DNA from: Bradyrhizobium sp. CIAT3101
Lineage (GTDB): Bacteria > Pseudomonadota > Alphaproteobacteria > Rhizobiales > Xanthobacteraceae
Length of the DNA stretch: 64,000 bases
Reading direction: 5' to 3'
Assembly: GCF_029714945.1 (NCBI RefSeq)
Contig: NZ_CP121634.1
Coordinates: 2,873,001-2,937,000, forward strand
In this document: piece by piece, positions 1 to 64,000 of the stretch
Position numbering within the stretch: position 1 is the first letter of the stretch
How the letters are laid out: each line of letters opens with the position of its first letter
The notes under the pieces: model-generated
The model's input: the letters and a program-made list of their open reading frames with translations, nothing else
What the model was told of the DNA's origin: nothing
Database searches by the model: none
Translations under genes and position numbers: made by a program

Positions 1-1
1 A

Positions 2-1501
2 TGGTGGCGGCGGCGGTGGAAGATCTCCAGCGCGGTCGACCCGATCGAGGCCAATGCGCTGCGCGGCGGCAATCTGTCGATGCGCGACAGCGTGGTGGTG
101 TCGAGCCAGACCTTGATCTCGAACGGCTGCGGTGCCTCGGTCGGACTCGAGGCCGGCTACACCCAGATCGGCTCGGGCATCGCCTCGCTGTTTGGCAAAT
201 TCTTTAATCTCCGGCGCAACGATTTGCGCCTGATCGTGGGCTGCGGCGCGGCGGCGGCGATCGCGGCGGCCTTCGGCGCGCCGATCACCGGCGCCTTCTA
301 CGCCTGCGAGCTGATCGTCGGCGTCTATTCGGTCGGCAGCGCGGCCCCCATCCTGGCAGCCTCGCTCGCCGGCGCGCTGACCGCGCAATGGCTCGGTGGC
401 GCGCCTTACTCCCTCGAAATCCCGAAGGTCAGCGCCGTCGGCGTCGAGCAATATCTGGCGCTGATCGGGCTTGCGCTCGTCACCAGCGGCGTCGGCATCG
501 CCGTGATGCGCTCGTCCTCGATGTTCGAACGGCTGTTCAAATGGCTGCCGGTCTGGCTGCGCCCGGTGATCGGCGGCCTCATCGTCGGCGGTTTCGCCAT
601 CGTCACGCCGCAGGTGCTGGCGGCGGGCCACGGCGCCATGGTGCTCGACCTCTTCCACGAGATGACGATCGGCCTGATCGCGATCATCATCGCGCTGAAG
701 GTGACGGCCTGCCTGATCTCGCTGGCATCAGGTTTCCGTGGCGGGCTCTTTTTCGCCTCGCTGTTCGTCGGCAGCCTGATCGGGAAGTTTTTCTCGGCGG
801 TGCTGCTGTTGATCAGTCCGAACTTCGTGATCAATCCGCTGGTGGCGATGCTGACCGGCATGGCGACGCTCGGCGTCGCCATCGTCGGCGGTCCCCTGAC
901 CATGTCGTTCCTCGTGCTCGAGATGACCCGCAATGTCGACGTCACCGCCGTGGTGCTGGCCGGTTGCATCGTCACCTCGATCTGCGTGCGCTTCATGTTC
1001 GGCCACTCGTTCTCGACCTGGCGCTTGCATCTGCGCGGCGAGACCATCCGCAGCGCCAACGACGTCGGCTGGCTGCGCAACCTCACCGTCGAGCGGCTGA
1101 TGCGCTCCGACGTCGGCAAGGTGCCGTCGAGCACCACGATCGCCGCGACGCGCCGGGAGTTCGCCTTGGGATCGCGGCCCGGCATCGTCATCGTCAACAA
1201 TGCTGACGAATATGTCGGCCTCGTGCTGCTGCCCGATTTGTTCTCCAGCGATCTCGACACCATCGCCGACGACATCCAGGTCATCGAGCTCGCGCGCCTG
1301 ACCGAGATCGTGCTGATCCCGGAGATGAACGTGAAGAGCGCGATGGCGGTGTTCGACGAGGCGGAAGCCGAAATGCTGGCGGTGGTCGATTCCACCGACA
1401 GCCGCAAGGTGGTCGGTTTCCTGACCGAGACCTTCGCCCGCCGCCGCTATGTCGAGGAGATCGACAAGGCCACGCGCGGCGTGCTGGGCGCGTTGTCATA
1501 A
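2..1501 (+). CDS. ClC-family chloride channel/transporter with C-terminal CBS pair (5' end cut by window)
   Basis: The reading frame is already open at base 2, so the true start lies upstream. ClC proteins are membrane Cl- channels or Cl-/H+ antiporters. The visible part has the GLEAGYTQIGSG segment, which corresponds to the GREGP selectivity motif and keeps the gating-type Glu. Further on, GFRGGLFFASLFVG matches the conserved GGxFxPxxxxG region. Many hydrophobic helices occupy the first two thirds. The last roughly 130 residues look like two CBS domains (VERLMRSDVGKVP; MNVKSAMAVFDEAEAE), which bind nucleotides in relatives. Transport mode (channel or antiporter) cannot be decided from this fragment. 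Confidence 0.9.
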   Translation, partial: WWRRRWKISSAVDPIEANALRGGNLSMRDSVVVSSQTLISNGCGASVGLEAGYTQIGSGIASLFGKFFNLRRNDLRLIVGCGAAAAIAAAFGAPITGAFYACELIVGVYSVGSAAPILAASLAGALTAQWLGGAPYSLEIPKVSAVGVEQYLALIGLALVTSGVGIAVMRSSSMFERLFKWLPVWLRPVIGGLIVGGFAIVTPQVLAAGHGAMVLDLFHEMTIGLIAIIIALKVTACLISLASGFRGGLFFASLFVGSLIGKFFSAVLLLISPNFVINPLVAMLTGMATLGVAIVGGPLTMSFLVLEMTRNVDVTAVVLAGCIVTSICVRFMFGHSFSTWRLHLRGETIRSANDVGWLRNLTVERLMRSDVGKVPSSTTIAATRREFALGSRPGIVIVNNADEYVGLVLLPDLFSSDLDTIADDIQVIELARLTEIVLIPEMNVKSAMAVFDEAEAEMLAVVDSTDSRKVVGFLTETFARRRYVEEIDKATRGVLGALS

Positions 1502-1640
1502 AGCGCGCGCCCCAGACAGATCAGGATGGCAAGTTGACGCTGGCACGCGCAGCGGACTTGCCAGATCGTTCACAACCTCTAGGCTAGGGATGGACGGCCG
1601 GGCCAGTGCCTTGGCCGCATTCAGCGACGAGGGACGTGCG

Positions 1641-2960
1641 ATGTCGGACACGCTTCGCCTGTTGCTTGCTTTGCTCGAACTCGGGCCCCGGTTGAAGGAT
1701 CTGCTGGGCGACAAATGGCCCGCTTACGGCGAGGAATTGCAGGAGCTCGCCGCGCGCGCCGGCCAGGGCGAGGATCCGGCCAAGCTTCGCCAGTCGCTCG
1801 ATCTCTTGGTCGTGCGGCTGCTCGCCGAACCCCCGGCGATGGAACTCGTCGAACGCGTGATGGCAGACATGGCAGCGCCCGTTGCCACCAGGGAGACCGT
1901 GACCCGTCGCGGCCGCGTGTCGCCGCCCGTCGTCCTTGATACCGTCCGGCCGACCACGGATGAGACAACCGGCGTCGTCACCATCCCCGTCTTCTACGGC
2001 ACCGATCGCGCCAGAGGCGACGACACGCCGGCGCATTATTTCGGCGGCGCGCGAGGCACGCTGTCCCTGGGCGTCGCAGAGGTCAGCGTGCCCACGCGCG
2101 GCCGCGACCTCGGCGAACTCACCAGCCCGAGCTGGTGGCGTCTCGAACTCTCGGCCAATCCCGAAAAGCACGTGATTCTCAAAACTGTCGCCGCGCTTGG
2201 CCGGGATGCCTTCGTCACGAGCCTGAAGGACTCGCTTGCCGCTGCGAGCGAGCATGACGTCCTGATCTTCGTGCACGGCTACAACGTGACGTTCGACGAT
2301 GCGGCGCGGCGGGCCGGGCAGCTTGCAGTCGATCTGAAATTTGCAGGCCGGACGCTGCTGTACAGCTGGGCGTCGGCGGCCGACACCAAGAAATACACCG
2401 TGGACGAGAGCACGATCGACTGGTCGCGCGATCATTTCGAGGCGTTCCTCCAACTCGTGCTTGGCGAGGTCGGGGCCGGCAAGGTTCACATCATCGCCCA
2501 CAGCATGGGCAATCGCGCGGTCATCAACACGCTCGAACGCGTCACCTCCTGGCAGTTGCCGGCCGGCGCCGCAAAGCTCGGCCAGATCATCTTCGCCGCG
2601 CCCGACATCGACCGCGATCGCTTCGTCCAGCTCGCCGCGAAATTCAAGGGTTGCGCGGCGCGTGTCACGCTCTATGCCTCGTCCCGCGATGTGGCGTTGC
2701 TGGCCTCGAAATTCGTGCACGGCTATCCCCGGGCAGGCGAGGCCGGCGATGCCCTGACGGTGGTCGACGGCATCGATACGATCGATGCGTCGCTGGTCGA
2801 CACCAGCCTGGTCGGCCTGCATCACTCCTATTTCGGCGAGAAGCGTTCGATCCTCAACGACATGTTCAATCTGATCGTGCAGCAGCTCGCGCCCGACCAG
2901 CGCTTCGACCTCCAGGCCTCAGGCGATGCGCTCCGAAAGTACTGGAGCTACAGAGCCTAG
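1641..2960 (+). CDS. Alpha/beta hydrolase of DUF900 type
   Basis: A 439-residue protein. The first 110 residues are a helical region of unknown role. From about residue 110 it follows the DUF900 family: VFYGTDR opening, FVHGYNVTFDDAARR (oxyanion/strand-3 region) and HIIAHSMGN, the nucleophile-elbow Ser. A C-terminal His is available in the GLHHSYFGE segment. The substrate is unknown; the family includes esterase/lipase-like enzymes. The start at 1641 follows a GAGGGA ribosome site. An in-frame ATG at 1590 is possible but has a poorer site. There is no signal peptide. It lies downstream of the ClC gene and converges with the MFS gene, ending 4 bp before the latter's stop. Confidence 0.85.
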   Translation: MSDTLRLLLALLELGPRLKDLLGDKWPAYGEELQELAARAGQGEDPAKLRQSLDLLVVRLLAEPPAMELVERVMADMAAPVATRETVTRRGRVSPPVVLDTVRPTTDETTGVVTIPVFYGTDRARGDDTPAHYFGGARGTLSLGVAEVSVPTRGRDLGELTSPSWWRLELSANPEKHVILKTVAALGRDAFVTSLKDSLAAASEHDVLIFVHGYNVTFDDAARRAGQLAVDLKFAGRTLLYSWASAADTKKYTVDESTIDWSRDHFEAFLQLVLGEVGAGKVHIIAHSMGNRAVINTLERVTSWQLPAGAAKLGQIIFAAPDIDRDRFVQLAAKFKGCAARVTLYASSRDVALLASKFVHGYPRAGEAGDALTVVDGIDTIDASLVDTSLVGLHHSYFGEKRSILNDMFNLIVQQLAPDQRFDLQASGDALRKYWSYRA

Positions 2961-2964
2961 AAAT

Positions 2965-4203
2965 TCACTCCAGCTTGTCCACCTCGCGCAGCACCGGAAA
3001 CAGCTTCATCCAGAGCAGCGCGATCGCGATGGTGCCGAGGCCGCCGAGCGCGGCGGCCGGCATCGCGCCGAGCAGCGCCGCCGCCATGCCGCTCTCGAAT
3101 TCGCCAAGCTGGTTGGAGGCGTTGATGAACAGGAAGTTGACGGCGCCGACGCGGCCGCGCATCGCATCGGGCGTCGCCAGCTGCACCAGCGCGACACGGA
3201 CGACGACACTGATGGTGTCGGCCGCACCCATCGCGGCGAGCGCGATCACCGAGAGCCAGATGTTGCGCGACAGCGCGAACACGATGGTCGCGAGCCCGAA
3301 GGCGATCACCGCCTGGAACATTCGTAGACCTGCGCGCCGAGCGATCGGATGGCGTGCGATCACCGCGGTCATGCAGAGCGCGCCGACCGCGGGCGCTGCG
3401 CGCATCACGCCGAGCGCCCAGGGACCGGCCTGCAAGATGTCCTTGGCATAGATCGGCAGCAGCGCGGTGGCGCCGCCGAGCAGGACCGCAAACAGGTCGA
3501 GCGAGATCGTGCCGAGGATCGCCGGGTTGTTGCGCACGAAATGAAGGCCGGCGAAGAGTCCGTCGATGCTTTCGTGCTCGGAAGACGCCGTTCGCTCGAC
3601 ACGGATCAGACCGCTGAGGCCGCAGGCGATCAGGGACAGCACTGCCATCAGCGTGAACGGCGCGCTCGGCGACAATGCATAGGCCAGGCCGCCAACGGCC
3701 GGGCCGCCGATGGTCGCGACCTGCCAGGTGCCGGTCGACAGTGCAGTCGCGCGTTGCAGCATGCCGTCAGGTGCAACAGCCGGCAGCAGCGCCGACGAGG
3801 CCGGAGCCTCAAAGGCGCCGCACAGTCCGAAGACGCCGAGTACGATGAAGATCTCGGGCGCGATCAACGTCCCCGTGAGCAGTCGCATGGCGAGGTAGCC
3901 GGCTGCCAGGCCCTGTGTCAGCTCGCAGAGCTGGACAATGCGGCGGCGGTCGTAGCGGTCGGCAGCGTGTCCGGCGACGAACACGAGCAGCGCGCTCGGA
4001 ATGAACTGCACCAGACCGGCGAGGCCGAGATAGAAGGCGCTGCCGGTCAGCGCATAGATCTGCCAGCCCACGGCGACCGTGGCGACCTGATAGGAGAATT
4101 CCGACAGGGTGCGCGAGGCGATATAGAGCAGCAGTGGTGGGTGTCGCGACAGCGCGACCGGTGAAGACGAAAATGTGGAAGCTTGATCCAAGGGAATAGG
4201 CAT
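2965..4203 (-). CDS. MFS transporter, MFS_3/EntS-like exporter
   Basis: A 412-residue integral membrane protein with about 12 hydrophobic helices. The helix 2-3 loop carries the MFS signature GHAADRYDRRRIVQ. The pattern (SRTLSEFSYQVATVAVGWQIY at the N-terminus, EAPASSALLPAVAP after helix 4) resembles the MFS_3 group that includes the enterobactin exporter EntS. The natural substrate cannot be named. The gene is monocistronic on the minus strand and converges with the hydrolase gene at 2960. Confidence 0.88.
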   Translation of the reverse strand: MPIPLDQASTFSSSPVALSRHPPLLLYIASRTLSEFSYQVATVAVGWQIYALTGSAFYLGLAGLVQFIPSALLVFVAGHAADRYDRRRIVQLCELTQGLAAGYLAMRLLTGTLIAPEIFIVLGVFGLCGAFEAPASSALLPAVAPDGMLQRATALSTGTWQVATIGGPAVGGLAYALSPSAPFTLMAVLSLIACGLSGLIRVERTASSEHESIDGLFAGLHFVRNNPAILGTISLDLFAVLLGGATALLPIYAKDILQAGPWALGVMRAAPAVGALCMTAVIARHPIARRAGLRMFQAVIAFGLATIVFALSRNIWLSVIALAAMGAADTISVVVRVALVQLATPDAMRGRVGAVNFLFINASNQLGEFESGMAAALLGAMPAAALGGLGTIAIALLWMKLFPVLREVDKLE

Positions 4204-4481
4204 TCATGGCAGGACGCGTCAGTCACGTTGAACCCAAAAAATGGCATCGATTCCGACGGCGTCGGTTGATGCGTTGGTTCACGTGAACGCTTACGGCAGC
4301 CGAAAAACGGCGCGCCTGTTCATTATCCGCTCAGGTTGAATGGAGCAAGCTGGATTGGGCGGTTCAGTTTACAATCGTTCAAAGCGTGGCAGATTGCCGC
4401 GATCACGAAACCATTTCAGTGCTTTGCGCATTATCTATTGTTTCCATATCTCTTTTTTGGGCGCGAACAGAGGACGTTCAG

Positions 4482-4877
4482 ATGAGTGACAAGTCCGTGA
4501 ATTCGAAGGTCGGCCGCAGCACTGCGCTCGCCGCATTCGCCACTCTCGCCCTGGTCGCGGCGTCCGTATCGCCGTCGGCCGCTGCGTCCTCCACAGCGGC
4601 CAAAGCCTCGGCTGCGGCAGGTCAGGGCTCATCCAACGCCACCGATTTCAGCGCCGCGCGACGTCACCGCTATTATCGGCGCGGACCGAGCGCCGCCGGC
4701 CTTGCCTTCATGGGCGCCGCGGCCGGCCTGATCGGAGGCGCGATCGCCGAGAGCCGGCGCCAGGACTACTACGACAATTATTACTATGGCGGCCCGCGCT
4801 ATTATGGTGGCGGCCCGGGCTATTATGGGCCGGGCTACGGCTACGATGGCGGGCCACGCTACTACAATCCGTACTGA
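4482..4877 (+). CDS. Small exported Tyr/Gly-rich protein
   Basis: A 131-residue protein. It has a basic N-terminus and a hydrophobic stretch (TALAAFATLALVAASV) ending near ASA/AAAS, consistent with a Sec signal. A second small hydrophobic stretch (GLAFMGAAAGLIGGAIA) follows at about residues 72-88. The tail is rich in Tyr and Gly (YYGGPRYYGGGPGYYG), a low-complexity composition common in small rhizobial envelope proteins. The start at 4482 follows AGAGGACG; a longer in-frame start at 4386 is less likely. Function is unknown. The 278 bases before it hold only the divergent upstream regions of this gene and the MFS gene. Confidence 0.7.
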   Translation: MSDKSVNSKVGRSTALAAFATLALVAASVSPSAAASSTAAKASAAAGQGSSNATDFSAARRHRYYRRGPSAAGLAFMGAAAGLIGGAIAESRRQDYYDNYYYGGPRYYGGGPGYYGPGYGYDGGPRYYNPY

Positions 4878-5007
4878 CGGTTGCCCAACGGGCAAAACAC
4901 CTGCACGGCCTGTCAACCTTCGCCGGTAAGGGGCGATCGTACGTTGTCACTGATCGCGAGCCGGGCTTGCAGTGGACGCGGCAGCGTCGGCACGAGAGGT
5001 GCGGGCA

Positions 5008-5131
5008 GGATGGGCAAAGCGACTTGTCCGCCGTAGCTCGAAGAGCGAGGGCGGAAGCGTGCCCACGCATTTTGCGTTTCATCACCGGAATCGTGGGCAC
5101 GGCGCTTCGCGCCGTTGCCCACCCTACGGCA
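5008..5131. repeat. Intergenic palindromic repeat (GGGTGGGCAAAG family), copy 1
   Basis: The outer ends are GGATGGGCAAAG and GCCCACCCTACGG, an imperfect inverted repeat. Inside lies a second pair, GTGCCCAC / GTGGGCAC. The same outer and inner elements recur at 19859-19938, so this is a dispersed element, not a gene. I recognise the GTAGGGTGGGCAAA end from Bradyrhizobium intergenic regions. It sits between two short genes and could fold into a long hairpin. Confidence 0.75.
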
Positions 5132-5163
5132 CTGCGCGTTGCAGCCGCTCTACGCCTCCACCA

Positions 5164-5382
5164 TCACCGTCCCGCCGGCGCCGACATTGCGCCGTTGGCG
5201 TAGCGCGACCAGTCGGGGGCCGTTGGTTGCGATGGCCACATCGCTGCGTTGGAGTCGCGCGCCGATTGGCTGATGGGGGCAGGTTGCGCCTTGCGGACAT
5301 GATGGCGGTCGCTCGCCGCAGCGGTCTGGACGGTGACGGCAGCGATCAGAGCGGCGCTGAGAATCGTGGAAGTCTTTTCCAT
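5164..5382 (-). CDS. Small exported protein of unknown function
   Basis: A 72-residue protein. The start at 5382 is preceded by GGGAGA at good spacing. The N-terminus MEKTSTILSAALIAAVTVQ is a typical Sec signal with likely cleavage after TAAASA-like residues (VQTAAAS). The mature part is about 50 residues, polar, with WPSQPTAPDWSRYANGAMSA. The reading frame stays open further upstream, but that part looks non-coding. No family is recognised. It is a single gene, overlapping the edge of the repeat at its 3' side. Confidence 0.55.
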   Translation of the reverse strand: MEKTSTILSAALIAAVTVQTAAASDRHHVRKAQPAPISQSARDSNAAMWPSQPTAPDWSRYANGAMSAPAGR

Positions 5383-5627
5383 GGTTGTTTCTCCCGTGAC
5401 GACGTCCCGGTTGTCAGAAGTGTCATCGTCGTCACGCCTCACATGGCGATGCGGGCCGCCCGGCATCAGCAGCGCTGGCTTCACGATCGGTCGCGCCGCT
5501 TTCACGAAGGGGCGAGCAAGTTTTTTGGTCCAGGCTAAATATTCGGCAATCGCCCCACCGGGCCCGATGGACTTGACCCGCGCAATCCGGTTGAATGGGG
5601 TCAATGACGGTTTAAGGCCCGACAACG

Positions 5628-5903
5628 ATGTCGAAATATCTGCTGATCCTGCTGTTGATCGCGGCGCCGGCTGCGGCGCAGGTCAAATTGACTCCGAAAA
5701 CCTCGGCGGCGCATCCCGACCCCTGCGCGCCGATCGGGCGCACGGCCGACGGCAAGCTGGTCTATTCCATAAAATGCGAGAACCTGCCGGCGCCCGCGCC
5801 GCCGCCGCAGGCGGAACTGAAGGAGGCTCCCGCACCGGCTGCGGAGCCCGAGCCGGAGGTGCGGCGGAGCGGACTGTTCGGCTGGTCTTACGACCGCAGG
5901 TGA
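5628..5903 (+). CDS. Small secreted Pro/Ala-rich protein
   Basis: A 91-residue protein starting MSKYLLILLLIAAPAAAQ, a clear Sec signal with likely cleavage after AAA. The mature part contains two Cys (PDPCAPIG and SIKCENL), possibly a disulfide, followed by a Pro/Glu/Ala-rich stretch and a basic end. No family is recognised. It is followed by the purine cluster but shows no functional link to it. Confidence 0.6.
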   Translation: MSKYLLILLLIAAPAAAQVKLTPKTSAAHPDPCAPIGRTADGKLVYSIKCENLPAPAPPPQAELKEAPAPAAEPEPEVRRSGLFGWSYDRR

Positions 5904-6002
5904 GGGGCTCGGCGCCACTTGCGCGAAGCCCGCCGGAATGCTCTTTGCTTGCAGGTTCCCCGTGGGCCTCCGATCCCTTGGCCCCCGATCCAGAGAGATG
6001 AG

Positions 6003-6416
6003 ATGAGCAAACTCGTTATCCGCGCAGGCGATTTCACCTTCGACGCCCGCTTCGAGGAGCAGGCGGCGCCCAAGACCGTCGCGGCGTTCCGCAAGGCGCT
6101 GCCGTTCGAGAGCCACATCATCCATGTGCGCTGGAGCGGCGAAGGCGTCTGGATGCCGCTCGGCGATCTCGACTTCGGCGTCGGCTACGAGAACCACACC
6201 AGCTATCCCGCGCCGGGCCAGATCATCCTCTATCCCGGCGGCATCAGCGAAACCGAGATCCTGATGGCCTATGGCGGCGTCCACTTCGCCAGCAAGATGG
6301 GCCAGCTCGCCGGCAATCACTTCATCACGGTGACCTCGGGCCTCGAGAACCTGGCGACGCTGGGCAAGAGCGTGCTGTGGAAGGGCGCGCTGCCGATCCG
6401 CTTCGAGGAAGTCTGA
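6003..6416 (+). CDS. DUF3830 family, cyclophilin-like fold protein
   Basis: A 137-residue cytosolic protein without signal or membrane segment. The pattern (SKLVIRAGDFTFDARFEEQ, AAFRKALPFESHIIHVRWSGE, IILYPGG, AYGGVHF) matches DUF3830, whose solved members have a cyclophilin-like beta-barrel and no assigned reaction. The start at 6003 follows AGAGAGATGAG. Its stop TGA is directly followed by the GTG of the allantoinase gene, so the two are almost certainly co-translated. That coupling suggests a role in ureide or purine breakdown. A weak sigma-54-like sequence with GG-N10-GC spacing lies at 5935-5949 but is not called. Confidence 0.82.
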   Translation: MSKLVIRAGDFTFDARFEEQAAPKTVAAFRKALPFESHIIHVRWSGEGVWMPLGDLDFGVGYENHTSYPAPGQIILYPGGISETEILMAYGGVHFASKMGQLAGNHFITVTSGLENLATLGKSVLWKGALPIRFEEV

Positions 6417-7352
6417 GTGACTGATAGCAGCTACCCGCGCGATCTCCGCGGTTACGGCCGCAATCCGCCGCATCCGCAATGGCCCGGTAACGCGCGGGTC
6501 GCGGTGCAGTTCGTCGTCAATTTCGAGGAAGGCGGCGAGAACAACATTTTGCACGGAGACCGTGCATCGGAAGCGTTCCTGTCCGACGTGCTGGGCGCGC
6601 AGCCCTGGCCCGGCCAGCGCCACGCCAATATCGAATCCATGTTCGAATATGGTTCGCGCGCCGGCTTCTGGCGGCTGTGGCGGATGTTCAGCGAGCGGAA
6701 GTGGCCGACCACCGTGTTCGGTGTCGCCACGGCGCTGAAGCGCAATCCGGAAATCGTAGCTGCCATGACGGAGTCCGGCTGGGACATCGCGAGCCACAGC
6801 CTGAAATGGATCGAGCACAAGGACATGACGGAAGCGCAGGAGCGCGCCGAGATTGCCGAGTCGATCCGCGTCCATACCGAGGCCACTGGAGCGCGTCCGC
6901 TCGGCTGGTACACCGGGCGCTCCTCGATCAACACCAATCGGCTGCTGATGGAAGAGGGCGGCTTCCTCTATCTCTGCGATTCCTATGCCGATGATCTGCC
7001 CTATTGGGTCAAGGGCGCGAACGGCAAGCAGCTCATCATTCCCTATACGCTCGATGCCAACGACATGCGTTTCATCAACCCGCAAGGGTTTGCCGAAGGC
7101 GAGCAGTTCTACACCTATCTCAAAGATGCGTTCGACGTGCTCTATGCCGAAGGCGAGACCGCGCCGAAGATGATGTCGGTCGGCCTGCACTGCCGTCTCG
7201 CCGGCCGGCCCGGTCGCGCTGCTGGCCTGATCCGCTTTCTCGATTATATCGGCAAGCACGAGCGCGTCTGGGTGCCGACGCGGCTGCAGATCGCGCAGCA
7301 TTGGCACGACAAGCATGCGCATCTTGCCGCCGATGCGTTCGGGATCGGGTAA
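6417..7352 (+). CDS. puuE: Allantoinase, polysaccharide-deacetylase type
   Basis: A 311-residue enzyme of the NodB/polysaccharide deacetylase superfamily that hydrolyses (S)-allantoin to allantoate in the cytosol. Recognisable segments are YPRDLRGYGRNPPHPQWP at the N-terminus, VNFEEGGE, GFWRLWRMF, GWDIASHSLKW and GWYTGRSS, all characteristic of PuuE rather than the metal amidohydrolase AllB. Translation begins at GTG immediately after the DUF3830 stop. The HIU/OHCU fusion gene follows 7 bp downstream, so the three genes form an operon for the last ring-opening steps from 5-hydroxyisourate to allantoate. Confidence 0.93.
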   Translation: MTDSSYPRDLRGYGRNPPHPQWPGNARVAVQFVVNFEEGGENNILHGDRASEAFLSDVLGAQPWPGQRHANIESMFEYGSRAGFWRLWRMFSERKWPTTVFGVATALKRNPEIVAAMTESGWDIASHSLKWIEHKDMTEAQERAEIAESIRVHTEATGARPLGWYTGRSSINTNRLLMEEGGFLYLCDSYADDLPYWVKGANGKQLIIPYTLDANDMRFINPQGFAEGEQFYTYLKDAFDVLYAEGETAPKMMSVGLHCRLAGRPGRAAGLIRFLDYIGKHERVWVPTRLQIAQHWHDKHAHLAADAFGIG

Positions 7353-7359
7353 AGTCACG

Positions 7360-8247
7360 ATGGCGCAAATCTCGCTCGCCGACCTCAACGCCGCAAGCAA
7401 GGCCGACTTCGTCGCCGCGCTCGCCAACGTCGTCGAATATTCGCCCTGGATCGCCGAGCAGCTCGCAGCGCAGCGGCCGTTTGCCGGCGTCAACCAGCTG
7501 CATGCAGCACTGATTTCGGCGATACAGGCCGCCGAACCCGATGTGCAACTGGCACTGATCCGTGCGCATCCCGATCTCGCCAACAAGACCCAGCGCGCGG
7601 CGGGCCTGACGGCGGAATCGACCAGTGAGCAGAACAGCGCCGGCCTCGACCGGCTGTCGGAGGCGGAGTACGCCGCGTTCGAGCGCGTCAACAACGCCTA
7701 TCGCGAGAAATTCGGCATCCCCTACATCGTCTGCGTGCGCCGTCACACCAAGGATTCGGTGCTGAGCGACTTCGAGGTGCGCCTGCGCAACATTGCCAAG
7801 ACCGAGACGCGCCGCGCGATCGAGGAGATCGGCCGCATCTCGGCGCTGCGGCTCGATCAGCTCGTCGTCGCCGACGACAAGCTGAAGGTGCACGGCCGGC
7901 TCTCGACCCACGTGCTGGACAATCACGCCGGCAAGCCCGCGCCGGGCATTCCGGTCGAGCTCGTCGAGCTCGCTGCGCTCGGCGAGAGCCGCGTCATCGC
8001 GCGCACGGTCACCAATGCGGATGGCCGTACCGATCAACCGCTGATCGGCGGTCGCCCGCTGCCGATCGGCCGTTACGAGCTCCGCTTCCGCGTCGCCACA
8101 TATTACGCCGAGCGCAACGTGCCGCTGTCAGATCCGCCGTTCCTCGACGAGATCCCGCTGCGCTTCGCGATCAGCGAGCCGGAGGCGCACTACCACGTGC
8201 CACTGCTGGTGACACCCTGGAGCTATTCGACGTATCGCGGGAGCTAG
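7360..8247 (+). CDS. OHCU decarboxylase fused to 5-hydroxyisourate hydrolase
   Basis: A 295-residue bifunctional protein. Residues about 1-165 are UraD-like: HPDLANK with catalytic-type His70, and SEQNSAGLD with Glu90. Residues about 175-295 are UraH (transthyretin-like): LSTHVLDNHAGKPA with His184, and the C-terminal YRGS signature. UraH converts 5-hydroxyisourate to OHCU and UraD converts OHCU to (S)-allantoin, so the fusion channels two consecutive unstable intermediates. Neither domain is truncated and no stop separates them. The start at 7360 lies 7 bp after puuE. The gene converges with the purine hydroxylase gene and the two stop codons overlap by 4 bp. Confidence 0.93.
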   Translation: MAQISLADLNAASKADFVAALANVVEYSPWIAEQLAAQRPFAGVNQLHAALISAIQAAEPDVQLALIRAHPDLANKTQRAAGLTAESTSEQNSAGLDRLSEAEYAAFERVNNAYREKFGIPYIVCVRRHTKDSVLSDFEVRLRNIAKTETRRAIEEIGRISALRLDQLVVADDKLKVHGRLSTHVLDNHAGKPAPGIPVELVELAALGESRVIARTVTNADGRTDQPLIGGRPLPIGRYELRFRVATYYAERNVPLSDPPFLDEIPLRFAISEPEAHYHVPLLVTPWSYSTYRGS

Positions 8248-10973
8248 TCGTCGCCGAACTTGTCGTGTAGCGCCGGAAACAGCCGGTCCGGCTTGAACGG
8301 CGGTGCGGTGAAGCGGATGCCCGTGGCATCGGCAATCGCATTGCCGAGCGCGGCGGCGACCGGATTGTACGGGCTCTCGCTCATCGACTTCGCCCCTAAC
8401 GGCCCGATCGTGTCGGACGTCTCGGCGAACAACACTTCCGTGCGTGGGACGTCCGCGAAGGACGGCAGATGGTAATCGCGGAACTTGGGATTGGTGACAC
8501 GGCCGTTCGCGTCGATCACCATCTCCTCGTAGAGCGCTGCGCCGAGGGCCTGCGCAACGCCGCCCTCGACCTGGCCGCGGCACTGCATGGGATTGGCGAC
8601 GACGCCCGCATCAGCCGCCTGCACGCTCCTGAGAATCCTGATCTCACCGGTGCCCTTGTTCACGGCGATGCGAAAGCCCTGCACGTTGAAGCCGACCGAG
8701 CGCGGCGTTCCGCCTGAATTGCCCTGCGCTGTGAGAGGACGACCGGCTTCGCGCGAAAACTTCGCCAGTTCGGCAAAGGACATTCGCCGTACGCCGCTGA
8801 CGACGAACTCACCTTCGAGGGTGCAGGTCCCGGCGTCGCAAAGCCACGCGTTGGCAGCGACCGCCTTCAATTCGGTCGCAAGCTGCACGGCCGCGGCTTG
8901 CGTCGCCTTGCCGGCCACGAACGTGCCGGTGCTGCCATAGGCGCCGGTGTCGTGGCCGCCGTGGGCGGTATCGGACTGGCGCAGGCGGATCCTGTCGACG
9001 GTGGTTGCGAGAATTGTCGCGGCGATCTGCCGGTGCACGGTGCTGGTGCCGTTGCCGAACTCGGCAGTGCCCACGGTGAGATCGAAGCCGCCATCGTGGT
9101 TCAGTGCGATCATGGCGTCAGCGATGTGGCCGGCGGGCGGCACCGTGTCGATCATGGTCAGCGCGACGCCGTCGCCGGTCAGCCAGTCCGCCGACAACTC
9201 GGGCTGCGGGCCATCGGCCCGCATGGCGCGCTCGACGAGGTCGATGCATTGATCGAGCCCGTAGGAGCCGTAGAGCACGTCGTGATATTCGGATTCGGGC
9301 GGCGACAGCATGGGATCGCCGGGCCTGACGATGTTGCGGCGGCGCATGTCGTAAGGGCTGATGCCAAGCTGCCTGGCGAGCTCGTCGATCGCGGCTTCCA
9401 CCGCGATCACGGTCTGCGGCAAGCCATAGCCGCGAAACGCGCCGGCGGGCACCGTATTTGTATAGACGACGTGACCGTCGACGCGCTTGTTCGGGCAGTT
9501 GTAAACCGCAATGGATTCCGACACCGCGTGGAACATCACGGAGGGGCCGTGATTGCCGTAAGCCCCGGTGTTGGAGAGCACGTCGAGCTGCAGCGCGGTG
9601 AGCTTGCCGTCGGCATCGGCGCCGGCCTTGATGTGGACCCGCATCGGATGCCGTGTCGAGGTCGCGATGAACTGCTCCTCGCGGGTGAGCTCGAGCTTGA
9701 CGGGTCGTCCCGTTTTCAGCGCGGCGAGTGCCAGGATATCCTCGACAAGCATCTCCTGCTTGCTTCCAAAACCGCCACCGACGCGCTCGCAGAACACGCG
9801 GACCTTGTCCATGGGAAGCTGGAAGATGTCCGACAGCGCGCGCCGGGTCAGAAACGGCACCTGTGTCGAGGTGCGAACGTTGAGGACGCCTGCATCGTCG
9901 AGCCAGGCGAGGCCGCCATGGGTCTCCAGCGCCGCGTGCTGCACGCGGTGGCTGTGAAAGGTGGCCTCGTAGGTCACTGCGGATGTGGCGAGGGCGGAAG
10001 CGACATCGCCGAACTCGCCATGCGTCTCCGCGACGAGATTGCGCTGGGCATCAGCGACCCGGTTCGCCGTGGTGCGATCGGGATGAACGAGAGGCGCGCC
10101 CGGCATCATCGCCTGTTCAGGGTCGATCAGCGCAGGCAAGATCTCGTAATCGACATTCAGCCGACGGCAGGCCTCCTCGGCAGCCCCCTCACTCTCGGCG
10201 ACTACGGCGGCAACCTTCTGGCCGATGAAGCGGACGACGTCGTCGAGGATGCGGGTATCCTCGGGGTCCATCCAGTCCTTCTCGTGCCGCGCCGTCGAGA
10301 TCAGCACCGACGGTGCATCCTCGTGCGTGAGGATCGCGTGCACGCCAGGCACCGTCATCGCTACCGATCTGTCGATTGCGACGATCCGTGCGTGCGCGTG
10401 CGGCGAGCGCAGCAGCTTGATGTGCAGCAGGCCGTCGACCTCTGTGTCGAACGTGTAGCGCGCCTTGCCGCGGACGACGTCCGGGCCCGCGGGCGCCGGC
10501 AGGCTGCGGCCGAATGCGCCGCCGGCCTCGACGCTGTCCTCGACATTGGTCTTGCCGTCGATCGCATCCTCGATCGAGCGATAGCCGGTGCAGCGGCAGA
10601 TGTTGCCCTTCAGCGCAGCGCCGAGGTCGGTGCGCTGTGCCTGGTTCAGCGAGGCGCAGGTCAGGATCATGCCGGCGGTGCAAAAGCCGCACTGGAACCC
10701 CTGCGCGTCGAGGAAGGCCTGCTGCATCGGGTGCGTGCCATGTTCGCCGCCGAGACCTTCGATGGTGGTGACCGAACGGCCTTCCGCGCGAAACGCGGGG
10801 ATCAGGCAGCTATGCACGGGCTCGCCGTCGAGCAGCACGGTGCAGGCGCCGCAATCGCCGGCGTCGCAGCCCTTTTTCACCCCGAAATGACCGAGCTCGC
10901 GCAAGAACGTGCGCAGGCACTGGCCGGCGCGCGGCACTTGGAGGAATTTCGCGCCATTGACCTCGACGCTCAT
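8244..10973 (-). CDS. Xanthine dehydrogenase-type purine hydroxylase, [2Fe-2S]-molybdopterin fusion subunit
   Basis: A 909-residue protein. The first about 150 residues are the two-cluster ferredoxin part: Cys36, Cys41, Cys44 and Cys56 (GCDAGDCGAC), then CGFCTAG and CRCTGY. A short linker leads to the molybdenum-cofactor domains from about residue 170 (GKARYTFD), with RVGGGFGSK, GAFRGYG and, near the end, KSMSESP, where the catalytic-type Glu is kept. It oxidises hypoxanthine/xanthine-like purines toward urate in relatives. The FeS-Mo fusion with a separate FAD subunit resembles E. coli XdhD/YgfM. The start ATG at 10973 overlaps the FAD subunit's TGA (ATGA), giving translational coupling. Confidence 0.92.
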   Translation of the reverse strand: MSVEVNGAKFLQVPRAGQCLRTFLRELGHFGVKKGCDAGDCGACTVLLDGEPVHSCLIPAFRAEGRSVTTIEGLGGEHGTHPMQQAFLDAQGFQCGFCTAGMILTCASLNQAQRTDLGAALKGNICRCTGYRSIEDAIDGKTNVEDSVEAGGAFGRSLPAPAGPDVVRGKARYTFDTEVDGLLHIKLLRSPHAHARIVAIDRSVAMTVPGVHAILTHEDAPSVLISTARHEKDWMDPEDTRILDDVVRFIGQKVAAVVAESEGAAEEACRRLNVDYEILPALIDPEQAMMPGAPLVHPDRTTANRVADAQRNLVAETHGEFGDVASALATSAVTYEATFHSHRVQHAALETHGGLAWLDDAGVLNVRTSTQVPFLTRRALSDIFQLPMDKVRVFCERVGGGFGSKQEMLVEDILALAALKTGRPVKLELTREEQFIATSTRHPMRVHIKAGADADGKLTALQLDVLSNTGAYGNHGPSVMFHAVSESIAVYNCPNKRVDGHVVYTNTVPAGAFRGYGLPQTVIAVEAAIDELARQLGISPYDMRRRNIVRPGDPMLSPPESEYHDVLYGSYGLDQCIDLVERAMRADGPQPELSADWLTGDGVALTMIDTVPPAGHIADAMIALNHDGGFDLTVGTAEFGNGTSTVHRQIAATILATTVDRIRLRQSDTAHGGHDTGAYGSTGTFVAGKATQAAAVQLATELKAVAANAWLCDAGTCTLEGEFVVSGVRRMSFAELAKFSREAGRPLTAQGNSGGTPRSVGFNVQGFRIAVNKGTGEIRILRSVQAADAGVVANPMQCRGQVEGGVAQALGAALYEEMVIDANGRVTNPKFRDYHLPSFADVPRTEVLFAETSDTIGPLGAKSMSESPYNPVAAALGNAIADATGIRFTAPPFKPDRLFPALHDKFGDD

Positions 10974-11797
10974 GGCGGCGTTGCACCCAGGAGTTCGGCG
11001 CGGATTTCCTCTGCGAGCCGCAGCGTCATGTGCTTGCGCCAGAGCGGCTTGCCATGAATGTCGGTGTGATAGAGATCGTCGGTGATCTCCTCGCTGATCG
11101 CTGTGCGAAGCGCGGCCGCGTCGGGCGGCTTTGGAAACGACAACAGGACGGGGCGCACGGTCGATGCGGTCACGGTCAGCTTCAGTGCGCCGGCGCCATC
11201 GAGGCTCCCGATCAGAAGGGCCGCGGAGCGGCCGACCAGCGCGAGCGAGATCTGGCGAAACGCGGAGCGGCGTTTCAATGCAGCAAGCGGAATGTCGATC
11301 TGCCGCAGCAGGTCGCCCGGCGACAGGCGGTTGCGCTGATTGCCCGTGACGAATTCGGCGACGGGAATCCTCTGCTCGCCGCCGCCGGCTTTCCAGATCG
11401 TGCAAACGCCGTCGAGTGCAGCGGTGAGCGAGATCATCGGCCCTGCCGGCAGCGACATGCAGAGATTGCCGCCCACGGTCGCCGTCTTCCAGATTTTGAA
11501 GGAGGCGAGAAACGCGCGGCAGCATTGGCTAATCAGCGGTGCCGCGAGCCAGTCGGCGGGGCAGGGGAGCGCATCGAGTTGCGAGATGGTGCAGGTGGCG
11601 GCGATGGCGAGATGGCTCTCAGTGATCGCCAGCGCCGGCCATTTCAGGTCGGTGAGATCGATCAGTCGCGTGAGGTGGACTTGCGGCTCCGAGAACAGCC
11701 AGGTGCCGCCCGCGAGCCAAGCATCGCCTGGCGTCCAAACGGGCAAGTCGCCGCGCGTTTGCGGATGGGCGACCGCTGTGATGGTATTCAAGTCCAT
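10970..11797 (-). CDS. Molybdenum hydroxylase FAD-binding subunit (CoxM/YgfM-like)
   Basis: A 275-residue protein. The GDAWLAGGTWLFSE segment and ATVGGNLCMSLPAGPM correspond to the two FAD-contact motifs (AGGT and TxGGN) of xanthine dehydrogenase FAD domains. It passes electrons from the FeS clusters of its partner to NAD+ or another acceptor. The start at 11797 was chosen because the family motif begins about 30 residues later; upstream in-frame residues look unlike the family. It is the first gene of the two-gene hydroxylase operon, read from the sigma-54 promoter at 11845-11860. Confidence 0.87.
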   Translation of the reverse strand: MDLNTITAVAHPQTRGDLPVWTPGDAWLAGGTWLFSEPQVHLTRLIDLTDLKWPALAITESHLAIAATCTISQLDALPCPADWLAAPLISQCCRAFLASFKIWKTATVGGNLCMSLPAGPMISLTAALDGVCTIWKAGGGEQRIPVAEFVTGNQRNRLSPGDLLRQIDIPLAALKRRSAFRQISLALVGRSAALLIGSLDGAGALKLTVTASTVRPVLLSFPKPPDAAALRTAISEEITDDLYHTDIHGKPLWRKHMTLRLAEEIRAELLGATPP

Positions 11798-11844
11798 GGC
11801 TGCAACGACGCCTGCGCCGGGTGAATTTGTCCAAGGGAAAGTCT

Positions 11845-11860
11845 TGCAAGACCAGCGCCA
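11845..11860 (-). promoter_or_regulatory. Sigma-54 promoter for the purine hydroxylase operon
   Basis: On the minus strand the sequence reads TGGCGC-TGGTC-TTGCA, one mismatch from the TGGCAC-N5-TTGCW consensus, with the invariant GG and GC ten bases apart. The expected start of transcription is about 35-40 bases before the ATG at 11797. It lies back-to-back with a plus-strand sigma-54 site 40 bp away. Confidence 0.65.
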
Positions 11861-11898
11861 AGTGGCAACAACAAGTCGCAGCAATAACGCCTTCGGGA

Positions 11899-11914
11899 TG
11901 GCCTCTGCCTTGCA
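11899..11914 (+). promoter_or_regulatory. Sigma-54 promoter for the 8-oxoguanine-type deaminase gene
   Basis: The sequence is TGGCCT-CTGCC-TTGCA. The -12 half is perfect, two bases of the -24 half differ, and the GG-N10-GC spacing is correct. The expected transcript would start about 26 bases before the ATG at 11951. Confidence 0.55.
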
Positions 11915-11950
11915 GGCTATTCGTTAACGACGGCGAGGAGAAACAGGTTC

Positions 11951-13300
11951 ATGAGCGACGCAAAGCCGATCTGGATCAGGGATCCCCTGGCCATCCTCGC
12001 CGACGGCGCCGCAGGCGGCATCGTCGTTAAGGATGGCCGTATCGTTGAACTGGTGCCGGCTGGCGGAACACCGGCAACTGCCGATGTCGGGGTGTTCGAT
12101 GCGCGCGAGCACGTCGTGCTGCCGGGCCTCATCAACACCCATCATCATTTTTATCAGACATTGACGCGGGCGCTGCCGGCGGCGATGGACCGCGAGCTGT
12201 TTCCCTGGCTGCAGGCGCTCTATCCGGTGTGGGCGAAGCTGACGCCGGAGCGACTCGAACTCGGCGTCACCGTTGCGATGTCCGAACTCCTGCTCTCGGG
12301 CTGTACCACCACGACCGATCATCACTACGTCTTCCCGGCAGGGCTTGAAGAGTCCGTCGACATCGAGGTCGGCGTCGCCAAACGGCTCGGCATGCGCGTG
12401 CTGCTGACGCGTGGCTCGATGAACCTGTCGCAGCGCGATGGCGGCCTGCCGCCGGATAGCGTCGTGCAGGACGAGGACACGATCCTCGCCGACAGCGCGC
12501 GCGTCGTGGCAAAGCATCACCAGCGCGGTGCGGATGCGATGGTGCAGATTGCGCTGGCACCTTGCTCGCCGTTCTCGGTGACGACCTCGCTGATGCGCGC
12601 CACCGCCGACCTTGCCGACAAGCTCGACGTGCGCCTGCACACCCACCTCGCCGAGACCGAGGACGAGAACAGATTCTGCCAGCAGATGTATGGCTGTCGT
12701 CCGCTCGACTATCTCGAGCAATGCGGCTGGCTCAATGCGCGGACCTGGCTCGCTCACGGCATCTTTTTCAACGCCGACGAGATGAAGCGCCTCGGCAAGG
12801 CGAAGACCACCATCAGCCATTGCGCGTGCAGCAATCAGTTGCTGGCCTCCGGCTGCTGCCCGGTGTGCGAGATGGAAGAGGCCGGTGTCGGGATCGGGCT
12901 CGGCGTGGACGGCTCGGCGTCCAACGACGGATCCAATCTGATGCAGGAGGTGCGTGCCGCCTTTCTGCTGCAGCGGGCGCGCTACGGCGTGACCAAGGTC
13001 AGCCACAAGGATGCGCTGCGCTGGGCCACCAAGGGCTCGGCCGCGTGCGTCGGTCGGCCGGAGCTCGGCGAGATCGCGGTCGGCAAAGCCGCCGACCTCG
13101 CTCTGTTCAGGCTGGACGAGCTGCGCTTTTCCGGCCACGGCGATGCCCTGGCTGCACTGGTGCTGTGCGGGGCTCATCGGGCCGATCGGGTGATGGTGGC
13201 GGGGAATTGGGCCGTGGTCGACGGCGCGATCCCGGGACTGGACGTCCCGGACCTCATCCGCCGGCATAGTTCCGCGGCGCGGGCGATGCACGCGGGGTGA
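11951..13300 (+). CDS. 8-oxoguanine deaminase-like amidohydrolase
   Basis: A 449-residue amidohydrolase-superfamily enzyme. Metal ligands are visible: NTHHHF (His64, His66), LHTHLAETEDE (about residue 231), WLAHGIFF and LGVDGSASND. The long segment LTRALPAAMDRELFPWL and the overall length fit the 8-oxoguanine deaminase/hydroxyatrazine hydrolase group (Pseudomonas Pa0142-like). That enzyme turns 8-oxoguanine into urate, which would enter the pathway encoded next door. Guanine, isoguanine or another aminopurine remain possible substrates. GAGGAG lies upstream of the ATG. It is divergent from the purine hydroxylase operon. Confidence 0.85.
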   Translation: MSDAKPIWIRDPLAILADGAAGGIVVKDGRIVELVPAGGTPATADVGVFDAREHVVLPGLINTHHHFYQTLTRALPAAMDRELFPWLQALYPVWAKLTPERLELGVTVAMSELLLSGCTTTTDHHYVFPAGLEESVDIEVGVAKRLGMRVLLTRGSMNLSQRDGGLPPDSVVQDEDTILADSARVVAKHHQRGADAMVQIALAPCSPFSVTTSLMRATADLADKLDVRLHTHLAETEDENRFCQQMYGCRPLDYLEQCGWLNARTWLAHGIFFNADEMKRLGKAKTTISHCACSNQLLASGCCPVCEMEEAGVGIGLGVDGSASNDGSNLMQEVRAAFLLQRARYGVTKVSHKDALRWATKGSAACVGRPELGEIAVGKAADLALFRLDELRFSGHGDALAALVLCGAHRADRVMVAGNWAVVDGAIPGLDVPDLIRRHSSAARAMHAG

Positions 13301-13307
13301 AATAGAA

Positions 13308-13371
13308 GGAGGGGGCGACCACAAGTGCCGGGTGCTTCTGGCCACCCCCTCCGAACCTCCTCCGGGAGGAG
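13308..13371. terminator. Candidate bidirectional terminator between converging genes
   Basis: Two inverted repeats occupy the gap between converging genes: GGAGGGGG (13308-13315) with CCCCCTCC (13345-13352), and CTCCTCC (13357-13363) with GGAGGAG (13365-13371). There is no clean U-tract. Terminator function is inferred from position only. Confidence 0.4.
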
Positions 13372-13400
13372 CAGGTGTTTTAGCCAATGCAAGAAGCGTG

Positions 13401-14480
13401 CTACTTGCCCGGTAGCTTGTCGTCGATGCCCTTGACGTAGAAATTCATGCCGAGGATCTGGCCGTCCGCGAGATTGGCGCCGCCCTTGCACTCGATCTCC
13501 TTGCCGTCCTGCCCAACGACCGGGCACTTGAACGGATGCAGCTTGCCCGCGGTGATTGCGGCCTGGGCATCCTCGGCCATCTTTTTCACGTCGTCAGGCA
13601 TGTTGGTATACGGCGCCATCGCGAACATGTGGCTGTCGAGACCGCCCCAGCTGTCCTCGGACTTCCAGGTGCCGTCGAGCTCGGCCTTGACGCGTTCGAT
13701 GTAGTAGGGGCCCCAGGTGTCGAGGATCGAGGTCAGCTGGGTCTTGGGCCCGAACTTGATCATCTCGGAGTCCTGGCCGAAGGCGAACTTGCCGCGTTCG
13801 CTGGCGATCTGCATCGCTGCAGGCGAATCCGTGTGCTGCATGATGACGTCGGCACCCTGGTCGATCAGCGCCTTGGCGGCGTCGGCCTCCTTGCCCGGAT
13901 CGAACCAGGTGTTGGCCCAGATGATCTTGACCTTGATGTTCGGGTTGATGGTCTGCGCCGCGATCATCGTGGCGTTGATGCCGGAGACGACCTCCGGAAT
14001 CGGGAACGAGCCGATATAGCCGAGCACGCCGGACTTCGACATCTTGGCCGCGATCAGGCCCTGGATGTAGCGGCCCTGGTACCATTTCGACGAATAGGTC
14101 GACATGTTCTTGTCGCGCTTGTAGCCGGTGGCGTGCTCGAAATGCACGTTCGGATATTTCTTGGCGACCTTCAGCGTCGGGTCCATGTAGCCGAACGACG
14201 TCGTGAAGATCAGCTTGTTGCCGGCGCGGACCAGCTGCTCGATGGCGCGCTCGGCGTCGGGACCCTCGGGCACGTTTTCGAGATAGGTGGTCTCGATCTT
14301 GTCGCCGAGCTCCTTCACCAGCGCCTGGCGAGCGAGCTCGTGCTGATAGGTCCAGCCGAGATCGCCGATCGGGCCGAGGTAAATGAAGCCGACTTTCAGC
14401 CTGTCGGCGGCGGAGGCTGCGCCGACGCTCCCGGCAAGCAGAAGGCCGGCAGCCAGCGCAAGAAGTGATTTCCTCATCAT
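13401..14480 (-). CDS. BMP-family ABC transporter substrate-binding protein (system 1)
   Basis: A 359-residue periplasmic protein. MMRKSLLALAAGLLLAGSVGAASA is the signal peptide. The mature start LKVGFIYLGPIGDLGWTYQHE and later TTSFGYMDPTLKVAKKYP are hallmarks of the BMP/PnrA family, whose characterised members bind purine nucleosides or related compounds. Two tandem ATGs (14480 and 14477) follow GGAG; the second has the more usual spacing. It is the last gene of the four-gene minus-strand system 1 cluster, 76 bp after the permease gene. Its position among purine-degradation genes suggests a purine or nucleoside ligand. Confidence 0.9.
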   Translation of the reverse strand: MMRKSLLALAAGLLLAGSVGAASAADRLKVGFIYLGPIGDLGWTYQHELARQALVKELGDKIETTYLENVPEGPDAERAIEQLVRAGNKLIFTTSFGYMDPTLKVAKKYPNVHFEHATGYKRDKNMSTYSSKWYQGRYIQGLIAAKMSKSGVLGYIGSFPIPEVVSGINATMIAAQTINPNIKVKIIWANTWFDPGKEADAAKALIDQGADVIMQHTDSPAAMQIASERGKFAFGQDSEMIKFGPKTQLTSILDTWGPYYIERVKAELDGTWKSEDSWGGLDSHMFAMAPYTNMPDDVKKMAEDAQAAITAGKLHPFKCPVVGQDGKEIECKGGANLADGQILGMNFYVKGIDDKLPGK

Positions 14481-14556
14481 CAATCTCCAAACATCAGGGG
14501 AAAGCCACGATCCGCGACGTGTGCGCCCCATCGCGCACGCCGCGGAAATGAACACA

Positions 14557-15474
14557 CTAGCGGTCAGGCACGAACACGGTGCCGAGCGCGGCCGGTGCAG
14601 TCGAGCCACCGGAGCGCGCGCGGGAGAGCAGAACCAGCACGATGACGGTCGCGAGGTAAGGCAGCGCCGACATGAATTGCGAGGGAATGCCGACACCCCA
14701 GCCTTGCGCATGCAGTTGCAGGATCGTCACCGCGCCGAACAGATAGGCGCCGACCACCAGCCGGCCCGGGCGCCAGGATGCGAACACGACCAGCGCCAGC
14801 GCGATCCAGCCGCGGCCCGCCGTCATGCCGGGAATGAAGAACGGCGTGTAGGCGAGCGGCAGATAGGCGCCTGCAAGCCCGGCGCAGGCCCCACCGAACA
14901 TCACGGCGAGGGTGCGGATGCGCAGCACGGGATAGCCGAGCGCATGTGCGGAGACGTGGTTGTCGCCGCAGGCACGGAGAATCAATCCCGCGCGCGTGCG
15001 ATAAAGGAACCACCAGACGCCGATAATGAGTGCGATCGAGAAATAGACGAAGGCGTCTTCGCCGAACAGTACGCGGCCGACCAGCGGAATGTCGGTGAGG
15101 CCGGGAATATAAAGATGCGCGGCCGGAGTGATGCGCTCGCCGACGAATCCGGCCCCGATCAGGCCGGAGAGACCAACGCCGAGAATGGTCAGTGCGAGGC
15201 CGGTCGCGACCTGATTGACGGCAAGCCTGAGCGCCATCAGCGCGAAGATCAGCGACATCAATGTTCCCGCGATGATGCCGAACAGGGCACCGATGAAGAT
15301 TGATCCGGTGAGCCACGCGCCGCCAAAGCCGCAAGCGGCACCGACAATCATCATGCCCTCGACGCCAAGGTTGAGCACGCCGGCGCGTTCGGTGACGAGC
15401 TCGCCGGTCGCCGCGATCAACAGTGGTGTCGATGCAGCGAGCACCGACAGGATGATGGCTTCAACCAGCTCCAC
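14557..15474 (-). CDS. BMP-type ABC importer permease B (system 1)
   Basis: A 305-residue membrane protein with about eight to ten hydrophobic helices, of the BPD_transp_2 family (YufQ/RbsC-like). Typical segments are TERAGVLNLGVEGMM near the N-terminus and GAYLPLAYTPFF with GRGWIALALVVFASW near the C-terminus. Its start overlaps the end of the preceding permease gene by 14 bp, so the two inner-membrane subunits are translated together and probably form a heterodimeric pore. Confidence 0.9.
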   Translation of the reverse strand: MELVEAIILSVLAASTPLLIAATGELVTERAGVLNLGVEGMMIVGAACGFGGAWLTGSIFIGALFGIIAGTLMSLIFALMALRLAVNQVATGLALTILGVGLSGLIGAGFVGERITPAAHLYIPGLTDIPLVGRVLFGEDAFVYFSIALIIGVWWFLYRTRAGLILRACGDNHVSAHALGYPVLRIRTLAVMFGGACAGLAGAYLPLAYTPFFIPGMTAGRGWIALALVVFASWRPGRLVVGAYLFGAVTILQLHAQGWGVGIPSQFMSALPYLATVIVLVLLSRARSGGSTAPAALGTVFVPDR

Positions 15475-16552
15475 GGGTCACCTGACGGTTCGGGAAGACC
15501 AGCTTGAAGCGGTAGAGAATGAGGGAATCGCAGGCGAGCACGTAGAACAGCAGGATGCCCTGAAAGACCTTGGTGACGTCCAACGGGATCTTCATTGCGA
15601 TCTGCGCCTGCTCGCCGCCGATAAAGGTCAGTGCGAGAAAAAGGCCTGCAATTAATATTCCAATCGGATTCAGTCGGCCGAGGAAGGCGACGATGATCGC
15701 GGTGAAACCGTAGCCGGGCGAGATGCCGGGCTGCAAATGGCCGACGGGGCCGGCGACCTCGATGATACCTGCAAGGCCCGCCAGCGCACCCGACACCGCG
15801 AAGGTCAGGATGATCAGCTGGTTGGCGTAGAAGCCGCCGAACCGTGCCGCGCGCGGCGCGGCACCGACGACGCGAATCTCGAACCCCTTGATGGTGCGCC
15901 CGAGCAGGATCGCAGCCGCCGCAACGACCAGCAGCGCGATGATCGAGCCGAGATGCAGCCGGCCACCTTCGATCAGCAGCGGCACTGTCGCGACAGGATC
16001 GAACTCGGCCGTGGTCGGGAAGTTGAAGCCGTTCGGATCGCGCCAGGGGCCGCGGACGAGATAGTCCAGCAGGAGGTCGGCGACATAGACCAGCATCAGG
16101 CTGGTGAGGATTTCACTGGCGCCGAACTTCACCTTGCAGATCGCCGGGATCAGCGCATAGAGCGCGCCCGCGGCTGCGGCGAGCACGAGCATCGCCGGCA
16201 GAACCCATGCACCGGCGTCGGTGCCCTGCGTCTTCACTGCGATCCAGCTTCCGGCAACGGCGCCGATCAGGAATTGCCCTTCGGCGCCGATGTTCCAAGC
16301 GTTGGCGAGATAGCAGAGCGACAACCCGATCGCGATCATCACCAAAGGTGTCGCCTTCACCGCGATCTCCTGCAGCGAATAGCCGTCAGTCAGGGGCGCG
16401 ATGAAATAGGCTTGCAGGGCGAGCAGCGGATTCTTGCCGAGGATCGCGAACAGGATGGTCATGGTCACGATGGTCAGGCCGATCGCGATGAGCGGGGAGA
16501 CCAGCGCGATCGCGTTGGAGCGCTCGGCGCGCTTCTCAAGCACCAACTGCAT
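15461..16552 (-). CDS. BMP-type ABC importer permease A (system 1)
   Basis: A 363-residue membrane protein of the BPD_transp_2 family (YufP-like). NAWNIGAEGQFLIGAVAGSW is the conserved coupling region. GISPGYGFTAIIVAFLGRLNP is the second signature. The N-terminal 20 residues are cytosolic and charged. It overlaps the ATPase gene by 17 bp and the next permease gene by 14 bp. Confidence 0.9.
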   Translation of the reverse strand: MQLVLEKRAERSNAIALVSPLIAIGLTIVTMTILFAILGKNPLLALQAYFIAPLTDGYSLQEIAVKATPLVMIAIGLSLCYLANAWNIGAEGQFLIGAVAGSWIAVKTQGTDAGAWVLPAMLVLAAAAGALYALIPAICKVKFGASEILTSLMLVYVADLLLDYLVRGPWRDPNGFNFPTTAEFDPVATVPLLIEGGRLHLGSIIALLVVAAAAILLGRTIKGFEIRVVGAAPRAARFGGFYANQLIILTFAVSGALAGLAGIIEVAGPVGHLQPGISPGYGFTAIIVAFLGRLNPIGILIAGLFLALTFIGGEQAQIAMKIPLDVTKVFQGILLFYVLACDSLILYRFKLVFPNRQVTRGAG

Positions 16553-18125
16553 GCGCGGCCTCCTTCGGCTCCAGGCTGCTGCCGCCCATCAACAGGCCGA
16601 GCTTTTCGCGCGTCGCGTCGCGCGTGGCGAGCGGTTCCGACAGTCGGCCGTGGAACATGACGGCGATGCGGTCGGCGATCTCGGCGAGTTCGTCGAGATC
16701 CTGGCTGGTCACCAGCACCGCGGCGCCTGCGCTCGCGAGATCCAGCAACGCCTGGCGGATGACGGCGGCAGCACCCGCGTCGACGCCCCAGGTCGGCTGG
16801 CTCACGACCAGCACCGCCGGGTTGCGCAGGATCTCGCGGCCGACGATAAATTTTTGCAGGTTTCCGCCGGAGAGGGATGCCGCTTCCGGATCGCGCTTGG
16901 CCTTGCGCACGTCGAAGGTTTCGGTCGCCTTGTCGACGGTCTTCAGTGTGGCCGCGGTGTCGATGAAGCCGTGATTGACCATGCCGCTGGCGGCGTGTCC
17001 TGTCAGGAGCGCATTCTCCGACAGCTTCATGCGCGGCGCGGTGCCGTGGCCGAGCCGCTCTTCGGGCACGAAAGCGGCGCCGAGCTTGCGCCGCTTGGTG
17101 ATCGAGAGGTGGCCGGCGGCGATGCCTTCGATCACCACCGTGCCGGGATCCTTCGACAGCCGCTCGCCGGACAGTGCTGCGAACAACTCGTCCTGGCCGT
17201 TTCCGGCAACGCCGGCGATGCCGAGGATTTCGCCGCCCTTCAGTTCGAAAGAGATATGCTCGAGCCGCACACCATGTGCCTCGTCCGGCGCAAGCGAGAG
17301 GTCGTTGACGACCAGCCGCGGTATCGTCGTCTGCCGGCCTGCGGGCGCCTTCACCTCCTTGATCTCGCCGCCGACCATCATGCGTGCGAGCGATGCTGCG
17401 GTCTCGAGCCGGGGATTGCAGGTCTGGATCTTCTTGCCGCCGCGCAGGATCGTGGCCGTATCGCAGAGCCGCTTCACCTCCTCGAGCTTGTGGCTGATGT
17501 AGAGGATGGCGCGGCCTTCGGCCTTGAGCCGCTCCAGCACGATGAAGAGCTGGTCGGCCTCCTGCGGGGTCAACACCGCGGTCGGCTCGTCCAGGATCAG
17601 GAATTTCGGGTCCTGCATCAGCGCGCGAACGATCTCGATGCGCTGGCGTTCACCGACGGAGAGCTGCCAGACCTCGCGCCTGGGATCGAGCGGCAGGCCA
17701 TAGGTCCTCGACACCTGTTCCAGCCGCGCCGACATGTCCTTGAAGGATTCCTTGCCGTCGAGGCCAAGCGCGACGTTCTCGGCGACGGTGAGATTGTCGA
17801 ACAGCGAAAAGTGCTGGAACACCATACCGATGCCGCGGCTGCGCGCTTCCGACGGGCCGGACAGCACGATTCGATCGCCCTGCCATCGGATCTCACCGGC
17901 AGAGGGCTGGATCAGCCCATAGATCGCCTTCACCAGTGTCGACTTGCCGGCACCGTTCTCGCCGAGCAGCGCGTGGATTTCCTTCGGCCAGATGTCGATG
18001 TCGATGGAATCGTTGGCGAGGAAATCCCCATAGCGTTTGGTGAGCCCCACCGTTTGAAGCAACGGGGACTCGCCGGAATGCAGGCCGTTAGGCGTCGGAT
18101 CTAACATTCGCTGATGCGCTTGCAT
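16536..18125 (-). CDS. BMP-type ABC importer ATPase with two nucleotide-binding domains (system 1)
   Basis: A 529-residue twin ATPase of the YufO/RbsA type. Domain 1 (about 25-255) has Walker A GENGAGKST, signature LSVGERQRIEI and Walker B LILDEP. Domain 2 (about 270-510) has a degenerate P-loop (GVAGNGQDEL), a good signature (LSGGNLQK) and a Walker B in which DEP is replaced (VVSQPTWGVD). Such an unequal pair is normal in this family, so only site 1 is expected to hydrolyse ATP fully. It is the first gene of the cluster. No strong promoter was recognised upstream. Confidence 0.92.
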   Translation of the reverse strand: MQAHQRMLDPTPNGLHSGESPLLQTVGLTKRYGDFLANDSIDIDIWPKEIHALLGENGAGKSTLVKAIYGLIQPSAGEIRWQGDRIVLSGPSEARSRGIGMVFQHFSLFDNLTVAENVALGLDGKESFKDMSARLEQVSRTYGLPLDPRREVWQLSVGERQRIEIVRALMQDPKFLILDEPTAVLTPQEADQLFIVLERLKAEGRAILYISHKLEEVKRLCDTATILRGGKKIQTCNPRLETAASLARMMVGGEIKEVKAPAGRQTTIPRLVVNDLSLAPDEAHGVRLEHISFELKGGEILGIAGVAGNGQDELFAALSGERLSKDPGTVVIEGIAAGHLSITKRRKLGAAFVPEERLGHGTAPRMKLSENALLTGHAASGMVNHGFIDTAATLKTVDKATETFDVRKAKRDPEAASLSGGNLQKFIVGREILRNPAVLVVSQPTWGVDAGAAAVIRQALLDLASAGAAVLVTSQDLDELAEIADRIAVMFHGRLSEPLATRDATREKLGLLMGGSSLEPKEAAHAVGA

Positions 18126-18679
18126 GGGATGAAGTGCCTCAATAGTGGGCTAGTTTGAACCGCCGCGTAAGGTGTGAAAAAGCGTCATCCCTTGCTTAAC
18201 GCTTCGGCAGGCGGCCGTCCGCGTGAGTCGCGGCCGTTTTCAGCCGTCGGACGTCACCGACGGCCCCTTGCACGGCTCTTGCGGTCGCGCGCCGCGCATG
18301 GCGGCTGTTGCAAATTTGTGACGGTACAAGCCAAATCGGAACCCGCTATGCAGGCTTGACGTGAAGTTGAGCAAAGTCGCGCCAGCGCTCGTATGCATTC
18401 CGCCGTGACCACGACAGGCGTCTTCGACAGTCGCGCTCGGGTTGTCGCGTCGACGCAAAAGCCAAACAGAATCAGACGGGAATGTTCGGCAAGACGTTGT
18501 CGACGGCCGCCGACGGTGCAGCATCTAACTCTGCAAAATTCCACAGTGAAGCGCGGTGCGCTGCCGAAACAAGCGGCATGCCTTGAAAAAAGTTGAGGCT
18601 TCTCACCTCAGGACTTCAGCGCAAGTGTCGCACCCAAGGGACATTCATCTTTACGTGTCCAAACTTGGGGGTATTCACG
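18126..18679. other. 554-bp divergent intergenic region without a supported gene
   Basis: It separates the system 1 ABC operon (minus) from the Tsx-like channel gene (plus). I see no coding frame with convincing composition. Two near-miss sigma-54 sequences occur (18268-18283 plus strand, lacking the invariant GG; 18371-18384 minus strand, spacing one base short). The region is otherwise unassigned and presumably carries both promoters. Confidence 0.5.
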
Positions 18680-19786
18680 ATGTCGTTTCGTTTCAAGGCA
18701 ATTGCAGCAACGGCGCTGTCACTTGCTACGCTGGCCATCGGTGGCTTGGCTCACGCGGCGGATATGCAGGTCAAGGCGCCGAAGAAGGCGGCTGACCTCC
18801 CGTTCTTCCTGGTGATCGATAACCGCGTGTCGTTCTCCTGGATGCCCAAGGGCACCGATCCCGGCATGTGGAGCGTTCGCCCCGACGGCAGCATCAACGG
18901 CACCACCGCCAAGCAGGTCTACTCCTTCACTCATTTCGACCTCTGGGCCTACGGCACCAACTTCTTCACGATCTCGATGTTCAAGTCGGGTCACAATGAC
19001 CCGGCCTCGCCCTGTACGGCACCTGGCGTGAACATCAACGGCACCGCCAGCAATTGCGCTGGTGCCACCGAGATCTACGGCCTGTTCCGCTCGACCTTGG
19101 GCTGGAACGAGCTGTTCAACACTAAGACCTTCACCATGGGTCCGCTGCACAACATCTCGTTCGAAGTGGGTATGGACGCCAACAGCGAGAACACCTTCCT
19201 CGCGCCCGCCAAGCGTGACGTCGTCGCCGGTCTCCAGTTCGCCTTCGACCTTCCCTACAAGGGCTATATCAACGTCGCTCCGTTGATGTACTGGGAGTTC
19301 TCGAACCACAACTCCTTCACGCAGTGCGGTCTGTTCGGCGCGGGTACGCCCGGCGTGACCTGTAACTCCGACGGCAATGTCAGCTACAACCCGACCTGGG
19401 CCGTCGAAGTCAACTACTACATGGATCTGGGTTTCCTGCCGCCGAACATGCAGTTCTGGTCGATCAGCGGCCGCGCCGGCTGGTACGGCCCGAAGGGCGA
19501 CTCCAATGGACTCCCTGCGCTCTCGGGCATCGGCCGGTTCTCGACCGCGTCCAAGACCGAGCTCAACAGCGAACCGATCCGTCTGACCTTCGACGCCTCG
19601 AAGGCGGCTTGGGGTGACAAGTACTCGCACTTCGTCGATCTCTGGGTCGCCTATCGCTATTGGCAGAACAAGTTCGGCCTCGACCACAATGCGATGCCCG
19701 GCGTCTGCACGGTCGCCGCCACCGGCCAGAGCACCAAGAGCTGCACCGAGTCCACGGTTTACGGTGGTATCACTGTGAAGTTCTGA
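18680..19786 (+). CDS. Outer-membrane channel-like protein, possibly Tsx-type nucleoside channel
   Basis: A 368-residue protein with a signal peptide (FKAIAATALSLATLAIGGLAHA) and a mature part of alternating aromatic/polar beta-strands, ending in an aromatic residue (GGITVKF) as outer-membrane barrels do. FTHFDLWAYGTNFF and YWQNKFGLDH resemble Tsx-like nucleoside channels, but the match is weak. Four Cys in two loops could form disulfides. It lies between two BMP-family importers, which suggests the outer-membrane entry step for the same compounds (inference). The start at 18680 follows GGGGGT; upstream in-frame starts lack a signal peptide. Confidence 0.7.
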   Translation: MSFRFKAIAATALSLATLAIGGLAHAADMQVKAPKKAADLPFFLVIDNRVSFSWMPKGTDPGMWSVRPDGSINGTTAKQVYSFTHFDLWAYGTNFFTISMFKSGHNDPASPCTAPGVNINGTASNCAGATEIYGLFRSTLGWNELFNTKTFTMGPLHNISFEVGMDANSENTFLAPAKRDVVAGLQFAFDLPYKGYINVAPLMYWEFSNHNSFTQCGLFGAGTPGVTCNSDGNVSYNPTWAVEVNYYMDLGFLPPNMQFWSISGRAGWYGPKGDSNGLPALSGIGRFSTASKTELNSEPIRLTFDASKAAWGDKYSHFVDLWVAYRYWQNKFGLDHNAMPGVCTVAATGQSTKSCTESTVYGGITVKF

Positions 19787-19804
19787 TTGGACGACGATCT
19801 CCGG

Positions 19805-19834
19805 ATGGCGCCGCGCAGGGATGCGTGGCGCCAT
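19805..19834 (+). terminator. Stem-loop after the Tsx-like channel gene
   Basis: ATGGCGCC (19805-19812) and GGCGCCAT (19827-19834) pair perfectly. The stem extends inward by four more bases with one mismatch, leaving an AGGGAT loop. TCGTGTTT follows. It starts 18 bp after the stop codon, as expected for an intrinsic terminator. Confidence 0.6.
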
Positions 19835-19858
19835 TCGTGTTTGCGGTGAGCGACGCTG

Positions 19859-19938
19859 CCGTAGGGTGGGCAAAACGAAGCGTGCCCGCGACTTCTAGAT
19901 GGTGGGCACGGCGCAAGGGCGCCTTTGCCCACCCTACG
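19859..19938. repeat. Intergenic palindromic repeat (GGGTGGGCAAA family), copy 2
   Basis: The ends are a perfect 14-bp inverted repeat: GTAGGGTGGGCAAA at 19861-19874 and TTTGCCCACCCTAC at 19924-19937. An inner GTGCCCGCG / GGTGGGCAC pair matches copy 1 at 5008-5131. It sits between converging genes. Confidence 0.85.
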
Positions 19939-19956
19939 ATACTGATTGCTGGATAC

Positions 19957-20436
19957 CTACTTCGTCCACACGCCGTCGTGCAGGGCTTCGGCTTCGTCTT
20001 CGAGTAGCGGTCCCACGACCTCGGTCGGCCGCTGGCCGCTCGCGAACACCTCGCGACAGGGCAGGTCGAGCGTCGGGTTCTCCGGATGATTGCCGGTGAC
20101 GCCGCGCAGGCGGTGCTCGCTGAGCCCGTAGACCACGCGGCCGATCCCGGCCCAGTAGATCGCGCCGGCGCACATCGCACAGGGTTCGGCGGAGGAATAG
20201 AGCGTGGCCGTCCCCAGCACCTCGCGGCCAAGCGTGCGGCATGCTTGCGTGGCGGCGAGGCGCTCTGCATGCGCGGTGCCGTCGTGGTCCGGCATGTAGC
20301 CGTTCTCGGTCTCGATCAGCACCTTGCCGTCGGCATCGACGACAATGCAGCCGAAGGGATGGTTGCCATGGGTAAGGGATCGGCGGGCGACCGCGAACGA
20401 CAGACGCAAAAAGTGCTCGTCGCGCTCGCCGTTCAT
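19957..20436 (-). CDS. Nucleoside/guanine deaminase-like enzyme of the CDA fold
   Basis: A 159-residue zinc deaminase. TAHAERLA supplies the zinc His and the proton-shuttling Glu. SSAEPCAMCAGAIYWAG supplies the two zinc Cys. Its length and the C-terminal YGLSEHRLRGVTGNHP region fit the guanine deaminase/nucleoside deaminase branch rather than tRNA adenosine deaminase. A guanine-to-xanthine step would suit the neighbouring purine genes, but the exact base is not provable here. GGAGG precedes the start at 20436. It is the last gene of the system 2 operon, 13 bp after the ATPase gene. Confidence 0.82.
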   Translation of the reverse strand: MNGERDEHFLRLSFAVARRSLTHGNHPFGCIVVDADGKVLIETENGYMPDHDGTAHAERLAATQACRTLGREVLGTATLYSSAEPCAMCAGAIYWAGIGRVVYGLSEHRLRGVTGNHPENPTLDLPCREVFASGQRPTEVVGPLLEDEAEALHDGVWTK

Positions 20437-20449
20437 TGCGCCTCCGCGT

Positions 20450-21978
<1,529 letters not shown>

Positions 21979-21982
<4 letters not shown>

Positions 21983-22662
21983 GAAATCGCTCCGATGAAG
22001 GCATCCGACGTCGAGACGGCGCCGAACACGCCGCCCTGCATCTTGATCATCTTCAGCGCGTGATCGTGGTTGCTCTTGTCGGTCGCGCCACAGCAATCGT
22101 GCAGCAGAACGCATTCGAAGCCGCGGTCATTGGCCTCGCGCATGGTGGTGTGGACACAGACATCGGTGGTGATGCCGGTGAGAACGATGTTCTCGATGCC
22201 ACGCACGCGCAGGATCAGCTCCAGATCGGTGGCGCAGAACGAGCCCTTGCCGGGCTTGTCGATGATGGGCTCGCCGGGCAGCGGCGCGAGCTCCTCGATA
22301 ATGTCCCAGCCGGGCTCGCCGCGCACCAGGATGCGGCCGCACGGGCCGGGATCACCGATGCCGGCGCCGATCTGGCGTGAGCGCCAGCGCTTGTTGGCGG
22401 GAAGATCCGAGAGATCGGGGCGGTGGCCCTCGCGGGTATGAATGATGTGAAAGCCTTGGGCGCGCATAGCTGTGAGCAGCCTCTTGATCGGCTCGATCGG
22501 CGCTCGTGTCAGCGAGAGATCATAGCCCATCTTGTCGACATAGCCGCCGACGCCGCAGAAATCGGTCTGCATGTCGATGATGATGAGCGCGGTGTTCTGC
22601 GGGCGGAGATCGCCATTGTAGGGCCAGGCGTAGGGCTCGGACTTGAGATAGCGCTCGGGCAT
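21979..22662 (-). CDS. Isochorismatase-like cysteine hydrolase, biuret amidohydrolase-like
   Basis: A 227-residue cytosolic amidase. The catalytic triad is visible: Asp30 in [12 protein letters not shown], Lys136 in [14 protein letters not shown] and Cys169 in [16 protein letters not shown]. The spacing equals that of Asp36/Lys142/Cys175 which I recall for Rhizobium leguminosarum BiuH, offset by six residues, and segments such as [19 protein letters not shown] look like BiuH. Biuret hydrolysis yields allophanate and ammonia; a ureido or carbamoyl compound from purine or pyrimidine breakdown is an alternative. It lies between the second permease and the ATPase genes and overlaps the latter by 4 bp. 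Confidence 0.85.
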
Positions 22663-22673
22663 GATTGGGCTCT

Positions 22674-23600
22674 CTAGCGGGTGATCGACAATTCGGCCGG
22701 GGCTCCGGTCAGCGTGCGTTTCGGCGAGCAGGTGATGATCATGATCGCCAGCGTCAGGATGTAGGGCGCGGCGTTGAAGAGGTGATAGCCGGAGGTGACC
22801 CCGACCGATTGCAGCGCCGGTCCGAGCGCCGCCGCGCCGCCGAAGGCGAGCGAGGCCCACAGGCAGAGCAGGGGATCCCAGCGCGCGAAGATCACGAGCG
22901 CCACGGCGGTGATGCCCTGGCCGGAGGAGAGGCCTTCGTTCCAACTCCCGGGATAGAACAGCGACAGGAACGAGCCGCCGATGCCGGCGAGGAAGCCGCC
23001 GACCATGGTGGCCCGCAGGCGGATCAGCAGCACGGAATGGCCCATCGCGCGCGCAGCATCCGAACTCTCGCCGGCGGTGCGGATGAGAAGGCCCCACCGC
23101 GTGGTGCGGAAGGCCCAATAGAGGATCGGTGCCAGCGCGACGCCGATCAGGAACAGGACGTTGACGCGGAGCGCGGCGCGCACCTGCGGGATGTCGCTCC
23201 ACCAGCCGAAATCAATCGCGGGCAGCCTTGGCGCGGTCGGCTCGATCAGCGGCTTGCCGAGATAGAAGGCGAGGCCGGTGCCGAACAGCATCAGGGCGAT
23301 GCCGACCGCAACGTCGTTGACGCGAGGCAACGAACAGATGCCGGCATGTAGCGCACCGAGAAGCGCGCCGGTGATGCCGGCGGCGAGCACCCCTAACCAT
23401 GGCGAGCCCGTGAGATAGGAGATGCCGTAGGCGCTCATCGCGCCCATCACCAGCGTGCCTTCAAGGCCAAGATTGATGCGCCCCGAGCGCTCTGTGATGC
23501 ACTCACCCAGGCTTACGAACAGGAACGGTGTCGACACACGGATGGCGCCACCGAGCACGGCGAGCGGGACGGTCCAGAGTCCGATCGATCCGTCTGCCAT
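22674..23600 (-). CDS. BMP-type ABC importer permease B (system 2)
   Basis: A 308-residue membrane protein of the BPD_transp_2 family with [19 protein letters not shown] at the N-terminal coupling region and [18 protein letters not shown] near the C-terminus. The start ATG at 23600 shares one base with the TGA of the preceding permease gene (TGATG), a coupled reinitiation arrangement. The frame is open upstream, but that extension is out-of-frame shadow of permease A. Confidence 0.9.
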
Positions 23601-24712
23601 CAGGACTTGCCTTTCAGGAAACCGATGCGGCCGTAGAGCGCATCGCTGGCGAGCACGAAGACGAAGATGATGCCCTGGAGCACCAGCACGGACGCGTCCG
23701 GCAGTCCGAGGCGGCGCTGCAACAGACCGCCGCTGGCGCTGATGCCGCCGAGCAGGATCGCGACAGGAATGATCGCAAGCGGATTTTGTCGGGCGAGGAA
23801 GGCAACCAGAATGCCGGTGAAGCCATAGCCTGCCGCGAGATTGGCGTTGGTGCGGCCTTGCACGGCGGCAACCTCGACCATGCCGGCAAGACCAGCGGCG
23901 CCGCCGGCGAGGAAGCAGATGGTCAGGATCAGCTTGCTGACGCCGAGGCCGACGATCTTGGCGGCGCGGATGTTGCCGCCGGCAACCCGCGCGGCGAAGC
24001 CGAACACGGTGTGATAGATCAGGATGTAGGCGGCGACCGCGGCGATCAGGCCGAAGACGAGCCCCCAATGCACGTCGGTGCCGGGGATCGTGCCGATCAT
24101 GTTGGCGGCGCCGATCTCGCGTGTCGACGGCTTGTTGAGGCTCGCGGGATCCCGCATCATGCCTTCGACGAGGTGATTGAGGATGGCGAGCGCGATGTAG
24201 ACGAGCAGCAGGCTCGAGATCGTCTCGTTGACGCCGCGATACTGCCGAAGCGCGCCGGCCAGCATGATCCACAATCCACCGCCGATGACGCCGGCTATGA
24301 CCATGGCAATCTGCACGACGAGCGGGGGCATGCCCTGAAGCAACAGCGCGGCGCTCGTCGCCGACAGCGCGCCGATCAGCAATGCGCCTTCACCGCCGAT
24401 GATGACCATGCCGAGTTGCGCCGGCAGCGCCGTACAGAGCGCGGTGAGGATAAGGGGCGCTGCACGCGTCAGCGTGTTCTGCCAGGAGAACCAGGTGCCG
24501 AAGGCGCCGTAATACATGTAGAAATAGAGGTCGAGCGGGTTCTTGCCGAACAGCATGACGAAGATGCCGAACACCACGAGCGCGCCGGCGAGCGCCGCGC
24601 CCGGGATCAGGACATATTCGATCGTGCCGCCGTGGCGTTGGAGAAACCCCGGCTTGGCGGCCGGGACAACTGCCCCGACCGCCTCGGCGGAATCCGCTGC
24701 TTCCGCTGTCAC
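23600..24712 (-). CDS. BMP-type ABC importer permease A (system 2)
   Basis: A 370-residue membrane protein with LGMVIIGGEGALLIGALSAT (coupling region) and NLAAGYGFTGILVAFLARQNP (second signature). The first about 30 residues are cytosolic and acidic. I place the start at GTG 24712, which overlaps the TGA of the binding-protein gene as GTGA. No ATG lies nearby that would keep the N-terminal helix. Confidence 0.88.
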   Translation of the reverse strand: MTAEAADSAEAVGAVVPAAKPGFLQRHGGTIEYVLIPGAALAGALVVFGIFVMLFGKNPLDLYFYMYYGAFGTWFSWQNTLTRAAPLILTALCTALPAQLGMVIIGGEGALLIGALSATSAALLLQGMPPLVVQIAMVIAGVIGGGLWIMLAGALRQYRGVNETISSLLLVYIALAILNHLVEGMMRDPASLNKPSTREIGAANMIGTIPGTDVHWGLVFGLIAAVAAYILIYHTVFGFAARVAGGNIRAAKIVGLGVSKLILTICFLAGGAAGLAGMVEVAAVQGRTNANLAAGYGFTGILVAFLARQNPLAIIPVAILLGGISASGGLLQRRLGLPDASVLVLQGIIFVFVLASDALYGRIGFLKGKS

Positions 24713-25821
24713 GAAGTCGCTCCGATCACGCCCTCGACGAGATAGTCCATCTTCTCGAGTTCGGGATCCTTCTGGCCGCGATCGGTGCCGGCCGCGATCA
24801 CCGTCTTGCCCTTGTTGTCGACGAGGCCGCCCTTGAAGATGGCAAACCCGTCCGCGGACAGGAATTTGGCCTTGGCTTCGTCTGCCGCCTTGCGCGCCTC
24901 GGCCGAGACGGCCTCGCCATAGGCCGAGACCTTCACGATCTCTTCCTTCAGGCCGCCGCGGTAGAAATTCGGGATGCCTTCGCCGGCGGCGATCATCTTG
25001 ACGAACTTCGGATAGAGCGCTTCCCAGTTCCACTCGGCGCCAGTGAGATAGGCCTTGGGCGCCAGCGCCGACTGGTTGGTGTGATAGCCGCAGACGAAGG
25101 CGCCGCGTCGCGCCGCGTTCTCGACCATGGTCTTGGGGCCGTCGACGTGGCAGGTCAGCACGTCCACACCCTGGTCGATCAGGCTGTTGGTGGCTTCGGC
25201 CTCCTTGACCGGCATCGACCAGTCCCCGGTGAAGATCACCTGCGTGGTGGCCTTCGGATTGACGGACTTGGCGCCCAGCGCAAAGGCGTTGATGTTGCGC
25301 AGCACCTGGGGAATCGGCTTGGCTGCGACGAAGCCGAGTTTGCCGCTCTTCGACGTCAGGCCCGCGACGATGCCGGAGATGTACTGGGCTTCGTCGATAT
25401 AGCCGAAATAGCTGCCGGCGTTCTTCGGGTCCTTGTCGCTCCACAAGCCGCCGCAGTGCTCGAAGCGCAGCTTCGGGTACTTGGCAGCCATCTTGATCAT
25501 GTGCGGATTGTAGTAGCCGAACGAGGTTGGGAAGATCAGCGTGGCGCCGTCGAGGTTGATCATGGACTCGATCGTCTTCTCGACAGCGTCGGTCTCCGGC
25601 ACCTTCTCTTCCTCGACCACCTTGAGGCCGGGAATCTTCTTCAGCGCCGCAGCGCCTTGCGCGTGCGCCTGGTTGTAGCCGTAGTCATCGCGCGAGCCGA
25701 CATAGATGAAGCCGATGGTCGTGTCGGCCGCGAAGGCCGGACGGGCGCCGGTCGCCGCGCCGAGGGTGAGGGCGGCACCGCCCTGCAACAAATGCCGTCG
25801 TGAAATCCTGCCAAAGTCCAT
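24709..25821 (-). CDS. BMP-family ABC transporter substrate-binding protein (system 2), Tat-exported
   Basis: A 370-residue periplasmic binding protein. The N-terminus has a twin-arginine-type signal (SRRHLLQGG, then a hydrophobic stretch to AFA), unlike the Sec signal of system 1. The mature protein begins DTTIGFIYVGSRDDYGYNQ and contains PTSFGYYNPHMIKMAAKYP, both BMP/PnrA-family marks. GGGAGC precedes the ATG. It is the first gene of a six-gene operon: binding protein, two permeases, hydrolase, ATPase, deaminase. The operon is read from the sigma-54 promoter at 25896-25911. Confidence 0.9.
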   Translation of the reverse strand: MDFGRISRRHLLQGGAALTLGAATGARPAFAADTTIGFIYVGSRDDYGYNQAHAQGAAALKKIPGLKVVEEEKVPETDAVEKTIESMINLDGATLIFPTSFGYYNPHMIKMAAKYPKLRFEHCGGLWSDKDPKNAGSYFGYIDEAQYISGIVAGLTSKSGKLGFVAAKPIPQVLRNINAFALGAKSVNPKATTQVIFTGDWSMPVKEAEATNSLIDQGVDVLTCHVDGPKTMVENAARRGAFVCGYHTNQSALAPKAYLTGAEWNWEALYPKFVKMIAAGEGIPNFYRGGLKEEIVKVSAYGEAVSAEARKAADEAKAKFLSADGFAIFKGGLVDNKGKTVIAAGTDRGQKDPELEKMDYLVEGVIGATS

Positions 25822-25895
25822 TGGTTGCTCCCTTGGCGGATGAACCGCCTTAATCTCGCGGCCGCGCCGGTCTGGCGGAGCCCGGGATAGGATGT

Positions 25896-25911
25896 CGCAA
25901 GCTTCGTGCCA
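25896..25911 (-). promoter_or_regulatory. Sigma-54 promoter for BMP system 2 operon
   Basis: The minus strand reads CTGGCACG-N4-TTGC (TGGCAC at 25911-25906, GAAGC, TTGCG), a full match to the core -24/-12 consensus. It lies about 75 bp before the start at 25821. A palindrome, GATATT-gaaa-AATATC (25941-25956), lies 30 bp upstream of the -24 element and may be an activator or operator site. Confidence 0.78.
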
Positions 25912-26154
25912 GAGGCTGCGGAGCGGGCATTTCCTCGTAAGATATTGAAAAATATCAGATATAATCGAAGTTGGAGTCCTGATCAGGAAATCAGCAGATT
26001 AAATTATGGGCAGTATCTTCTGATTGTATGCAAGGTAGTTAAGCAGCCTTAACCGGCTCTCACGTGCGCATGATGGGACTGGGACGGTCGGCCGATCACC
26101 CGCATTCATGCTAACCACGCGCTGGCTTGAAGTGCGCCGGCTGCCTGAATTCGC

Positions 26155-26170
26155 TGGCACCGAACTTGTA
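26155..26170 (+). promoter_or_regulatory. Probable sigma-54 promoter for the allantoate amidohydrolase gene
   Basis: The sequence is TGGCAC-CGAAC-TTGTA. The -24 half is perfect and the spacing correct, but the -12 GC is GT. The transcript would start about 45 bases before the ATG at 26224. Confidence 0.5.
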
Positions 26171-26223
26171 TCGGTTAGGGTTGCGACCGCCCGCGCGGTC
26201 TCCAGAATGAAAGCTTGATCGAG

Positions 26224-27483
26224 ATGGCTGCCGTGACCGCCGTTCAAAATGCATCGCTCGGCGAGGAGATCGTGCGTCGGATCAACGAGCTCGCGGCGAT
26301 CTCGGAAGAAGACGGCAAGCTCACCCGCATCTATCTCACCGAGGAACTGCGCGCGGCTTCGGACCTCATCCTCGGCTGGATGCGCGAGGCCGGCATGAGC
26401 GCCCATCTCGATGCGATCGGCAATGTCTGCGGCCGCTACGAAGGCGAGCGGCCGGGAGCACCCTGTCTGATGCTCGGCTCGCATTACGACACGGTGCGTG
26501 ACGCCGGCAAATGGGACGGACCACTTGGTGTGATCACGGCGATTGCCTGCGTCGCCGAGCTCAACCGCCGTGGCGAGCGCCTGCCGTTTGCGCTCGAGGT
26601 GGTCGGCTTTGCCGACGAGGAGGGCGTGCGCTTCGCCTCGACGCTGCTTGGTAGCCGCGCAGTCGCCGGCACTTTCGACGAGAGCGTCTTGAACACGCGC
26701 GACCGCGACGGCGTATCGATCCGCGAAGCACTCGTCAAATTTGGCCTCGACCCCGACCATATCGGCGCGGCGGCGCGCGCCCGGCGCGAGCTGCTGGCCT
26801 ATGTCGAACTGCACATCGAGCAGGGGCCGGTGCTCGAAGCGCAGAATCTCCCCGTCGGTGTCGTCACTGCGATTGCGGGCGCCACGCGGCTGGCGGCTCG
26901 GCTCACCGGAATGGCAGGCCACGCCGGCACCGTGCCCATGGCACTGCGCCGTGACGCCCTCAGTGGCGCGGCCGAATGCATTGGCGCGATCGAGCAGTTT
27001 TGCCGGACCGACGAGGCCGGCCTGGTCGGCACCGTCGGCTATATCCAGGCGAGGCCCGGCGCGACCAATGTCATTCCGGGCGACGTATCGTTCACCATCG
27101 ACATGCGCGCGCCGACCGATATGCATCGCAAGCGCGCGGTCGCCGACGTCGTCCGGCAGATCGAGGCCATCGCAAAGCGCCGGCAACTGGCGCTTCAGCT
27201 CGACGTCACCCATGAGAACCGCACCGCACCGTGTGCGCCCTGGCTGAAGGATCAGATCGCGCACGCCATCGCCGCCGAAGGTTTTTCCGCCTTCGAACTG
27301 CCGAGCGGAGCAGGGCACGACGGCATGGCGATGATCGATATTGCCGATGTCGGCATGATCTTCGTCCGCTGCCGCGGCGGCATCAGCCATCATCCGGACG
27401 AGCATGTCGAGCTCGCGGACGTCGACGCCGGCGCGCGGGTGCTGCTGCGGGTGATCGAGAATTTCAGGCCGCGGGAGGGCTAA
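26224..27483 (+). CDS. Allantoate amidohydrolase / N-carbamoyl amino acid hydrolase (M20 family)
   Basis: A 419-residue binuclear metal amidohydrolase. Metal and substrate motifs are complete: GSHYDTV and KWDGPLG, GFADEEGVRF, ELHIEQGPVLE, GHAGTVPM, RPGATNVIPG, PSGAGHDGMAM and GISHHPDE. In this family AllC hydrolyses allantoate to ureidoglycine, releasing ammonia and CO2, whereas close relatives cleave N-carbamoyl amino acids or ureidoglycolate. The position beside puuE and the HIU/OHCU fusion makes allantoate most likely. ATG 26224 was preferred; a TTG at 26215 in the same frame would add three residues. Confidence 0.9.
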   Translation: MAAVTAVQNASLGEEIVRRINELAAISEEDGKLTRIYLTEELRAASDLILGWMREAGMSAHLDAIGNVCGRYEGERPGAPCLMLGSHYDTVRDAGKWDGPLGVITAIACVAELNRRGERLPFALEVVGFADEEGVRFASTLLGSRAVAGTFDESVLNTRDRDGVSIREALVKFGLDPDHIGAAARARRELLAYVELHIEQGPVLEAQNLPVGVVTAIAGATRLAARLTGMAGHAGTVPMALRRDALSGAAECIGAIEQFCRTDEAGLVGTVGYIQARPGATNVIPGDVSFTIDMRAPTDMHRKRAVADVVRQIEAIAKRRQLALQLDVTHENRTAPCAPWLKDQIAHAIAAEGFSAFELPSGAGHDGMAMIDIADVGMIFVRCRGGISHHPDEHVELADVDAGARVLLRVIENFRPREG

Positions 27484-27580
27484 GGCCCCCGCAAGTCACC
27501 GGGTAGAGATACGAATCAGACAGGGCTAAAATAGCGACTGCCCAGCCGCGGGATCACCAGACATCAGCCGACGTAAGCGA

Positions 27581-28954
27581 ATGAACAGCGATATTTCCTT
27601 TCCAGCCCATCGAGAGAACCGGTTTTACCAGGGCATGGCCGCGACCTTTGTCGCCAATGCGCTTCAGGCGGTCAATTTTCTCGGTGATCGTTTCCTGAGA
27701 CAGTCGCATCATTCCTTGTCGGCGATCGAGGACCTTTACCGGCACTCGATGGACAGCGCCTTTTCGGTGACCGAGGCGTTCCTCGTCACGGGCGCGCCGC
27801 ACGCCTCCGCCTACTACCCGCGCGACTTCGCCTGGTTCTATCCCGACGTTCTCGACCCCGAGACCATCATGGATGCGCAGGACGCGGTGCGCCGGGCGCG
27901 GCTGCTCGAAAAGAGCGTGCGCCTGTTGCTGGAGGCGGTTCGCGCCGACGTCGTCACGACGACCATCGTTCCAGCGGGACGCGGCCGGTATCTCGGCGTG
28001 AACTATTTCTCGCGTCCTTCGGATACGCTGCTCGGCATTCTCGCCGGTCTCCAGCAGATGCTCTCCGCCGAGGAGCGGGCGTCGTCCTATCTGGCGATGT
28101 CGCAATGCGCGCATGCCGGTCGGCTGTTGCTGGCCGAATACGGCGGCGATCTGAAGCGCGCGATCCTGAAGCTCGCGGGCGAGCTCGAGCCGTTCGACGT
28201 TGACGGCGTCCGATATTTGCTGTGCGACGCCAGCGGGCCTCGCTCTGCGGCAACGGACACGCGCGCCGAGCGCCGGCGTTTTGTCACCAATGCCTGCGTC
28301 TACACGACCTTCGTGTGGGGCGTGCAGCTCGGTGTGGTCGACGAGAACGAGCTGAAGCGCCTGCTCGGGCGCGACCTCAGGCAGTATAAGCGGGACCTGC
28401 TCCGCCTGTTCGGCAAGGACGGCTATATCAGGCATTCGCTGGATGGACCGGCGGGCACGCCGGTGTCCCTGGTCGCGCTGGATTTCGTCGGCGTGCATCG
28501 CGGCTTCTGGGACATGAACGATGCGCGCGAGCGCGCCTCGTTTGCGGCCACGACGGATTTGATCATTGCCGAGCCGCGCTTCCGCATTCCGAGCACATTC
28601 CACTTCCTGGTGTCGGCGGATAATCCGCGCAACAAGATGATTCACAAGATCGCGGCGCCGGCCTATCAGGGGCGCTCGTCCTGGCCGACGTTCAACGTTG
28701 AGTTCGCGGATCGCATGCTGGACTTCGACGAGGCCTCAGGCAGCGAGACCTACCGCGCCTGCGCGCAAGGGATATTGAAGGACATTCGCACCGCGACCGA
28801 AGTCCACGGTGGCTATCAGGAGCTGATCTCCGAGCAGGGCCTGAAATACCGCACCTGGGCCTACAAGGGCGCGGTCGCCCATTCCTGGTTTCCACGCTTC
28901 CTGTCGGTCTGGAGGAGGGCGTATGGAACGCCGCTCCTCCAGTGGAATGACTGA
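27581..28954 (+). CDS. Six-hairpin glycosidase-like protein of unknown function
   Basis: A 457-residue protein without signal peptide. It is helical and rich in Trp/Tyr, with AYYPRDFAWFYPDV near residue 70 and TWAYKGAVAHSWFPRFLSVW near the end. These loosely resemble (alpha/alpha)6-toroid glycoside hydrolases and glycogen-debranching-type proteins, where Arg-Asp and Trp line the active site. The assignment is tentative. It starts 97 bp after the allantoate amidohydrolase gene with a poor ribosome site and ends at the palindromic repeat before dctA. Confidence 0.6.
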   Translation: MNSDISFPAHRENRFYQGMAATFVANALQAVNFLGDRFLRQSHHSLSAIEDLYRHSMDSAFSVTEAFLVTGAPHASAYYPRDFAWFYPDVLDPETIMDAQDAVRRARLLEKSVRLLLEAVRADVVTTTIVPAGRGRYLGVNYFSRPSDTLLGILAGLQQMLSAEERASSYLAMSQCAHAGRLLLAEYGGDLKRAILKLAGELEPFDVDGVRYLLCDASGPRSAATDTRAERRRFVTNACVYTTFVWGVQLGVVDENELKRLLGRDLRQYKRDLLRLFGKDGYIRHSLDGPAGTPVSLVALDFVGVHRGFWDMNDARERASFAATTDLIIAEPRFRIPSTFHFLVSADNPRNKMIHKIAAPAYQGRSSWPTFNVEFADRMLDFDEASGSETYRACAQGILKDIRTATEVHGGYQELISEQGLKYRTWAYKGAVAHSWFPRFLSVWRRAYGTPLLQWND

Positions 28955-28966
28955 CCTGCGGACAAA

Positions 28967-29056
28967 GCGCGATGAGACGAATCGTCATCGCGCCTGGGTT
29001 ATTGTTTGAGCATGATCTTTTCGGAAAACCGCTGCGCACTTTTCCGGATCATGCTC
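28967..29056. repeat. Compound palindromic intergenic repeat / putative bidirectional terminator
   Basis: Two nested elements are visible: GCGCGATGA (28967-28975) with TCATCGCGC (28985-28993), and GAGCATGATC (29008-29017) with GATCATGCTC (29047-29056). The second stem continues inward through CGGAAAA / TTTTCCG. I recognise the GAGCATGATC...GATCATGCTC unit from Bradyrhizobium intergenic DNA. It separates two converging genes and could terminate both. Confidence 0.7.
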
Positions 29057-30374
29057 TAGCCCGCCGTCACATCCACGAGCTCGCCACCCTCGAGAACCTT
29101 GGCCGCCTTGGCGCGATCGAGGTCACCTTCCCAGGCGGCCACGACGACCGTCGCCACGCAATTGCCGATGAGGTTCCCGACTGCGCGGGCCATGCCGATG
29201 AACCAGTCGACCGACAGCACCAGCACGAGGCCGATCGCGGGAATGCTCGGCACCGCATTCAGCGTGGCAGCGAGGATCACGATCGCCGAGCCGGTACGCC
29301 GTGCGCACCTTTTGACGTGATCAGGGAGACACCCAGGACCAGCAGGAGATCGCCAAAGGACAGCGGCGTGTTCGTGGCCTGCGCGATGAAGACGACGGCA
29401 AGCGTCAGGTAGATCGAGAAGGCGTCGAGGTTGAAGGAATAGCCGGTCGGAATGACGAGACCGACCACGGAATCCTTCACGCCCATCCGCTCCAGCTTCT
29501 TCATGATCTGCGGCAGCACGGCGTCGGAGGAGGCGGTCGCGAGCACGATCATCAGCTCTTCGCGCAGGTAGGCGAGGAATTTGAGGATGTTGATGCCGGC
29601 GAGCGCCATGACGCCACCGAGCACGCCCAGCACGAAGATGCCGACCGAGACGTAGAACAGCATGACCAGCGAGACGAGCTGTTTCAGCGAGCCGACGCCA
29701 TATTTACCGACGGTATAGGCGACCGCACCGAGCACGCCAAGCGGGGCAACGCGAACGATGAGCCCCATCACGCGGAACAGCACCGTCGAGGCCGCGTCGA
29801 TCATCGAGGTCACGAGCGCGCCCTTCTCGCCGCCGACCAGCGCGAGGCCGACGCCGAACAACACGGCGAAGAACAGCACCTGGAGCACGTCGTTGCGCGA
29901 CAACGCGTCGAACGAAGTGGTCGGGATCACGTTCATCAGGAAAGAGCCGATGCCCGCGCCCTGCAGCTTGTGGGCGTTATCGGCATAGGTGCTGAGCGCC
30001 TTGGCATCGAGTGTCGAAGGATCGATATTCATGCCGTGGCCGGGGCCGAAGACGTAGGCCAGGATAAGGCCAACCACGAGCGCCACCGTCGTCATCGCTT
30101 CGAAATACAACAGCGCCTTGACGCCGACGCGGCCGACTTTCTTGAGATCGCCGGCGCCGGCAATGCCGTGCACGACGACGCAGAACACGATCGGCGCCAC
30201 GATCATCGAGATCAATTTCAGGAAGGCGTCGCTGAGGATCTTGAGGCTGATGGCGAAGTCCGGGGCGACCACGCCGAGGATGATGCCCAGGATCAGCGCC
30301 GCCAGCACCTGGACGAACAGCGAGGCGTAAAGTGGCTTGCGCTCTGCGGCCGGGGCCGCGGCAATGGTCGACAT
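29056..30374 (-). pseudogene. dctA: C4-dicarboxylate transporter DctA, frameshifted near the C-terminus
   Basis: Codons 1 to about 360 encode a good DAACS-family symporter (AAERKPLYASLFVQVLAALILG; IPTGYSFNLDAFSIYLTL; LITSKGAHGVP), then the frame runs into a stop at 29277. The expected continuation, GSAIVILAATLNAVPSIP to the end, is in the next frame (stop at 29056). Restoring one G at about 29291-29293 (CCGGCTCG to CCGGGCTCG) gives a normal 439-residue DctA. The lost part contains the last helices, so the transporter would be inactive if the deletion is real. A sequencing error in this short G/C run is possible. GGGGGAG precedes the ATG at 30374. Confidence 0.85.
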
Positions 30375-30413
30375 GATGACTCCCCCGTTTTGGCGTTCAG
30401 AACGTCACAAAGG

Positions 30414-30429
30414 AGCAACAACCGTGCCA
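30414..30429 (-). promoter_or_regulatory. Sigma-54 promoter of dctA
   Basis: The minus strand reads CTGGCACG-GTTG-TTGCT, a perfect -24/-12 sequence, about 45 bp before the dctA start. Sigma-54/DctD control of dctA is established in rhizobia, so both sequence and context agree. Confidence 0.85.
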
Positions 30430-30548
30430 GATTGTCACGATTTGGCGCTGGCGACCGGCCGATCCTGCCGCCGGTACGCCGATTTTGGTCCCGTCGAGCG
30501 GCAGAACCGATAGGATACCGCTCCAGGTACGATGGCTCGGAGGAACTG

Positions 30549-32345
30549 ATGCAAGTTCAGTTTTGGGGCACACGCGGTTCGATACCAAAGCCTGGACCCA
30601 CCACCATCCGCTATGGGGGCAACACGCTCTGCGTCGAGGTCAGGACGGCGCGTGGGACGCTCGTGATCATCGATTGCGGGACGGGTCTCCACGGCCTGGG
30701 CCTCAAGCTGATGTCCGGAGGCGTCAAGAATCTCGCCGGCCATATCCTGATCAGCCATACGCATTGGGATCACATTCAAGGCGTTCCGTTCTTTGTCCCG
30801 TTCTTCGTGCCAGGAACCAAATGGGACATCTACGGACCGAAGGGGCTCAACCAATCACTGCGGGAGACGCTCGCAGGACAGATGCAGCACACGTATTTTC
30901 CGGTCACCACCGACGAGTTTGGCGCAACGATCCGCTATCACGACCTGGTGGAGGGCACCTTCGAGATCGACGACGTCAAGGTGACCACGCAGTATTTGAA
31001 CCATCCTGCCCTGACTTTGGGCTATCGCCTGGAGGCCGACGGCGTCACGGTCGTGTACTGCTGTGACCATGAGCCATTCTCCCGCGCCCTTGCCGACGGG
31101 AATGGGGAGTTTTCCGCTCTGGATCAGCGGCATGCCGATTTCATCGAAGGCGCGGATCTGCTGATCCACGATGCGCAATACACCGCGGCGGAGTATCCCT
31201 CGAAAGTCGGCTGGGGCCACAGCACCGGTGAGTTCGTTGTCAAATTGGCGCAGCGGGCCCATGTGAAGCGTGTTGCATTGGCACATCACGACCCGATCCG
31301 AAACGATGACGCAGTCGAGCGCATCGTCGAAAAGCTGAGAGCTGATCTGCGCGCTGACGGATCGGCGCTCGTTGTCTCAGCGTCGGCTGAAGGGGAGGTC
31401 ATTTCCCTGGAGCCGTCAGACGCCCGTGCGCCGCACGTGGCTGGCGAGGAATTCAGCGCCCTGACGCCCCTGGAGCCGGCACTGGTCCAACGCTCAATAC
31501 TCATCAGCGTGACCGATCCCAAGATTGCCACGGCGCTCACAGACGCAGCGCGCGCCGAAGGCCTTCGTGCCAATTTCTGCGCAAGCGCCGAGGCCGCGCA
31601 AGCGATCATCTCCAGGGACCCGCCGTCACTGGCAATTATCGACCGCGATGCAGCTCGAGACAGTCGGGGCATTTGCGAGGCGATCCGCGGGATGAACGAC
31701 GACAACCTCCCGGTTGTAGCGATTGCCGGAGATGAGGATACCGAGGATGGCGTCAAAGACTGGCTCATCACGCCGTTCACGGAGAGCTATGCGCGCACGA
31801 AGATGCGCGCGTGGGTTCTGCGGGAAGCCTGTCGCTGGGTACGGGCACCGGTGCCGGAGGATGAGGAGAAAAGGCTGGCGTCAATGCGCGAACTTGGACT
31901 TCTCGACAGCCCGCCGGAGGAACGGTTCGATCGGATTACGCGCCTTGCGGTGGCTCTGTTCAACGTGCCGATGGCAACCATCACTTTCATCGACGAGAAC
32001 CGTCAATGGTTCAAGTCCCGGCGAGGGGTTGCTGTGCAAGAGAATCCTCGCGACGTCTCCTTCTGCGCCCACGTCGTCTATCATCGGGAGCCGGTCATCG
32101 TGTCCGATGCTCTCCGGGATGACCGCGTTGCCGACAATCCACTGGTGCGTGGCGGGCCGCGGATCAGGTTTTACGCCGGCTATCCGTTAAATCTGGCCGA
32201 CGGGACCTGTATCGGTACGCTCTGCTTGCTTGACACCCGCCCGCGGGACATGTCCGAGGATCAGCTGGCGCAGTTAAAGGATCTGGCGGGGATCGCCGCG
32301 GATGAAATCCGCGCGATCGACTCCAAAGTTAAGCGGTTTGCGTAG
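30549..32345 (+). CDS. Metallo-beta-lactamase phosphodiesterase-like protein fused to receiver-like and GAF domains
   Basis: A 598-residue protein. Residues about 1-275 form a metallo-beta-lactamase domain with the full metal set HTHWDH (His70, His72, Asp74, His75), then GHST and HHDP. Residues about 315-430 look like a receiver domain (ILISVTDPKIATAL, LAIIDRDAARD, DNLPVVAIAGDED). Residues about 440-590 form a GAF domain (FDRITRLAVALFNVPMATITF; IGTLCLLDTRPR). It is probably a cytosolic signalling hydrolase; the substrate, perhaps a cyclic nucleotide or phosphodiester, is unknown. GGAGG precedes the ATG. It is divergent from dctA. Confidence 0.88.
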   Translation: MQVQFWGTRGSIPKPGPTTIRYGGNTLCVEVRTARGTLVIIDCGTGLHGLGLKLMSGGVKNLAGHILISHTHWDHIQGVPFFVPFFVPGTKWDIYGPKGLNQSLRETLAGQMQHTYFPVTTDEFGATIRYHDLVEGTFEIDDVKVTTQYLNHPALTLGYRLEADGVTVVYCCDHEPFSRALADGNGEFSALDQRHADFIEGADLLIHDAQYTAAEYPSKVGWGHSTGEFVVKLAQRAHVKRVALAHHDPIRNDDAVERIVEKLRADLRADGSALVVSASAEGEVISLEPSDARAPHVAGEEFSALTPLEPALVQRSILISVTDPKIATALTDAARAEGLRANFCASAEAAQAIISRDPPSLAIIDRDAARDSRGICEAIRGMNDDNLPVVAIAGDEDTEDGVKDWLITPFTESYARTKMRAWVLREACRWVRAPVPEDEEKRLASMRELGLLDSPPEERFDRITRLAVALFNVPMATITFIDENRQWFKSRRGVAVQENPRDVSFCAHVVYHREPVIVSDALRDDRVADNPLVRGGPRIRFYAGYPLNLADGTCIGTLCLLDTRPRDMSEDQLAQLKDLAGIAADEIRAIDSKVKRFA

Positions 32346-32380
32346 CAATTCGTTTGCTGCCGCCTCTCGGGCGCAGACCT

Positions 32381-33394
32381 TTATTCGGCAGCCCTTGCCG
32401 TCTTTCCGAACATCCGTGTCGGTGCCGGGAAGCCGCAGGAGGTGCCGTCGGTGACCTTGACCTGGTCTTCCCATGGCAGCCGGTAGGTGCCCGCGACCAT
32501 GTCCTGCATGAAGGTGTAGGGGCAGTCCATCGCGCCACCCTTCACCGCGACATAGCCACGGTGCCAGAGCTGGTAGATGTTGTTCTCGACACCCCAGTTG
32601 ATGCGGGCTTCGCGTACGAGGTCGGGGCGCACCTCGGCAGTGATGATCTCGTCGGCACGGCCGGTGGTGCCGTGCGCCAGCACGCTGCCGTCGAAATTGA
32701 CGATCATGCCTTCGCCCATGGAATCGAACGAGCCATCCGAACCGCACATGCAGACATTGGCGGTGACCATGAGGTTCTGGAACGAATTGGCCTGGTTGGT
32801 GAAGCGCCAGGAATTGCGGATCGGCGCGGTGTAGCCGGCGGTGCGGATCATGATCTCCGCGCCCTTGTAGGCGCATTCCCGCGCCATCTCCGGGAACATG
32901 CCGTCGTGACAGATGATGAGTGCGATCTTGGCGCCGTTCGGGCCTTCGATCACGGGAATGCCGATATCGCCGGGCTCCCACGGCTCGACCGGAATCCAGG
33001 GATGAAGCTTGCGGTAATAGAGCTTGATCTCGCCGTGGTCGTCGATGATCAGGCCGGAATTGTAGGGATTGCCGTGCGGGTTGAACTCCATGATGGAGAA
33101 GCAGCCCCAGATCTTGTTGTCGATGCAGGCCTTCTTGAATGCCGCGACCTCCGGCCCATCGAGCCGGCACATGATCTCGGGATTGGTGTCCATCGAGAGG
33201 CCGTGCAGCGAGTATTCGGGGAACACCACCAGATCCATGGTGGAAAGATTGCGGCGGGCCTTGCCGACCATCCAGACGATACGCTCGGTCTGCCTGGCGA
33301 GATCGGCCTTGGTCACGACGGTTGGCAACTGCAATTGCACCAGCCCGATGACCACACCCTCAGGCGATTTGTTCAGCCCGCCAAGCCCGTTCAT
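32381..33394 (-). CDS. amiF: Formamidase, nitrilase superfamily
   Basis: A 337-residue cytosolic amidase that hydrolyses formamide to formate and ammonia in characterised relatives. The catalytic Glu-Lys-Cys set is Glu60 (VVFPEYSLHG), Lys129 (YYRKLHPW) and Cys162 (IICHDGMFPE). The positions correspond to those of Helicobacter AmiF. Length and the GVENNIYQLWHRGYVA segment fit AmiF rather than aliphatic amidase AmiE, though the two are close. GGAGGGAG lies before ATG 33394. It is divergent from the TetR-adenine deaminase-permease operon, another nitrogen-releasing unit. Confidence 0.88.
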   Translation of the reverse strand: MNGLGGLNKSPEGVVIGLVQLQLPTVVTKADLARQTERIVWMVGKARRNLSTMDLVVFPEYSLHGLSMDTNPEIMCRLDGPEVAAFKKACIDNKIWGCFSIMEFNPHGNPYNSGLIIDDHGEIKLYYRKLHPWIPVEPWEPGDIGIPVIEGPNGAKIALIICHDGMFPEMARECAYKGAEIMIRTAGYTAPIRNSWRFTNQANSFQNLMVTANVCMCGSDGSFDSMGEGMIVNFDGSVLAHGTTGRADEIITAEVRPDLVREARINWGVENNIYQLWHRGYVAVKGGAMDCPYTFMQDMVAGTYRLPWEDQVKVTDGTSCGFPAPTRMFGKTARAAE

Positions 33395-33610
33395 GATCAG
33401 CTCCCTCCGTCGGCTCCCTTGCCGTCCGCGCGACGCCGTTGCGCGCAGTTCTCGGCCGAGCAAATCCGATTTTGACGACGCGCAAAAGTCCATTTTTCAG
33501 GCGGCAGGCGATAGCCGTGCTCGCCTGGGTCGCCGCCCCGGAGCGTGCAGGCGCCCATTGTCGCGGCGCGGCGTGCCTCAAGTCTCGGCTTGACCCTCCA
33601 ATCCGCCTGA

Positions 33611-33626
33611 TGTCAGACTTATGACA
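33611..33626. promoter_or_regulatory. Palindromic candidate operator at the TetR gene start
   Basis: TGTCA-gactta-TGACA, perfect 5-bp arms. The last base is the A of the regulator's ATG. It would suit autorepression by the TetR protein. No ribosome-binding sequence is visible between it and the start, so the mRNA may be leaderless. Confidence 0.5.
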
Positions 33627-34294
33627 TGAGTACAGCAAAGCGACATATCGCCAGCCTTCGCGACGAATATGCCGAGATGACGCGACAGCGCATCGTCGCG
33701 GCCTTCGTCGAGACGCTGGAGGATGAGGCGGCCGACGACATCTCAATGGCCGCGGTCGCCAAGCGGGCAAAGGTGGCCGAGCGAACCATCTATCGGCACT
33801 TCAAGACCCGCGCCGAGCTGTTTGCGGCGGCCGGCGAGTGGATCGAGGACAACGTCTTCAGCTACATTCCTTTCACCTCGCCCGACGAGCTGCCGGATAT
33901 TTTCCGCAAGCTGTGCAAGCGGTTCGACCGTCACCCGCATCTGGCGCGCGCCATCGCGATGACGCGGGCGGGCCGCCGGGTGCGCGCCGGTTTCCGACGG
34001 CATCTGATTGACCAGCATCGCAAGGCGATGGCGCCGCTGGTGCGGCATCTCCCCGCAAAGGAGGTCCGACAGGCGGAGGCGCTCGCCTCCTACCTCAACA
34101 ACGTGCTGGCCTGGAACGCGATGCGCGAGGACTTTGGCATGTCCAGCGCGGAGGTCGCCGACACGGTCGAGTGGGCGCTCACGACCCTTTTGAACGATGT
34201 CCGTCAGCGCGACGCCGCCGCGGCGCGCAGCGGCAAGGTCGGCAAATCGCCGCGCAAGCGAACCCCGGCGCGCGAAAACACCGCTGCAGAGTGA
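33626..34294 (+). CDS. TetR/AcrR-family transcriptional regulator
   Basis: A 222-residue protein. Residues about 15-65 contain the TetR helix-turn-helix (ISMAAVAKRAKVAERTIYRHFKTRAELFAAA). The rest is a helical ligand-binding domain, followed by a basic tail (GKSPRKRTPARE). It is the first gene of a probable operon with adenine deaminase (8-bp gap) and an NCS2 permease, so a purine is a reasonable inducer. It may also act on the divergent formamidase gene. Confidence 0.9.
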   Translation: MSTAKRHIASLRDEYAEMTRQRIVAAFVETLEDEAADDISMAAVAKRAKVAERTIYRHFKTRAELFAAAGEWIEDNVFSYIPFTSPDELPDIFRKLCKRFDRHPHLARAIAMTRAGRRVRAGFRRHLIDQHRKAMAPLVRHLPAKEVRQAEALASYLNNVLAWNAMREDFGMSSAEVADTVEWALTTLLNDVRQRDAAAARSGKVGKSPRKRTPARENTAAE

Positions 34295-34302
34295 GGCAGG
34301 CC

Positions 34303-36168
34303 ATGAATGCGATTCCCGACGACCTCCTGATCAACGCCCCCGACGAGGTTCGCATCCGTCAGGACCTCGTGCTGACGGCGCTCGGCCGTCGCCCGGCCGA
34401 TCGCTCCTTGCGGGTCGGCAGGTTGCTCGACGTGCACAGCCGCACCTGGAGCGAGGATCAGGAGATCGTCTTCAAGGGCCGGCGCATCGCCTGGGTCGGG
34501 CCGGCCGGTAGCTATCCCGGCGAGGTCCGCGAGCGCGTGCATCGGCCGGATCTTGCGGCGGTCCCCGGCTTCGGCGAGGTGCACAAGCACATCGAGAGCT
34601 CGCATCTGACGCCGGAATGGGAGGCGGCGCTGGTGCTGCCGCACGGCAATACCTGGACCTGCGAGGCGAGCCACGAGTTCTCCAACGTCAACGGCGCCCG
34701 CAATCTCGAGTTCTGGTTCGAGGCGCGCCGCCGCGGCTCGCCGCTCAAAATCTTCCCGCAGCCGGGCTCGGCGGTGCCACCCACGGCCTACGAATGGGGC
34801 GGCGGCTGGTATGGCCGCGATGAGCAGGCGGGCTTCATGGCCGAAAGCCTGATGGTCACCGGTCTCGACGAGGTCATGGACTGGCCGGCCGTGTGGAATC
34901 CCGACAATCCCTCCTACAAGCGGCTCTGGGGCATGATCGAGGCGACGTTCGCGGCGCGCGGCGTCGTCGAGGGCCACGCGTCCGGCTTACGGGACCTGCC
35001 TTCCATCAATGCCTTTGCCGCGGCGGGGCTCGCCTCCGATCACGAAGTGCAGACGCCGGAGGAGACCTGGGACAAGCTCACCCGCGGCCTGTTCGTCGAG
35101 CTGCGCGTCTACGCGATGGATGAGATCGTGAAATGGCTGCTTGCGAAGGGCCTGCAGGATTGGTCGCAGATCGCATTCACGACGGATGACCGCAGCGCCA
35201 GCCACACGCTCGAGCTCGGCGCCAGCGATCACAATGCGCGGGTCGCGATCGAGGCGGGTCTCGCGCCCGAGATCGCAATCCAGTGTCTCACCATCAACCC
35301 GGCGCGGCATATGCGCATCACGCCGTTCGTCGGGAGCCTGGCTCCAGGACGTTTCGGCGATGTCGTGCTGCTCTCGGACGTCACCAAGCTTACGATCGCC
35401 GAAGTGTGGGCCGATGGCGCGCAGGTCTCCGAGGGCAAGCGCTATCTCGGGCAGGTGCCCGAAATCCAGTGGCCGGATTGGGCCACCAAGACGGTCAACA
35501 TCAAGCGCTCGATCAAACCTCAGGATTTCGAACTGCCGGCCGAGCCGGGCCGTACCACGATGAACGCGGCGGTGATCCGTCCCTTCCATTGGCATCCCGA
35601 ATTCTACACCCTCGAACTGCCGGTGCGTGACGGGGCGGTACAGCGCGACGAGAGCGAGGCCATCACTAAATTCGCCATCGTCGATCGGTTTTCCGGCGAT
35701 GGGCGTGTCGCAAAGATGTTCTGGCGCGGCTGTGGCCCGCGCACGCCGGAGACGGCCGTTGCCTGCTCGGTGGCGCACGACAAGCACAATATCTGGGTGG
35801 TCGGCTCGTCCGATGCGGCGATGGCAAAGGCGGTCAACGCGCTGATCGAGCTTCAGGGCGGCTGGGCGCTGGTGCGCGAGGGCGAACTCGTCGCCACGGT
35901 GCGCTTCGAGGTCGGCGGGCTGATGAGCTGTCGTTCGGCGCAAGCACTCGATGCCGAGATGCAGGCGCTTTATGCGGAAGGTCGCAAGGTCGACTGGATG
36001 TACGAGCCGACGTTCCGGCCGCGCTGGTATCCGGGATTTCCGGAGAGGCTCATGTTTGCGACGCTGACCTGCGCGCCCTGGAGTTGGGTGCTGGTGGCAC
36101 CGTGCGAGCAGGCGCCGCTTGGATTCATCAACGTGCAGACCGGCGAAGCGCATCCGGTGGTTTGGTAG
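34303..36168 (+). CDS. ade: Adenine deaminase (amidohydrolase family)
   Basis: A 621-residue enzyme that converts adenine to hypoxanthine and ammonia in the family. Diagnostic segments are VPGFGEVHKHIESSHLTP, VEGHASGLRD, ASDHEVQTPEETW, TDDRSASH, and a long C-terminal domain (GVGRVAKMF-like stretch, AVACSVAHDKHNIWVVGSS). The metal-ligand motif reads HKH where classical Ade has HVH, and the usual TTTxxxDPHE stretch is replaced by TWTCEASHE, so this is a divergent subgroup that could prefer a related substrate. It is followed 14 bp later by a purine permease. Confidence 0.87.
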   Translation: MNAIPDDLLINAPDEVRIRQDLVLTALGRRPADRSLRVGRLLDVHSRTWSEDQEIVFKGRRIAWVGPAGSYPGEVRERVHRPDLAAVPGFGEVHKHIESSHLTPEWEAALVLPHGNTWTCEASHEFSNVNGARNLEFWFEARRRGSPLKIFPQPGSAVPPTAYEWGGGWYGRDEQAGFMAESLMVTGLDEVMDWPAVWNPDNPSYKRLWGMIEATFAARGVVEGHASGLRDLPSINAFAAAGLASDHEVQTPEETWDKLTRGLFVELRVYAMDEIVKWLLAKGLQDWSQIAFTTDDRSASHTLELGASDHNARVAIEAGLAPEIAIQCLTINPARHMRITPFVGSLAPGRFGDVVLLSDVTKLTIAEVWADGAQVSEGKRYLGQVPEIQWPDWATKTVNIKRSIKPQDFELPAEPGRTTMNAAVIRPFHWHPEFYTLELPVRDGAVQRDESEAITKFAIVDRFSGDGRVAKMFWRGCGPRTPETAVACSVAHDKHNIWVVGSSDAAMAKAVNALIELQGGWALVREGELVATVRFEVGGLMSCRSAQALDAEMQALYAEGRKVDWMYEPTFRPRWYPGFPERLMFATLTCAPWSWVLVAPCEQAPLGFINVQTGEAHPVVW

Positions 36169-36182
36169 GGGGAGGACTGGGG

Positions 36183-37574
36183 ATGGACGACATGACGAAG
36201 CCGCAAGCCGCTCCCGCGGAGCCAGTACCACCCGCAGCCTCGGGGCTGCTTGATCGTGCTTTTGGCCTCACCGAGCGTGGCACCAGCGTCGGCCGCGAGG
36301 TGATGGCCGGCGCGACGACGTTCGCGGCGATGGCCTATATCATCGCGGTGAATCCCGCGATCATGTCCAACGCCGGGATGGACCGTGCCGATCTCGTCAG
36401 CGCCACGGCGCTCGCCGCGATCGTCGGCTCGGTGATGATGGGGCTGTGGGCCAATCTGCCGCTTGCGGTGGCGCCCGCGATGGGCTCGAACGTCATCTTC
36501 ACCTATGTCATCGTCAAGCAGATGGGAATGCCCTGGCAGGGCGCACTCGCCATGGTCGCCTTCACCGGCGTGCTGTTCCTGATTCTCAGCCTGTCGAAGC
36601 TGCGTGAGAAAGTCGCCAAGGACGTGCCGGAAGCGCTGAAGATCGGCATCCAGGCGGCGGTCGGTACCCTCATCGTCTTCATTGCGCTACGGGGCGCCGG
36701 ATTCGTGGTCCAGAATCCGTCGACTTACATCGCCATGGGCTCCCTGCGCAGCCCGCCGGTGCTGCTGACGCTGTTCGGTCTCCTGCTCACGCCGGTGCTG
36801 GTGGTGCGCCGGGTGCCGGCTGCGCTGATTCTGTCGATTGCGGTGCTCACCCTGATCGGCTTTTTCGTTCCAGGCGCCAACGGCAAGATGGTGACGTCAG
36901 TGCCATCGGCCATCATGGCATGGCCGCGCTGGCCGACCAGCACCTTCATGGCGCTCGACATCGGCTATCTCTTCAGCCATTTCGTCGTCGCGCTGCCGCT
37001 GCTGTTCTATTTCCTGTGCGCCGAATTCTTCTCGACGCTCGGCACGCTGATCGGCGTGACAGGGGCCGCTAATTTGCGCAAGCCGGACGGCTCGATCCCG
37101 AATGCCACCGCCGCATTCGCGACGGATGCGACGGCTTCAATCGTCGGGCCGCTGCTCGGGACCTCCGTCGTCACGGCCTATATCGAATCCATCACCGGCG
37201 TGCAGGCCGGCGGTCGCACCGGCCTGACCTCGTTGACCGTCGCGGGATTCTTCTTCCTTGCGTTGTTCTTCTGGCCGATCTTCGTCATCATCCCGGCGCA
37301 AGCGACCGCGCCCGCGCTGGTGCTCGTCGGCGTGCTCATGATGCAGGGACTTGCCCGCATCGACATGACCGATCTGGCCAACGCGGTTCCGATCGTGCTG
37401 ACGCTGCTGATCACCGTGCTGACCAATAACCTCATCAACGGAATGGCGCTGGGGACGCTGAGCTACATCGCTCTCGAAGTGGCGGTCGGTCGCCGGTCGC
37501 AGATTCCGGCGATGGTGTGGGGGCTCGGGGTCGTGTTCGTCGCATACGCGATCGTGATCGCACAGATCTTCTGA
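36183..37574 (+). CDS. NCS2-family purine permease, AzgA-like
   Basis: A 463-residue membrane protein with 12-14 helices. TTFAAMAYIIAVNPAIMSNAGM is the conserved first-helix motif of the AzgA group (adenine, guanine, hypoxanthine uptake). NATAAFATDATASIVGPLLGTS and YIESITGVQAGGRTGLTS are the family's QxxE-like and TxxE regions. It is the third gene of the TetR operon and would supply adenine to the deaminase encoded before it. GGGGAGGA lies upstream of the ATG. Confidence 0.92.
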   Translation: MDDMTKPQAAPAEPVPPAASGLLDRAFGLTERGTSVGREVMAGATTFAAMAYIIAVNPAIMSNAGMDRADLVSATALAAIVGSVMMGLWANLPLAVAPAMGSNVIFTYVIVKQMGMPWQGALAMVAFTGVLFLILSLSKLREKVAKDVPEALKIGIQAAVGTLIVFIALRGAGFVVQNPSTYIAMGSLRSPPVLLTLFGLLLTPVLVVRRVPAALILSIAVLTLIGFFVPGANGKMVTSVPSAIMAWPRWPTSTFMALDIGYLFSHFVVALPLLFYFLCAEFFSTLGTLIGVTGAANLRKPDGSIPNATAAFATDATASIVGPLLGTSVVTAYIESITGVQAGGRTGLTSLTVAGFFFLALFFWPIFVIIPAQATAPALVLVGVLMMQGLARIDMTDLANAVPIVLTLLITVLTNNLINGMALGTLSYIALEVAVGRRSQIPAMVWGLGVVFVAYAIVIAQIF

Positions 37575-37583
37575 CGCGGGTCG

Positions 37584-37805
37584 TCAGGCCGCGAGGTCCA
37601 GCAGCCGGCACGATCCGCGCACCAGCACCTTGCGTCCGATGGGGGTCATGGCGGGCACGCCGTCATCAATGACAACGAGACCAAGCTTGACGAGGCTGTG
37701 GAGGAGATAGGCCTTCGCGAGGCGATTGTTCGCTACGGGGTTACGAAGTGTGCGCAGGGCTGCCCATTGATCCGGCGAAAGATCGAGTTCGAAATCGTCG
37801 TTCAT
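37584..37805 (-). CDS. Small winged-helix-like hypothetical protein
   Basis: A 73-residue protein with a helical start (LSPDQWAALRTLRNPV), a second helix (LLHSLVKLGLVVI) and a wing-like end (AMTPIGRKVLVRGS), suggestive of a small winged-helix fold. A GAGG ribosome site lies before the ATG. It converges with the permease gene. No function is assigned. Confidence 0.6.
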   Translation of the reverse strand: MNDDFELDLSPDQWAALRTLRNPVANNRLAKAYLLHSLVKLGLVVIDDGVPAMTPIGRKVLVRGSCRLLDLAA

Positions 37806-38157
37806 GTTGCCTCAAGCGATAGTCACGTTCGTGCGCCCCTGTTAGCGGCGCTGCATGAAAACCATGCGACGACAATGAGTCGGGAATTCGGTGCGCTGTT
37901 TAGAACTTCTCTTCACGAATTGCCGCAGTCTGTTGCGCCACAATAGTTAAGATCGCTCGGACACGATTATCGTCCCGGTCGCCTATCACTAATTGATGAT
38001 CTTCATTTGATGTTGCGCTGCGACGGCCGCAGTGCACGGGAAGCGTTGCTGTCTCATTCTGCGTCGCGTTATGCACAGAAATGGTGAGACGCTGGGTTCG
38101 TGACTCTGCTACGCTGATTCCTAGGGAATGGCTTCACACGACAAGGAGTGTGAGTGC
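37806..38157. other. Intergenic region without a supported gene, 352 bp
   Basis: It is less GC-rich than its neighbours. It contains no convincing frame, hairpin terminator or recognisable promoter. It presumably carries the promoters of the two small divergent genes on either side. Confidence 0.4.
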
Positions 38158-38343
38158 ATGAACAGGCTGGTGGAAATTCGCAGTCAGGAATCCCTGTGCC
38201 GTGAGCGCGCCGCGCTCGATTTTGAGCGCCGGGTTTTCTGGCTGACGCAAGCGCAGGAATGGGAACAGCGCGCACTCGACGAAATTGCCCATCACTTTCG
38301 CGAGTGCAATGCCGTTCACCACGTCGAGCTTGCGCGAAGCTGA
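38158..38343 (+). CDS. Small helical hypothetical protein
   Basis: A 61-residue protein, charged and helical (LCRERAALDFERRVFWLTQAQEWEQRA), without signal peptide. The start at 38158 has AAGGAG 12 bases upstream; another in-frame ATG at 38128 lacks one. It is probably a conserved rhizobial small protein, but I recognise no domain. It converges with the VWA gene. Confidence 0.5.
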   Translation: MNRLVEIRSQESLCRERAALDFERRVFWLTQAQEWEQRALDEIAHHFRECNAVHHVELARS

Positions 38344-38363
38344 CGTCGGCCTGAACTGAGGAC

Positions 38364-39743
38364 TTACTGGTAAGTCGCAACGATATCCGAGACTGCGCGC
38401 TCGAGCTGCTGCGCGGTGGCGCATTGCCGCACCACGCTGCAAAAGGTCGCATAGCGCGGCATCTCGGAATCGCCAAAGCCCCAGGCGAGCCGTCCTTCGG
38501 GGTTGAGCCAGACCAGTCGTTTCGAGCGTTCGGAGATGCGGCGCAGGATGTCGGCACGCGGGTCGAGGTTGTTGCTGCGGGCATCGCCGAGCACGATCAC
38601 CGTGGTCTGCGGCGTCAGCGTGCTCATGAAGTCGTGCTCGAAGTCGACCAGCGAAGAGCCGTAGTCCGACGAGCCGAAGCCGACCTTCGACATGATCTCC
38701 GCCATCGCCTCTTCGGGCGACTTCTTCTCCAGGATTTCGCTGACCTCGATCAGATGTGACGAGAATGCGAAGGAGTGGACGTCGTCCACGACTTCGTGCA
38801 GCGAGTGGATCAGGAGCAGGAAGAAGTCCGAGACCTGAGCCACCGAGCCGGAGACGTCGCAGATCGCCACTATCTTTGGCCGATCGCGGTGCTTGCGTTT
38901 CCACGCGGTCAGGAACGGTACGCCGCCCCAGGCGGCGTTGCGGCGCAGCGTGCGGCGGACATCGAGATGGCCACGGCGCTGGCGCTTACGCGGCTTGGAG
39001 TAGCGCTCACGCAGGCGGCGCGCAATCTGGCGGATGAGCGCCCGCATCTCCGCGACCTGACGCCGCTCGATGCGGGCCAGCGGCGCGTTGCGCAGGATCT
39101 CGTTGCGGAGATTTTCGGCTTCTTCGCGGGCATAGAGCGCAAGCCCTTGCGAGACGGTATCACGCACCGCCTCGCGCAAGCCATCGAGCGCGGCGCGCAG
39201 GCGTTCGGCGAGCGCCGGGTTCGTCGCGGTCAGCTCGTCGAGATCGTCGCGCAGGCGTTGAAGGCCCATGGCATCGAGGATACGGCTGGAGAAGATGCCG
39301 CGCTGGGTGGAGTAGCGGATGTCGGAGAGCGAGGCTGCACCCGCGGCGCTGGCGATCGCAGCTGAGATCGCATTGCGATCCTGCGACATCAGCATCTGTG
39401 CAAGCGGGCCCAATCCTTCCGGAGGCTGTCCTTCGCCCGCGTCGCTGGCCGAGCTTGCGGACGGCGATTGATCCGGGTCTTGCGAAGCGTCGTCGCTGTC
39501 GTCGGCCTCGGGTTGATCCTGTCGAGGCTCGGGCTGGCTGAAGAACAGATCAAAGCAGTCGCCGAGCGCGAGCTTCTCGTCTTGCGACTTGGCGAGCGTC
39601 AGGAGTAGCGCGTCGCGCAGGATGGCGCGGTCGGTGAGACCGACTTGCGCGACGGCGCGCATCGCATCGATGCTTTCGGCGGGCGAGACGTGGACGCCCG
39701 CCCCCCGCGCAGCTCGAAAGAAACGATGAAGGTTCTCGCGCAT
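38364..39743 (-). CDS. CoxE-like von Willebrand factor A domain protein
   Basis: A 459-residue protein. The middle has a low-complexity acidic/Ser segment (about 75-120), then an Arg-rich helical region, and from about residue 285 a VWA domain with the metal-ion-dependent adhesion motif DVSGSVAQ. Such proteins work with MoxR AAA ATPases in maturing metalloenzymes (CoxD/CoxE, NorQ/NorD systems). The partner ATPase is encoded 6 bp upstream in the operon. The target enzyme here is unknown. Confidence 0.88.
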   Translation of the reverse strand: MRENLHRFFRAARGAGVHVSPAESIDAMRAVAQVGLTDRAILRDALLLTLAKSQDEKLALGDCFDLFFSQPEPRQDQPEADDSDDASQDPDQSPSASSASDAGEGQPPEGLGPLAQMLMSQDRNAISAAIASAAGAASLSDIRYSTQRGIFSSRILDAMGLQRLRDDLDELTATNPALAERLRAALDGLREAVRDTVSQGLALYAREEAENLRNEILRNAPLARIERRQVAEMRALIRQIARRLRERYSKPRKRQRRGHLDVRRTLRRNAAWGGVPFLTAWKRKHRDRPKIVAICDVSGSVAQVSDFFLLLIHSLHEVVDDVHSFAFSSHLIEVSEILEKKSPEEAMAEIMSKVGFGSSDYGSSLVDFEHDFMSTLTPQTTVIVLGDARSNNLDPRADILRRISERSKRLVWLNPEGRLAWGFGDSEMPRYATFCSVVRQCATAQQLERAVSDIVATYQ

Positions 39744-39749
39744 CGGGCG

Positions 39750-40697
39750 TCAACCGAAGACGTTGGACCGGGTCGCCTTGGCAATGAAGGTCGTGATCTG
39801 CGGGTGAGCTGCCTCGATGTCGGCCTCGTATTTCAGGAGCACGTTGAGGGTGTCCTTGACGATCTCGGTGTCGAGCTCGGTGGCCTGCAGCAACACGAGC
39901 ACGCGGGCCCAGTCGATCGTCTCGCTCACCGAGGGCAGCTTCTTCAAATCCAGCGAACGGATTTCGTGGATGAAGCCGACCATCTGCCGGCGCAGCGTCT
40001 GCGAGATGCCGGGGACACGGCTCTCGACGATGCGCTCTTCCAGCCGCTGCTCGGGGAAGCCAATATGCAGGTGCAGGCAGCGCCGCTTCAAGGCGTCGCC
40101 GAGATCGCGCTCGCTGTTGGAGGTGAGGATCACCGTCGGCGGCGTGATCGCCGAGACGGTGCCGAGTTCGGGGATCGTGACCTGAAAGTCCGAGAGGATT
40201 TCCAGTAGCAGCGATTCGAACTCGGCATCCGACTTGTCGATCTCATCGATCAGCAGCACGCAGCCGCCCGGTTGCTCCAGTGCCTGGAGCAAAGGACGCG
40301 GCTCGACGAATTCCTTGGAGAAGAACACGTCGCCAAAATCATGAAGCTGTTCGAGCGCGGCGTGCAGCGTCTGCGCGCCGCCAAGGACCTCGCCGAGCTT
40401 GTCCTTGAGGATTTGCGTGTAGAGCAGCTGCTTGGCGTATTTCCACTCATAGAGCGCCTTGGCCTCGTCGAGGCCTTCGTAGCACTGCAGGCGGATCATC
40501 TTCATGCCGCGCCAGGCGGCGATTGCCTTGGCGAGCTCGGTCTTGCCGACGCCCGCAGGGCCCTCGACCAGGATCGGCTTTTCGATCTGTTGCGACAAAT
40601 AGACGGCGGTCGCGATCTGCCGGCTCGCGATATAGCCTTGCGCGGCGAGGCCGCTCTCCACTGCCTCGATCGAGGTCGAGGCCTTCTGTTCAGCCAC
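39750..40697 (-). CDS. MoxR-family AAA+ ATPase
   Basis: A 315-residue ATPase: Walker A GPAGVGKTE, Walker B LLIDEIDK, sensor SNSERD and the Arg-rich RRCLHLHIGFP stretch, all typical of MoxR proteins. I place the start at GTG 40697, which follows GGGAG; an ATG at 40760 would add 21 residues of unusual composition. It lies directly upstream of the VWA gene and forms the chaperone pair with it. Confidence 0.9.
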   Translation of the reverse strand: MAEQKASTSIEAVESGLAAQGYIASRQIATAVYLSQQIEKPILVEGPAGVGKTELAKAIAAWRGMKMIRLQCYEGLDEAKALYEWKYAKQLLYTQILKDKLGEVLGGAQTLHAALEQLHDFGDVFFSKEFVEPRPLLQALEQPGGCVLLIDEIDKSDAEFESLLLEILSDFQVTIPELGTVSAITPPTVILTSNSERDLGDALKRRCLHLHIGFPEQRLEERIVESRVPGISQTLRRQMVGFIHEIRSLDLKKLPSVSETIDWARVLVLLQATELDTEIVKDTLNVLLKYEADIEAAHPQITTFIAKATRSNVFG

Positions 40698-40844
40698 GAA
40701 AGGGCGCTCCCAAAGGTCTTGCTTGAGGCTTGTTCTGCCTGCGTTCCCGGCAAAGAACAAGCCTCGTTTGGGACGGGCCTGATCCGCGCCGACGGCCGCT
40801 TTTTCCGTTCAGCGCAAATACTTAAGGGGCGATCGACGGTGCGG

Positions 40845-41045
40845 TCAGTGCCGCAGCAGCTCCGGCTTGCGGATGGTCTGCCGGACCTCAGCGCCGCAAT
40901 CGGCGCACTCGTAGACGAAGTCGATCTTGGCGAGGCTCCAGTGCGGCTCGACCTCGCGCACGTACATCGGCAGGAACCCCATGCATGTCGGGCAAATCAC
41001 AGGCGCGATTTCGATGTCCTGATGATGCTGTACATAGGCTGGCAT
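40845..41045 (-). CDS. Small zinc-ribbon protein
   Basis: A 66-residue protein with two CxxC knuckles (CPTC and CADC) 29 residues apart, so a zinc ribbon is likely. GAAGGAGAG precedes the ATG. It reads in the same direction as the MoxR-VWA pair but is 147 bp away. Function is unknown. Confidence 0.7.
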   Translation of the reverse strand: MPAYVQHHQDIEIAPVICPTCMGFLPMYVREVEPHWSLAKIDFVYECADCGAEVRQTIRKPELLRH

Positions 41046-41269
41046 CTTGGCTCTCCTTCGCAGGCGACCACCAAACCCCGCGCAAAGGCTACTGCCGGTT
41101 GCGTCGATGCCGTCATCAACTCTTTCGAACAGAGGCGGAACGGCGAGCGTTTGTCGTTCGCTGTGACATTCTTGTTACGTCTCTGTACTGTAACGGGCGG
41201 ACCAAATGCCTATTTCACAGGCCGATCCGGTTCTCGCACCTTCACTGCAACGATAAGGGAGCAACGCCC

Positions 41270-42244
41270 ATGACGCATGCCATTCGCTTTCACAAGACCG
41301 GCGGTCCGGAAGTCCTGGTTTGGGAGGAGGTCAATGTCGGCAAGCCCGGCCAGGGCGAGGCGCGCATCCGCCACACTGCCGTTGGTCTCAACTTCGTCGA
41401 CATCTACAACCGCTCGGGTGTCTATCCGGCGCCATTACCGAGCGGGCTCGGCAGTGAGGCCGCGGGCGTTGTCGAGGAGGTCGGGCCAGGTGTCACCGAT
41501 CTGAAGCCGGGCGATCGGGTCGCCTATGGTGCATCACCGCTCGGCGCCTATTCCGAGGCGCGGCTGATCCCGGCCGACCGGCTGTTGAAGCTGCCTGACG
41601 GTGTCGACGACAAGACGGCGGCCGCAATGATGCTGAAGGGGCTGACGACGCAGTATCTGATCCGGCAGACCTATCGCGTGAAGGCTGGCGACACCATTTT
41701 GCTGCATGCGGCGGCCGGCGGTGTCGGGCTGATCCTGAGCCAGTGGGCAAAACATCTCGGCGCGACCGTGATCGGCACCGTCAGCAGCGACGAGAAGGCA
41801 AAGCTCGCCAAGGCGCACGGCTGTGACCACGTCATCATCTACACGCGCGAGGATTTCGTGAAGCGCGTCGACGAGATCACCGGCGGCAAGAAGGTGCCGG
41901 TGGTTTATGATTCCGTCGGCAAGGACACGTTCCTGAAGTCGCTGGATTGCCTCGCGCCGCTCGGCGTTGCCGCGCTGTTCGGTGCGTCCTCCGGTGCGGT
42001 CGAGCCGCTCAATCTCGGCCTGCTCGCGCAGAAGGGCTCGCTCTACGTCACCCGCCCGACGCTGTTCACTTACGCCGCCAAGCGCGAGAATCTGGTCGCG
42101 ATGGCGAACGAGCTGTTCGACGTCGTCAAGTCCGGGGCGGTCAAGATCGAGGTGCGCCAGACCTATCCGTTGAAGGATGCTGCCAAGGCGCACGCCGATC
42201 TCGCCGCGCGCAAGACCACGGGATCGACCGTTCTGACGGTGTGA
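41270..42244 (+). CDS. NADPH:quinone oxidoreductase, zinc-independent MDR family
   Basis: A 324-residue enzyme. GLNFVDIYNRSGVYP is the quinone-reductase signature, LHAAAGGVGLILSQWAKHLGA is the nucleotide-binding Rossmann motif, and PVVYDSVGKDTF is typical of Qor. The catalytic and structural zinc ligands of alcohol dehydrogenases are absent. It reduces quinones or reactive enones in the cytosol. AAGGGAG lies upstream of the ATG at 41270. Confidence 0.92.
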   Translation: MTHAIRFHKTGGPEVLVWEEVNVGKPGQGEARIRHTAVGLNFVDIYNRSGVYPAPLPSGLGSEAAGVVEEVGPGVTDLKPGDRVAYGASPLGAYSEARLIPADRLLKLPDGVDDKTAAAMMLKGLTTQYLIRQTYRVKAGDTILLHAAAGGVGLILSQWAKHLGATVIGTVSSDEKAKLAKAHGCDHVIIYTREDFVKRVDEITGGKKVPVVYDSVGKDTFLKSLDCLAPLGVAALFGASSGAVEPLNLGLLAQKGSLYVTRPTLFTYAAKRENLVAMANELFDVVKSGAVKIEVRQTYPLKDAAKAHADLAARKTTGSTVLTV

Positions 42245-42283
42245 TCTCCAACGCAATCGTGGCGCAAGCCGCCTGGGCCTGCG

Positions 42284-42559
42284 TCACGCTTTCTCGTGCT
42301 TGCGCAGGTCGCGGGCGTGATCGTGGCGGATGGCCTGGAGGTCGACATCTTCAGGCGGGATCTGGGGAAGGGCAGCCTCGGCCAGGATGGCCTCGGTGAC
42401 GTCCTCGACCGAATTCTCTGCGATTTCGTGGATGAACGAGATGTTCTGGTATTCGCCGGAAGTGACGCGGGAGATGACCTCGCGTCTTGTGATCTCGGGG
42501 TCGACGATCGCCTCGCGACCGCGCCGCCCGTAGTCGATCATCACGACGAAATACTGCAT
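42284..42559 (-). CDS. Small protein of unknown function under repressor control
   Basis: A 91-residue acidic protein (MQYFVVMIDYGRRGREAIVD at the N-terminus; HDHARDLRKHEKA at the end), without signal or membrane segment. GGAT lies before the start at 42559; a longer in-frame start at 42643 would cross the operators and is unlikely. The gene has a strong promoter whose spacer contains a repressor-type palindrome, and it lies immediately downstream of the repressor gene. No family is recognised. Confidence 0.65.
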   Translation of the reverse strand: MQYFVVMIDYGRRGREAIVDPEITRREVISRVTSGEYQNISFIHEIAENSVEDVTEAILAEAALPQIPPEDVDLQAIRHDHARDLRKHEKA

Positions 42560-42601
42560 GAAGCGATCCTGCCGCACCCCCAATCGTCGAGGGCGCGGCA
42601 G

Positions 42602-42655
42602 ATTATTTCCGAAAAACGGAATTAAGTCAAGGTCAATTTCCAAAAATCGGAAATT
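42602..42655 (-). promoter_or_regulatory. Promoter with two operators upstream of the 91-residue protein gene
   Basis: On the minus strand TTGACT (42630-42625) and AATAAT (42607-42602) are 17 bp apart, a good sigma-70 promoter. Operator A, TTCCG-AAAAA-CGGAA (42607-42621), fills the spacer. Operator B, AATTTCC-N7-GGAAATT (42635-42655), with perfect 7-bp arms, lies just upstream of -35. Both fit TTCC-N7-GGAA and their centres are 31 bp apart, about three helical turns. Confidence 0.7.
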
Positions 42656-42660
42656 CTCGC

Positions 42661-43269
42661 CTATCGCCCCTTCTTGCGGGGGCGGGCCGACTTCGCGCGC
42701 AGCCGTTCGAGCTGGCCCTTGGGCATCGAGAGGCAGATCTCTCCGACCCAGTCGAGCTTGACGCCGACGATCGGCTTGGCGTTGAAGCTGTTGAGATTGA
42801 CGACGGAGGGAGATTTCCCGCGTTCGATGGTCTTCAAATAGCGTTCACCGGTCTTGAGCCGGACCACGGCCTCTTCGCCGTAAAAGCTCGACAGTGGATG
42901 ACGCTGGTCCTTGTAGACCACGATCACGTCGCCGCTTTCGTATTTGGGCAGCATCGAATCTCCGACGATCTCGAAGGCCACGGTCTCTTCCATGATCGGG
43001 AACGGCAGCGCGATATCGCCGAGCCCCTCCGGCGGCACCTGCTCGACATCTGGCTCGATCACGGCGCCGGCACCGACGCGCCCCATGATCGGCGCGAGAT
43101 TGAGCTCAAGATATTCCATGATCGGAATGATTTCAGAGGCCTTCACCAGGCGTTCGCCACCGAGGATCTCCGACACCGCGCCCGGGCGAACGCCCATTGC
43201 CGCGGCCAGCCCGCCCTTGCTCTTGCCCGTCTTCTCCAGGCCCCGCTCGATCATCGCAACGTCCAACAT
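42661..43269 (-). CDS. LexA/CI-like repressor: XRE helix-turn-helix plus S24 self-cleaving domain
   Basis: A 202-residue protein. Residues about 5-60 form an XRE-type helix-turn-helix (LAAAMGVRPGAVSEILGGERL). Residues about 95-190 form an S24 peptidase-like domain with Ser105 (VGDSML) and Lys146 (RYLKTIE) at the catalytic dyad positions. The linker has GRVGAGAV, in which Ala67-Gly68 matches the LexA cleavage bond context (GRVAAGEP). Self-cleavage on RecA activation is therefore plausible. GAGGGA precedes the ATG at 43269. Palindromes of one type lie on both sides of the gene, so it probably represses itself and both neighbours. Confidence 0.88.
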   Translation of the reverse strand: MLDVAMIERGLEKTGKSKGGLAAAMGVRPGAVSEILGGERLVKASEIIPIMEYLELNLAPIMGRVGAGAVIEPDVEQVPPEGLGDIALPFPIMEETVAFEIVGDSMLPKYESGDVIVVYKDQRHPLSSFYGEEAVVRLKTGERYLKTIERGKSPSVVNLNSFNAKPIVGVKLDWVGEICLSMPKGQLERLRAKSARPRKKGR

Positions 43270-43307
43270 GGTGATTCCCTCGATTGCCGATTGGCTCCGC
43301 CTCTTGT

Positions 43308-43380
43308 AATCCGAAATTCGGAATTGATGCAATTATGAATATCAGAATTCGCGCTTGACTTTGTCTTCGGAATAACGGAA
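43308..43380. promoter_or_regulatory. Divergent operator/promoter region between repressor and GcrA-like genes
   Basis: Operator C is AATCC-N7-GGAATT (43308-43325); it lies between TTGCAT and TTACAA, a plausible minus-strand promoter for the repressor with a 17-bp spacer. Operator D is TTCG-N7-GGAA (43366-43380), just downstream of TTGACT (43355-43360) in the plus-strand promoter of the GcrA-like gene. Each differs by one base from TTCC-N7-GGAA. Confidence 0.55.
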
Positions 43381-43432
43381 TGTGCGTTCCGCCTCAGGAT
43401 CGTGCGATCGGGGCGCATCACAGGACAGCAGC

Positions 43433-43966
43433 ATGGAACCGGGCCACTGGTCGTCGGAGCATTCCGACGCGCTTCGCGACTATTTTTTCAAGGGACTGTC
43501 ATATGCGGAGATCGGAAGGGAGATTAACGCAAGGTTTGGAACAGTTTACACGCGCAATGCGGTGATCGGTCGTGCCAAGCGGCTTGGGCTCGCCGAGCCC
43601 GAACGGATGACGAGTCCATCGATCGTACCGTCCTTGCCGGGCGAGCCCGGTCCGCTCTCGCCGCCTCGTGTTGCAATACCCGGCCTGAACCTGCCGCCGC
43701 CTTCAGCATTAAGACCGGCCAATCCGGTCAAACTGCGCTGCGTCGGTGTCCAGCCGCGACTGATCACGCTGCTCGAGCTCGAGCGAGGCGATTGCCGCTA
43801 TCCCTATGGTGGTGACGGGGAGGGAGAGGAGATCAGCTTCTGCGGTCACCCGCGTCAGCCTGGTTCGAGCTATTGCGCGCCGCATGCGCACCTGACCCGC
43901 GGTCCCGGAGCAGTGTCCGGCCGTACCGCCGGTGCCGTCGTGCTGAGGCTGGTCTCCACCGCCTGA
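43433..43966 (+). CDS. GcrA-family cell-cycle regulator paralogue
   Basis: A 177-residue protein. The N-terminus has the GcrA DNA-binding pattern: HWSSEHSDALRDYFFKGLSY, then TRNAVIGRAKRLGL. The middle is Pro-rich. The C-terminus has the conserved Cys/His module DCRYPYG...FCGHP...YCAPHAHL that contacts sigma-70 region 2 in GcrA. The start at 43433 follows AGGA. GcrA activates methylation-sensitive cell-cycle genes in Caulobacter. This copy is probably an accessory paralogue because its promoter is tied to a phage-like repressor. Confidence 0.87.
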   Translation: MEPGHWSSEHSDALRDYFFKGLSYAEIGREINARFGTVYTRNAVIGRAKRLGLAEPERMTSPSIVPSLPGEPGPLSPPRVAIPGLNLPPPSALRPANPVKLRCVGVQPRLITLLELERGDCRYPYGGDGEGEEISFCGHPRQPGSSYCAPHAHLTRGPGAVSGRTAGAVVLRLVSTA

Positions 43967-44015
43967 CCGGCGCGGCCAGCATTCCTTCTGATCTTAATTC
44001 GCAAGGAGTCTCCGA

Positions 44016-44579
44016 GTGGCACGTGCCAGACGCAACATGTCCTACAAATTGACCGGGCTCCACGACCGCCGGTCGCGCGACCTGCCGTTCAATGCAGAAT
44101 TGGCGGAGGTCAAGGTCGACAATCCCCTGGCGCTCGATCAGGACGACAAGATCGTGGCGGTCCGGTCGATCCGCAACGATCCGCTCGGCCGGCTGCACTC
44201 GCATCACCAGATCGACGAGGCGCAATATCGGGGTGGCCGCGCCTACCAGAGCGACTGGGAGAGGGCGGAGCGGGGCCCTCAGGCCATGGATCCGACCCGC
44301 GAACATGTCGACGGCACGCGCTCCCGCGAGCCCATCACCGAGAGCCAGCGTCAAGCCGTATTGCGGCTGAACCGGGTCGAGCGCGAGCTCGGCACCGACG
44401 GCGCCGCGCTGGTGCATGACGTGCTGGTGCTTGGTTTGACGATGGATCAGATCGGACAGCGACGCGCCGTCCGCACCCAGCGCTGGAACGACTATTTTGC
44501 ACGGCGTTTTCGCGAATGTCTCGACCGGCTGGCGCTGATCTACGGCTTTGCCACCAACGCATCGGCGCGGCGCCGCTGA
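44016..44579 (+). CDS. DUF6456-like protein
   Basis: A 187-residue basic protein with a GTG start after AAGGAG. RNDPLGRLHSHHQIDEAQYRGG with AYQSDWE resembles the core of DUF6456 (xDxxGxPLI...QxxAGxxLRxDF). ITESQRQAVLRLNRVERELG and RFRECLDRLALIYGF resemble its C-terminal helices. DUF6456 includes GafY, an activator of gene transfer agents in Caulobacter; similar proteins occur in prophages. The match is partial and made by eye. It lies 49 bp after the GcrA-like gene, likely co-transcribed, and ends at a strong terminator. Confidence 0.65.
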   Translation: MARARRNMSYKLTGLHDRRSRDLPFNAELAEVKVDNPLALDQDDKIVAVRSIRNDPLGRLHSHHQIDEAQYRGGRAYQSDWERAERGPQAMDPTREHVDGTRSREPITESQRQAVLRLNRVERELGTDGAALVHDVLVLGLTMDQIGQRRAVRTQRWNDYFARRFRECLDRLALIYGFATNASARRR

Positions 44580-44585
44580 AGTGGC

Positions 44586-44609
44586 CGCCGGCGGCTTGCG
44601 CCGCCGGCG
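44586..44609. terminator. Strong GC-rich terminator hairpin
   Basis: CGCCGGCGGC (44586-44595) pairs perfectly with GCCGCCGGCG (44600-44609) around a TTGC loop, followed by TTCTTCCGTCTC. It starts 7 bp after the DUF6456-like stop codon and could also serve the converging gene. Confidence 0.8.
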
Positions 44610-44624
44610 TTCTTCCGTCTCTCC

Positions 44625-44981
44625 TTACGGATGCGGCATGATCTGGTAGGGCGTGGTGTAGGGCTCGACACGGAGCGAGGCGTTGGCCAGCAGGCCGATC
44701 TTGGCAGTGGGCGCCTGCTGCATCTCTCCGTTCTGTCCGCGATGCACGTTGTACTGCCAGACGGTGAGGTCGCCCTTTTGCGCCAACGCGTGCGCAATCG
44801 CGCTCGCGTCATTGCCGCCGAGCGCCTGAAGCTCCTCGGGCGACAGCCCGATGATGATCTCGTCCTTGATGGTGACGATCTTGAAAAGGTTCATCTTGGT
44901 CTCCTGCGCCCATGCGCCCTGTGTCGAGAGTGTGAGAAGCGCAACCGCGGCGCCCTTGATGAGATCGCAGCGAGAAAGCAT
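44625..44981 (-). CDS. Small exported protein of unknown function
   Basis: A 118-residue protein. The first about 25 residues (LIKGAAVALLTLSTQGAWAQ) form a signal peptide with a likely cut after AWA. The mature part has a short alpha/beta-like pattern (IVTIKDEIIIGLSPEELQAL; TVWQYNVHRG). AAAGGACG lies before the ATG. No family is recognised. It is divergent from another exported protein gene. Confidence 0.65.
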   Translation of the reverse strand: MLSRCDLIKGAAVALLTLSTQGAWAQETKMNLFKIVTIKDEIIIGLSPEELQALGGNDASAIAHALAQKGDLTVWQYNVHRGQNGEMQQAPTAKIGLLANASLRVEPYTTPYQIMPHP

Positions 44982-45177
44982 GCCGTCGTCCTTTGGTGCT
45001 GACGCGCGCCCGAATCAGACAGTCCATCAGCCATGGCGCCCGTGATCTGCGTGGCCGTTTCGCAATCGCTTGGTCGTACGATCTTGAACAACGGTTCATG
45101 GAGCGAGAAATATCGGGAGCGATGAACCCCGACGCGGGGCGGCGAGTCCAAGCCAGGAGATCAAGGGGACTCGTTGG

Positions 45178-45642
45178 ATGAAATTCACCCGCACGATTTG
45201 TCTGCTCGCATCGATCGCGATGGCTGGCCCTGCCGTGGCCGCCGATCCCTTCTATATCGGCAGCTGGACGCTGACGACGGCCGTGGTCGCACCATGGGCC
45301 GATCCGCACCGCAAGCCAGACGATGCCGAGCGCACGCGGCTGATGGGCAAGACGGTGGTCCTGAAGGCCAGGGAGATCTCCGGTCCGCGTCCATTTGCCT
45401 GCGCCAAGCCACAGTACAAGGTGATGGACTACGGTCCCGAAATGCTCTTCCAGGGCGCATTCGACGAGATGCAGCGCGCCGACAAGAAGGTGGATCCCAA
45501 GGCCCTTGCCGTTTCGCTCGGCTTCACCGCGGCTCATATCAGGACGCTCGAGACCGGCTGCGAGATCGACGTTCATTTCGTGGACGATACAACCGCCGAA
45601 ATCGGGCTCAACGATTACGTGTATACGCTCAAGAAGCGTTAG
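45178..45642 (+). CDS. Exported protein of unknown function
   Basis: A 154-residue protein with a clear signal peptide (TICLLASIAMAGPAVAA). The mature part starts DPFYIGSWTLTTA and contains two Cys (FACAK and TGCEI), a lipocalin-like strand pattern being possible. No family is recognised with confidence. GGGGA lies upstream of the ATG. Confidence 0.65.
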   Translation: MKFTRTICLLASIAMAGPAVAADPFYIGSWTLTTAVVAPWADPHRKPDDAERTRLMGKTVVLKAREISGPRPFACAKPQYKVMDYGPEMLFQGAFDEMQRADKKVDPKALAVSLGFTAAHIRTLETGCEIDVHFVDDTTAEIGLNDYVYTLKKR

Positions 45643-46034
45643 TCCGTGGCTGCCAATCGCGGTTCACACGGGAAACAAGATGAAACGCAGGTCTAATTGA
45701 CAGCGATCGGGGCCGTGTGGTGACTGATTGCTGCTTCTTGACGCAGGTGGGTGACGGCAGCGCGTATTCCTGTTATCCGGAATTGCCGTGCCACGATGCC
45801 GACGAAGCATCGCTAAGCCCAACGGTTTGGCTTGCTCGAGGGGTTGTTCCTTGCCATAATTACAACTTCTCGGGTCGGGCCGAGTCTCTCCAGATATGCA
45901 GCTCAGCATGTCAATCTGCTGGGGTGTTCCGACCTAGAGTTCGCCGTCGCCATGATGTTCGGTAACGGCATACGGTTCTCGACCGGGCTCCCGATGCCCG
46001 ACACCGAAGGGCCGAATCCTGTGATAGGTGCGAG
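45643..46034. other. Intergenic region without a supported gene, 392 bp
   Basis: Open frames here have poor codon composition and no ribosome sites. I see no repeat or clear terminator. It is unassigned. Confidence 0.4.
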
Positions 46035-46220
46035 ATGAAAAACCTCAATTTCGCGGCTGAACTGCATCTCAAGCTCGGCGCCCCCGCGAACGGTACCGTC
46101 GAAAGTCTCCGCCTGCTGCGCGCCTTTCTCAAGCTCGCTCCCCGGCAGCGCTTTGAGGTCATCAAGCTCGTCGAAGACCTCGTCACCGACGAAACCATCC
46201 CCGAACATCCGCTGTCTTGA
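46035..46220 (+). CDS. Small hypothetical protein
   Basis: A 61-residue protein, helical and basic in the middle (LRLLRAFLKLAPRQRFEVIKLVEDLV), without signal peptide. The ribosome site is weak (GGTG). Composition looks coding and the high leucine/lysine helix is coherent. No domain is recognised. Confidence 0.5.
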   Translation: MKNLNFAAELHLKLGAPANGTVESLRLLRAFLKLAPRQRFEVIKLVEDLVTDETIPEHPLS

Positions 46221-46366
46221 GCCGGCCACGGGCCGAAATCACGCTTTGTCCACCTTTCAGGCCGGAAAACGGACCGCCAGATGGCGTCCGTCGCCGGCGC
46301 TTGGCCGCTGGAAGGCGGTGCGGCAAATGTGATAATCAGTCAGGAAAAAGAGGGAGGAGTGCGACC

Positions 46367-46708
46367 ATGATCGAACCGAAGCTCGAAGTTCCGGCCGAAC
46401 TGCGCGACCTGGCTGAGAAGACCATCGACCAGGCCGAGAAGGCATTCGGCATGTTTTTCGATGCCGCCACCAAATCGATGTCGTCCGTTCCCGGAGCAAG
46501 CGCGGACGTATCCAAGCAGGCGCTCGCCTTCACCGAGCAGAACATGAAAGCGGCATTCGAACACGCTCGTAAGCTGGTTCACGCAACCGACCTTCAGGAA
46601 GCGATGCGAATCCAGTCCGAGTTCCTGCGAAGCCAGTTCACCAATGCCGGCGATCACATGCGCCAGATGACCGGCAACTTCATGCAGCCCGGCAAGGGCA
46701 AGTCCTGA
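46367..46708 (+). CDS. Phasin family protein
   Basis: A 113-residue amphipathic helical protein (AEKTIDQAEKAFGMFFDAATKS; SKQALAFTEQNMKAAFEHARKLV; EFLRSQFTNAGDHMRQM), matching the phasin_2 pattern. Phasins coat polyhydroxybutyrate granules in the cytosol. GGGAGGAG precedes the ATG at 46367. It is a single gene. Confidence 0.85.
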   Translation: MIEPKLEVPAELRDLAEKTIDQAEKAFGMFFDAATKSMSSVPGASADVSKQALAFTEQNMKAAFEHARKLVHATDLQEAMRIQSEFLRSQFTNAGDHMRQMTGNFMQPGKGKS

Positions 46709-47158
46709 CAAGGGAAAGTTCTGATTTCTCGCGCCACGCGCGTGTGCTTACAAATTGATCTTGCGCAGGGACGCGCTGCGCATTTCAATTCCGGTGCAGG
46801 TCCATGATGGGCCACCGGATGAACCTCATTCGCCGTCCGTCATCCTTTCTGCTGATCCCTGTCGGTTCTTCCGGCAGGGATTTGCATTTCAAGGGCTTGT
46901 TGCCGCGTTCCGCGCAAAACTCAGCCGCAGCACGATCCCGGAAATTGCGAGAGGTCGATGCGGCCGATGATCGACCGCAGCAGCTTGCGGGTCGAGCGGT
47001 AGATATGTCGTACGAGCCCGGGCGACCGCGCCGGGGGCAGGCCAAGCCTCGCCGTATCAAGCCTTTCGAGATGGTGCGACAATTGCCTCTCCCATGCTGT
47101 ACCGCCCTGCTATCGCGGCCGGCATGGAACTGCGTTGATCTGCCGCAAAGGATCCCGA
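46709..47158. other. Intergenic region without a supported gene, 450 bp
   Basis: A short hairpin, CCTGTCGG-ttctt-CCGGCAGG, lies near 46858-46879 (one G-T pair) and may terminate the phasin transcript. Frames in both directions look non-coding. The rest is unassigned and could hide an RNA. Confidence 0.35.
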
Positions 47159-47989
47159 TTAGTAGTCGCCGGGATTCATGATCATCGGGGAGGTCGTATC
47201 GGCCGGCGCGAGCGCGCTGCTGGCGCTGTCGCGCAGGAAGCGATCGAGCGTCGCCTGGATCTTCTCCTTGACCGAGTCGGGCCCGCGATCGCTCATCTCG
47301 GTATGCTGCGCACCGGTGTGGATGATGTCGATGCCGCGCGCCTTGGCTTCCTCCGGCGTCGGCAGCACGCCGGGGTCAGTCTGGAAATGCGGATCCTTGG
47401 AGCGGAATGACAGGATCTTCATGCGGTCGTTGAGCACGAAGGGCACCCTGAGATTGTCGAGCGTGATCACTTTCGACACCAACTCGGGATGCTGCTGTGC
47501 GACATACATCGAGACGTCGCCGCCGTTGGAGTGACCGACCAGCGTGATGTGATCGTAGTCAGCGTTCTCCTGCCGCCCCTTCAACGTGGTCAGCACGTAG
47601 AGGATGTTGGCCTCGCAACGCATATAGACCTCGCGCCGGCCGACATATTGCTGGCCGACACGGGTCATCAGGGGCGGATCGCTCGGCAGATCCTGCTGGA
47701 TGCTGGCAACGAGATAGCCGCGCGCGGCAAGCACGTTGGCGAGGAACGAATATTCGGTGGCCTTGACCGTGTTGCCGTTGCTGATGATGGCGACCGGAAG
47801 CTTCCAAAGCCCGAGATTGGCCTTGGTCTCGTAATCGCGCCGCACCGCGATTTCGACCGAGATCGGCCGCTGACGCGTGGCGTCGAACAAGGACAGCATC
47901 TCGTGACGGATCGCGAATTTGCTGACGACGACATACTGGCCCGCCGCAAGGACGCACAGAAAAGCCAGAATTGCAAAAACCCTTTTCAT
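47159..47989 (-). CDS. Exported alpha/beta hydrolase
   Basis: A 276-residue protein. The first 22 residues are an uncleaved or cleaved signal (VFAILAFLCVLAAGQYVVV). LVGHSNGGDVSMY is the nucleophile elbow. His in GAQHTEMSDRG is a candidate catalytic base. The pattern (VAIISNGNTVKATEYSFLA; LAARGYLVASIQQDLPSD) resembles dienelactone hydrolase-like or PAF-acetylhydrolase-like lipases. The substrate is unknown. It is the only gene on this stretch. Confidence 0.75.
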   Translation of the reverse strand: MKRVFAILAFLCVLAAGQYVVVSKFAIRHEMLSLFDATRQRPISVEIAVRRDYETKANLGLWKLPVAIISNGNTVKATEYSFLANVLAARGYLVASIQQDLPSDPPLMTRVGQQYVGRREVYMRCEANILYVLTTLKGRQENADYDHITLVGHSNGGDVSMYVAQQHPELVSKVITLDNLRVPFVLNDRMKILSFRSKDPHFQTDPGVLPTPEEAKARGIDIIHTGAQHTEMSDRGPDSVKEKIQATLDRFLRDSASSALAPADTTSPMIMNPGDY

Positions 47990-48137
47990 TGTTCCGTCTC
48001 AATCACTTTTGACTGAACATGGCCATTGAAAACGCCCAGATCGAGAAATCGTGAGCACATTACGGGATTAAATTTAGGCAAGTCTGCGAGAAGGGGCCCC
48101 AAAACGGCCCGCGTGCCGGCGTCGCCGGGGCGCAAGA

Positions 48138-49934
48138 TTAGAGGCAGTTCGGCCTGCCGCGTTCGGGGCAAAGCCGGAACGCGCTCGACAGGGTGAACAG
48201 GAAGCGCGCGCTGCGCCGCTCATTGTCGGGCGCCCGATAGCTCAGTGGCACGGCGACGCCCAGATCTGCCTGGAAATCCTGCGGCAGGAAGAACCGTATG
48301 CCGGCACCGGCCGATGTCAGCGCAAGGCCGTCGCTCAGACGGTAGCCGTGGTTCCAGACTGCGCCGGCGTCGCCGAAAGCGTAGAGCTGGTAGCCGCTCC
48401 AATAGCGGTAGTTGAGCTTCTGGTCGAAGCGAACTTCGAGCGAGCCGGCAAGGCCATTATCGCCGCTGATCTCGGCCGCACCGTAGCCGCGGCCGAAGGC
48501 TGCGCCGCCGAGATAGAACTGCTGCGAGGTAAACAATGGTCGCGATGCGGTCTGGCTCGCCGCAGACAGTTTGAGTGACCAGGCGTCAGTGAGAGTCTGG
48601 TAGCGCGTGAACCAGACATTCAGCACCGAGAAATTCGAGGACGCGCCGTCGCGCGACAACAGATCGTCGTCGAAATGCGAAGCGCCGAAGACGTCGAGGC
48701 CCTGGCGGAAGGTCATCGTCGTGTAGTTGGTGCCGCCGAAGCGATCCTGGAGGCGGTAATCGGCCGTGAGGCTCGCGGTCCTGATGTGGTCGTTGTACCA
48801 GGGGCCGTAGAGATCGTGCTCCGATACGTTGCTGAAAGTCCCGGCCATGGTCAGCGTCAGTCCGGACGATTGCGACATGAAGGGCACGGTGCTCGCACGT
48901 ACCTCGAAAGCCTCGGTCGTGGTGATGTCGCTGTCGAGACGGCGCGCATCTCCCGGCCGGACTGCGCTGTAGAGGACGGAGGCGCCGAGGCGCACGCCGT
49001 CGACGCCGACTGGCGCGTCATAGGACAGTCGCGCAAAGCCGAGCTCGCGCGGATCGTTGGCAATGGTCGACAGGTTGACCGCGAGCGTGTCGCCCGGCGT
49101 GAGATAGGAGTTGAAAGCGCCCGTAGCGTAGGTCTGCCATGGGCCGACCGACGACGAGCCGAGATTGTCCAGGCCGAACGACGTGAAGACGTGCCAGGTT
49201 TTCAGATAGACGGTGAGGCGGAAACGACCGGTCGCGCCACCGATCTCCTCCAGTGCGGTATCGGTGATCCGCACGCCCGGCCTGCCGTTGATGAGGAAGA
49301 GCTGGCGTTCGAGCGTTGACAGCCGCGACGGCTGCTCGGCCAGGACCGGCCCGAGCATTGGCCTCACGCCGAACTGCTCGGCGCCGTCACCCTTCAGATC
49401 GGCTTGCACGATGGCGCCTTCGATCACCTGGATCCGGACGCGGCCATCGGCGATGTCCTGCGGTGGCACGATCGCCCGGCTGAGATGGAAGCCGTCGGCA
49501 CGGTAGAGATCGCTGATTGCGCCGGCGATCGCAGCGAGGTCGGCTTGCGAGACCTTCTTGCCAAGATAGGGCTGATAGAGGGCGGCTATGCGATCCTGAG
49601 GGATGACATGGGCGCCGCTGACGTTGATGCCGCGCAGGACAAATTGTGGCTTGGTGTCGCCGCCGGTATTGGGCTGGCCGACCGAGGGTAACTTCACCGG
49701 AGGCCGGCTCAGAGATTCCTGCTCGGTTTGGTTTTCAAAATACTTCTCTGGCTGGCGCGGATCGAACCCCGGCTGGTTCGCCTGCTGCGCGAACGCGTGA
49801 GGATTTCCCGCAAGCGTCGGTCCGAGCAGTGCCAGCACGGCAGCAAGATACCGTCCAGCCGCGCCAAGCGCGGACCGTTCTCCGTAGTTTGACGGAGAGG
49901 TCTCCAGGCGCCGGTAAGAATTCAGTAGCCACAT
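48138..49934 (-). CDS. TpsB/ShlB-type outer-membrane secretion protein (POTRA plus barrel)
   Basis: A 598-residue protein. A long signal region (about 1-50, ending AFAQQ) is followed by a POTRA-type domain (about 95-185: FVLRGINVSGAHVIPQDRI; GRVRIQVIEGAIV), a second small domain, and a C-terminal beta-barrel with the conserved FGRGYGAAEISGDNG motif. Such proteins export a large TpsA exoprotein across the outer membrane. No TpsA gene lies next to it. The gene is divergent from a FecR-domain gene 129 bp away. Confidence 0.88.
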   Translation of the reverse strand: MWLLNSYRRLETSPSNYGERSALGAAGRYLAAVLALLGPTLAGNPHAFAQQANQPGFDPRQPEKYFENQTEQESLSRPPVKLPSVGQPNTGGDTKPQFVLRGINVSGAHVIPQDRIAALYQPYLGKKVSQADLAAIAGAISDLYRADGFHLSRAIVPPQDIADGRVRIQVIEGAIVQADLKGDGAEQFGVRPMLGPVLAEQPSRLSTLERQLFLINGRPGVRITDTALEEIGGATGRFRLTVYLKTWHVFTSFGLDNLGSSSVGPWQTYATGAFNSYLTPGDTLAVNLSTIANDPRELGFARLSYDAPVGVDGVRLGASVLYSAVRPGDARRLDSDITTTEAFEVRASTVPFMSQSSGLTLTMAGTFSNVSEHDLYGPWYNDHIRTASLTADYRLQDRFGGTNYTTMTFRQGLDVFGASHFDDDLLSRDGASSNFSVLNVWFTRYQTLTDAWSLKLSAASQTASRPLFTSQQFYLGGAAFGRGYGAAEISGDNGLAGSLEVRFDQKLNYRYWSGYQLYAFGDAGAVWNHGYRLSDGLALTSAGAGIRFFLPQDFQADLGVAVPLSYRAPDNERRSARFLFTLSSAFRLCPERGRPNCL

Positions 49935-50063
49935 GATTTTTCATAGGTTTTTATGGTCAACGATTGGTTAATGCGGCCCCCGGAGTCGCGGGTTCCCGCT
50001 AAGCCAATCTTGAGTGATCTCGGATACGCATCAGGCTCGCAGTTACTCAGGCTGAGGGTCATC

Positions 50064-51263
50064 ATGTTCGTCCGAATTGGAATGCAGTGCGCCGTGATGG
50101 CAGCGCTGATCCTGGGAACTGCGTTTGGTGCGTCCGCTGCGGACGACGGCGTCTGGTCGGTGAGCAAGTCGTCGGGCGAGGTCTGGCTCGCGACCAGCGG
50201 CGCCCAGCAGGTGTCATTGAATCAGCAGGAGACCCTGAAACCGGGCGATACCATTCGCACCGGGCGCAACGGACGCGTGCTGCTCGTGCGTGGTGAAGAG
50301 ACGATCTTGATCTCGCCCAACTCGGTGGTCGGCGTGCCGGCCGAAAAGAAGGATGGGCTTTCGACCACCATCATCCAGCAGGCGGGTTCGATCCTGCTGG
50401 AGGTCGAGAAGCGCAACGTCAAGCATTTCGAAGTCGAGACGCCGTATCTCGCCGCGGTGGTCAAGGGCACGCATTTCAGCGTCACGGTGGGCGCCGACAG
50501 CACCAAGGTTGGCGTGCTCCGCGGCCAGGTTGAAGTCTCCGATTTCAAGACTGGCCAGATCGCCCAGGTCATGCCGGGGCAAGTGGCCACCGCCTTCGAG
50601 CACGGCAAGCCCGGTCTCAGCCTCAGCGGTTCCGGCACGCTCAATCCGATCGAGCAAGGCAAGCCTCGCGCTTCCACGATCGAGCGCATTCCCGTGCCGA
50701 AGTCGGGCCTCTCGGTGCCGCGCAATGCGGCGAACGGCCATGCGATCCATGCGCTTGGTGCGATCGACAAGGGCACCAGGACAGCCGGCGTACCAGCGCA
50801 ATCGCGCCAGGCAAACGAGACCCGCGCGCCCAAGGCCGGCGTGGTGCGCATCTCGAGCTCGCTCGGCGAGGTCAAGCTGAACTTCCACAAGGTTACGCAC
50901 GGGCTCGCCCACGACACCGTCGCGCCGGGGCGGGTGCGTAACGCGAACGCCAGCACCGACACGGTGTGGAGCGACAGCAAGTCGAGCACGACGACTACAG
51001 CCGCCAATAGCACAACCGTGACGGCCGTCAGCGTGAGCAGCAGTGCCTCCGCTTCTACCGCGGCATCAACAGCTTCGAGTCCAACGACGACAGTGGCGCC
51101 CATCGCCCAGTCGACCAAGGACGCGACCGACAGCGTCTCGGGAACCATAAGTGGTGTGAGCGGTGCGACCGGCAACGGAAATAGCGGCAACGGCAACAAC
51201 GGCAATGGAAACGGTAACAGCGGCAACAACGGCAACCACTACGGTTGGTACAAGCATCACTAG
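50064..51263 (+). CDS. FecR-domain exported protein with Asn/Gly-rich tail
   Basis: A 399-residue protein. The signal peptide is VRIGMQCAVMAALILGTAFGASA. Residues about 35-180 form a FecR domain (GDTIRTGRNGRVLLVRGEE; VETPYLAAVVKGTHFSVTV). A Ser/Thr-rich segment and a low-complexity GNGNSGNGNNGNGNG tail follow. FecR domains outside sigma-regulation loci are often periplasmic and peptidoglycan- or secretion-associated. The start at 50064 follows GAGGGT; an earlier in-frame ATG at 49953 would bury the signal. The CHASE2 protein gene follows 65 bp downstream, so the two are probably one operon. Confidence 0.85.
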   Translation: MFVRIGMQCAVMAALILGTAFGASAADDGVWSVSKSSGEVWLATSGAQQVSLNQQETLKPGDTIRTGRNGRVLLVRGEETILISPNSVVGVPAEKKDGLSTTIIQQAGSILLEVEKRNVKHFEVETPYLAAVVKGTHFSVTVGADSTKVGVLRGQVEVSDFKTGQIAQVMPGQVATAFEHGKPGLSLSGSGTLNPIEQGKPRASTIERIPVPKSGLSVPRNAANGHAIHALGAIDKGTRTAGVPAQSRQANETRAPKAGVVRISSSLGEVKLNFHKVTHGLAHDTVAPGRVRNANASTDTVWSDSKSSTTTTAANSTTVTAVSVSSSASASTAASTASSPTTTVAPIAQSTKDATDSVSGTISGVSGATGNGNSGNGNNGNGNGNSGNNGNHYGWYKHH

Positions 51264-51328
51264 GGCCGTGCTGTCGGAATAATGCGGGGGGCACTTGGCG
51301 GCGAGCGTCGCCAGTGCGGGGGAGCAAG

Positions 51329-54073
51329 GTGAAACGCTATCGACCACATATCCTTGTCGTGATCGCGCTGGCGGTCGTGCTGTCCACGGGTTGGCACGGC
51401 TCGCTCCGCAACGCGCTCACCGACCTTCGCTTCGCCTGGGAGTCGCGGGCGGCCAGCGGCAACGTGGTCGTGGTCGCCATCGATGCGCCCTCGATCGATC
51501 GGATCGGCGTGTGGCCCTGGCCGCGCAGCCTGCACGCCGACCTCCTGCACAGGCTCGAAGCCGCCGGTGCGCAGGATGTCGCTTTTGACATCGATTTCAG
51601 CACGCCGTCGGATTCGGCCTCCGACGACGCCTTTCTCACCGCGCTTCGGGAAGTCGGCGGCTCGACGATCCTGCCGTCCTTCAAGCAGCCGACACCCAAT
51701 GGTGGTGCGGCTCACGTCAATCGTCCGCTGAAGCCGTTCAGCAACCAGTCGTGGCCGGCCGTCGTCAATGTCGCGGTCGAATCCGATGGCCTCGTCCGCC
51801 GCTATCCGGTCGGCGAGAAGCTGGGCGACGCGCAGATGCCGTCGATGGCCGTCGTGCTGGCCGGTCAGGACGCCAATCGCCGGCCACCCTTCCTGATCGA
51901 CTTCAGCATTCGTGCTGCTTCCATTCCGATCGTGTCCTATGTCGACGTGCTGCGAGGAGATGCGGCAGCGCTCGACAAGCTGAGGGACAAGAAGGTCATC
52001 GTCGGTGCCACGGCACTGGAGCTGGGCGACCGGTTCAGCGTCCCGAATGGCCGCATCGTTGCGGGGCCTGTCCTGCAGGCGTTGGCGACCGAATCGGTCC
52101 TTCAGAACCGCATGCTGCGCTGGACGTCCAATGCCGGCATGATCATGGGCCTGGGCCTGATCTGCCTGTTGATGATGTACTCATGGCGCCGTGTCGCACC
52201 GGGTGTCCGCGTCGCGATCCTGGTCGCAGCCGGAGCCGGCATCGAATTGACTGCGGCGCTTGTGCAGGAACGTTGGCCGCTCGTCATCGACACGTCTCTG
52301 TTCCACATCGCGATCGTCGCCTATCTGACGGCGATCGCGCTGGACGAGATCGATTTCCGTAGCCTGCTGGGCCGCATCGCCGAAAGCCGCTTTCATCGCA
52401 TCGCGATGTCGCTCGGCGATGGTCTGGTCTGCACCGACGAAGATCACCGGATCACGGTCTGGAATCCCGGCGCGAGTGCCATCTTCGGCTACATGCCAAC
52501 CGAGATGATCGGTCGCCCGTTCGAGACGCTTTGCGCGATGCCGACAGAGGACGGCTCGAAAACCTTCGCCATACGCGACGCTGCGCGCCAGGCGCTTCTG
52601 GTCCCCGGCGGAGCCGTGGTCGTCGAGTTCGAGGGCCGGCGCAAGAATGGCGAAACCTTCCCGGTCGAGGCGAGTTTCTCGGGCTGGCAGGGGACGGAGG
52701 GCTTCCAGTATGGCGCGATCCTCCGCGACATCTCCGTGCGCAAGCGGGAGGCCGAACGTGTCAGATATCTCGCCGAGTATGACGCGCTGACCGGTCTTGC
52801 CAACCGCAATACGCTCCACACCAAGCTTGCGAGCCTGCTTACCGTGGCGCAGCGGCGGTCCTCCGAGGTCGCGCTGCTCGTGCTGGGCCTCGATGGCTTT
52901 CAGCAGATCAACGACATGCTTGGACACGCGATCGGCGATCTCGTGCTGCGGGCGGTCGCCGAGCGCCTGCGGACTGAGGCCGACGGCAGGGCGGTGGTCG
53001 CCCGGCTCAGTGGCGACGAGTTTGCGATGGCGCTGGATTGCGCGGCGAGCGACGAGCCGATTGCCGCGTTTGCCGAGCGGATTGCGCGCGCGTTCGAGGC
53101 GCCGCTTGTGACGGGCTCGCGCCAGCACCGCGTCAAGATCAGCGTCGGCGTCGCCGTCTATCCGGAGGGTGGACAGAGCGCGGACGATCTCCTGAGCAAC
53201 GGCCATCTGGCGCTGAGCCGCGCCAAGGCGACCCGGCGTGGCAGCCATGTGATCTTCGAAAACGCGATCAGGCAGGAGCTGGAGAGCCGGCTGACGCTTG
53301 AGAGCGAACTGGCGCTTGCCGCCGACCGCGGCGAATTCGAGTTGTTCTACCAACCTCAGGTTCGTCTGATAGACGGTGGCCTGATTGGGGCCGAAGCGCT
53401 GATCCGTTGGCGGCACCCGGTGCGCGGCTATGTCTCGCCTGGTGAGTTCATGCCGGTGGTCAACACCTCGGCGTTGTCCGAGCGGATCGCGAACTGGGTG
53501 ATGGAGACGGCCGGCCGGCAGGCGCGTGCGTGGGAGCTGTCGGGCAACGCCGTCCGCGTCGCAATCAACCTCTCGCCGTCGCAGCTCGACTCCGGTGATC
53601 TCGCGCATTCAGTCGCGGAGCTGCTCAAAGCGACGGGGCTGACCCCCTCGCTGCTCGAGATCGAGGTCACCGAGGACATCCTGCTGCATGACGAGGGCCG
53701 GGTGCTCGACATCTTCAAGCGGATCCAGCAGCTCGGCGTCCGCATTCTGTTCGACGATTTCGGAACAGGCTATGCAAGCCTGAGCTACCTGAAGAAGTTT
53801 CCGCTCGATGGCCTCAAGATCGACCGCTCGTTCGTGCTCGATCTGCTCGCGGATTCCGACGACGCGGCGATCGTCGGCTCGACCATCGGCCTCAGCAGGC
53901 AACTCGGTCTGACCGTTGTTGCCGAAGGCATCGAGAATCGCGCGACGGCGGATTTCCTCGTCAGCATGGGCTGCGAGGAGGGGCAGGGCTACTTCTTCGG
54001 CCGTCCGATGCCAGCAGACGCGTTCGAGAAGCAATTTTTGGTGAACCGGCTGGAAACGGTCAGCGCGGCCTGA
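51329..54073 (+). CDS. CHASE2-PAS-GGDEF-EAL membrane signalling protein
   Basis: A 914-residue cyclic-di-GMP protein. One N-terminal helix, a periplasmic CHASE2 domain (about 30-290), three helices (about 300-355), PAS (about 370-480), GGDEF (about 485-645) and EAL (about 655-905). The GGDEF motif reads SGDEF (about residue 560), which may be weak or purely regulatory. The EAL domain is intact: EALIRW, NLSPSQL, EVTEDIL and DDFGTGYASL. It is likely a net phosphodiesterase. GTG at 51329 follows GGGGGAG. Co-occurrence of CHASE2 with FecR suggests a shared periplasmic input. Confidence 0.92.
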   Translation: MKRYRPHILVVIALAVVLSTGWHGSLRNALTDLRFAWESRAASGNVVVVAIDAPSIDRIGVWPWPRSLHADLLHRLEAAGAQDVAFDIDFSTPSDSASDDAFLTALREVGGSTILPSFKQPTPNGGAAHVNRPLKPFSNQSWPAVVNVAVESDGLVRRYPVGEKLGDAQMPSMAVVLAGQDANRRPPFLIDFSIRAASIPIVSYVDVLRGDAAALDKLRDKKVIVGATALELGDRFSVPNGRIVAGPVLQALATESVLQNRMLRWTSNAGMIMGLGLICLLMMYSWRRVAPGVRVAILVAAGAGIELTAALVQERWPLVIDTSLFHIAIVAYLTAIALDEIDFRSLLGRIAESRFHRIAMSLGDGLVCTDEDHRITVWNPGASAIFGYMPTEMIGRPFETLCAMPTEDGSKTFAIRDAARQALLVPGGAVVVEFEGRRKNGETFPVEASFSGWQGTEGFQYGAILRDISVRKREAERVRYLAEYDALTGLANRNTLHTKLASLLTVAQRRSSEVALLVLGLDGFQQINDMLGHAIGDLVLRAVAERLRTEADGRAVVARLSGDEFAMALDCAASDEPIAAFAERIARAFEAPLVTGSRQHRVKISVGVAVYPEGGQSADDLLSNGHLALSRAKATRRGSHVIFENAIRQELESRLTLESELALAADRGEFELFYQPQVRLIDGGLIGAEALIRWRHPVRGYVSPGEFMPVVNTSALSERIANWVMETAGRQARAWELSGNAVRVAINLSPSQLDSGDLAHSVAELLKATGLTPSLLEIEVTEDILLHDEGRVLDIFKRIQQLGVRILFDDFGTGYASLSYLKKFPLDGLKIDRSFVLDLLADSDDAAIVGSTIGLSRQLGLTVVAEGIENRATADFLVSMGCEEGQGYFFGRPMPADAFEKQFLVNRLETVSAA

Positions 54074-54088
54074 GTGCCTGTTTTGATC

Positions 54089-54349
54089 CTAGCGCCGGCG
54101 CGCAACCGCCACGCCAAAGAGGAACGCGACAAACAGGCTGGCTAAGGGGGCTTCGCGCGTGATCGCCGCGACTGTCGCGAGCGGCCGTCCGGGCTTTCGC
54201 GCTTCATCGATCGCGTAGGTGAGGCGATCGACGGCGGCACGCAAACCTCCTGCAACCTCGCCGATGGTGTGGGACACGTCGGTCGCCGCATCGATGGCGC
54301 GCTCGGCCATGCCTGGCTGAGGATTGGGCTGCGGTATGTCCGTGCTCAA
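54089..54349 (-). CDS. Small membrane-anchored protein, DUF883-like
   Basis: An 86-residue protein. A helical amphipathic part (ERAIDAATDVSHTIGEVAGG) is followed by one C-terminal hydrophobic helix (LASLFVAFLFGVAVARRR), the layout of ElaB/DUF883-type ribosome- or membrane-associated proteins. The start is TTG 54349 with GGAGA 8 bases upstream; the first internal ATG would remove 13 residues. It converges with the CHASE2 gene. Confidence 0.6.
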   Translation of the reverse strand: MSTDIPQPNPQPGMAERAIDAATDVSHTIGEVAGGLRAAVDRLTYAIDEARKPGRPLATVAAITREAPLASLFVAFLFGVAVARRR

Positions 54350-54388
54350 GTACGATCTCCAGACCAGACGACGAAACTGAGGCCGGCA

Positions 54389-54480
54389 CCTTTGGCTATC
54401 CGCGCGTGCGCTCGTTTTGAACAGCGGGCCCGAAGACCTTTGGCTATCCGCGACAGGCGCCGTTTTGAACGGCGGGTGCC
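54389..54480. repeat. Two tandem direct repeats, period 48 bp, upstream of arginase
   Basis: Copy 1 runs 54389-54432 and copy 2 runs 54437-54480. Each has CCTTTGGCTATCCGCG, eight variable bases, then CGTTTTGAAC-R-GCGGG. The conserved ends and variable middle suggest a regulator site or a recent duplication. The copies lie 110-200 bp before the arginase start. Confidence 0.8.
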
Positions 54481-54592
54481 GGCCTTGCAGGGAAAATGCG
54501 GCGGGCGGGAATTTGTTCCGGCTCCCCCCGTGAAACGACGGATGCGAATCTCTGCTACGCTGGTGCAGCCTTGCTGATCTCAGGAGATTGCC

Positions 54593-55570
54593 GTGACCGA
54601 TCGAACCAGCACGGATCGAGCCCGGCGCATCGCGTTGCTGGGCGCGCCCATCGATATGGGCGCTTCACAGCGCGGCACCTTGATGGGTCCTGCGGCGCTG
54701 CGGACTGCGGGCCTTGCAACGTTGCTTGAAAGCCTGGATTTCGAGGTCGTCGATTACGGCGATCTCTCCGTCGCCGAGGTCGGGGATCTCGCGGACAGGC
54801 CGCCGGAGAAGGCCAATCACTATCGCGAAATCCAGCGCTGGACGCGCACACTCAGTCGTCGCGGCTATGAGATCGCACAAACCGGTGCCCTGCCGATCTT
54901 TCTCGGGGGCGATCACACGCTGTCGATGGGGTCGGTCAATGCCATGGCCCGATATTGGCAGGAGCGCGGCCGTGAACTGTTCGTGCTCTGGCTCGACGCC
55001 CATGCCGATTACAATACGCCGGAGACGACGATCACAGCCAATATGCATGGAATGTCGGCGGCGTTCCTGTGCGGTGAGGCCGGGCTCGACGGCCTGCTCG
55101 GCGACGATCCGCGCGCCTCGATTGATCCGGACCGGCTCGACCTGTTCGGCGCGCGTTCAATCGACAAGCTCGAAAAGGAGCTGATGCGTGCACGCCGGAT
55201 CAGGGTTGTCGATATGCGCCAGATCGACGAGTTCGGCGTCGCAGTGCTGATCCGGCGCGTCATCGAACGCGTCAAGGCGAGCAACGGCGTGCTGCATGTC
55301 AGCTTCGATGTCGATTTTCTCGACCCTTGCGTCGCACCGGGGGTCGGCACCACGGTGCCGGGAGGGGCAACCTATCGCGAGGCGCATCTGATCATGGAGT
55401 TGCTGCACGATTCCGGCGTGGTGGGATCGGTCGACATCGTCGAGCTCAATCCGTTTCTGGACGAGCGCGGCCGCACGGCACGCACCGCGGTCGAACTGAT
55501 CGGCAGCCTGTTCGGCCAGCAGATCACAGATCGGCCGACCCCCAGTAACGCAATCGCGCCCGGTGAGTGA
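54593..55570 (+). CDS. rocF: Arginase
   Basis: A 325-residue ureohydrolase that splits arginine into ornithine and urea. Metal-binding motifs are complete: GGDHTLSMG, LDAHADYNTPE and SFDVDFLDPCVAPGVGT; TYREAHLIME follows. GTG at 54593 follows AGGAG. The arginine-binding region and length fit arginase better than agmatinase or formimidoylglutamase, though these relatives cannot be fully excluded. The released urea would feed nitrogen recycling. Confidence 0.92.
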   Translation: MTDRTSTDRARRIALLGAPIDMGASQRGTLMGPAALRTAGLATLLESLDFEVVDYGDLSVAEVGDLADRPPEKANHYREIQRWTRTLSRRGYEIAQTGALPIFLGGDHTLSMGSVNAMARYWQERGRELFVLWLDAHADYNTPETTITANMHGMSAAFLCGEAGLDGLLGDDPRASIDPDRLDLFGARSIDKLEKELMRARRIRVVDMRQIDEFGVAVLIRRVIERVKASNGVLHVSFDVDFLDPCVAPGVGTTVPGGATYREAHLIMELLHDSGVVGSVDIVELNPFLDERGRTARTAVELIGSLFGQQITDRPTPSNAIAPGE

Positions 55571-55730
55571 CGCGCGAGCCGTTTGTGCATCGCAAAGAAT
55601 GGAACTGCTGTCGTAGCTGGCGGATTTAGGTCAGTCCCGATCGAAATCGCCTGTTTTTGAAATGCACGCGAATTGCAAATGCGCGTCGCGAAAGGTTTCA
55701 TGCGGGCCGAGCTTCATCCGAGGGTCCGCT

Positions 55731-57002
55731 ATGAGCAGCACGATCGACACGAGCGACGAATCCGCAACGACCACACGTCGTCGCTTCCTGAAAGGGAGTG
55801 GTGCCGTGGCTGGTGGCGTCGTCCTGGGAGCCGGTGCATCAGCCGCCGCGGAGAGCGAAAATCTTCCGCCCAACGTTCCGGATTGGATGAAAGCGCCGGG
55901 TGAGCCGATGGGCAGCCAGCCCTACGGAGCCCCGTCACCCTTCGAGAAGGGCGTCGTCAAGAACATCTCGAAGAGCCTCAAACAGTACATCTCCGCGTCC
56001 GGCCGGACGCCGCTGCAGGAACTCGACGGCATTATCACGCCGAACGGCCTGTTCTACGAGCGTCATCACGGCGGTGTTCCCACCATCGACCCGGCGCAGC
56101 ACCGACTGATGCTGCACGGCCTCGTCGAAAGGCCTTTGATCTTCACCATGGACGATCTGCGGCGCTTCCCGTCGGAGTCGCGTATCCACTTTCTCGAGTG
56201 CTCGGGCAATCCCGGTTACACCAAGCCTTACGGCAAGACAGCGTCAGACCTCGTCGGCCTGCTGAGCTGTGCCGAATGGACCGGTGTCAGCCTGAAGCTG
56301 GTGCTCCAGGAGGCCGGGCTGAAGCCGGAAGCCAAATGGATCATCGCCGAAGGCGCGGACGCCGCCGCGCTGACCCGCAGCATTCCGATTGAGAAGTGTC
56401 TTGAGGATGCCATGCTCGTCTATAGCCAGAACGGCGAGCGGCTTCGCCCGCAGCAGGGCTATCCGTTGCGGCTGCTCCTGCCGGGTTTTGAAGGCAATAT
56501 GAATGTGAAGTGGTTGAGGCGCCTGCACGTGACGGCCGAGCCCGCTTATTCGCGCGAGGAGACCTCAAAGTACACCGATCTCCTACCAGATGGTACGGCA
56601 CGCGAGTTTTCCTTCTACATGGAGGCGAAGTCCATCATCACGCGTCCCTCGGGCAGTCAGCGTCTCAACGCACCCGGCTTCCACGAAATCACCGGCATCG
56701 CCTGGAGCGGCCATGGCAAGATCATGCGGGTCGAGGTGTCCGTCGATGATGGGAAGAGCTGGCAAGACGCGCAATTGCAAGAGCCGGTGCTGACCCGAGC
56801 CCTCACGCGCTTCCGCCTGCCATGGCAATGGGACGGCAAGCCCGCGGTGATCCAGAGCCGTGCGATCGACGAGACCGGCTATGTGCAGCCGACGCTCGCC
56901 GAGCTGCTTGCGGTACGTGGCGAGAGTTATTTCTACCACAACAACGCGATCTGGCCCTGGCGTGTCGCTGCCGACGGGGAGGTGACCAATGCGCTGGCGT
57001 GA
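55731..57002 (+). CDS. Sulfite/sulfane dehydrogenase molybdenum subunit, SoxC-like
   Basis: A 423-residue periplasmic molybdoenzyme. A Tat-type signal (TTRRRFLKGSG, then a hydrophobic run to ASAAAE) is visible. Cys157 in FLECSGNPG is the molybdenum ligand. LRLLLPGFEGNMNVKWL and ITGIAWSGHGKI are the sulfite-oxidase family dimerisation and cofactor segments. GAGGGT lies upstream of the ATG at 55731. The cytochrome subunit gene overlaps it by 14 bp. SoxXYZAB genes are not nearby. Confidence 0.9.
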   Translation: MSSTIDTSDESATTTRRRFLKGSGAVAGGVVLGAGASAAAESENLPPNVPDWMKAPGEPMGSQPYGAPSPFEKGVVKNISKSLKQYISASGRTPLQELDGIITPNGLFYERHHGGVPTIDPAQHRLMLHGLVERPLIFTMDDLRRFPSESRIHFLECSGNPGYTKPYGKTASDLVGLLSCAEWTGVSLKLVLQEAGLKPEAKWIIAEGADAAALTRSIPIEKCLEDAMLVYSQNGERLRPQQGYPLRLLLPGFEGNMNVKWLRRLHVTAEPAYSREETSKYTDLLPDGTAREFSFYMEAKSIITRPSGSQRLNAPGFHEITGIAWSGHGKIMRVEVSVDDGKSWQDAQLQEPVLTRALTRFRLPWQWDGKPAVIQSRAIDETGYVQPTLAELLAVRGESYFYHNNAIWPWRVAADGEVTNALA

Positions 57003-57525
57003 GATCTGCGGCGTGGTCCTCGCGATGTTGCTCGGCGCTTCGGCGAGCGCCGCGCGGGCGCAGAGTTATGGCATCGGGCGGCCGGCGACGGCGGCCGAGA
57101 TCGTGGGCTGGAATATCGATGTCGGGCGCGATGGCAGCAATCTTCCGACAGGGAGCGGTTCGGTCAGTCATGGGCGCGAGGTGTTCGCCCAGCAATGTGC
57201 GTCGTGCCATGGCGACAAGGGCGAGGGCGGCATCGGCGATCGCCTTGTCGGCGGGCAGGGCACAATCGCGACCGCCAAGGCTATCCGCACTGTCGGAAGC
57301 TTCTGGCCTTATGCGCCGACCTTGTTCGACTACATCCGTCGCGCCATGCCGCAGAATGCGCCGCAATCACTGAGCAATGAAGACGTGTACGCAGTGTCAG
57401 CCTACATCCTGAACTTGAATGGATTGGTCGGCGCGGATGCGACGCTCGATGCCAAATCGCTCGCGGCGATCAAAATGCCGAACCGCGACAAGTTCGTTGG
57501 TGACGCGCGCCCCGACGTAAAGTGA
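56989..57525 (+). CDS. c-type cytochrome, SoxD-like partner of the molybdenum subunit
   Basis: A 178-residue exported cytochrome. A signal peptide (CGVVLAMLLGASASAARAQ) precedes one heme site, CASCH (Cys70, Cys73, His74). Met in RAMPQNAPQSL is the likely sixth ligand. It takes electrons from the SoxC-like subunit. SoxD proteins usually carry two hemes, so this is a short form. Its ribosome site (GGGGAGG) lies inside the preceding gene. Confidence 0.9.
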   Translation: MRWREICGVVLAMLLGASASAARAQSYGIGRPATAAEIVGWNIDVGRDGSNLPTGSGSVSHGREVFAQQCASCHGDKGEGGIGDRLVGGQGTIATAKAIRTVGSFWPYAPTLFDYIRRAMPQNAPQSLSNEDVYAVSAYILNLNGLVGADATLDAKSLAAIKMPNRDKFVGDARPDVK

Positions 57526-57623
57526 ACGAAGCGATACGGTCGAGTTCCGGGGATTGGCTCGGAACTTGCTTAAGTCTGGCGCGGAACTCGTGGGCCGCAT
57601 TTGAATTAACCTGCGAGAGGAAA

Positions 57624-57923
57624 ATGATGGGTCTTTCGATGACAACTGACCGCTTCGCAAACTCCATGTCCTCAGCGCTTCGCCATCCCGGCGTGATCGC
57701 GATGATTGTGGCCGCCTTGACGATTGCTGCGATGTTGGTCGTCGACCATGGGCCGTGGAGCCGTGCCAAGACGCAGCCGGCTCATGTCGCAATGTATGCG
57801 ACCACGGGTGAAGCCGCTCACGCGGCGGGCGCCAAGGTGCTTCCGACCGAGCCAAAATCGCCGGTCGAGCCGGAGCGGCCGGGGCCGAAGACGTCCCCGA
57901 CCGTCAATCCTGTAACGCCGTGA
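57624..57923 (+). CDS. Small single-helix membrane protein
   Basis: A 99-residue protein with one hydrophobic helix (VIAMIVAALTIAAMLVV) at about residues 25-41 and a Pro-rich C-terminal tail (EPKSPVEPERPGPKTSP). Two tandem ATGs follow GAGAGGAA. It lies about 100 bp after the cytochrome gene and may be co-transcribed. Function is unknown. A GTG at 57522 in the same frame, overlapping the cytochrome stop, is less likely. Confidence 0.5.
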   Translation: MMGLSMTTDRFANSMSSALRHPGVIAMIVAALTIAAMLVVDHGPWSRAKTQPAHVAMYATTGEAAHAAGAKVLPTEPKSPVEPERPGPKTSPTVNPVTP

Positions 57924-57926
57924 GCG

Positions 57927-59141
57927 TCAGCTCTTGCGGCCGTAGCTGAGGAGCCCGCCTGTCGTCTTTGGCGGATGAGCGCGCAAGGCTTCCTCATTCG
58001 GCTCGGTACCCCAGCCCGGACGGTCCGGAATGATCAGGTGACCGTTCTGGATCTCCGGCTCATGCGTGAATAGCTCGCGGTCCCAGGCGAGGCGGTCGAT
58101 GTCGATCTCCATGATGCGCAGGTTCGGCACCGCCGCGCAGAAATGCGCGTTCATCATCGAGCAGAGATGGCCGTAGAAATTATGCGGCGCGACGTTGACC
58201 TCAAAGGCTTCCGCGGCTGAGGCGATTTTCATCGATTGCCACACGCCGTTCCAGGGTGTGTCGATGATCGCCACGTCCATCGCCTGCTCGTGGAAATAGG
58301 GCAGGAATTCGCGCAGGCCCAATAGCGTCTCGCAGGACGAGATCGGATGCGGACTCTGCCTGCGGATAAAGCCGAGGGCTTGCGGGTTGAAGCTGTCGAT
58401 CTCGATCCAGAACATGTCGAAGTCGGCGATTGTGCGCAGGATCTTCAAATAGCCTTCGGTCTTGGCGTTGAAGTTGCAGTCGAGCAGGATGTCGACGTCG
58501 GGGCCCGCGCCGTCGCGGATCGCTTCCAGATGCGTACGCAAATCGCGCAGGATCTTGCGGTCGACATTGATCTCGGGTGCAAAGGGCGAGCCGAAGCCGG
58601 GCCGCCAGCCGGTCGGTTTGCCGTCGTCATAGGAGAAGATGTTGGTCTTGAGCGCGGTGAACTTCTTCTCGCGCACCTCGCGGCCCATCGCCTTGACGCC
58701 GTCGAGATTTTCGATCGGCGGCTTGTACCAGAACGGATGATTGATCCGCCAGGTCGCGCAATGCGACCAATAGACCCGAACACGGTCGCGGATCTTGCCG
58801 CCAAGGAGTTCGTAGCAGGGGACGCCCAGGCATTTCGCTTTGGCATCGAGCAATGCATTCTCGATGGCGCCGAGCGCTTGTGCCACGACACCGCCGGCCG
58901 CGGGTCGGGTGGCGGCAAACAGTTCGGCGAAGATGCGCTCGTGCTGAACGACATTCTGGCCGATGACGCGGGCGGACAGGCGCTGGATCGCAGCGCCCAC
59001 GCCGGGCGAGCCAAAGCCTTCGTCGAACTCGCTCCAGCCGACGATGCCGTCTTCCGTCGTCACCTTGACGAAGTGGTAGTTTCTCCAGCCGGCGTCGCAA
59101 GCGAGGATTTCGAGACTTGTTGCTTTTGATGATTTTGTCAT
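57927..59141 (-). CDS. Enolase-superfamily enzyme, mandelate racemase/dehydratase group
   Basis: A 404-residue protein. The capping domain (about 1-130) is followed by the barrel with KTNIF, a metal-ligand Asp in LLDCNFN, Glu in FWIEIDSF and Glu in SCETLLGL. A His is present in APHNFYGH. This arrangement suits sugar-acid dehydratases or racemases (galactonate or similar), but the substrate cannot be named. GGGAGC lies before the ATG. It is a single gene. Confidence 0.85.
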   Translation of the reverse strand: MTKSSKATSLEILACDAGWRNYHFVKVTTEDGIVGWSEFDEGFGSPGVGAAIQRLSARVIGQNVVQHERIFAELFAATRPAAGGVVAQALGAIENALLDAKAKCLGVPCYELLGGKIRDRVRVYWSHCATWRINHPFWYKPPIENLDGVKAMGREVREKKFTALKTNIFSYDDGKPTGWRPGFGSPFAPEINVDRKILRDLRTHLEAIRDGAGPDVDILLDCNFNAKTEGYLKILRTIADFDMFWIEIDSFNPQALGFIRRQSPHPISSCETLLGLREFLPYFHEQAMDVAIIDTPWNGVWQSMKIASAAEAFEVNVAPHNFYGHLCSMMNAHFCAAVPNLRIMEIDIDRLAWDRELFTHEPEIQNGHLIIPDRPGWGTEPNEEALRAHPPKTTGGLLSYGRKS

Positions 59142-59189
59142 GTCGCTCCCTGTCGCCCGGCCGGGCGTTGTTGGTTTTGTGGTCCGGGC

Positions 59190-59204
59190 GCAAGCTCGGG
59201 CCCA
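59190..59204 (-). promoter_or_regulatory. Possible sigma-54 promoter for the enolase-family gene
   Basis: The minus strand reads TGGGCC-CGAGC-TTGC. Spacing of GG and GC is correct and -12 is good, but two bases of the -24 element differ. It is about 50 bp before the start codon. Weak evidence. Confidence 0.3.
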
Positions 59205-59388
59205 GCCACAATTGTTAGGCTAACGACCGACGGCCGTGAAGCCTGCAAGCGCTTGGCCGGGTGTCGTTTTTCGGCGGTGTGGCGGAAAGCCCGGGGATTC
59301 CGGGTGATCATGAATGTTTCTCTGGATCGTCCCGAAATTGCGCCAAGCCCAGACGTTTTTGGCCACAATCGGAACCGATCAAGGGGGC

Positions 59389-59499
59389 ATGCAGTTCTTG
59401 GCCATGATTTCGGTTCTGGCGCTCCTCACGATCAGCGGAGCCGCCGTTTCCGATCGGTTGCTGACAGCCGATCAGCACGTCGCGCAAGGGGTGGAGTAG
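59389..59499 (+). CDS. Possible 36-residue membrane or exported peptide
   Basis: The frame encodes a short hydrophobic N-terminus (MQFLAMISVLALLTISGAAV) and a polar tail. AAGGGGG is immediately before the ATG, too close for a standard site. The frame is also open upstream. Kept as a low-confidence call. Confidence 0.3.
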   Translation: MQFLAMISVLALLTISGAAVSDRLLTADQHVAQGVE

Positions 59500-59539
59500 C
59501 GCGCACGTGCGAGGGCGCCTTGTCTTGGGGGAGACAACA

Positions 59540-59641
59540 ATGCTTTCGGTCGACCAGTTCTTGCGGTTCATCAGCGTGCCGGCCGTGTTCGCGGCCTTCG
59601 TCATCGCGTCGCAGATTTCGGCGGCGCTGTCGCCGCTCTAA
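59540..59641 (+). CDS. Tiny 33-residue hydrophobic protein
   Basis: A complete short frame of 33 residues plus stop with GGGGGAGA 6-8 bases upstream of the ATG. The sequence is almost entirely one helix (FISVPAVFAAFVIASQISAA) and ends SPL. Its stop overlaps the stop of the converging Nramp-like gene by 4 bp. A small single-helix membrane protein is likely. Confidence 0.55.
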   Translation: MLSVDQFLRFISVPAVFAAFVIASQISAALSPL

Positions 59642-60885
59642 CCGATCGCGGACGAGCCGAGCAGGGCGAGGACGGCCAGCGCCATCAGCGCGGTGCCGAG
59701 CCAACCGAGCGCAATGAGCCAGGACCGGGCCTTGAACCGCCCCATGATGGCCCCGTTCGAGACGATCAACATCATCATGGCCATGATCGGGACGGCGACG
59801 ATGCCGTTGAGCACAGCGCTCCACACCAGCATGTGGATTGCGCTGATGCCGGTAAAGCCGAGGCCGAAGCCGATCACGGTCGCGGCTGCGATGATGGTGT
59901 AGAAGCCCACCGCCTTCTCCGGCTTTGCCTCCAGCGTGGCACGCCAGCCGAAGATTTCCGCAACGCCGTAAGCCGCCGAGCCCGCCAGCACCGGGATCGC
60001 CAGCAGGCCCGTGCCGATGATGCCGAGCGCGAACAGCGCGAAGGTGAAGTTGCCGGCGAGCGGCCGCAGCGCCTCGGCCGCCTCCGTCGCCGAATTGATG
60101 TTGGTGACGCCGTTGGCGTTCAACACCGAAGCCGTGGTCAGGATGATGAAAAAGGCGATGCCGTTCGACAGCAGCATGCCGACGGTGGTGTCGGCCCTGA
60201 TGCGCGCGATCTCGGGATCGCCGCCGTTCGGCAGGTCACGCAGCGGTTTGTCGCGCGTGCCCTGGTTCATCTCCTCGACCTCCTGGGAGGCCTGCCAGAA
60301 GAAGAGATAGGGGCTGATGGTGGTGCCGAGGACCGCGACCACCATCATGAGATAATCGGCGTTGACGGTCGCCTTCGGCCACACCGTGGCAAGCAGCGCC
60401 GTGCTCCACGGGATGTTCACGGTGAAGGCGGTGGCGACATAGGCGAACAGCGTCAGCGTCAGGAATTTCAGCACCGGCGAATAGCGTCGATATGGCACGA
60501 ACACCTGGAGCAGGGTCGATCCGGCCGCGAAGATCAGCGCGTGCTCGTGATTTAGCCCGCCGATGACCAGCGAAAGCGCCTCCGCCATCGCCGCGATGTC
60601 GGCGGCGATGTTGAAGGTGTTGGCGACGACGAGCAGCGCCACGAGCCCCATCACGATCCAGCGCGGTGCGATCTGCAGCACGTTGGCGGCCAACCCCTTG
60701 CCGGTGACCCGGCCGATCTGCGCGCTGACGAGCTGGATCGCGATCATGAACGGCAGGGTCAGGAATATCGTCCAGAGCAGCCCGTAGCCGAATTGCGCGC
60801 CGGCCTGCGAATAGGTGGCGATGCCCGACGGATCGTCGTCGGCCGCGCCGGTGATGAGCCCGGGACCGAGCCGCTGCAGCAGCAT
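59638..60885 (-). CDS. Nramp-family-like metal transporter with non-canonical metal site
   Basis: A 415-residue protein with about 11 hydrophobic helices. The first helix has DDDPSGIATYSQAGA where classical Nramp has DPGN. The sixth helix region reads GTTISPYLFFWQAS where classical Nramp has MPHN. The Asn, Met and His that define Mn/Fe selectivity are thus replaced, pointing to another metal (Nramp-related Mg2+ or other transporters are precedents). The ATG at 60885 has a poor ribosome site. The frame stays open upstream with GGAAGG before a CTG, so the true N-terminus may be about 22 residues longer. Confidence 0.82.
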   Translation of the reverse strand: MLLQRLGPGLITGAADDDPSGIATYSQAGAQFGYGLLWTIFLTLPFMIAIQLVSAQIGRVTGKGLAANVLQIAPRWIVMGLVALLVVANTFNIAADIAAMAEALSLVIGGLNHEHALIFAAGSTLLQVFVPYRRYSPVLKFLTLTLFAYVATAFTVNIPWSTALLATVWPKATVNADYLMMVVAVLGTTISPYLFFWQASQEVEEMNQGTRDKPLRDLPNGGDPEIARIRADTTVGMLLSNGIAFFIILTTASVLNANGVTNINSATEAAEALRPLAGNFTFALFALGIIGTGLLAIPVLAGSAAYGVAEIFGWRATLEAKPEKAVGFYTIIAAATVIGFGLGFTGISAIHMLVWSAVLNGIVAVPIMAMMMLIVSNGAIMGRFKARSWLIALGWLGTALMALAVLALLGSSAIG

Positions 60886-61068
60886 CGGAGCGGACTTCGC
60901 CGGCGCGTCGGTGCGCTCGTGCTTGGTGGGGTGATGTTGCGATCGGTTCGACAGGGCTGACCTTCCGGAAATTGCGAATTCAAGGCCTAAGCGCGATCAT
61001 AGCCGGAAAGTTCCTGGGCGGGCCAGCGACATGCCGTGGCCGTGGCCGCTCTCCGACGGTCGGCCGAT

Positions 61069-61800
61069 CTAGGACGACGGCGACAGATGCAGATAGCGGC
61101 CGTCGAACTGGGCGAGCTCCTGAAGCTTGTGCTCGTTGAGAATCCGCACCGTGCCGCGCTGAAGCTCCAGAACGCCGTCGATGCGCAGCTCGCGCAGGAT
61201 GCGGTTGGTGTGAACGCTGGTCACGCCCATGGCTTCGCCGAATTGCTCCTGCGTCAGCGGGATTGCGAAGGTGTTGTCGATCACGCGGCCGATCAGGCGC
61301 AGCCGCTCGCGCAACTCGACGATCAGATGCGCAAGCCGGTTGTGGGTCGAGCGTTGACCCACATTGACGATCCATTCCCGGGACACCGCGGCATCCACCA
61401 GCGTGTCGCGCCAGAACATGACGCCGACGCCGGGCCGCGCGCCGATGAGGTCGTTCAGCGCCTTGTGGGCGATGAAGGCCAGCGTGCAATCGGACAGCGC
61501 GATCAGATCATGGTCGGCGGTCGGAAAGTGCAGGTTTTGCAGGTTGGGCAGGTCGCCGGGAATGTGGATCGACAGGATCTGGCGCCTTCCGTCCGCGATG
61601 GTCTTGGAGCGGGCGCAGAAGCCGACGGCGATCAGGCAGCATTCGTTCGGCTGTTCGCCGTCGCGCAGCACCGTCTGGTTTTCGCGATAGTGACGCAGCG
61701 TGAACGGCAGCGCCGCGAAAGCTTGCAGGTCCTTGTCGTCTGCCCCGGTCGTCGTCTTCAGGCGCTGAAACAGCGGCGCCCAGATATTGTCGCTTGTCAC
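61069..61800 (-). CDS. Crp/Fnr-family transcriptional regulator
   Basis: A 243-residue protein. Residues about 25-140 form a cyclic-nucleotide-binding-type barrel. Residues about 165-230 form the Crp helix-turn-helix (PLTQEQFGEAMGVTSVHTNRILRELR). It lacks the FNR iron-sulfur Cys cluster at the N-terminus, and the Arg of cAMP binding is not in the usual context, so the effector is unknown. GTG at 61800 follows AAGAGA. It is divergent from the DUF3606 gene. Confidence 0.88.
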   Translation of the reverse strand: MTSDNIWAPLFQRLKTTTGADDKDLQAFAALPFTLRHYRENQTVLRDGEQPNECCLIAVGFCARSKTIADGRRQILSIHIPGDLPNLQNLHFPTADHDLIALSDCTLAFIAHKALNDLIGARPGVGVMFWRDTLVDAAVSREWIVNVGQRSTHNRLAHLIVELRERLRLIGRVIDNTFAIPLTQEQFGEAMGVTSVHTNRILRELRIDGVLELQRGTVRILNEHKLQELAQFDGRYLHLSPSS

Positions 61801-62029
61801 GTCTCTTCACCCCCACGCGCCTGGACGCGTGATGGCCAAAAAGCACAGACCCCGCCGTGCTGTTGACAACAAAGGTTAAGTGACGCCGGACCGGCTTCTC
61901 AACATTGTGGACGAGGAGTTAGCGAAAGGCGCAAACACAACAAATGTTAAGCGCGGCAGACCTCTCGGTGTGCGCGACGGGTCATCCCGATCCCCGGCGC
62001 GCGATGCCCCCGCGCCGCCGATCCGTTTC

Positions 62030-62055
62030 GGAACGGCGGGTGCCGGGTGGCGTTC
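62030..62055 (+). promoter_or_regulatory. EcfG-type general stress promoter
   Basis: GGAAC at 62030-62034 and CGTTC at 62051-62055 are 16 bp apart, a full match to the GGAAC-N16/17-CGTT pattern of alphaproteobacterial general-stress sigma factors. It is 25 bp before the DUF3606 start codon, so the transcript leader would be very short. Confidence 0.7.
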
Positions 62056-62079
62056 TTCTGTGCGAGGGAGGACGTGGCG

Positions 62080-62253
62080 ATGGACCATCTGACGAAGCGC
62101 GAGCAGCCGGACCGCAGCAAGATCAACATGCACGAGGCCTGGGAGGTCAAGTACTGGACCCACGCGCTCGGCGTCTCCAGGGAGAAGCTGCAGCGGGCCG
62201 TCGACAAGGTCGGCAATTCGGCCGCAGCCGTCCGCAAGGAGCTGGCGACCTGA
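62080..62253 (+). CDS. DUF3606 domain protein
   Basis: A 57-residue protein: HEAWEVKYWTHALGVSREKL and AVDKVGNSAAAVRKELA match DUF3606, small proteins of unknown role that are often stress-induced in rhizobia. GAGGGAGG lies before the ATG at 62080. The EcfG-type promoter directly upstream supports stress control. Confidence 0.85.
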   Translation: MDHLTKREQPDRSKINMHEAWEVKYWTHALGVSREKLQRAVDKVGNSAAAVRKELAT

Positions 62254-62325
62254 GCAGGCCCGCCGGTCAGGCGGGGCGCAGGCGATCACCAGGTTGCGAT
62301 CACCAGGTCCGGCCGCGATGGACGC

Positions 62326-62511
62326 CTACTTGATGCTGACGAACATGCCCCAGGCGGCGGCGAGCGCGGCACCGGTGAAGACAACCACCGGATTGTCGCA
62401 GAAGGGGCCGCCATAGCTGCACACGTTCGCGCCGAACTGGCCGAGCTCGTGATGGCTCGCGGAATAGAACAGTCCTGACAGTCCCAGCAATGCGGCGGCG
62501 ACGTAATACAT
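62326..62511 (-). CDS. Small two-helix membrane protein
   Basis: A 61-residue protein with hydrophobic helices at about 2-18 (YYVAAALLGLSGLFY) and 44-60 (PVVVFTGAALAAAWGMFV). Between them are two Cys (NVCSYGGPFCDN) that may form a disulfide in the periplasm. GAGGAGAG precedes the ATG at 62511. Function is unknown. Confidence 0.65.
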   Translation of the reverse strand: MYYVAAALLGLSGLFYSASHHELGQFGANVCSYGGPFCDNPVVVFTGAALAAAWGMFVSIK

Positions 62512-62727
62512 CGCACATCTCTCCTCGGGGCGCGTGTGTGCCAGCATGGCGCGAAGACATTTCGTTCCGCCGAATCCGCTTCCAAGCATTCGATTAAAAT
62601 TTGACCCGTCCGGTAAAACCTGTGCCCGGCGATGGCTGCGATTGAACCTGCATCCTCGTCGGCGACACCAAGACAGGCGGAGCTGTGGCCAGGGCTTCTG
62701 GGCCCGGCCTGCCGAACGGATGCTTGC

Positions 62728-62988
62728 ATGAACCCCGCGCTCGATCTCCTTTATCGCTTCGCTGCAATCGGGATCAGCATCTATTGCGCCCGCAAGGCCT
62801 GGTACGGCTATGTCGAGCGGAAGATCCTGTTCGTCAGCGATGATTGGTGGGACTGGTCGCGCTGGTCGCGGCAGGAGTTTTACCGCGACACCATGCCGAT
62901 CCGGTACTGGATGCAGATGGTCGGCACGGCCTTCGGCGCGCTGCTCTGCCTCGTCGGTGCGATTATCGGGTGGCAGCCGAACGTCTGA
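62728..62988 (+). CDS. Small two-helix membrane protein
   Basis: An 86-residue protein. One helix lies near residues 5-22 and another near 62-80 (MVGTAFGALLCLVGAIIGW), separated by an aromatic, charged loop (DDWWDWSRWSRQEFYRDTMP). The ribosome site is weak. No family is recognised. Confidence 0.6.
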   Translation: MNPALDLLYRFAAIGISIYCARKAWYGYVERKILFVSDDWWDWSRWSRQEFYRDTMPIRYWMQMVGTAFGALLCLVGAIIGWQPNV

Positions 62989-63116
62989 CGCGCGCGTCGG
63001 TCTTGCGCGATGCGGCCGGTCCTGAGGACGAAACAGAACTGAAACATTCCTGAAACCAGATCGTCCTGAACGCCTGAGCCGTTGGGTCCGACCAACGGAG
63101 CGAAAAGGAGATCATC

Positions 63117-63221
63117 ATGATCCAGGTCGGTTCGAAGGAAGAAGTCGCGTTGCTGCTGGCACTGTTCGGCACCCATACCCAGCCCGTCAGGAAGCCGAAG
63201 TCGAAATCGCAGCAAGGCTGA
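63117..63221 (+). CDS. Tiny 34-residue protein
   Basis: The frame is MIQVGSKEEVALLLALFG followed by a basic tail (RKPKSKSQQG). AAAAGGAG lies 6 bases upstream of the ATG, a near-perfect ribosome site, so translation is likely. It precedes the 82-residue gene by 10 bp and is probably in the same transcript. Function is unknown. Confidence 0.6.
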   Translation: MIQVGSKEEVALLLALFGTHTQPVRKPKSKSQQG

Positions 63222-63231
63222 GAGACGACCC

Positions 63232-63480
63232 ATGCCGGGCCTGGCCGATTGCCTGAGCTTTCTGCGGCTGCTGATCGCGCGAGGAGACCCGAAGGGCATT
63301 CCGCTCGCGATGAGCGCCATCGACGATTATGTCGCGATGGCGCCGGTCAGCGCGCGCAGCCGCGGCCTGCGCGCGCTCCAGCAGGACGCGCTCGAGCTGC
63401 ATGTCACCTCGGTCGGCGTGCAGCGCTCATTCGCCGAGACGGTGGATGCTTACATCGAGCGGAAGCTGAAGGAGGAGTGA
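63232..63480 (+). CDS. Small helical hypothetical protein
   Basis: An 82-residue helical protein (LADCLSFLRLLIARGDPKGIPL; FAETVDAYIERKLKEE) without signal peptide. It starts 10 bp after the 34-residue gene with a modest ribosome site (GAGAGACG). No domain is recognised. Confidence 0.6.
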   Translation: MPGLADCLSFLRLLIARGDPKGIPLAMSAIDDYVAMAPVSARSRGLRALQQDALELHVTSVGVQRSFAETVDAYIERKLKEE

Positions 63481-63592
63481 GAGGCTCTAGCTCTTGCTCC
63501 GGTTCCCCTCAGGATGAGCTGGCATCGCTCTTGCTGCATGACGTCTTCATCACGGCCCGGCCCATCGAGCCGTTTCAGATTGAGGCGATCCC

Positions 63593-63841
63593 ATGCAGTC
63601 AACGTCCCGTTTCGAAGCGACCGCGCTCCACGCTCTGATCTCCGATCTGCGCTGGCGGATCCAGATGCTCGACAGCGACATTGCCGAGGAGGAGCGCAAC
63701 GCCGGCAATGCCGACCCCCGCAGTCCCACCTATTCGATGCTGGCCCAGGCCTTGCGGTCGCGCAGGGACAATCTGCGCGCCTCGATCGCCATGCTGCAGG
63801 AACGGGAAGGGCGCGCGGCGGCGATGTCGCACGCGGCGTGA
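63593..63841 (+). CDS. Small coiled-coil hypothetical protein
   Basis: An 82-residue protein dominated by charged helices (LISDLRWRIQMLDSDIAEEERN; ALRSRRDNLRASIAMLQERE), so a short coiled coil. GAGG lies upstream of the ATG. It is the third gene of a run of small same-strand genes. No function is assigned. Confidence 0.6.
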   Translation: MQSTSRFEATALHALISDLRWRIQMLDSDIAEEERNAGNADPRSPTYSMLAQALRSRRDNLRASIAMLQEREGRAAAMSHAA

Positions 63842-64000
63842 GCGATTGTCGCGTCCTTAAAATCATAGTGCCTTCGCCGGGAACTTTCGGTTCCGGACGC
63901 GAATTTGTTATGTGGCCGGTCTTCCCGCCGATCGACCGGCCTGGAATGGCGGCTCCGGCGCCCGAGCCCCCCGTCCGCGCCGGGGCCGTCCGGTCGCGTT
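63842..64000. other. Right-edge intergenic sequence
   Basis: No gene is seen in the last 159 bases. GGAAC at 63880-63884 lacks a CGTT at the right distance, so it is not called as an EcfG promoter. Confidence 0.4.

Follow-up and report, generated by a model that had tools for sequence, protein, structure and literature searches.

A Bradyrhizobium locus resembling a temperate-phage control region: a CI/LexA-type repressor, a GcrA paralogue and a remote DUF6456 relative

Genes of the module

The window, a 64,000-nucleotide stretch of Bradyrhizobium sp. CIAT3101 DNA, contains a module of four genes, with s91 and rep on the reverse strand and a gcrA-like gene and p187 on the forward strand. Rep (positions 42661–43269, reverse strand) is a protein of 202 residues, assigned to the CI/LexA type from its domain matches and conserved residues, with a putative helix-turn-helix (HTH) and an S24 peptidase domain. 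The S24 domain matches PF00717 at 42 bits (cut-off 23.3); the N-terminal HTH matches PF13560 with an E-value of 5.9e-5 at 23.7 bits, below the cut-off of 27, and comparison with PHROG gave repressor family 4 (E 3.5e-12). No sequence relative of Rep was found in the PDB at E 0.001. Eighty of 114 relatives' loci were kept, of which 79 are titled Bradyrhizobium and one (L064) Frankia sp. RB7. The initial annotation had described a CI/LexA-like protein with a Ser105/Lys146 dyad and an Ala67-Gly68 cleavage bond, and the residues are as claimed: the one exception among the 80 loci is L013, whose start was unmatched, and the other 79 keep all of them. We infer that Rep is cleaved at Ala67-Gly68 in a RecA-dependent manner.

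The first gene of the left arm, s91 (42284–42559, reverse strand), encodes a protein of 91 residues that has no Pfam family and has relatives in temperate phages, at 61.7% (OP596614) and 45.1% (OP596615) identity over 50–60% of the query. On the other side of rep is the gcrA-like gene (43433–43966, forward strand), encoding 177 residues. The presence of a GcrA paralogue next to the repressor, proposed earlier, is borne out by a full-length match to PF07750 (148.2 bits, cut-off 26.9). The paralogue shares this match with GcrA, the σ70 cofactor of Caulobacter, but differs from it in scoring 50 bits against the equivalog NF050816 (cut-off 280), in being one of three PF07750 copies in the genome, the other two of which score better, and in evolving fast (median dN/dS 0.249). 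The viral scan found no relative of this protein, and phage records hold five, at 26–30% identity.

The fourth gene, p187 (44016–44579, forward strand), encodes 187 residues with a C-terminal HTH resembling σ region 4. This protein had been called DUF6456-like, and a profile search upholds the claim as remote homology (profile–profile E 2e-8) but not as membership of the Pfam family (PF20057), for which it scores 18.6 bits against a cut-off of 26.3. On these scores we regard p187 as a homologue of DUF6456 that lies outside the curated family. Among its viral relatives, L126 scores 27.0 bits for PF20057, and L166 and L168 fall below the cut-off. Orthology of p187 with gafA was rejected, since in one genome (G022) a p187 relative occurs on a different contig from a canonical DUF6456 gene.

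Comparison of p187 with the Q21 fold gave a modest match (rmsd 5.8, for a helical protein), and Foldseek returned no solved-structure match at E 0.001. Among the 50 matches listed for the DUF6456 model, its C-terminal part matched σ region 4 and Q21 was absent; no sequence relative of DUF6456 was found in the PDB at E 0.1. p187 is a candidate late-type activator or antiterminator, and may act by antitermination. It is followed by a GC-rich hairpin (44586–44609, forward strand), where the initial annotation had placed a terminator. The hairpin is strong (−26.7 kcal/mol), but its T tail is poor and the consensus terminator scan did not flag it; we retain it as a possible terminator. PADLOC assigned none of the four proteins to a defence family.

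Operator-like sites and promoters

Inspection of the gaps on either side of rep revealed five operator-like sites, two on the left (OL-like) and three on the right (OR-like), and these are conserved in some 80 relatives. Palindromes A (42607–42621), B (42638–42652), C (43309–43323) and D (43366–43380) had been reported previously and all exist; a fifth, E (43333–43347), lying between C and D, had been overlooked. Putative operators A and B match the consensus at 10/10 and 9/10 positions, C is the right-arm site closest to the repressor start, and D lies over the gcrA-like promoter. As had been predicted, conserved sites stand beside rep, the 91-residue gene and the GcrA paralogue alike. One comparison of operators and synteny covered the window and 64 of the 80 loci, 15 being omitted for want of the expected start and L079 because it is cut; the alignment for site E and the promoters covered the window and 78 of the 80, with L013 and L079 omitted. 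Site E is found in all 79 of the latter sequences under a relaxed half-site, TTC[C/T]G, picked after the site had been seen.

The palindromes had been assigned to one family, TTCC-N7-GGAA. As first written, this pattern is weak evidence: the window contains three matches against 0.85 expected, three being reached in 5 of 100 shuffles; the third match (42988–43002) is within the repressor coding sequence; and the genome holds 159 sites as against 76 for the reversed control. The longer form TTCCG-N5-CGGAA, in contrast, is significant. Four sites with at least 9/10 matches fall in the two gaps, a number reached in none of 5000 dinucleotide shuffles, and the Poisson probability in the gaps, with the background taken from the 80 loci, is 2.7e-7. 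We conclude that the clustering of the longer form is not due to chance. An operator search as a route to a regulon was rejected: TTCCGWWWWWCGGAA with up to one mismatch occurs at eight places in the whole genome (reversed control, three), four of which are A–D. By eye, the flanks of the remaining four are alike, three closely and one more loosely, and we take these places to be dispersed repeats rather than a regulon.

The s91 promoter (TTGACT-N17-AATAAT; 42602–42630, reverse strand), whose spacer is occupied by operator A, was identified in a promoter scan that gave one match in the region against 0.4 expected from shuffles. A TTGAC-type hexamer, 16–18 bases and a −10-like hexamer are present in 72 of 79 sequences. 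For the gcrA-like gene, the sequence and a conserved block point to a probable −35 element (TTGACT; 43355–43360, forward strand), which is without a clear −10 and absent from the promoter-scan list.

The λ-type switch of temperate phages comprises OL, CI and OR, with N and Q. The module resembles it in having the repressor between divergent arms, two putative operators to the left and three to the right, an operator in a −35/−10 spacer and a candidate late-type regulator closing the right arm. It differs in that the gene opposite the repressor is gcrA-like, with no cro in the window, and in that it has no neighbouring genes for replication, packaging, lysis or integration.

Conservation, expression and viral relatives

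The synteny of the module, raised in the initial annotation, is conserved across the relatives' loci, and a p187 match is present in 141 of 146 genomes of the genus (absent from five), whereas matches in the rest of the family are few. Purifying selection acts on all four genes, rep being by far the most constrained (median dN/dS 0.031, against 0.114 for s91 and 0.114–0.249 for the other three together). This constraint favours an explanation in which the repressor alone matters, as a relic conferring superinfection immunity to phages that share its operators, with s91, gcrA and p187 as passengers; Bradyrhizobium is, moreover, infected by temperate phages with s91 and p187 relatives. We consider this unlikely in view of the selection acting on the supposed passengers, the wide retention of p187, and a viral scan in which Rep had one close match, L206 (78% identity), all others being at 48% or less, including the top match among phage records (48%). 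L206 carries s91 and a gcrA-like gene, adjoins an ABC-transporter gene and looks chromosomal. A p187 match is absent from this divergent copy, and the ORF opposite its repressor, in the place of Cro, is a candidate only, having matched no family.

Published RNA-seq data show the transcripts of all four genes rising together in one mutant (nasT). No gene is named as SOS in Table 3 of that study, and the trigger may therefore not be DNA damage.

Analysis of the neighbourhoods of viral p187 relatives (105 found, 80 loci kept and 78 used, L173 and L175 being cut by the contig start) showed that they commonly lie upstream of the terminase, with TerL within 6 kb downstream in 43 of 66 loci, and that a gene for a DnaA-like or GcrA-like protein often lies farther upstream still. 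This slot is where the late regulator Q would be. A DnaA-like gene accompanies 29 of 51 relatives, and a GcrA-like gene, the minority partner, 12: 26 loci have the former only, nine the latter only, three have both (one of these resting on a 63-residue ORF) and 13 neither (P 0.013). We do not rely on exclusivity of the two partners in phages, this P value being inflated by related phages. The same DnaA-like family is found 5′ of chromosomal DUF6456 (gafA-type) genes in 12 of 14 DUF6456 loci (14 of 16 used, L113 and L117 omitted; drawn from the best-scoring of 64 genomes).

The Bradyrhizobium phage ppBeUSDA76-2 (OP596614) shares with the module relatives of s91 (61.7%) and p187 (48.5%), the latter 5′ of the terminase; it differs in being a full prophage of 41.8 kb, in which searches with Rep and the GcrA paralogue gave no relative. 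Close relatives of the four genes did not turn up together in any one phage. L166 was rejected as an example of a phage with the full gene order, since the assignment of s91 in it is weak (23% identity) and was lost in a second profile run. L168 is a better example for s91 (45%), with GcrA-like, p187, TerS and TerL genes present and S24 not detected.

The initial annotation's statement that no phage structural genes are nearby needs qualifying: beyond the window, 26 kb to the right, a strain-specific prophage remnant begins, which is no conserved partner. The remnant was rejected as a target because, for its endolysin-like gene (recognised by eye), relatives of more than 80% identity occur in only 4 of 41 module-bearing genomes (42 less L025); some match, mostly at 41–45%, is present in 27 of the 41. 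The remnant also bears on a comparison with AlpR–AlpA of Pseudomonas aeruginosa, in which a self-cleaving-type repressor likewise stands over an antiterminator-like protein, and by which damage-triggered cleavage of Rep would free p187 to turn on lysis genes and kill the cell. We hold this to be improbable: the module and its direct neighbours contain no lysis genes, and the remnant is accessory. Our estimate, low from the start, was reduced because the two lysis-like genes of the remnant are so by eye only and match no lysis family, and relatives of the first at more than 80% identity are confined to those same few genomes (4/41).

Gene transfer agents and the proposed switch

According to the available text of PMC11150451, GafY resembles the N-terminal part of GafA and GafZ the C-terminal part, and GafZ is an antiterminator, for which that text reports no structural similarity to known antiterminators. 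The available part of PMC9638019 places the GafA homology of Hyphomicrobiales in the C-terminal part, mostly encoded after a DnaA-like gene. Since both accounts, so far as available, point to the C-terminal half, DUF6456 most likely belongs to the GafZ (antitermination) side, and the earlier identification of a DUF6456 protein with GafY looks wrong.

The module resembles RogA–GafYZ of Caulobacter and GafA of Rhodobacter in setting a repressor over a two-protein activator, in having a DUF6456-type protein and in the phage relatives of both halves. It differs from these regulators of RcGTA-type agents in having a GcrA paralogue rather than a DnaA-like partner, in the score of p187 below the DUF6456 cut-off, and in the absence of the searched RcGTA markers from the genome. 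A gene transfer agent had been suggested as a target. An RcGTA target is unlikely, and was rejected for this genome, because searches for RcGTA and HK97-capsid markers came back empty (no GTA_TIM and no PF05065 capsid), as did one for PF20057 at E 0.001. Regulation of an agent of another type would suit the kinship of p187 with DUF6456 and the parallel with RogA–GafYZ (as described in the available text of PMC11150451); phage reads of B. japonicum S06B, moreover, cover its genome evenly, which in the available text of PMC10127595 is called reminiscent of gene transfer agents. We nevertheless think this quite unlikely, as a conserved particle cluster was not seen, GTA_TIM and the PF05065 capsid are missing here, and GTA_TIM was matched in only 5 of 80 genomes of the genus.

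The explanation we prefer, with a probability of about two in three, is that the locus is what remains of a temperate phage's control region, which was domesticated early in Bradyrhizobium and stripped to a switch whose GcrA paralogue and p187 act on distant targets. Nearly every Bradyrhizobium examined keeps this switch without the surrounding virus, and it therefore probably now switches host genes located elsewhere. Rep would occupy the two left sites (A, B) and the three right (C, E, D), silencing s91, the gcrA–p187 operon and itself; the sites are conserved and the four transcripts change together, and we infer the binding. When Rep is lowered, by RecA-type self-cleavage at Ala67-Gly68 or by some other signal, all four genes would rise. 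The GcrA paralogue would then recruit or stimulate σ70 RNA polymerase at target promoters, and p187, as a GafZ relative with phage kin in the late-regulator slot, would work there either as an activator of the late type or as a processive antiterminator. Together the two proteins would constitute a GcrA version of the DnaA-like and DUF6456 pair (GafYZ/GafA), acting on an operon or genes elsewhere in the genome.

More tentatively, a whole phage decision circuit, with its OL/OR repressor, σ70 cofactor GcrA and DUF6456 antiterminator, might have been captured by the genus and made one of its core regulators, now driving a host programme yet to be discovered, for example a gene transfer agent of a new kind, controlled lysis or a stress regulon. 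If so, GafYZ/GafA would be another captured version of the phage late-activator pair, a DnaA-like protein replacing GcrA, and a viral decision circuit turned bacterial core regulator would be available as an experimentally easy case, accessible through deletion of a single repressor gene in a culturable soybean symbiont. Through the module, GafA/GafYZ, which are master activators of gene transfer agents, are linked to a phage family that has a GcrA-like or DnaA-like gene upstream of a DUF6456-type protein, so that the origin and mechanism of GafYZ would become testable outside gene transfer agents.

Organisation and conservation of the module

Four genes within 42284–44609 form the module, located in a genome of 9.37 Mb assembled as one contig. 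From left to right these are s91 (leftward, 91 residues), rep (leftward, 202 residues), a gcrA paralogue (rightward, 177 residues) and p187 (rightward, 187 residues), which encodes a remote relative of DUF6456. The initial annotation of Rep as a CI/LexA-like protein with an Ala67–Gly68 bond, Ser105 and Lys146 is borne out, an S24 domain and the residues all being present, and RecA-type cleavage of Rep is a reasonable, if by no means secure, expectation. The GcrA-like product is a clear member of its family (148 bits) but not a GcrA orthologue, its 50 bits falling well short of the 280 required for the equivalog.

The gene order is kept in 79 of 80 loci, the contig ending first in L079. Of these loci, 79 are titled Bradyrhizobium and one Frankia sp. 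RB7; the latter (L064, JAUEPE010000040.1) has the module at 93–98% protein identity and is probably mislabelled Bradyrhizobium DNA. Rep is 100% identical in Bradyrhizobium sp. CCGUVB4N 1, a named relative. When the genus was searched for p187 itself, irrespective of synteny, 141 of 146 genomes (133 of 137 good ones) gave a match, mostly at full length; G105 (two frames), G277 (49% identity), and G299 and G361 (part only) depart from this. Across the family, p187 was matched in 12 of 149 genomes, seven within the genus and five outside it at 31–48% identity. Median dN/dS relative to the window is 0.031 for rep, 0.114 for s91, 0.151 for p187 and 0.249 for gcrA; that of a neighbouring oxidoreductase is 0.035 (79–80 comparisons each). 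Among the matches listed from open-licence titles and abstracts, we found no published description of the module.

Candidate operators and promoters

Palindromes of the form TTCC-N7-GGAA had been proposed to flank rep. As written this pattern is loose, with three matches in the window against 0.85 expected and 159 sites genome-wide against 76 for a reversed control. The longer form TTCCG-N5-CGGAA is not chance: the two intergenic gaps together contain four sites that match at least nine of its ten positions, a number reached in none of 5000 shuffles. The proposed operators A–D are present as candidate sites, but the set was incomplete, a fifth, weaker site, E (43333–43347), lying between C (43309–43323) and D (43366–43380). 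Alignment of the right gap from 78 relatives and the window reveals D, E and C as conserved blocks with spacings of 33 and 24 bases, between which conservation drops; the one exception is AGTCAAG, which reads as a TTGACT −35 element on the complementary strand. All three sites are kept in the deepest genomes examined (L098, L099 and L106), where Rep is 76–81% identical.

The left gap contains A (42607–42621) and B (42638–42652), with a spacing of 31 bases. The left-arm sites are more mobile and variable, and at a score of at least 8 one site was found in 22, two in 42 and three in 1 of 65 sequences. The sole promoter-like match in the region, TTGACT-N17-AATAAT (0.4 expected in shuffles), is the predicted promoter of s91, and its spacer is filled by operator A. 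Lambda-type phages have an OL/OR arrangement of operators, and the candidate sites to the left and right here follow the same layout.

DNA with TACCGAAATTCGGAA or TGCCGAAATTCGGAA and look-alike flanks occurs at several places in the genome (L086, L087, L088, L092, around 1500); this dispersed DNA resembles the operators by half-site.

Phage relatives and a nearby prophage remnant

Phage ppBeUSDA76-2 encodes relatives of s91 and p187, the latter shortly upstream of terminase; spontaneous phage production is reported for its host strain, USDA 76 (PMC10127595). A viral collection yielded 105 p187 relatives, of which 80 were kept and 78 gave usable loci. Of the 66 loci with at least 3.5 kb of downstream sequence, 43 have TerL no more than 6 kb away on that side. 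Upstream, where at least 4.5 kb was available (51 loci), a DnaA-like gene is present in 29 and a GcrA-like gene in 12, with both in 3 and neither in 13; a representative viral DnaA-like protein matches DnaA domain IV (PF08299, E 7e-25). Judged by the partner counts and the position of TerL, the right arm of many such phages encodes a p187 protein together with a GcrA-like or DnaA-like one, the p187 relatives occupying the place of Q in lambda-type phages. There is roughly an even chance that p187 acts as an activator or antiterminator together with the GcrA paralogue.

Viral loci L166 and L168 run from an S24 repressor (−) and s91 (−), respectively, through GcrA-like (+) and p187 (+) to TerS and TerL; neither was among the viral relatives recovered with Rep. 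The nearest Rep in that collection (L206, 78%) is beside s91 (79%) and a gcrA-like gene (50%), with no p187 match in L206, and the contig is probably chromosomal because an ABC-transporter gene lies near these three. An 82-residue open reading frame (L206, 1789–2037) sits between its right operators and gcrA-like gene, the position of cro, and matched no Pfam or PHROG family. Overall, we conclude that the module is a real, conserved, phage-derived regulatory switch; both its phage origin and the layout of its operators have good support, with a probability of about 0.85.

An accessory, strain-specific prophage remnant lies outside the window, starting 26 kb to the right (7127–13444 of L124, about 2943627–2949944 of C1). 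It comprises an N-terminal TerL fragment (PF04466, 72–73% to ppBeUSDA76-2), a tail collar protein (PF07484, 52%), a possible small terminase (PHROG, E 0.003), an FkbM-type methyltransferase (sub-threshold match) and two genes that appear endolysin-like and holin-like by eye. Since the latter two match no lysis family, the already low odds that the module is an AlpR–AlpA-like cell-death switch triggered by damage fall slightly further, and we regard this as highly improbable. At 3911–6733 of L124, a gene of the Imm11 immunity family (E 1.5e-54) precedes one for a 574-residue protein that contains an AHH-nuclease domain (E 3.5e-7); the two possibly form a toxin–immunity arrangement.

Expression and gene transfer agent markers

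In published RNA-seq of a denitrifying Bradyrhizobium diazoefficiens nasT mutant, 37 genes are listed as raised, including bll6133 (+2.13), bll6134 (+3.33), blr6135, a 'putative repressor LexA' (+3.24), and blr6136 (+2.96); the flanking tags are absent from the list (PMC6759348). Bll6133 is the name of P0105, a p187 relative at 86% identity; the other three were matched to the module by number, strand and annotation. The joint rise of four genes, the repressor itself included, is what is predicted for loss of an autoregulated repressor. The published table has no gene named recA or other SOS gene (PMC6759348), so DNA damage is not evidently the cause. Rep is likely to control all four genes.

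Canonical DUF6456 is found in 64 of 81 genomes of the order and in neither of the two genus members among them. This genome has no match to GTA_TIM or to the PF05065 (HK97) capsid, markers of RcGTA-type gene transfer agents. Across 80 genus genomes GTA_TIM gave five matches, four over the cut-off and one strong. The strong match is a full domain (E 4e-140) in G301, an 80% complete genome assigned to the genus, and either a contaminant or a rare gene transfer agent would account for it; the other four are weak. Phage DnaA domain-IV proteins lie upstream of DUF6456-type proteins in 35 of the 78 viral loci (L126–L205). The gene in front of chromosomal gafA-type genes is a member of this family too, which offers a starting point for tracing how the control of gene transfer agents arose.
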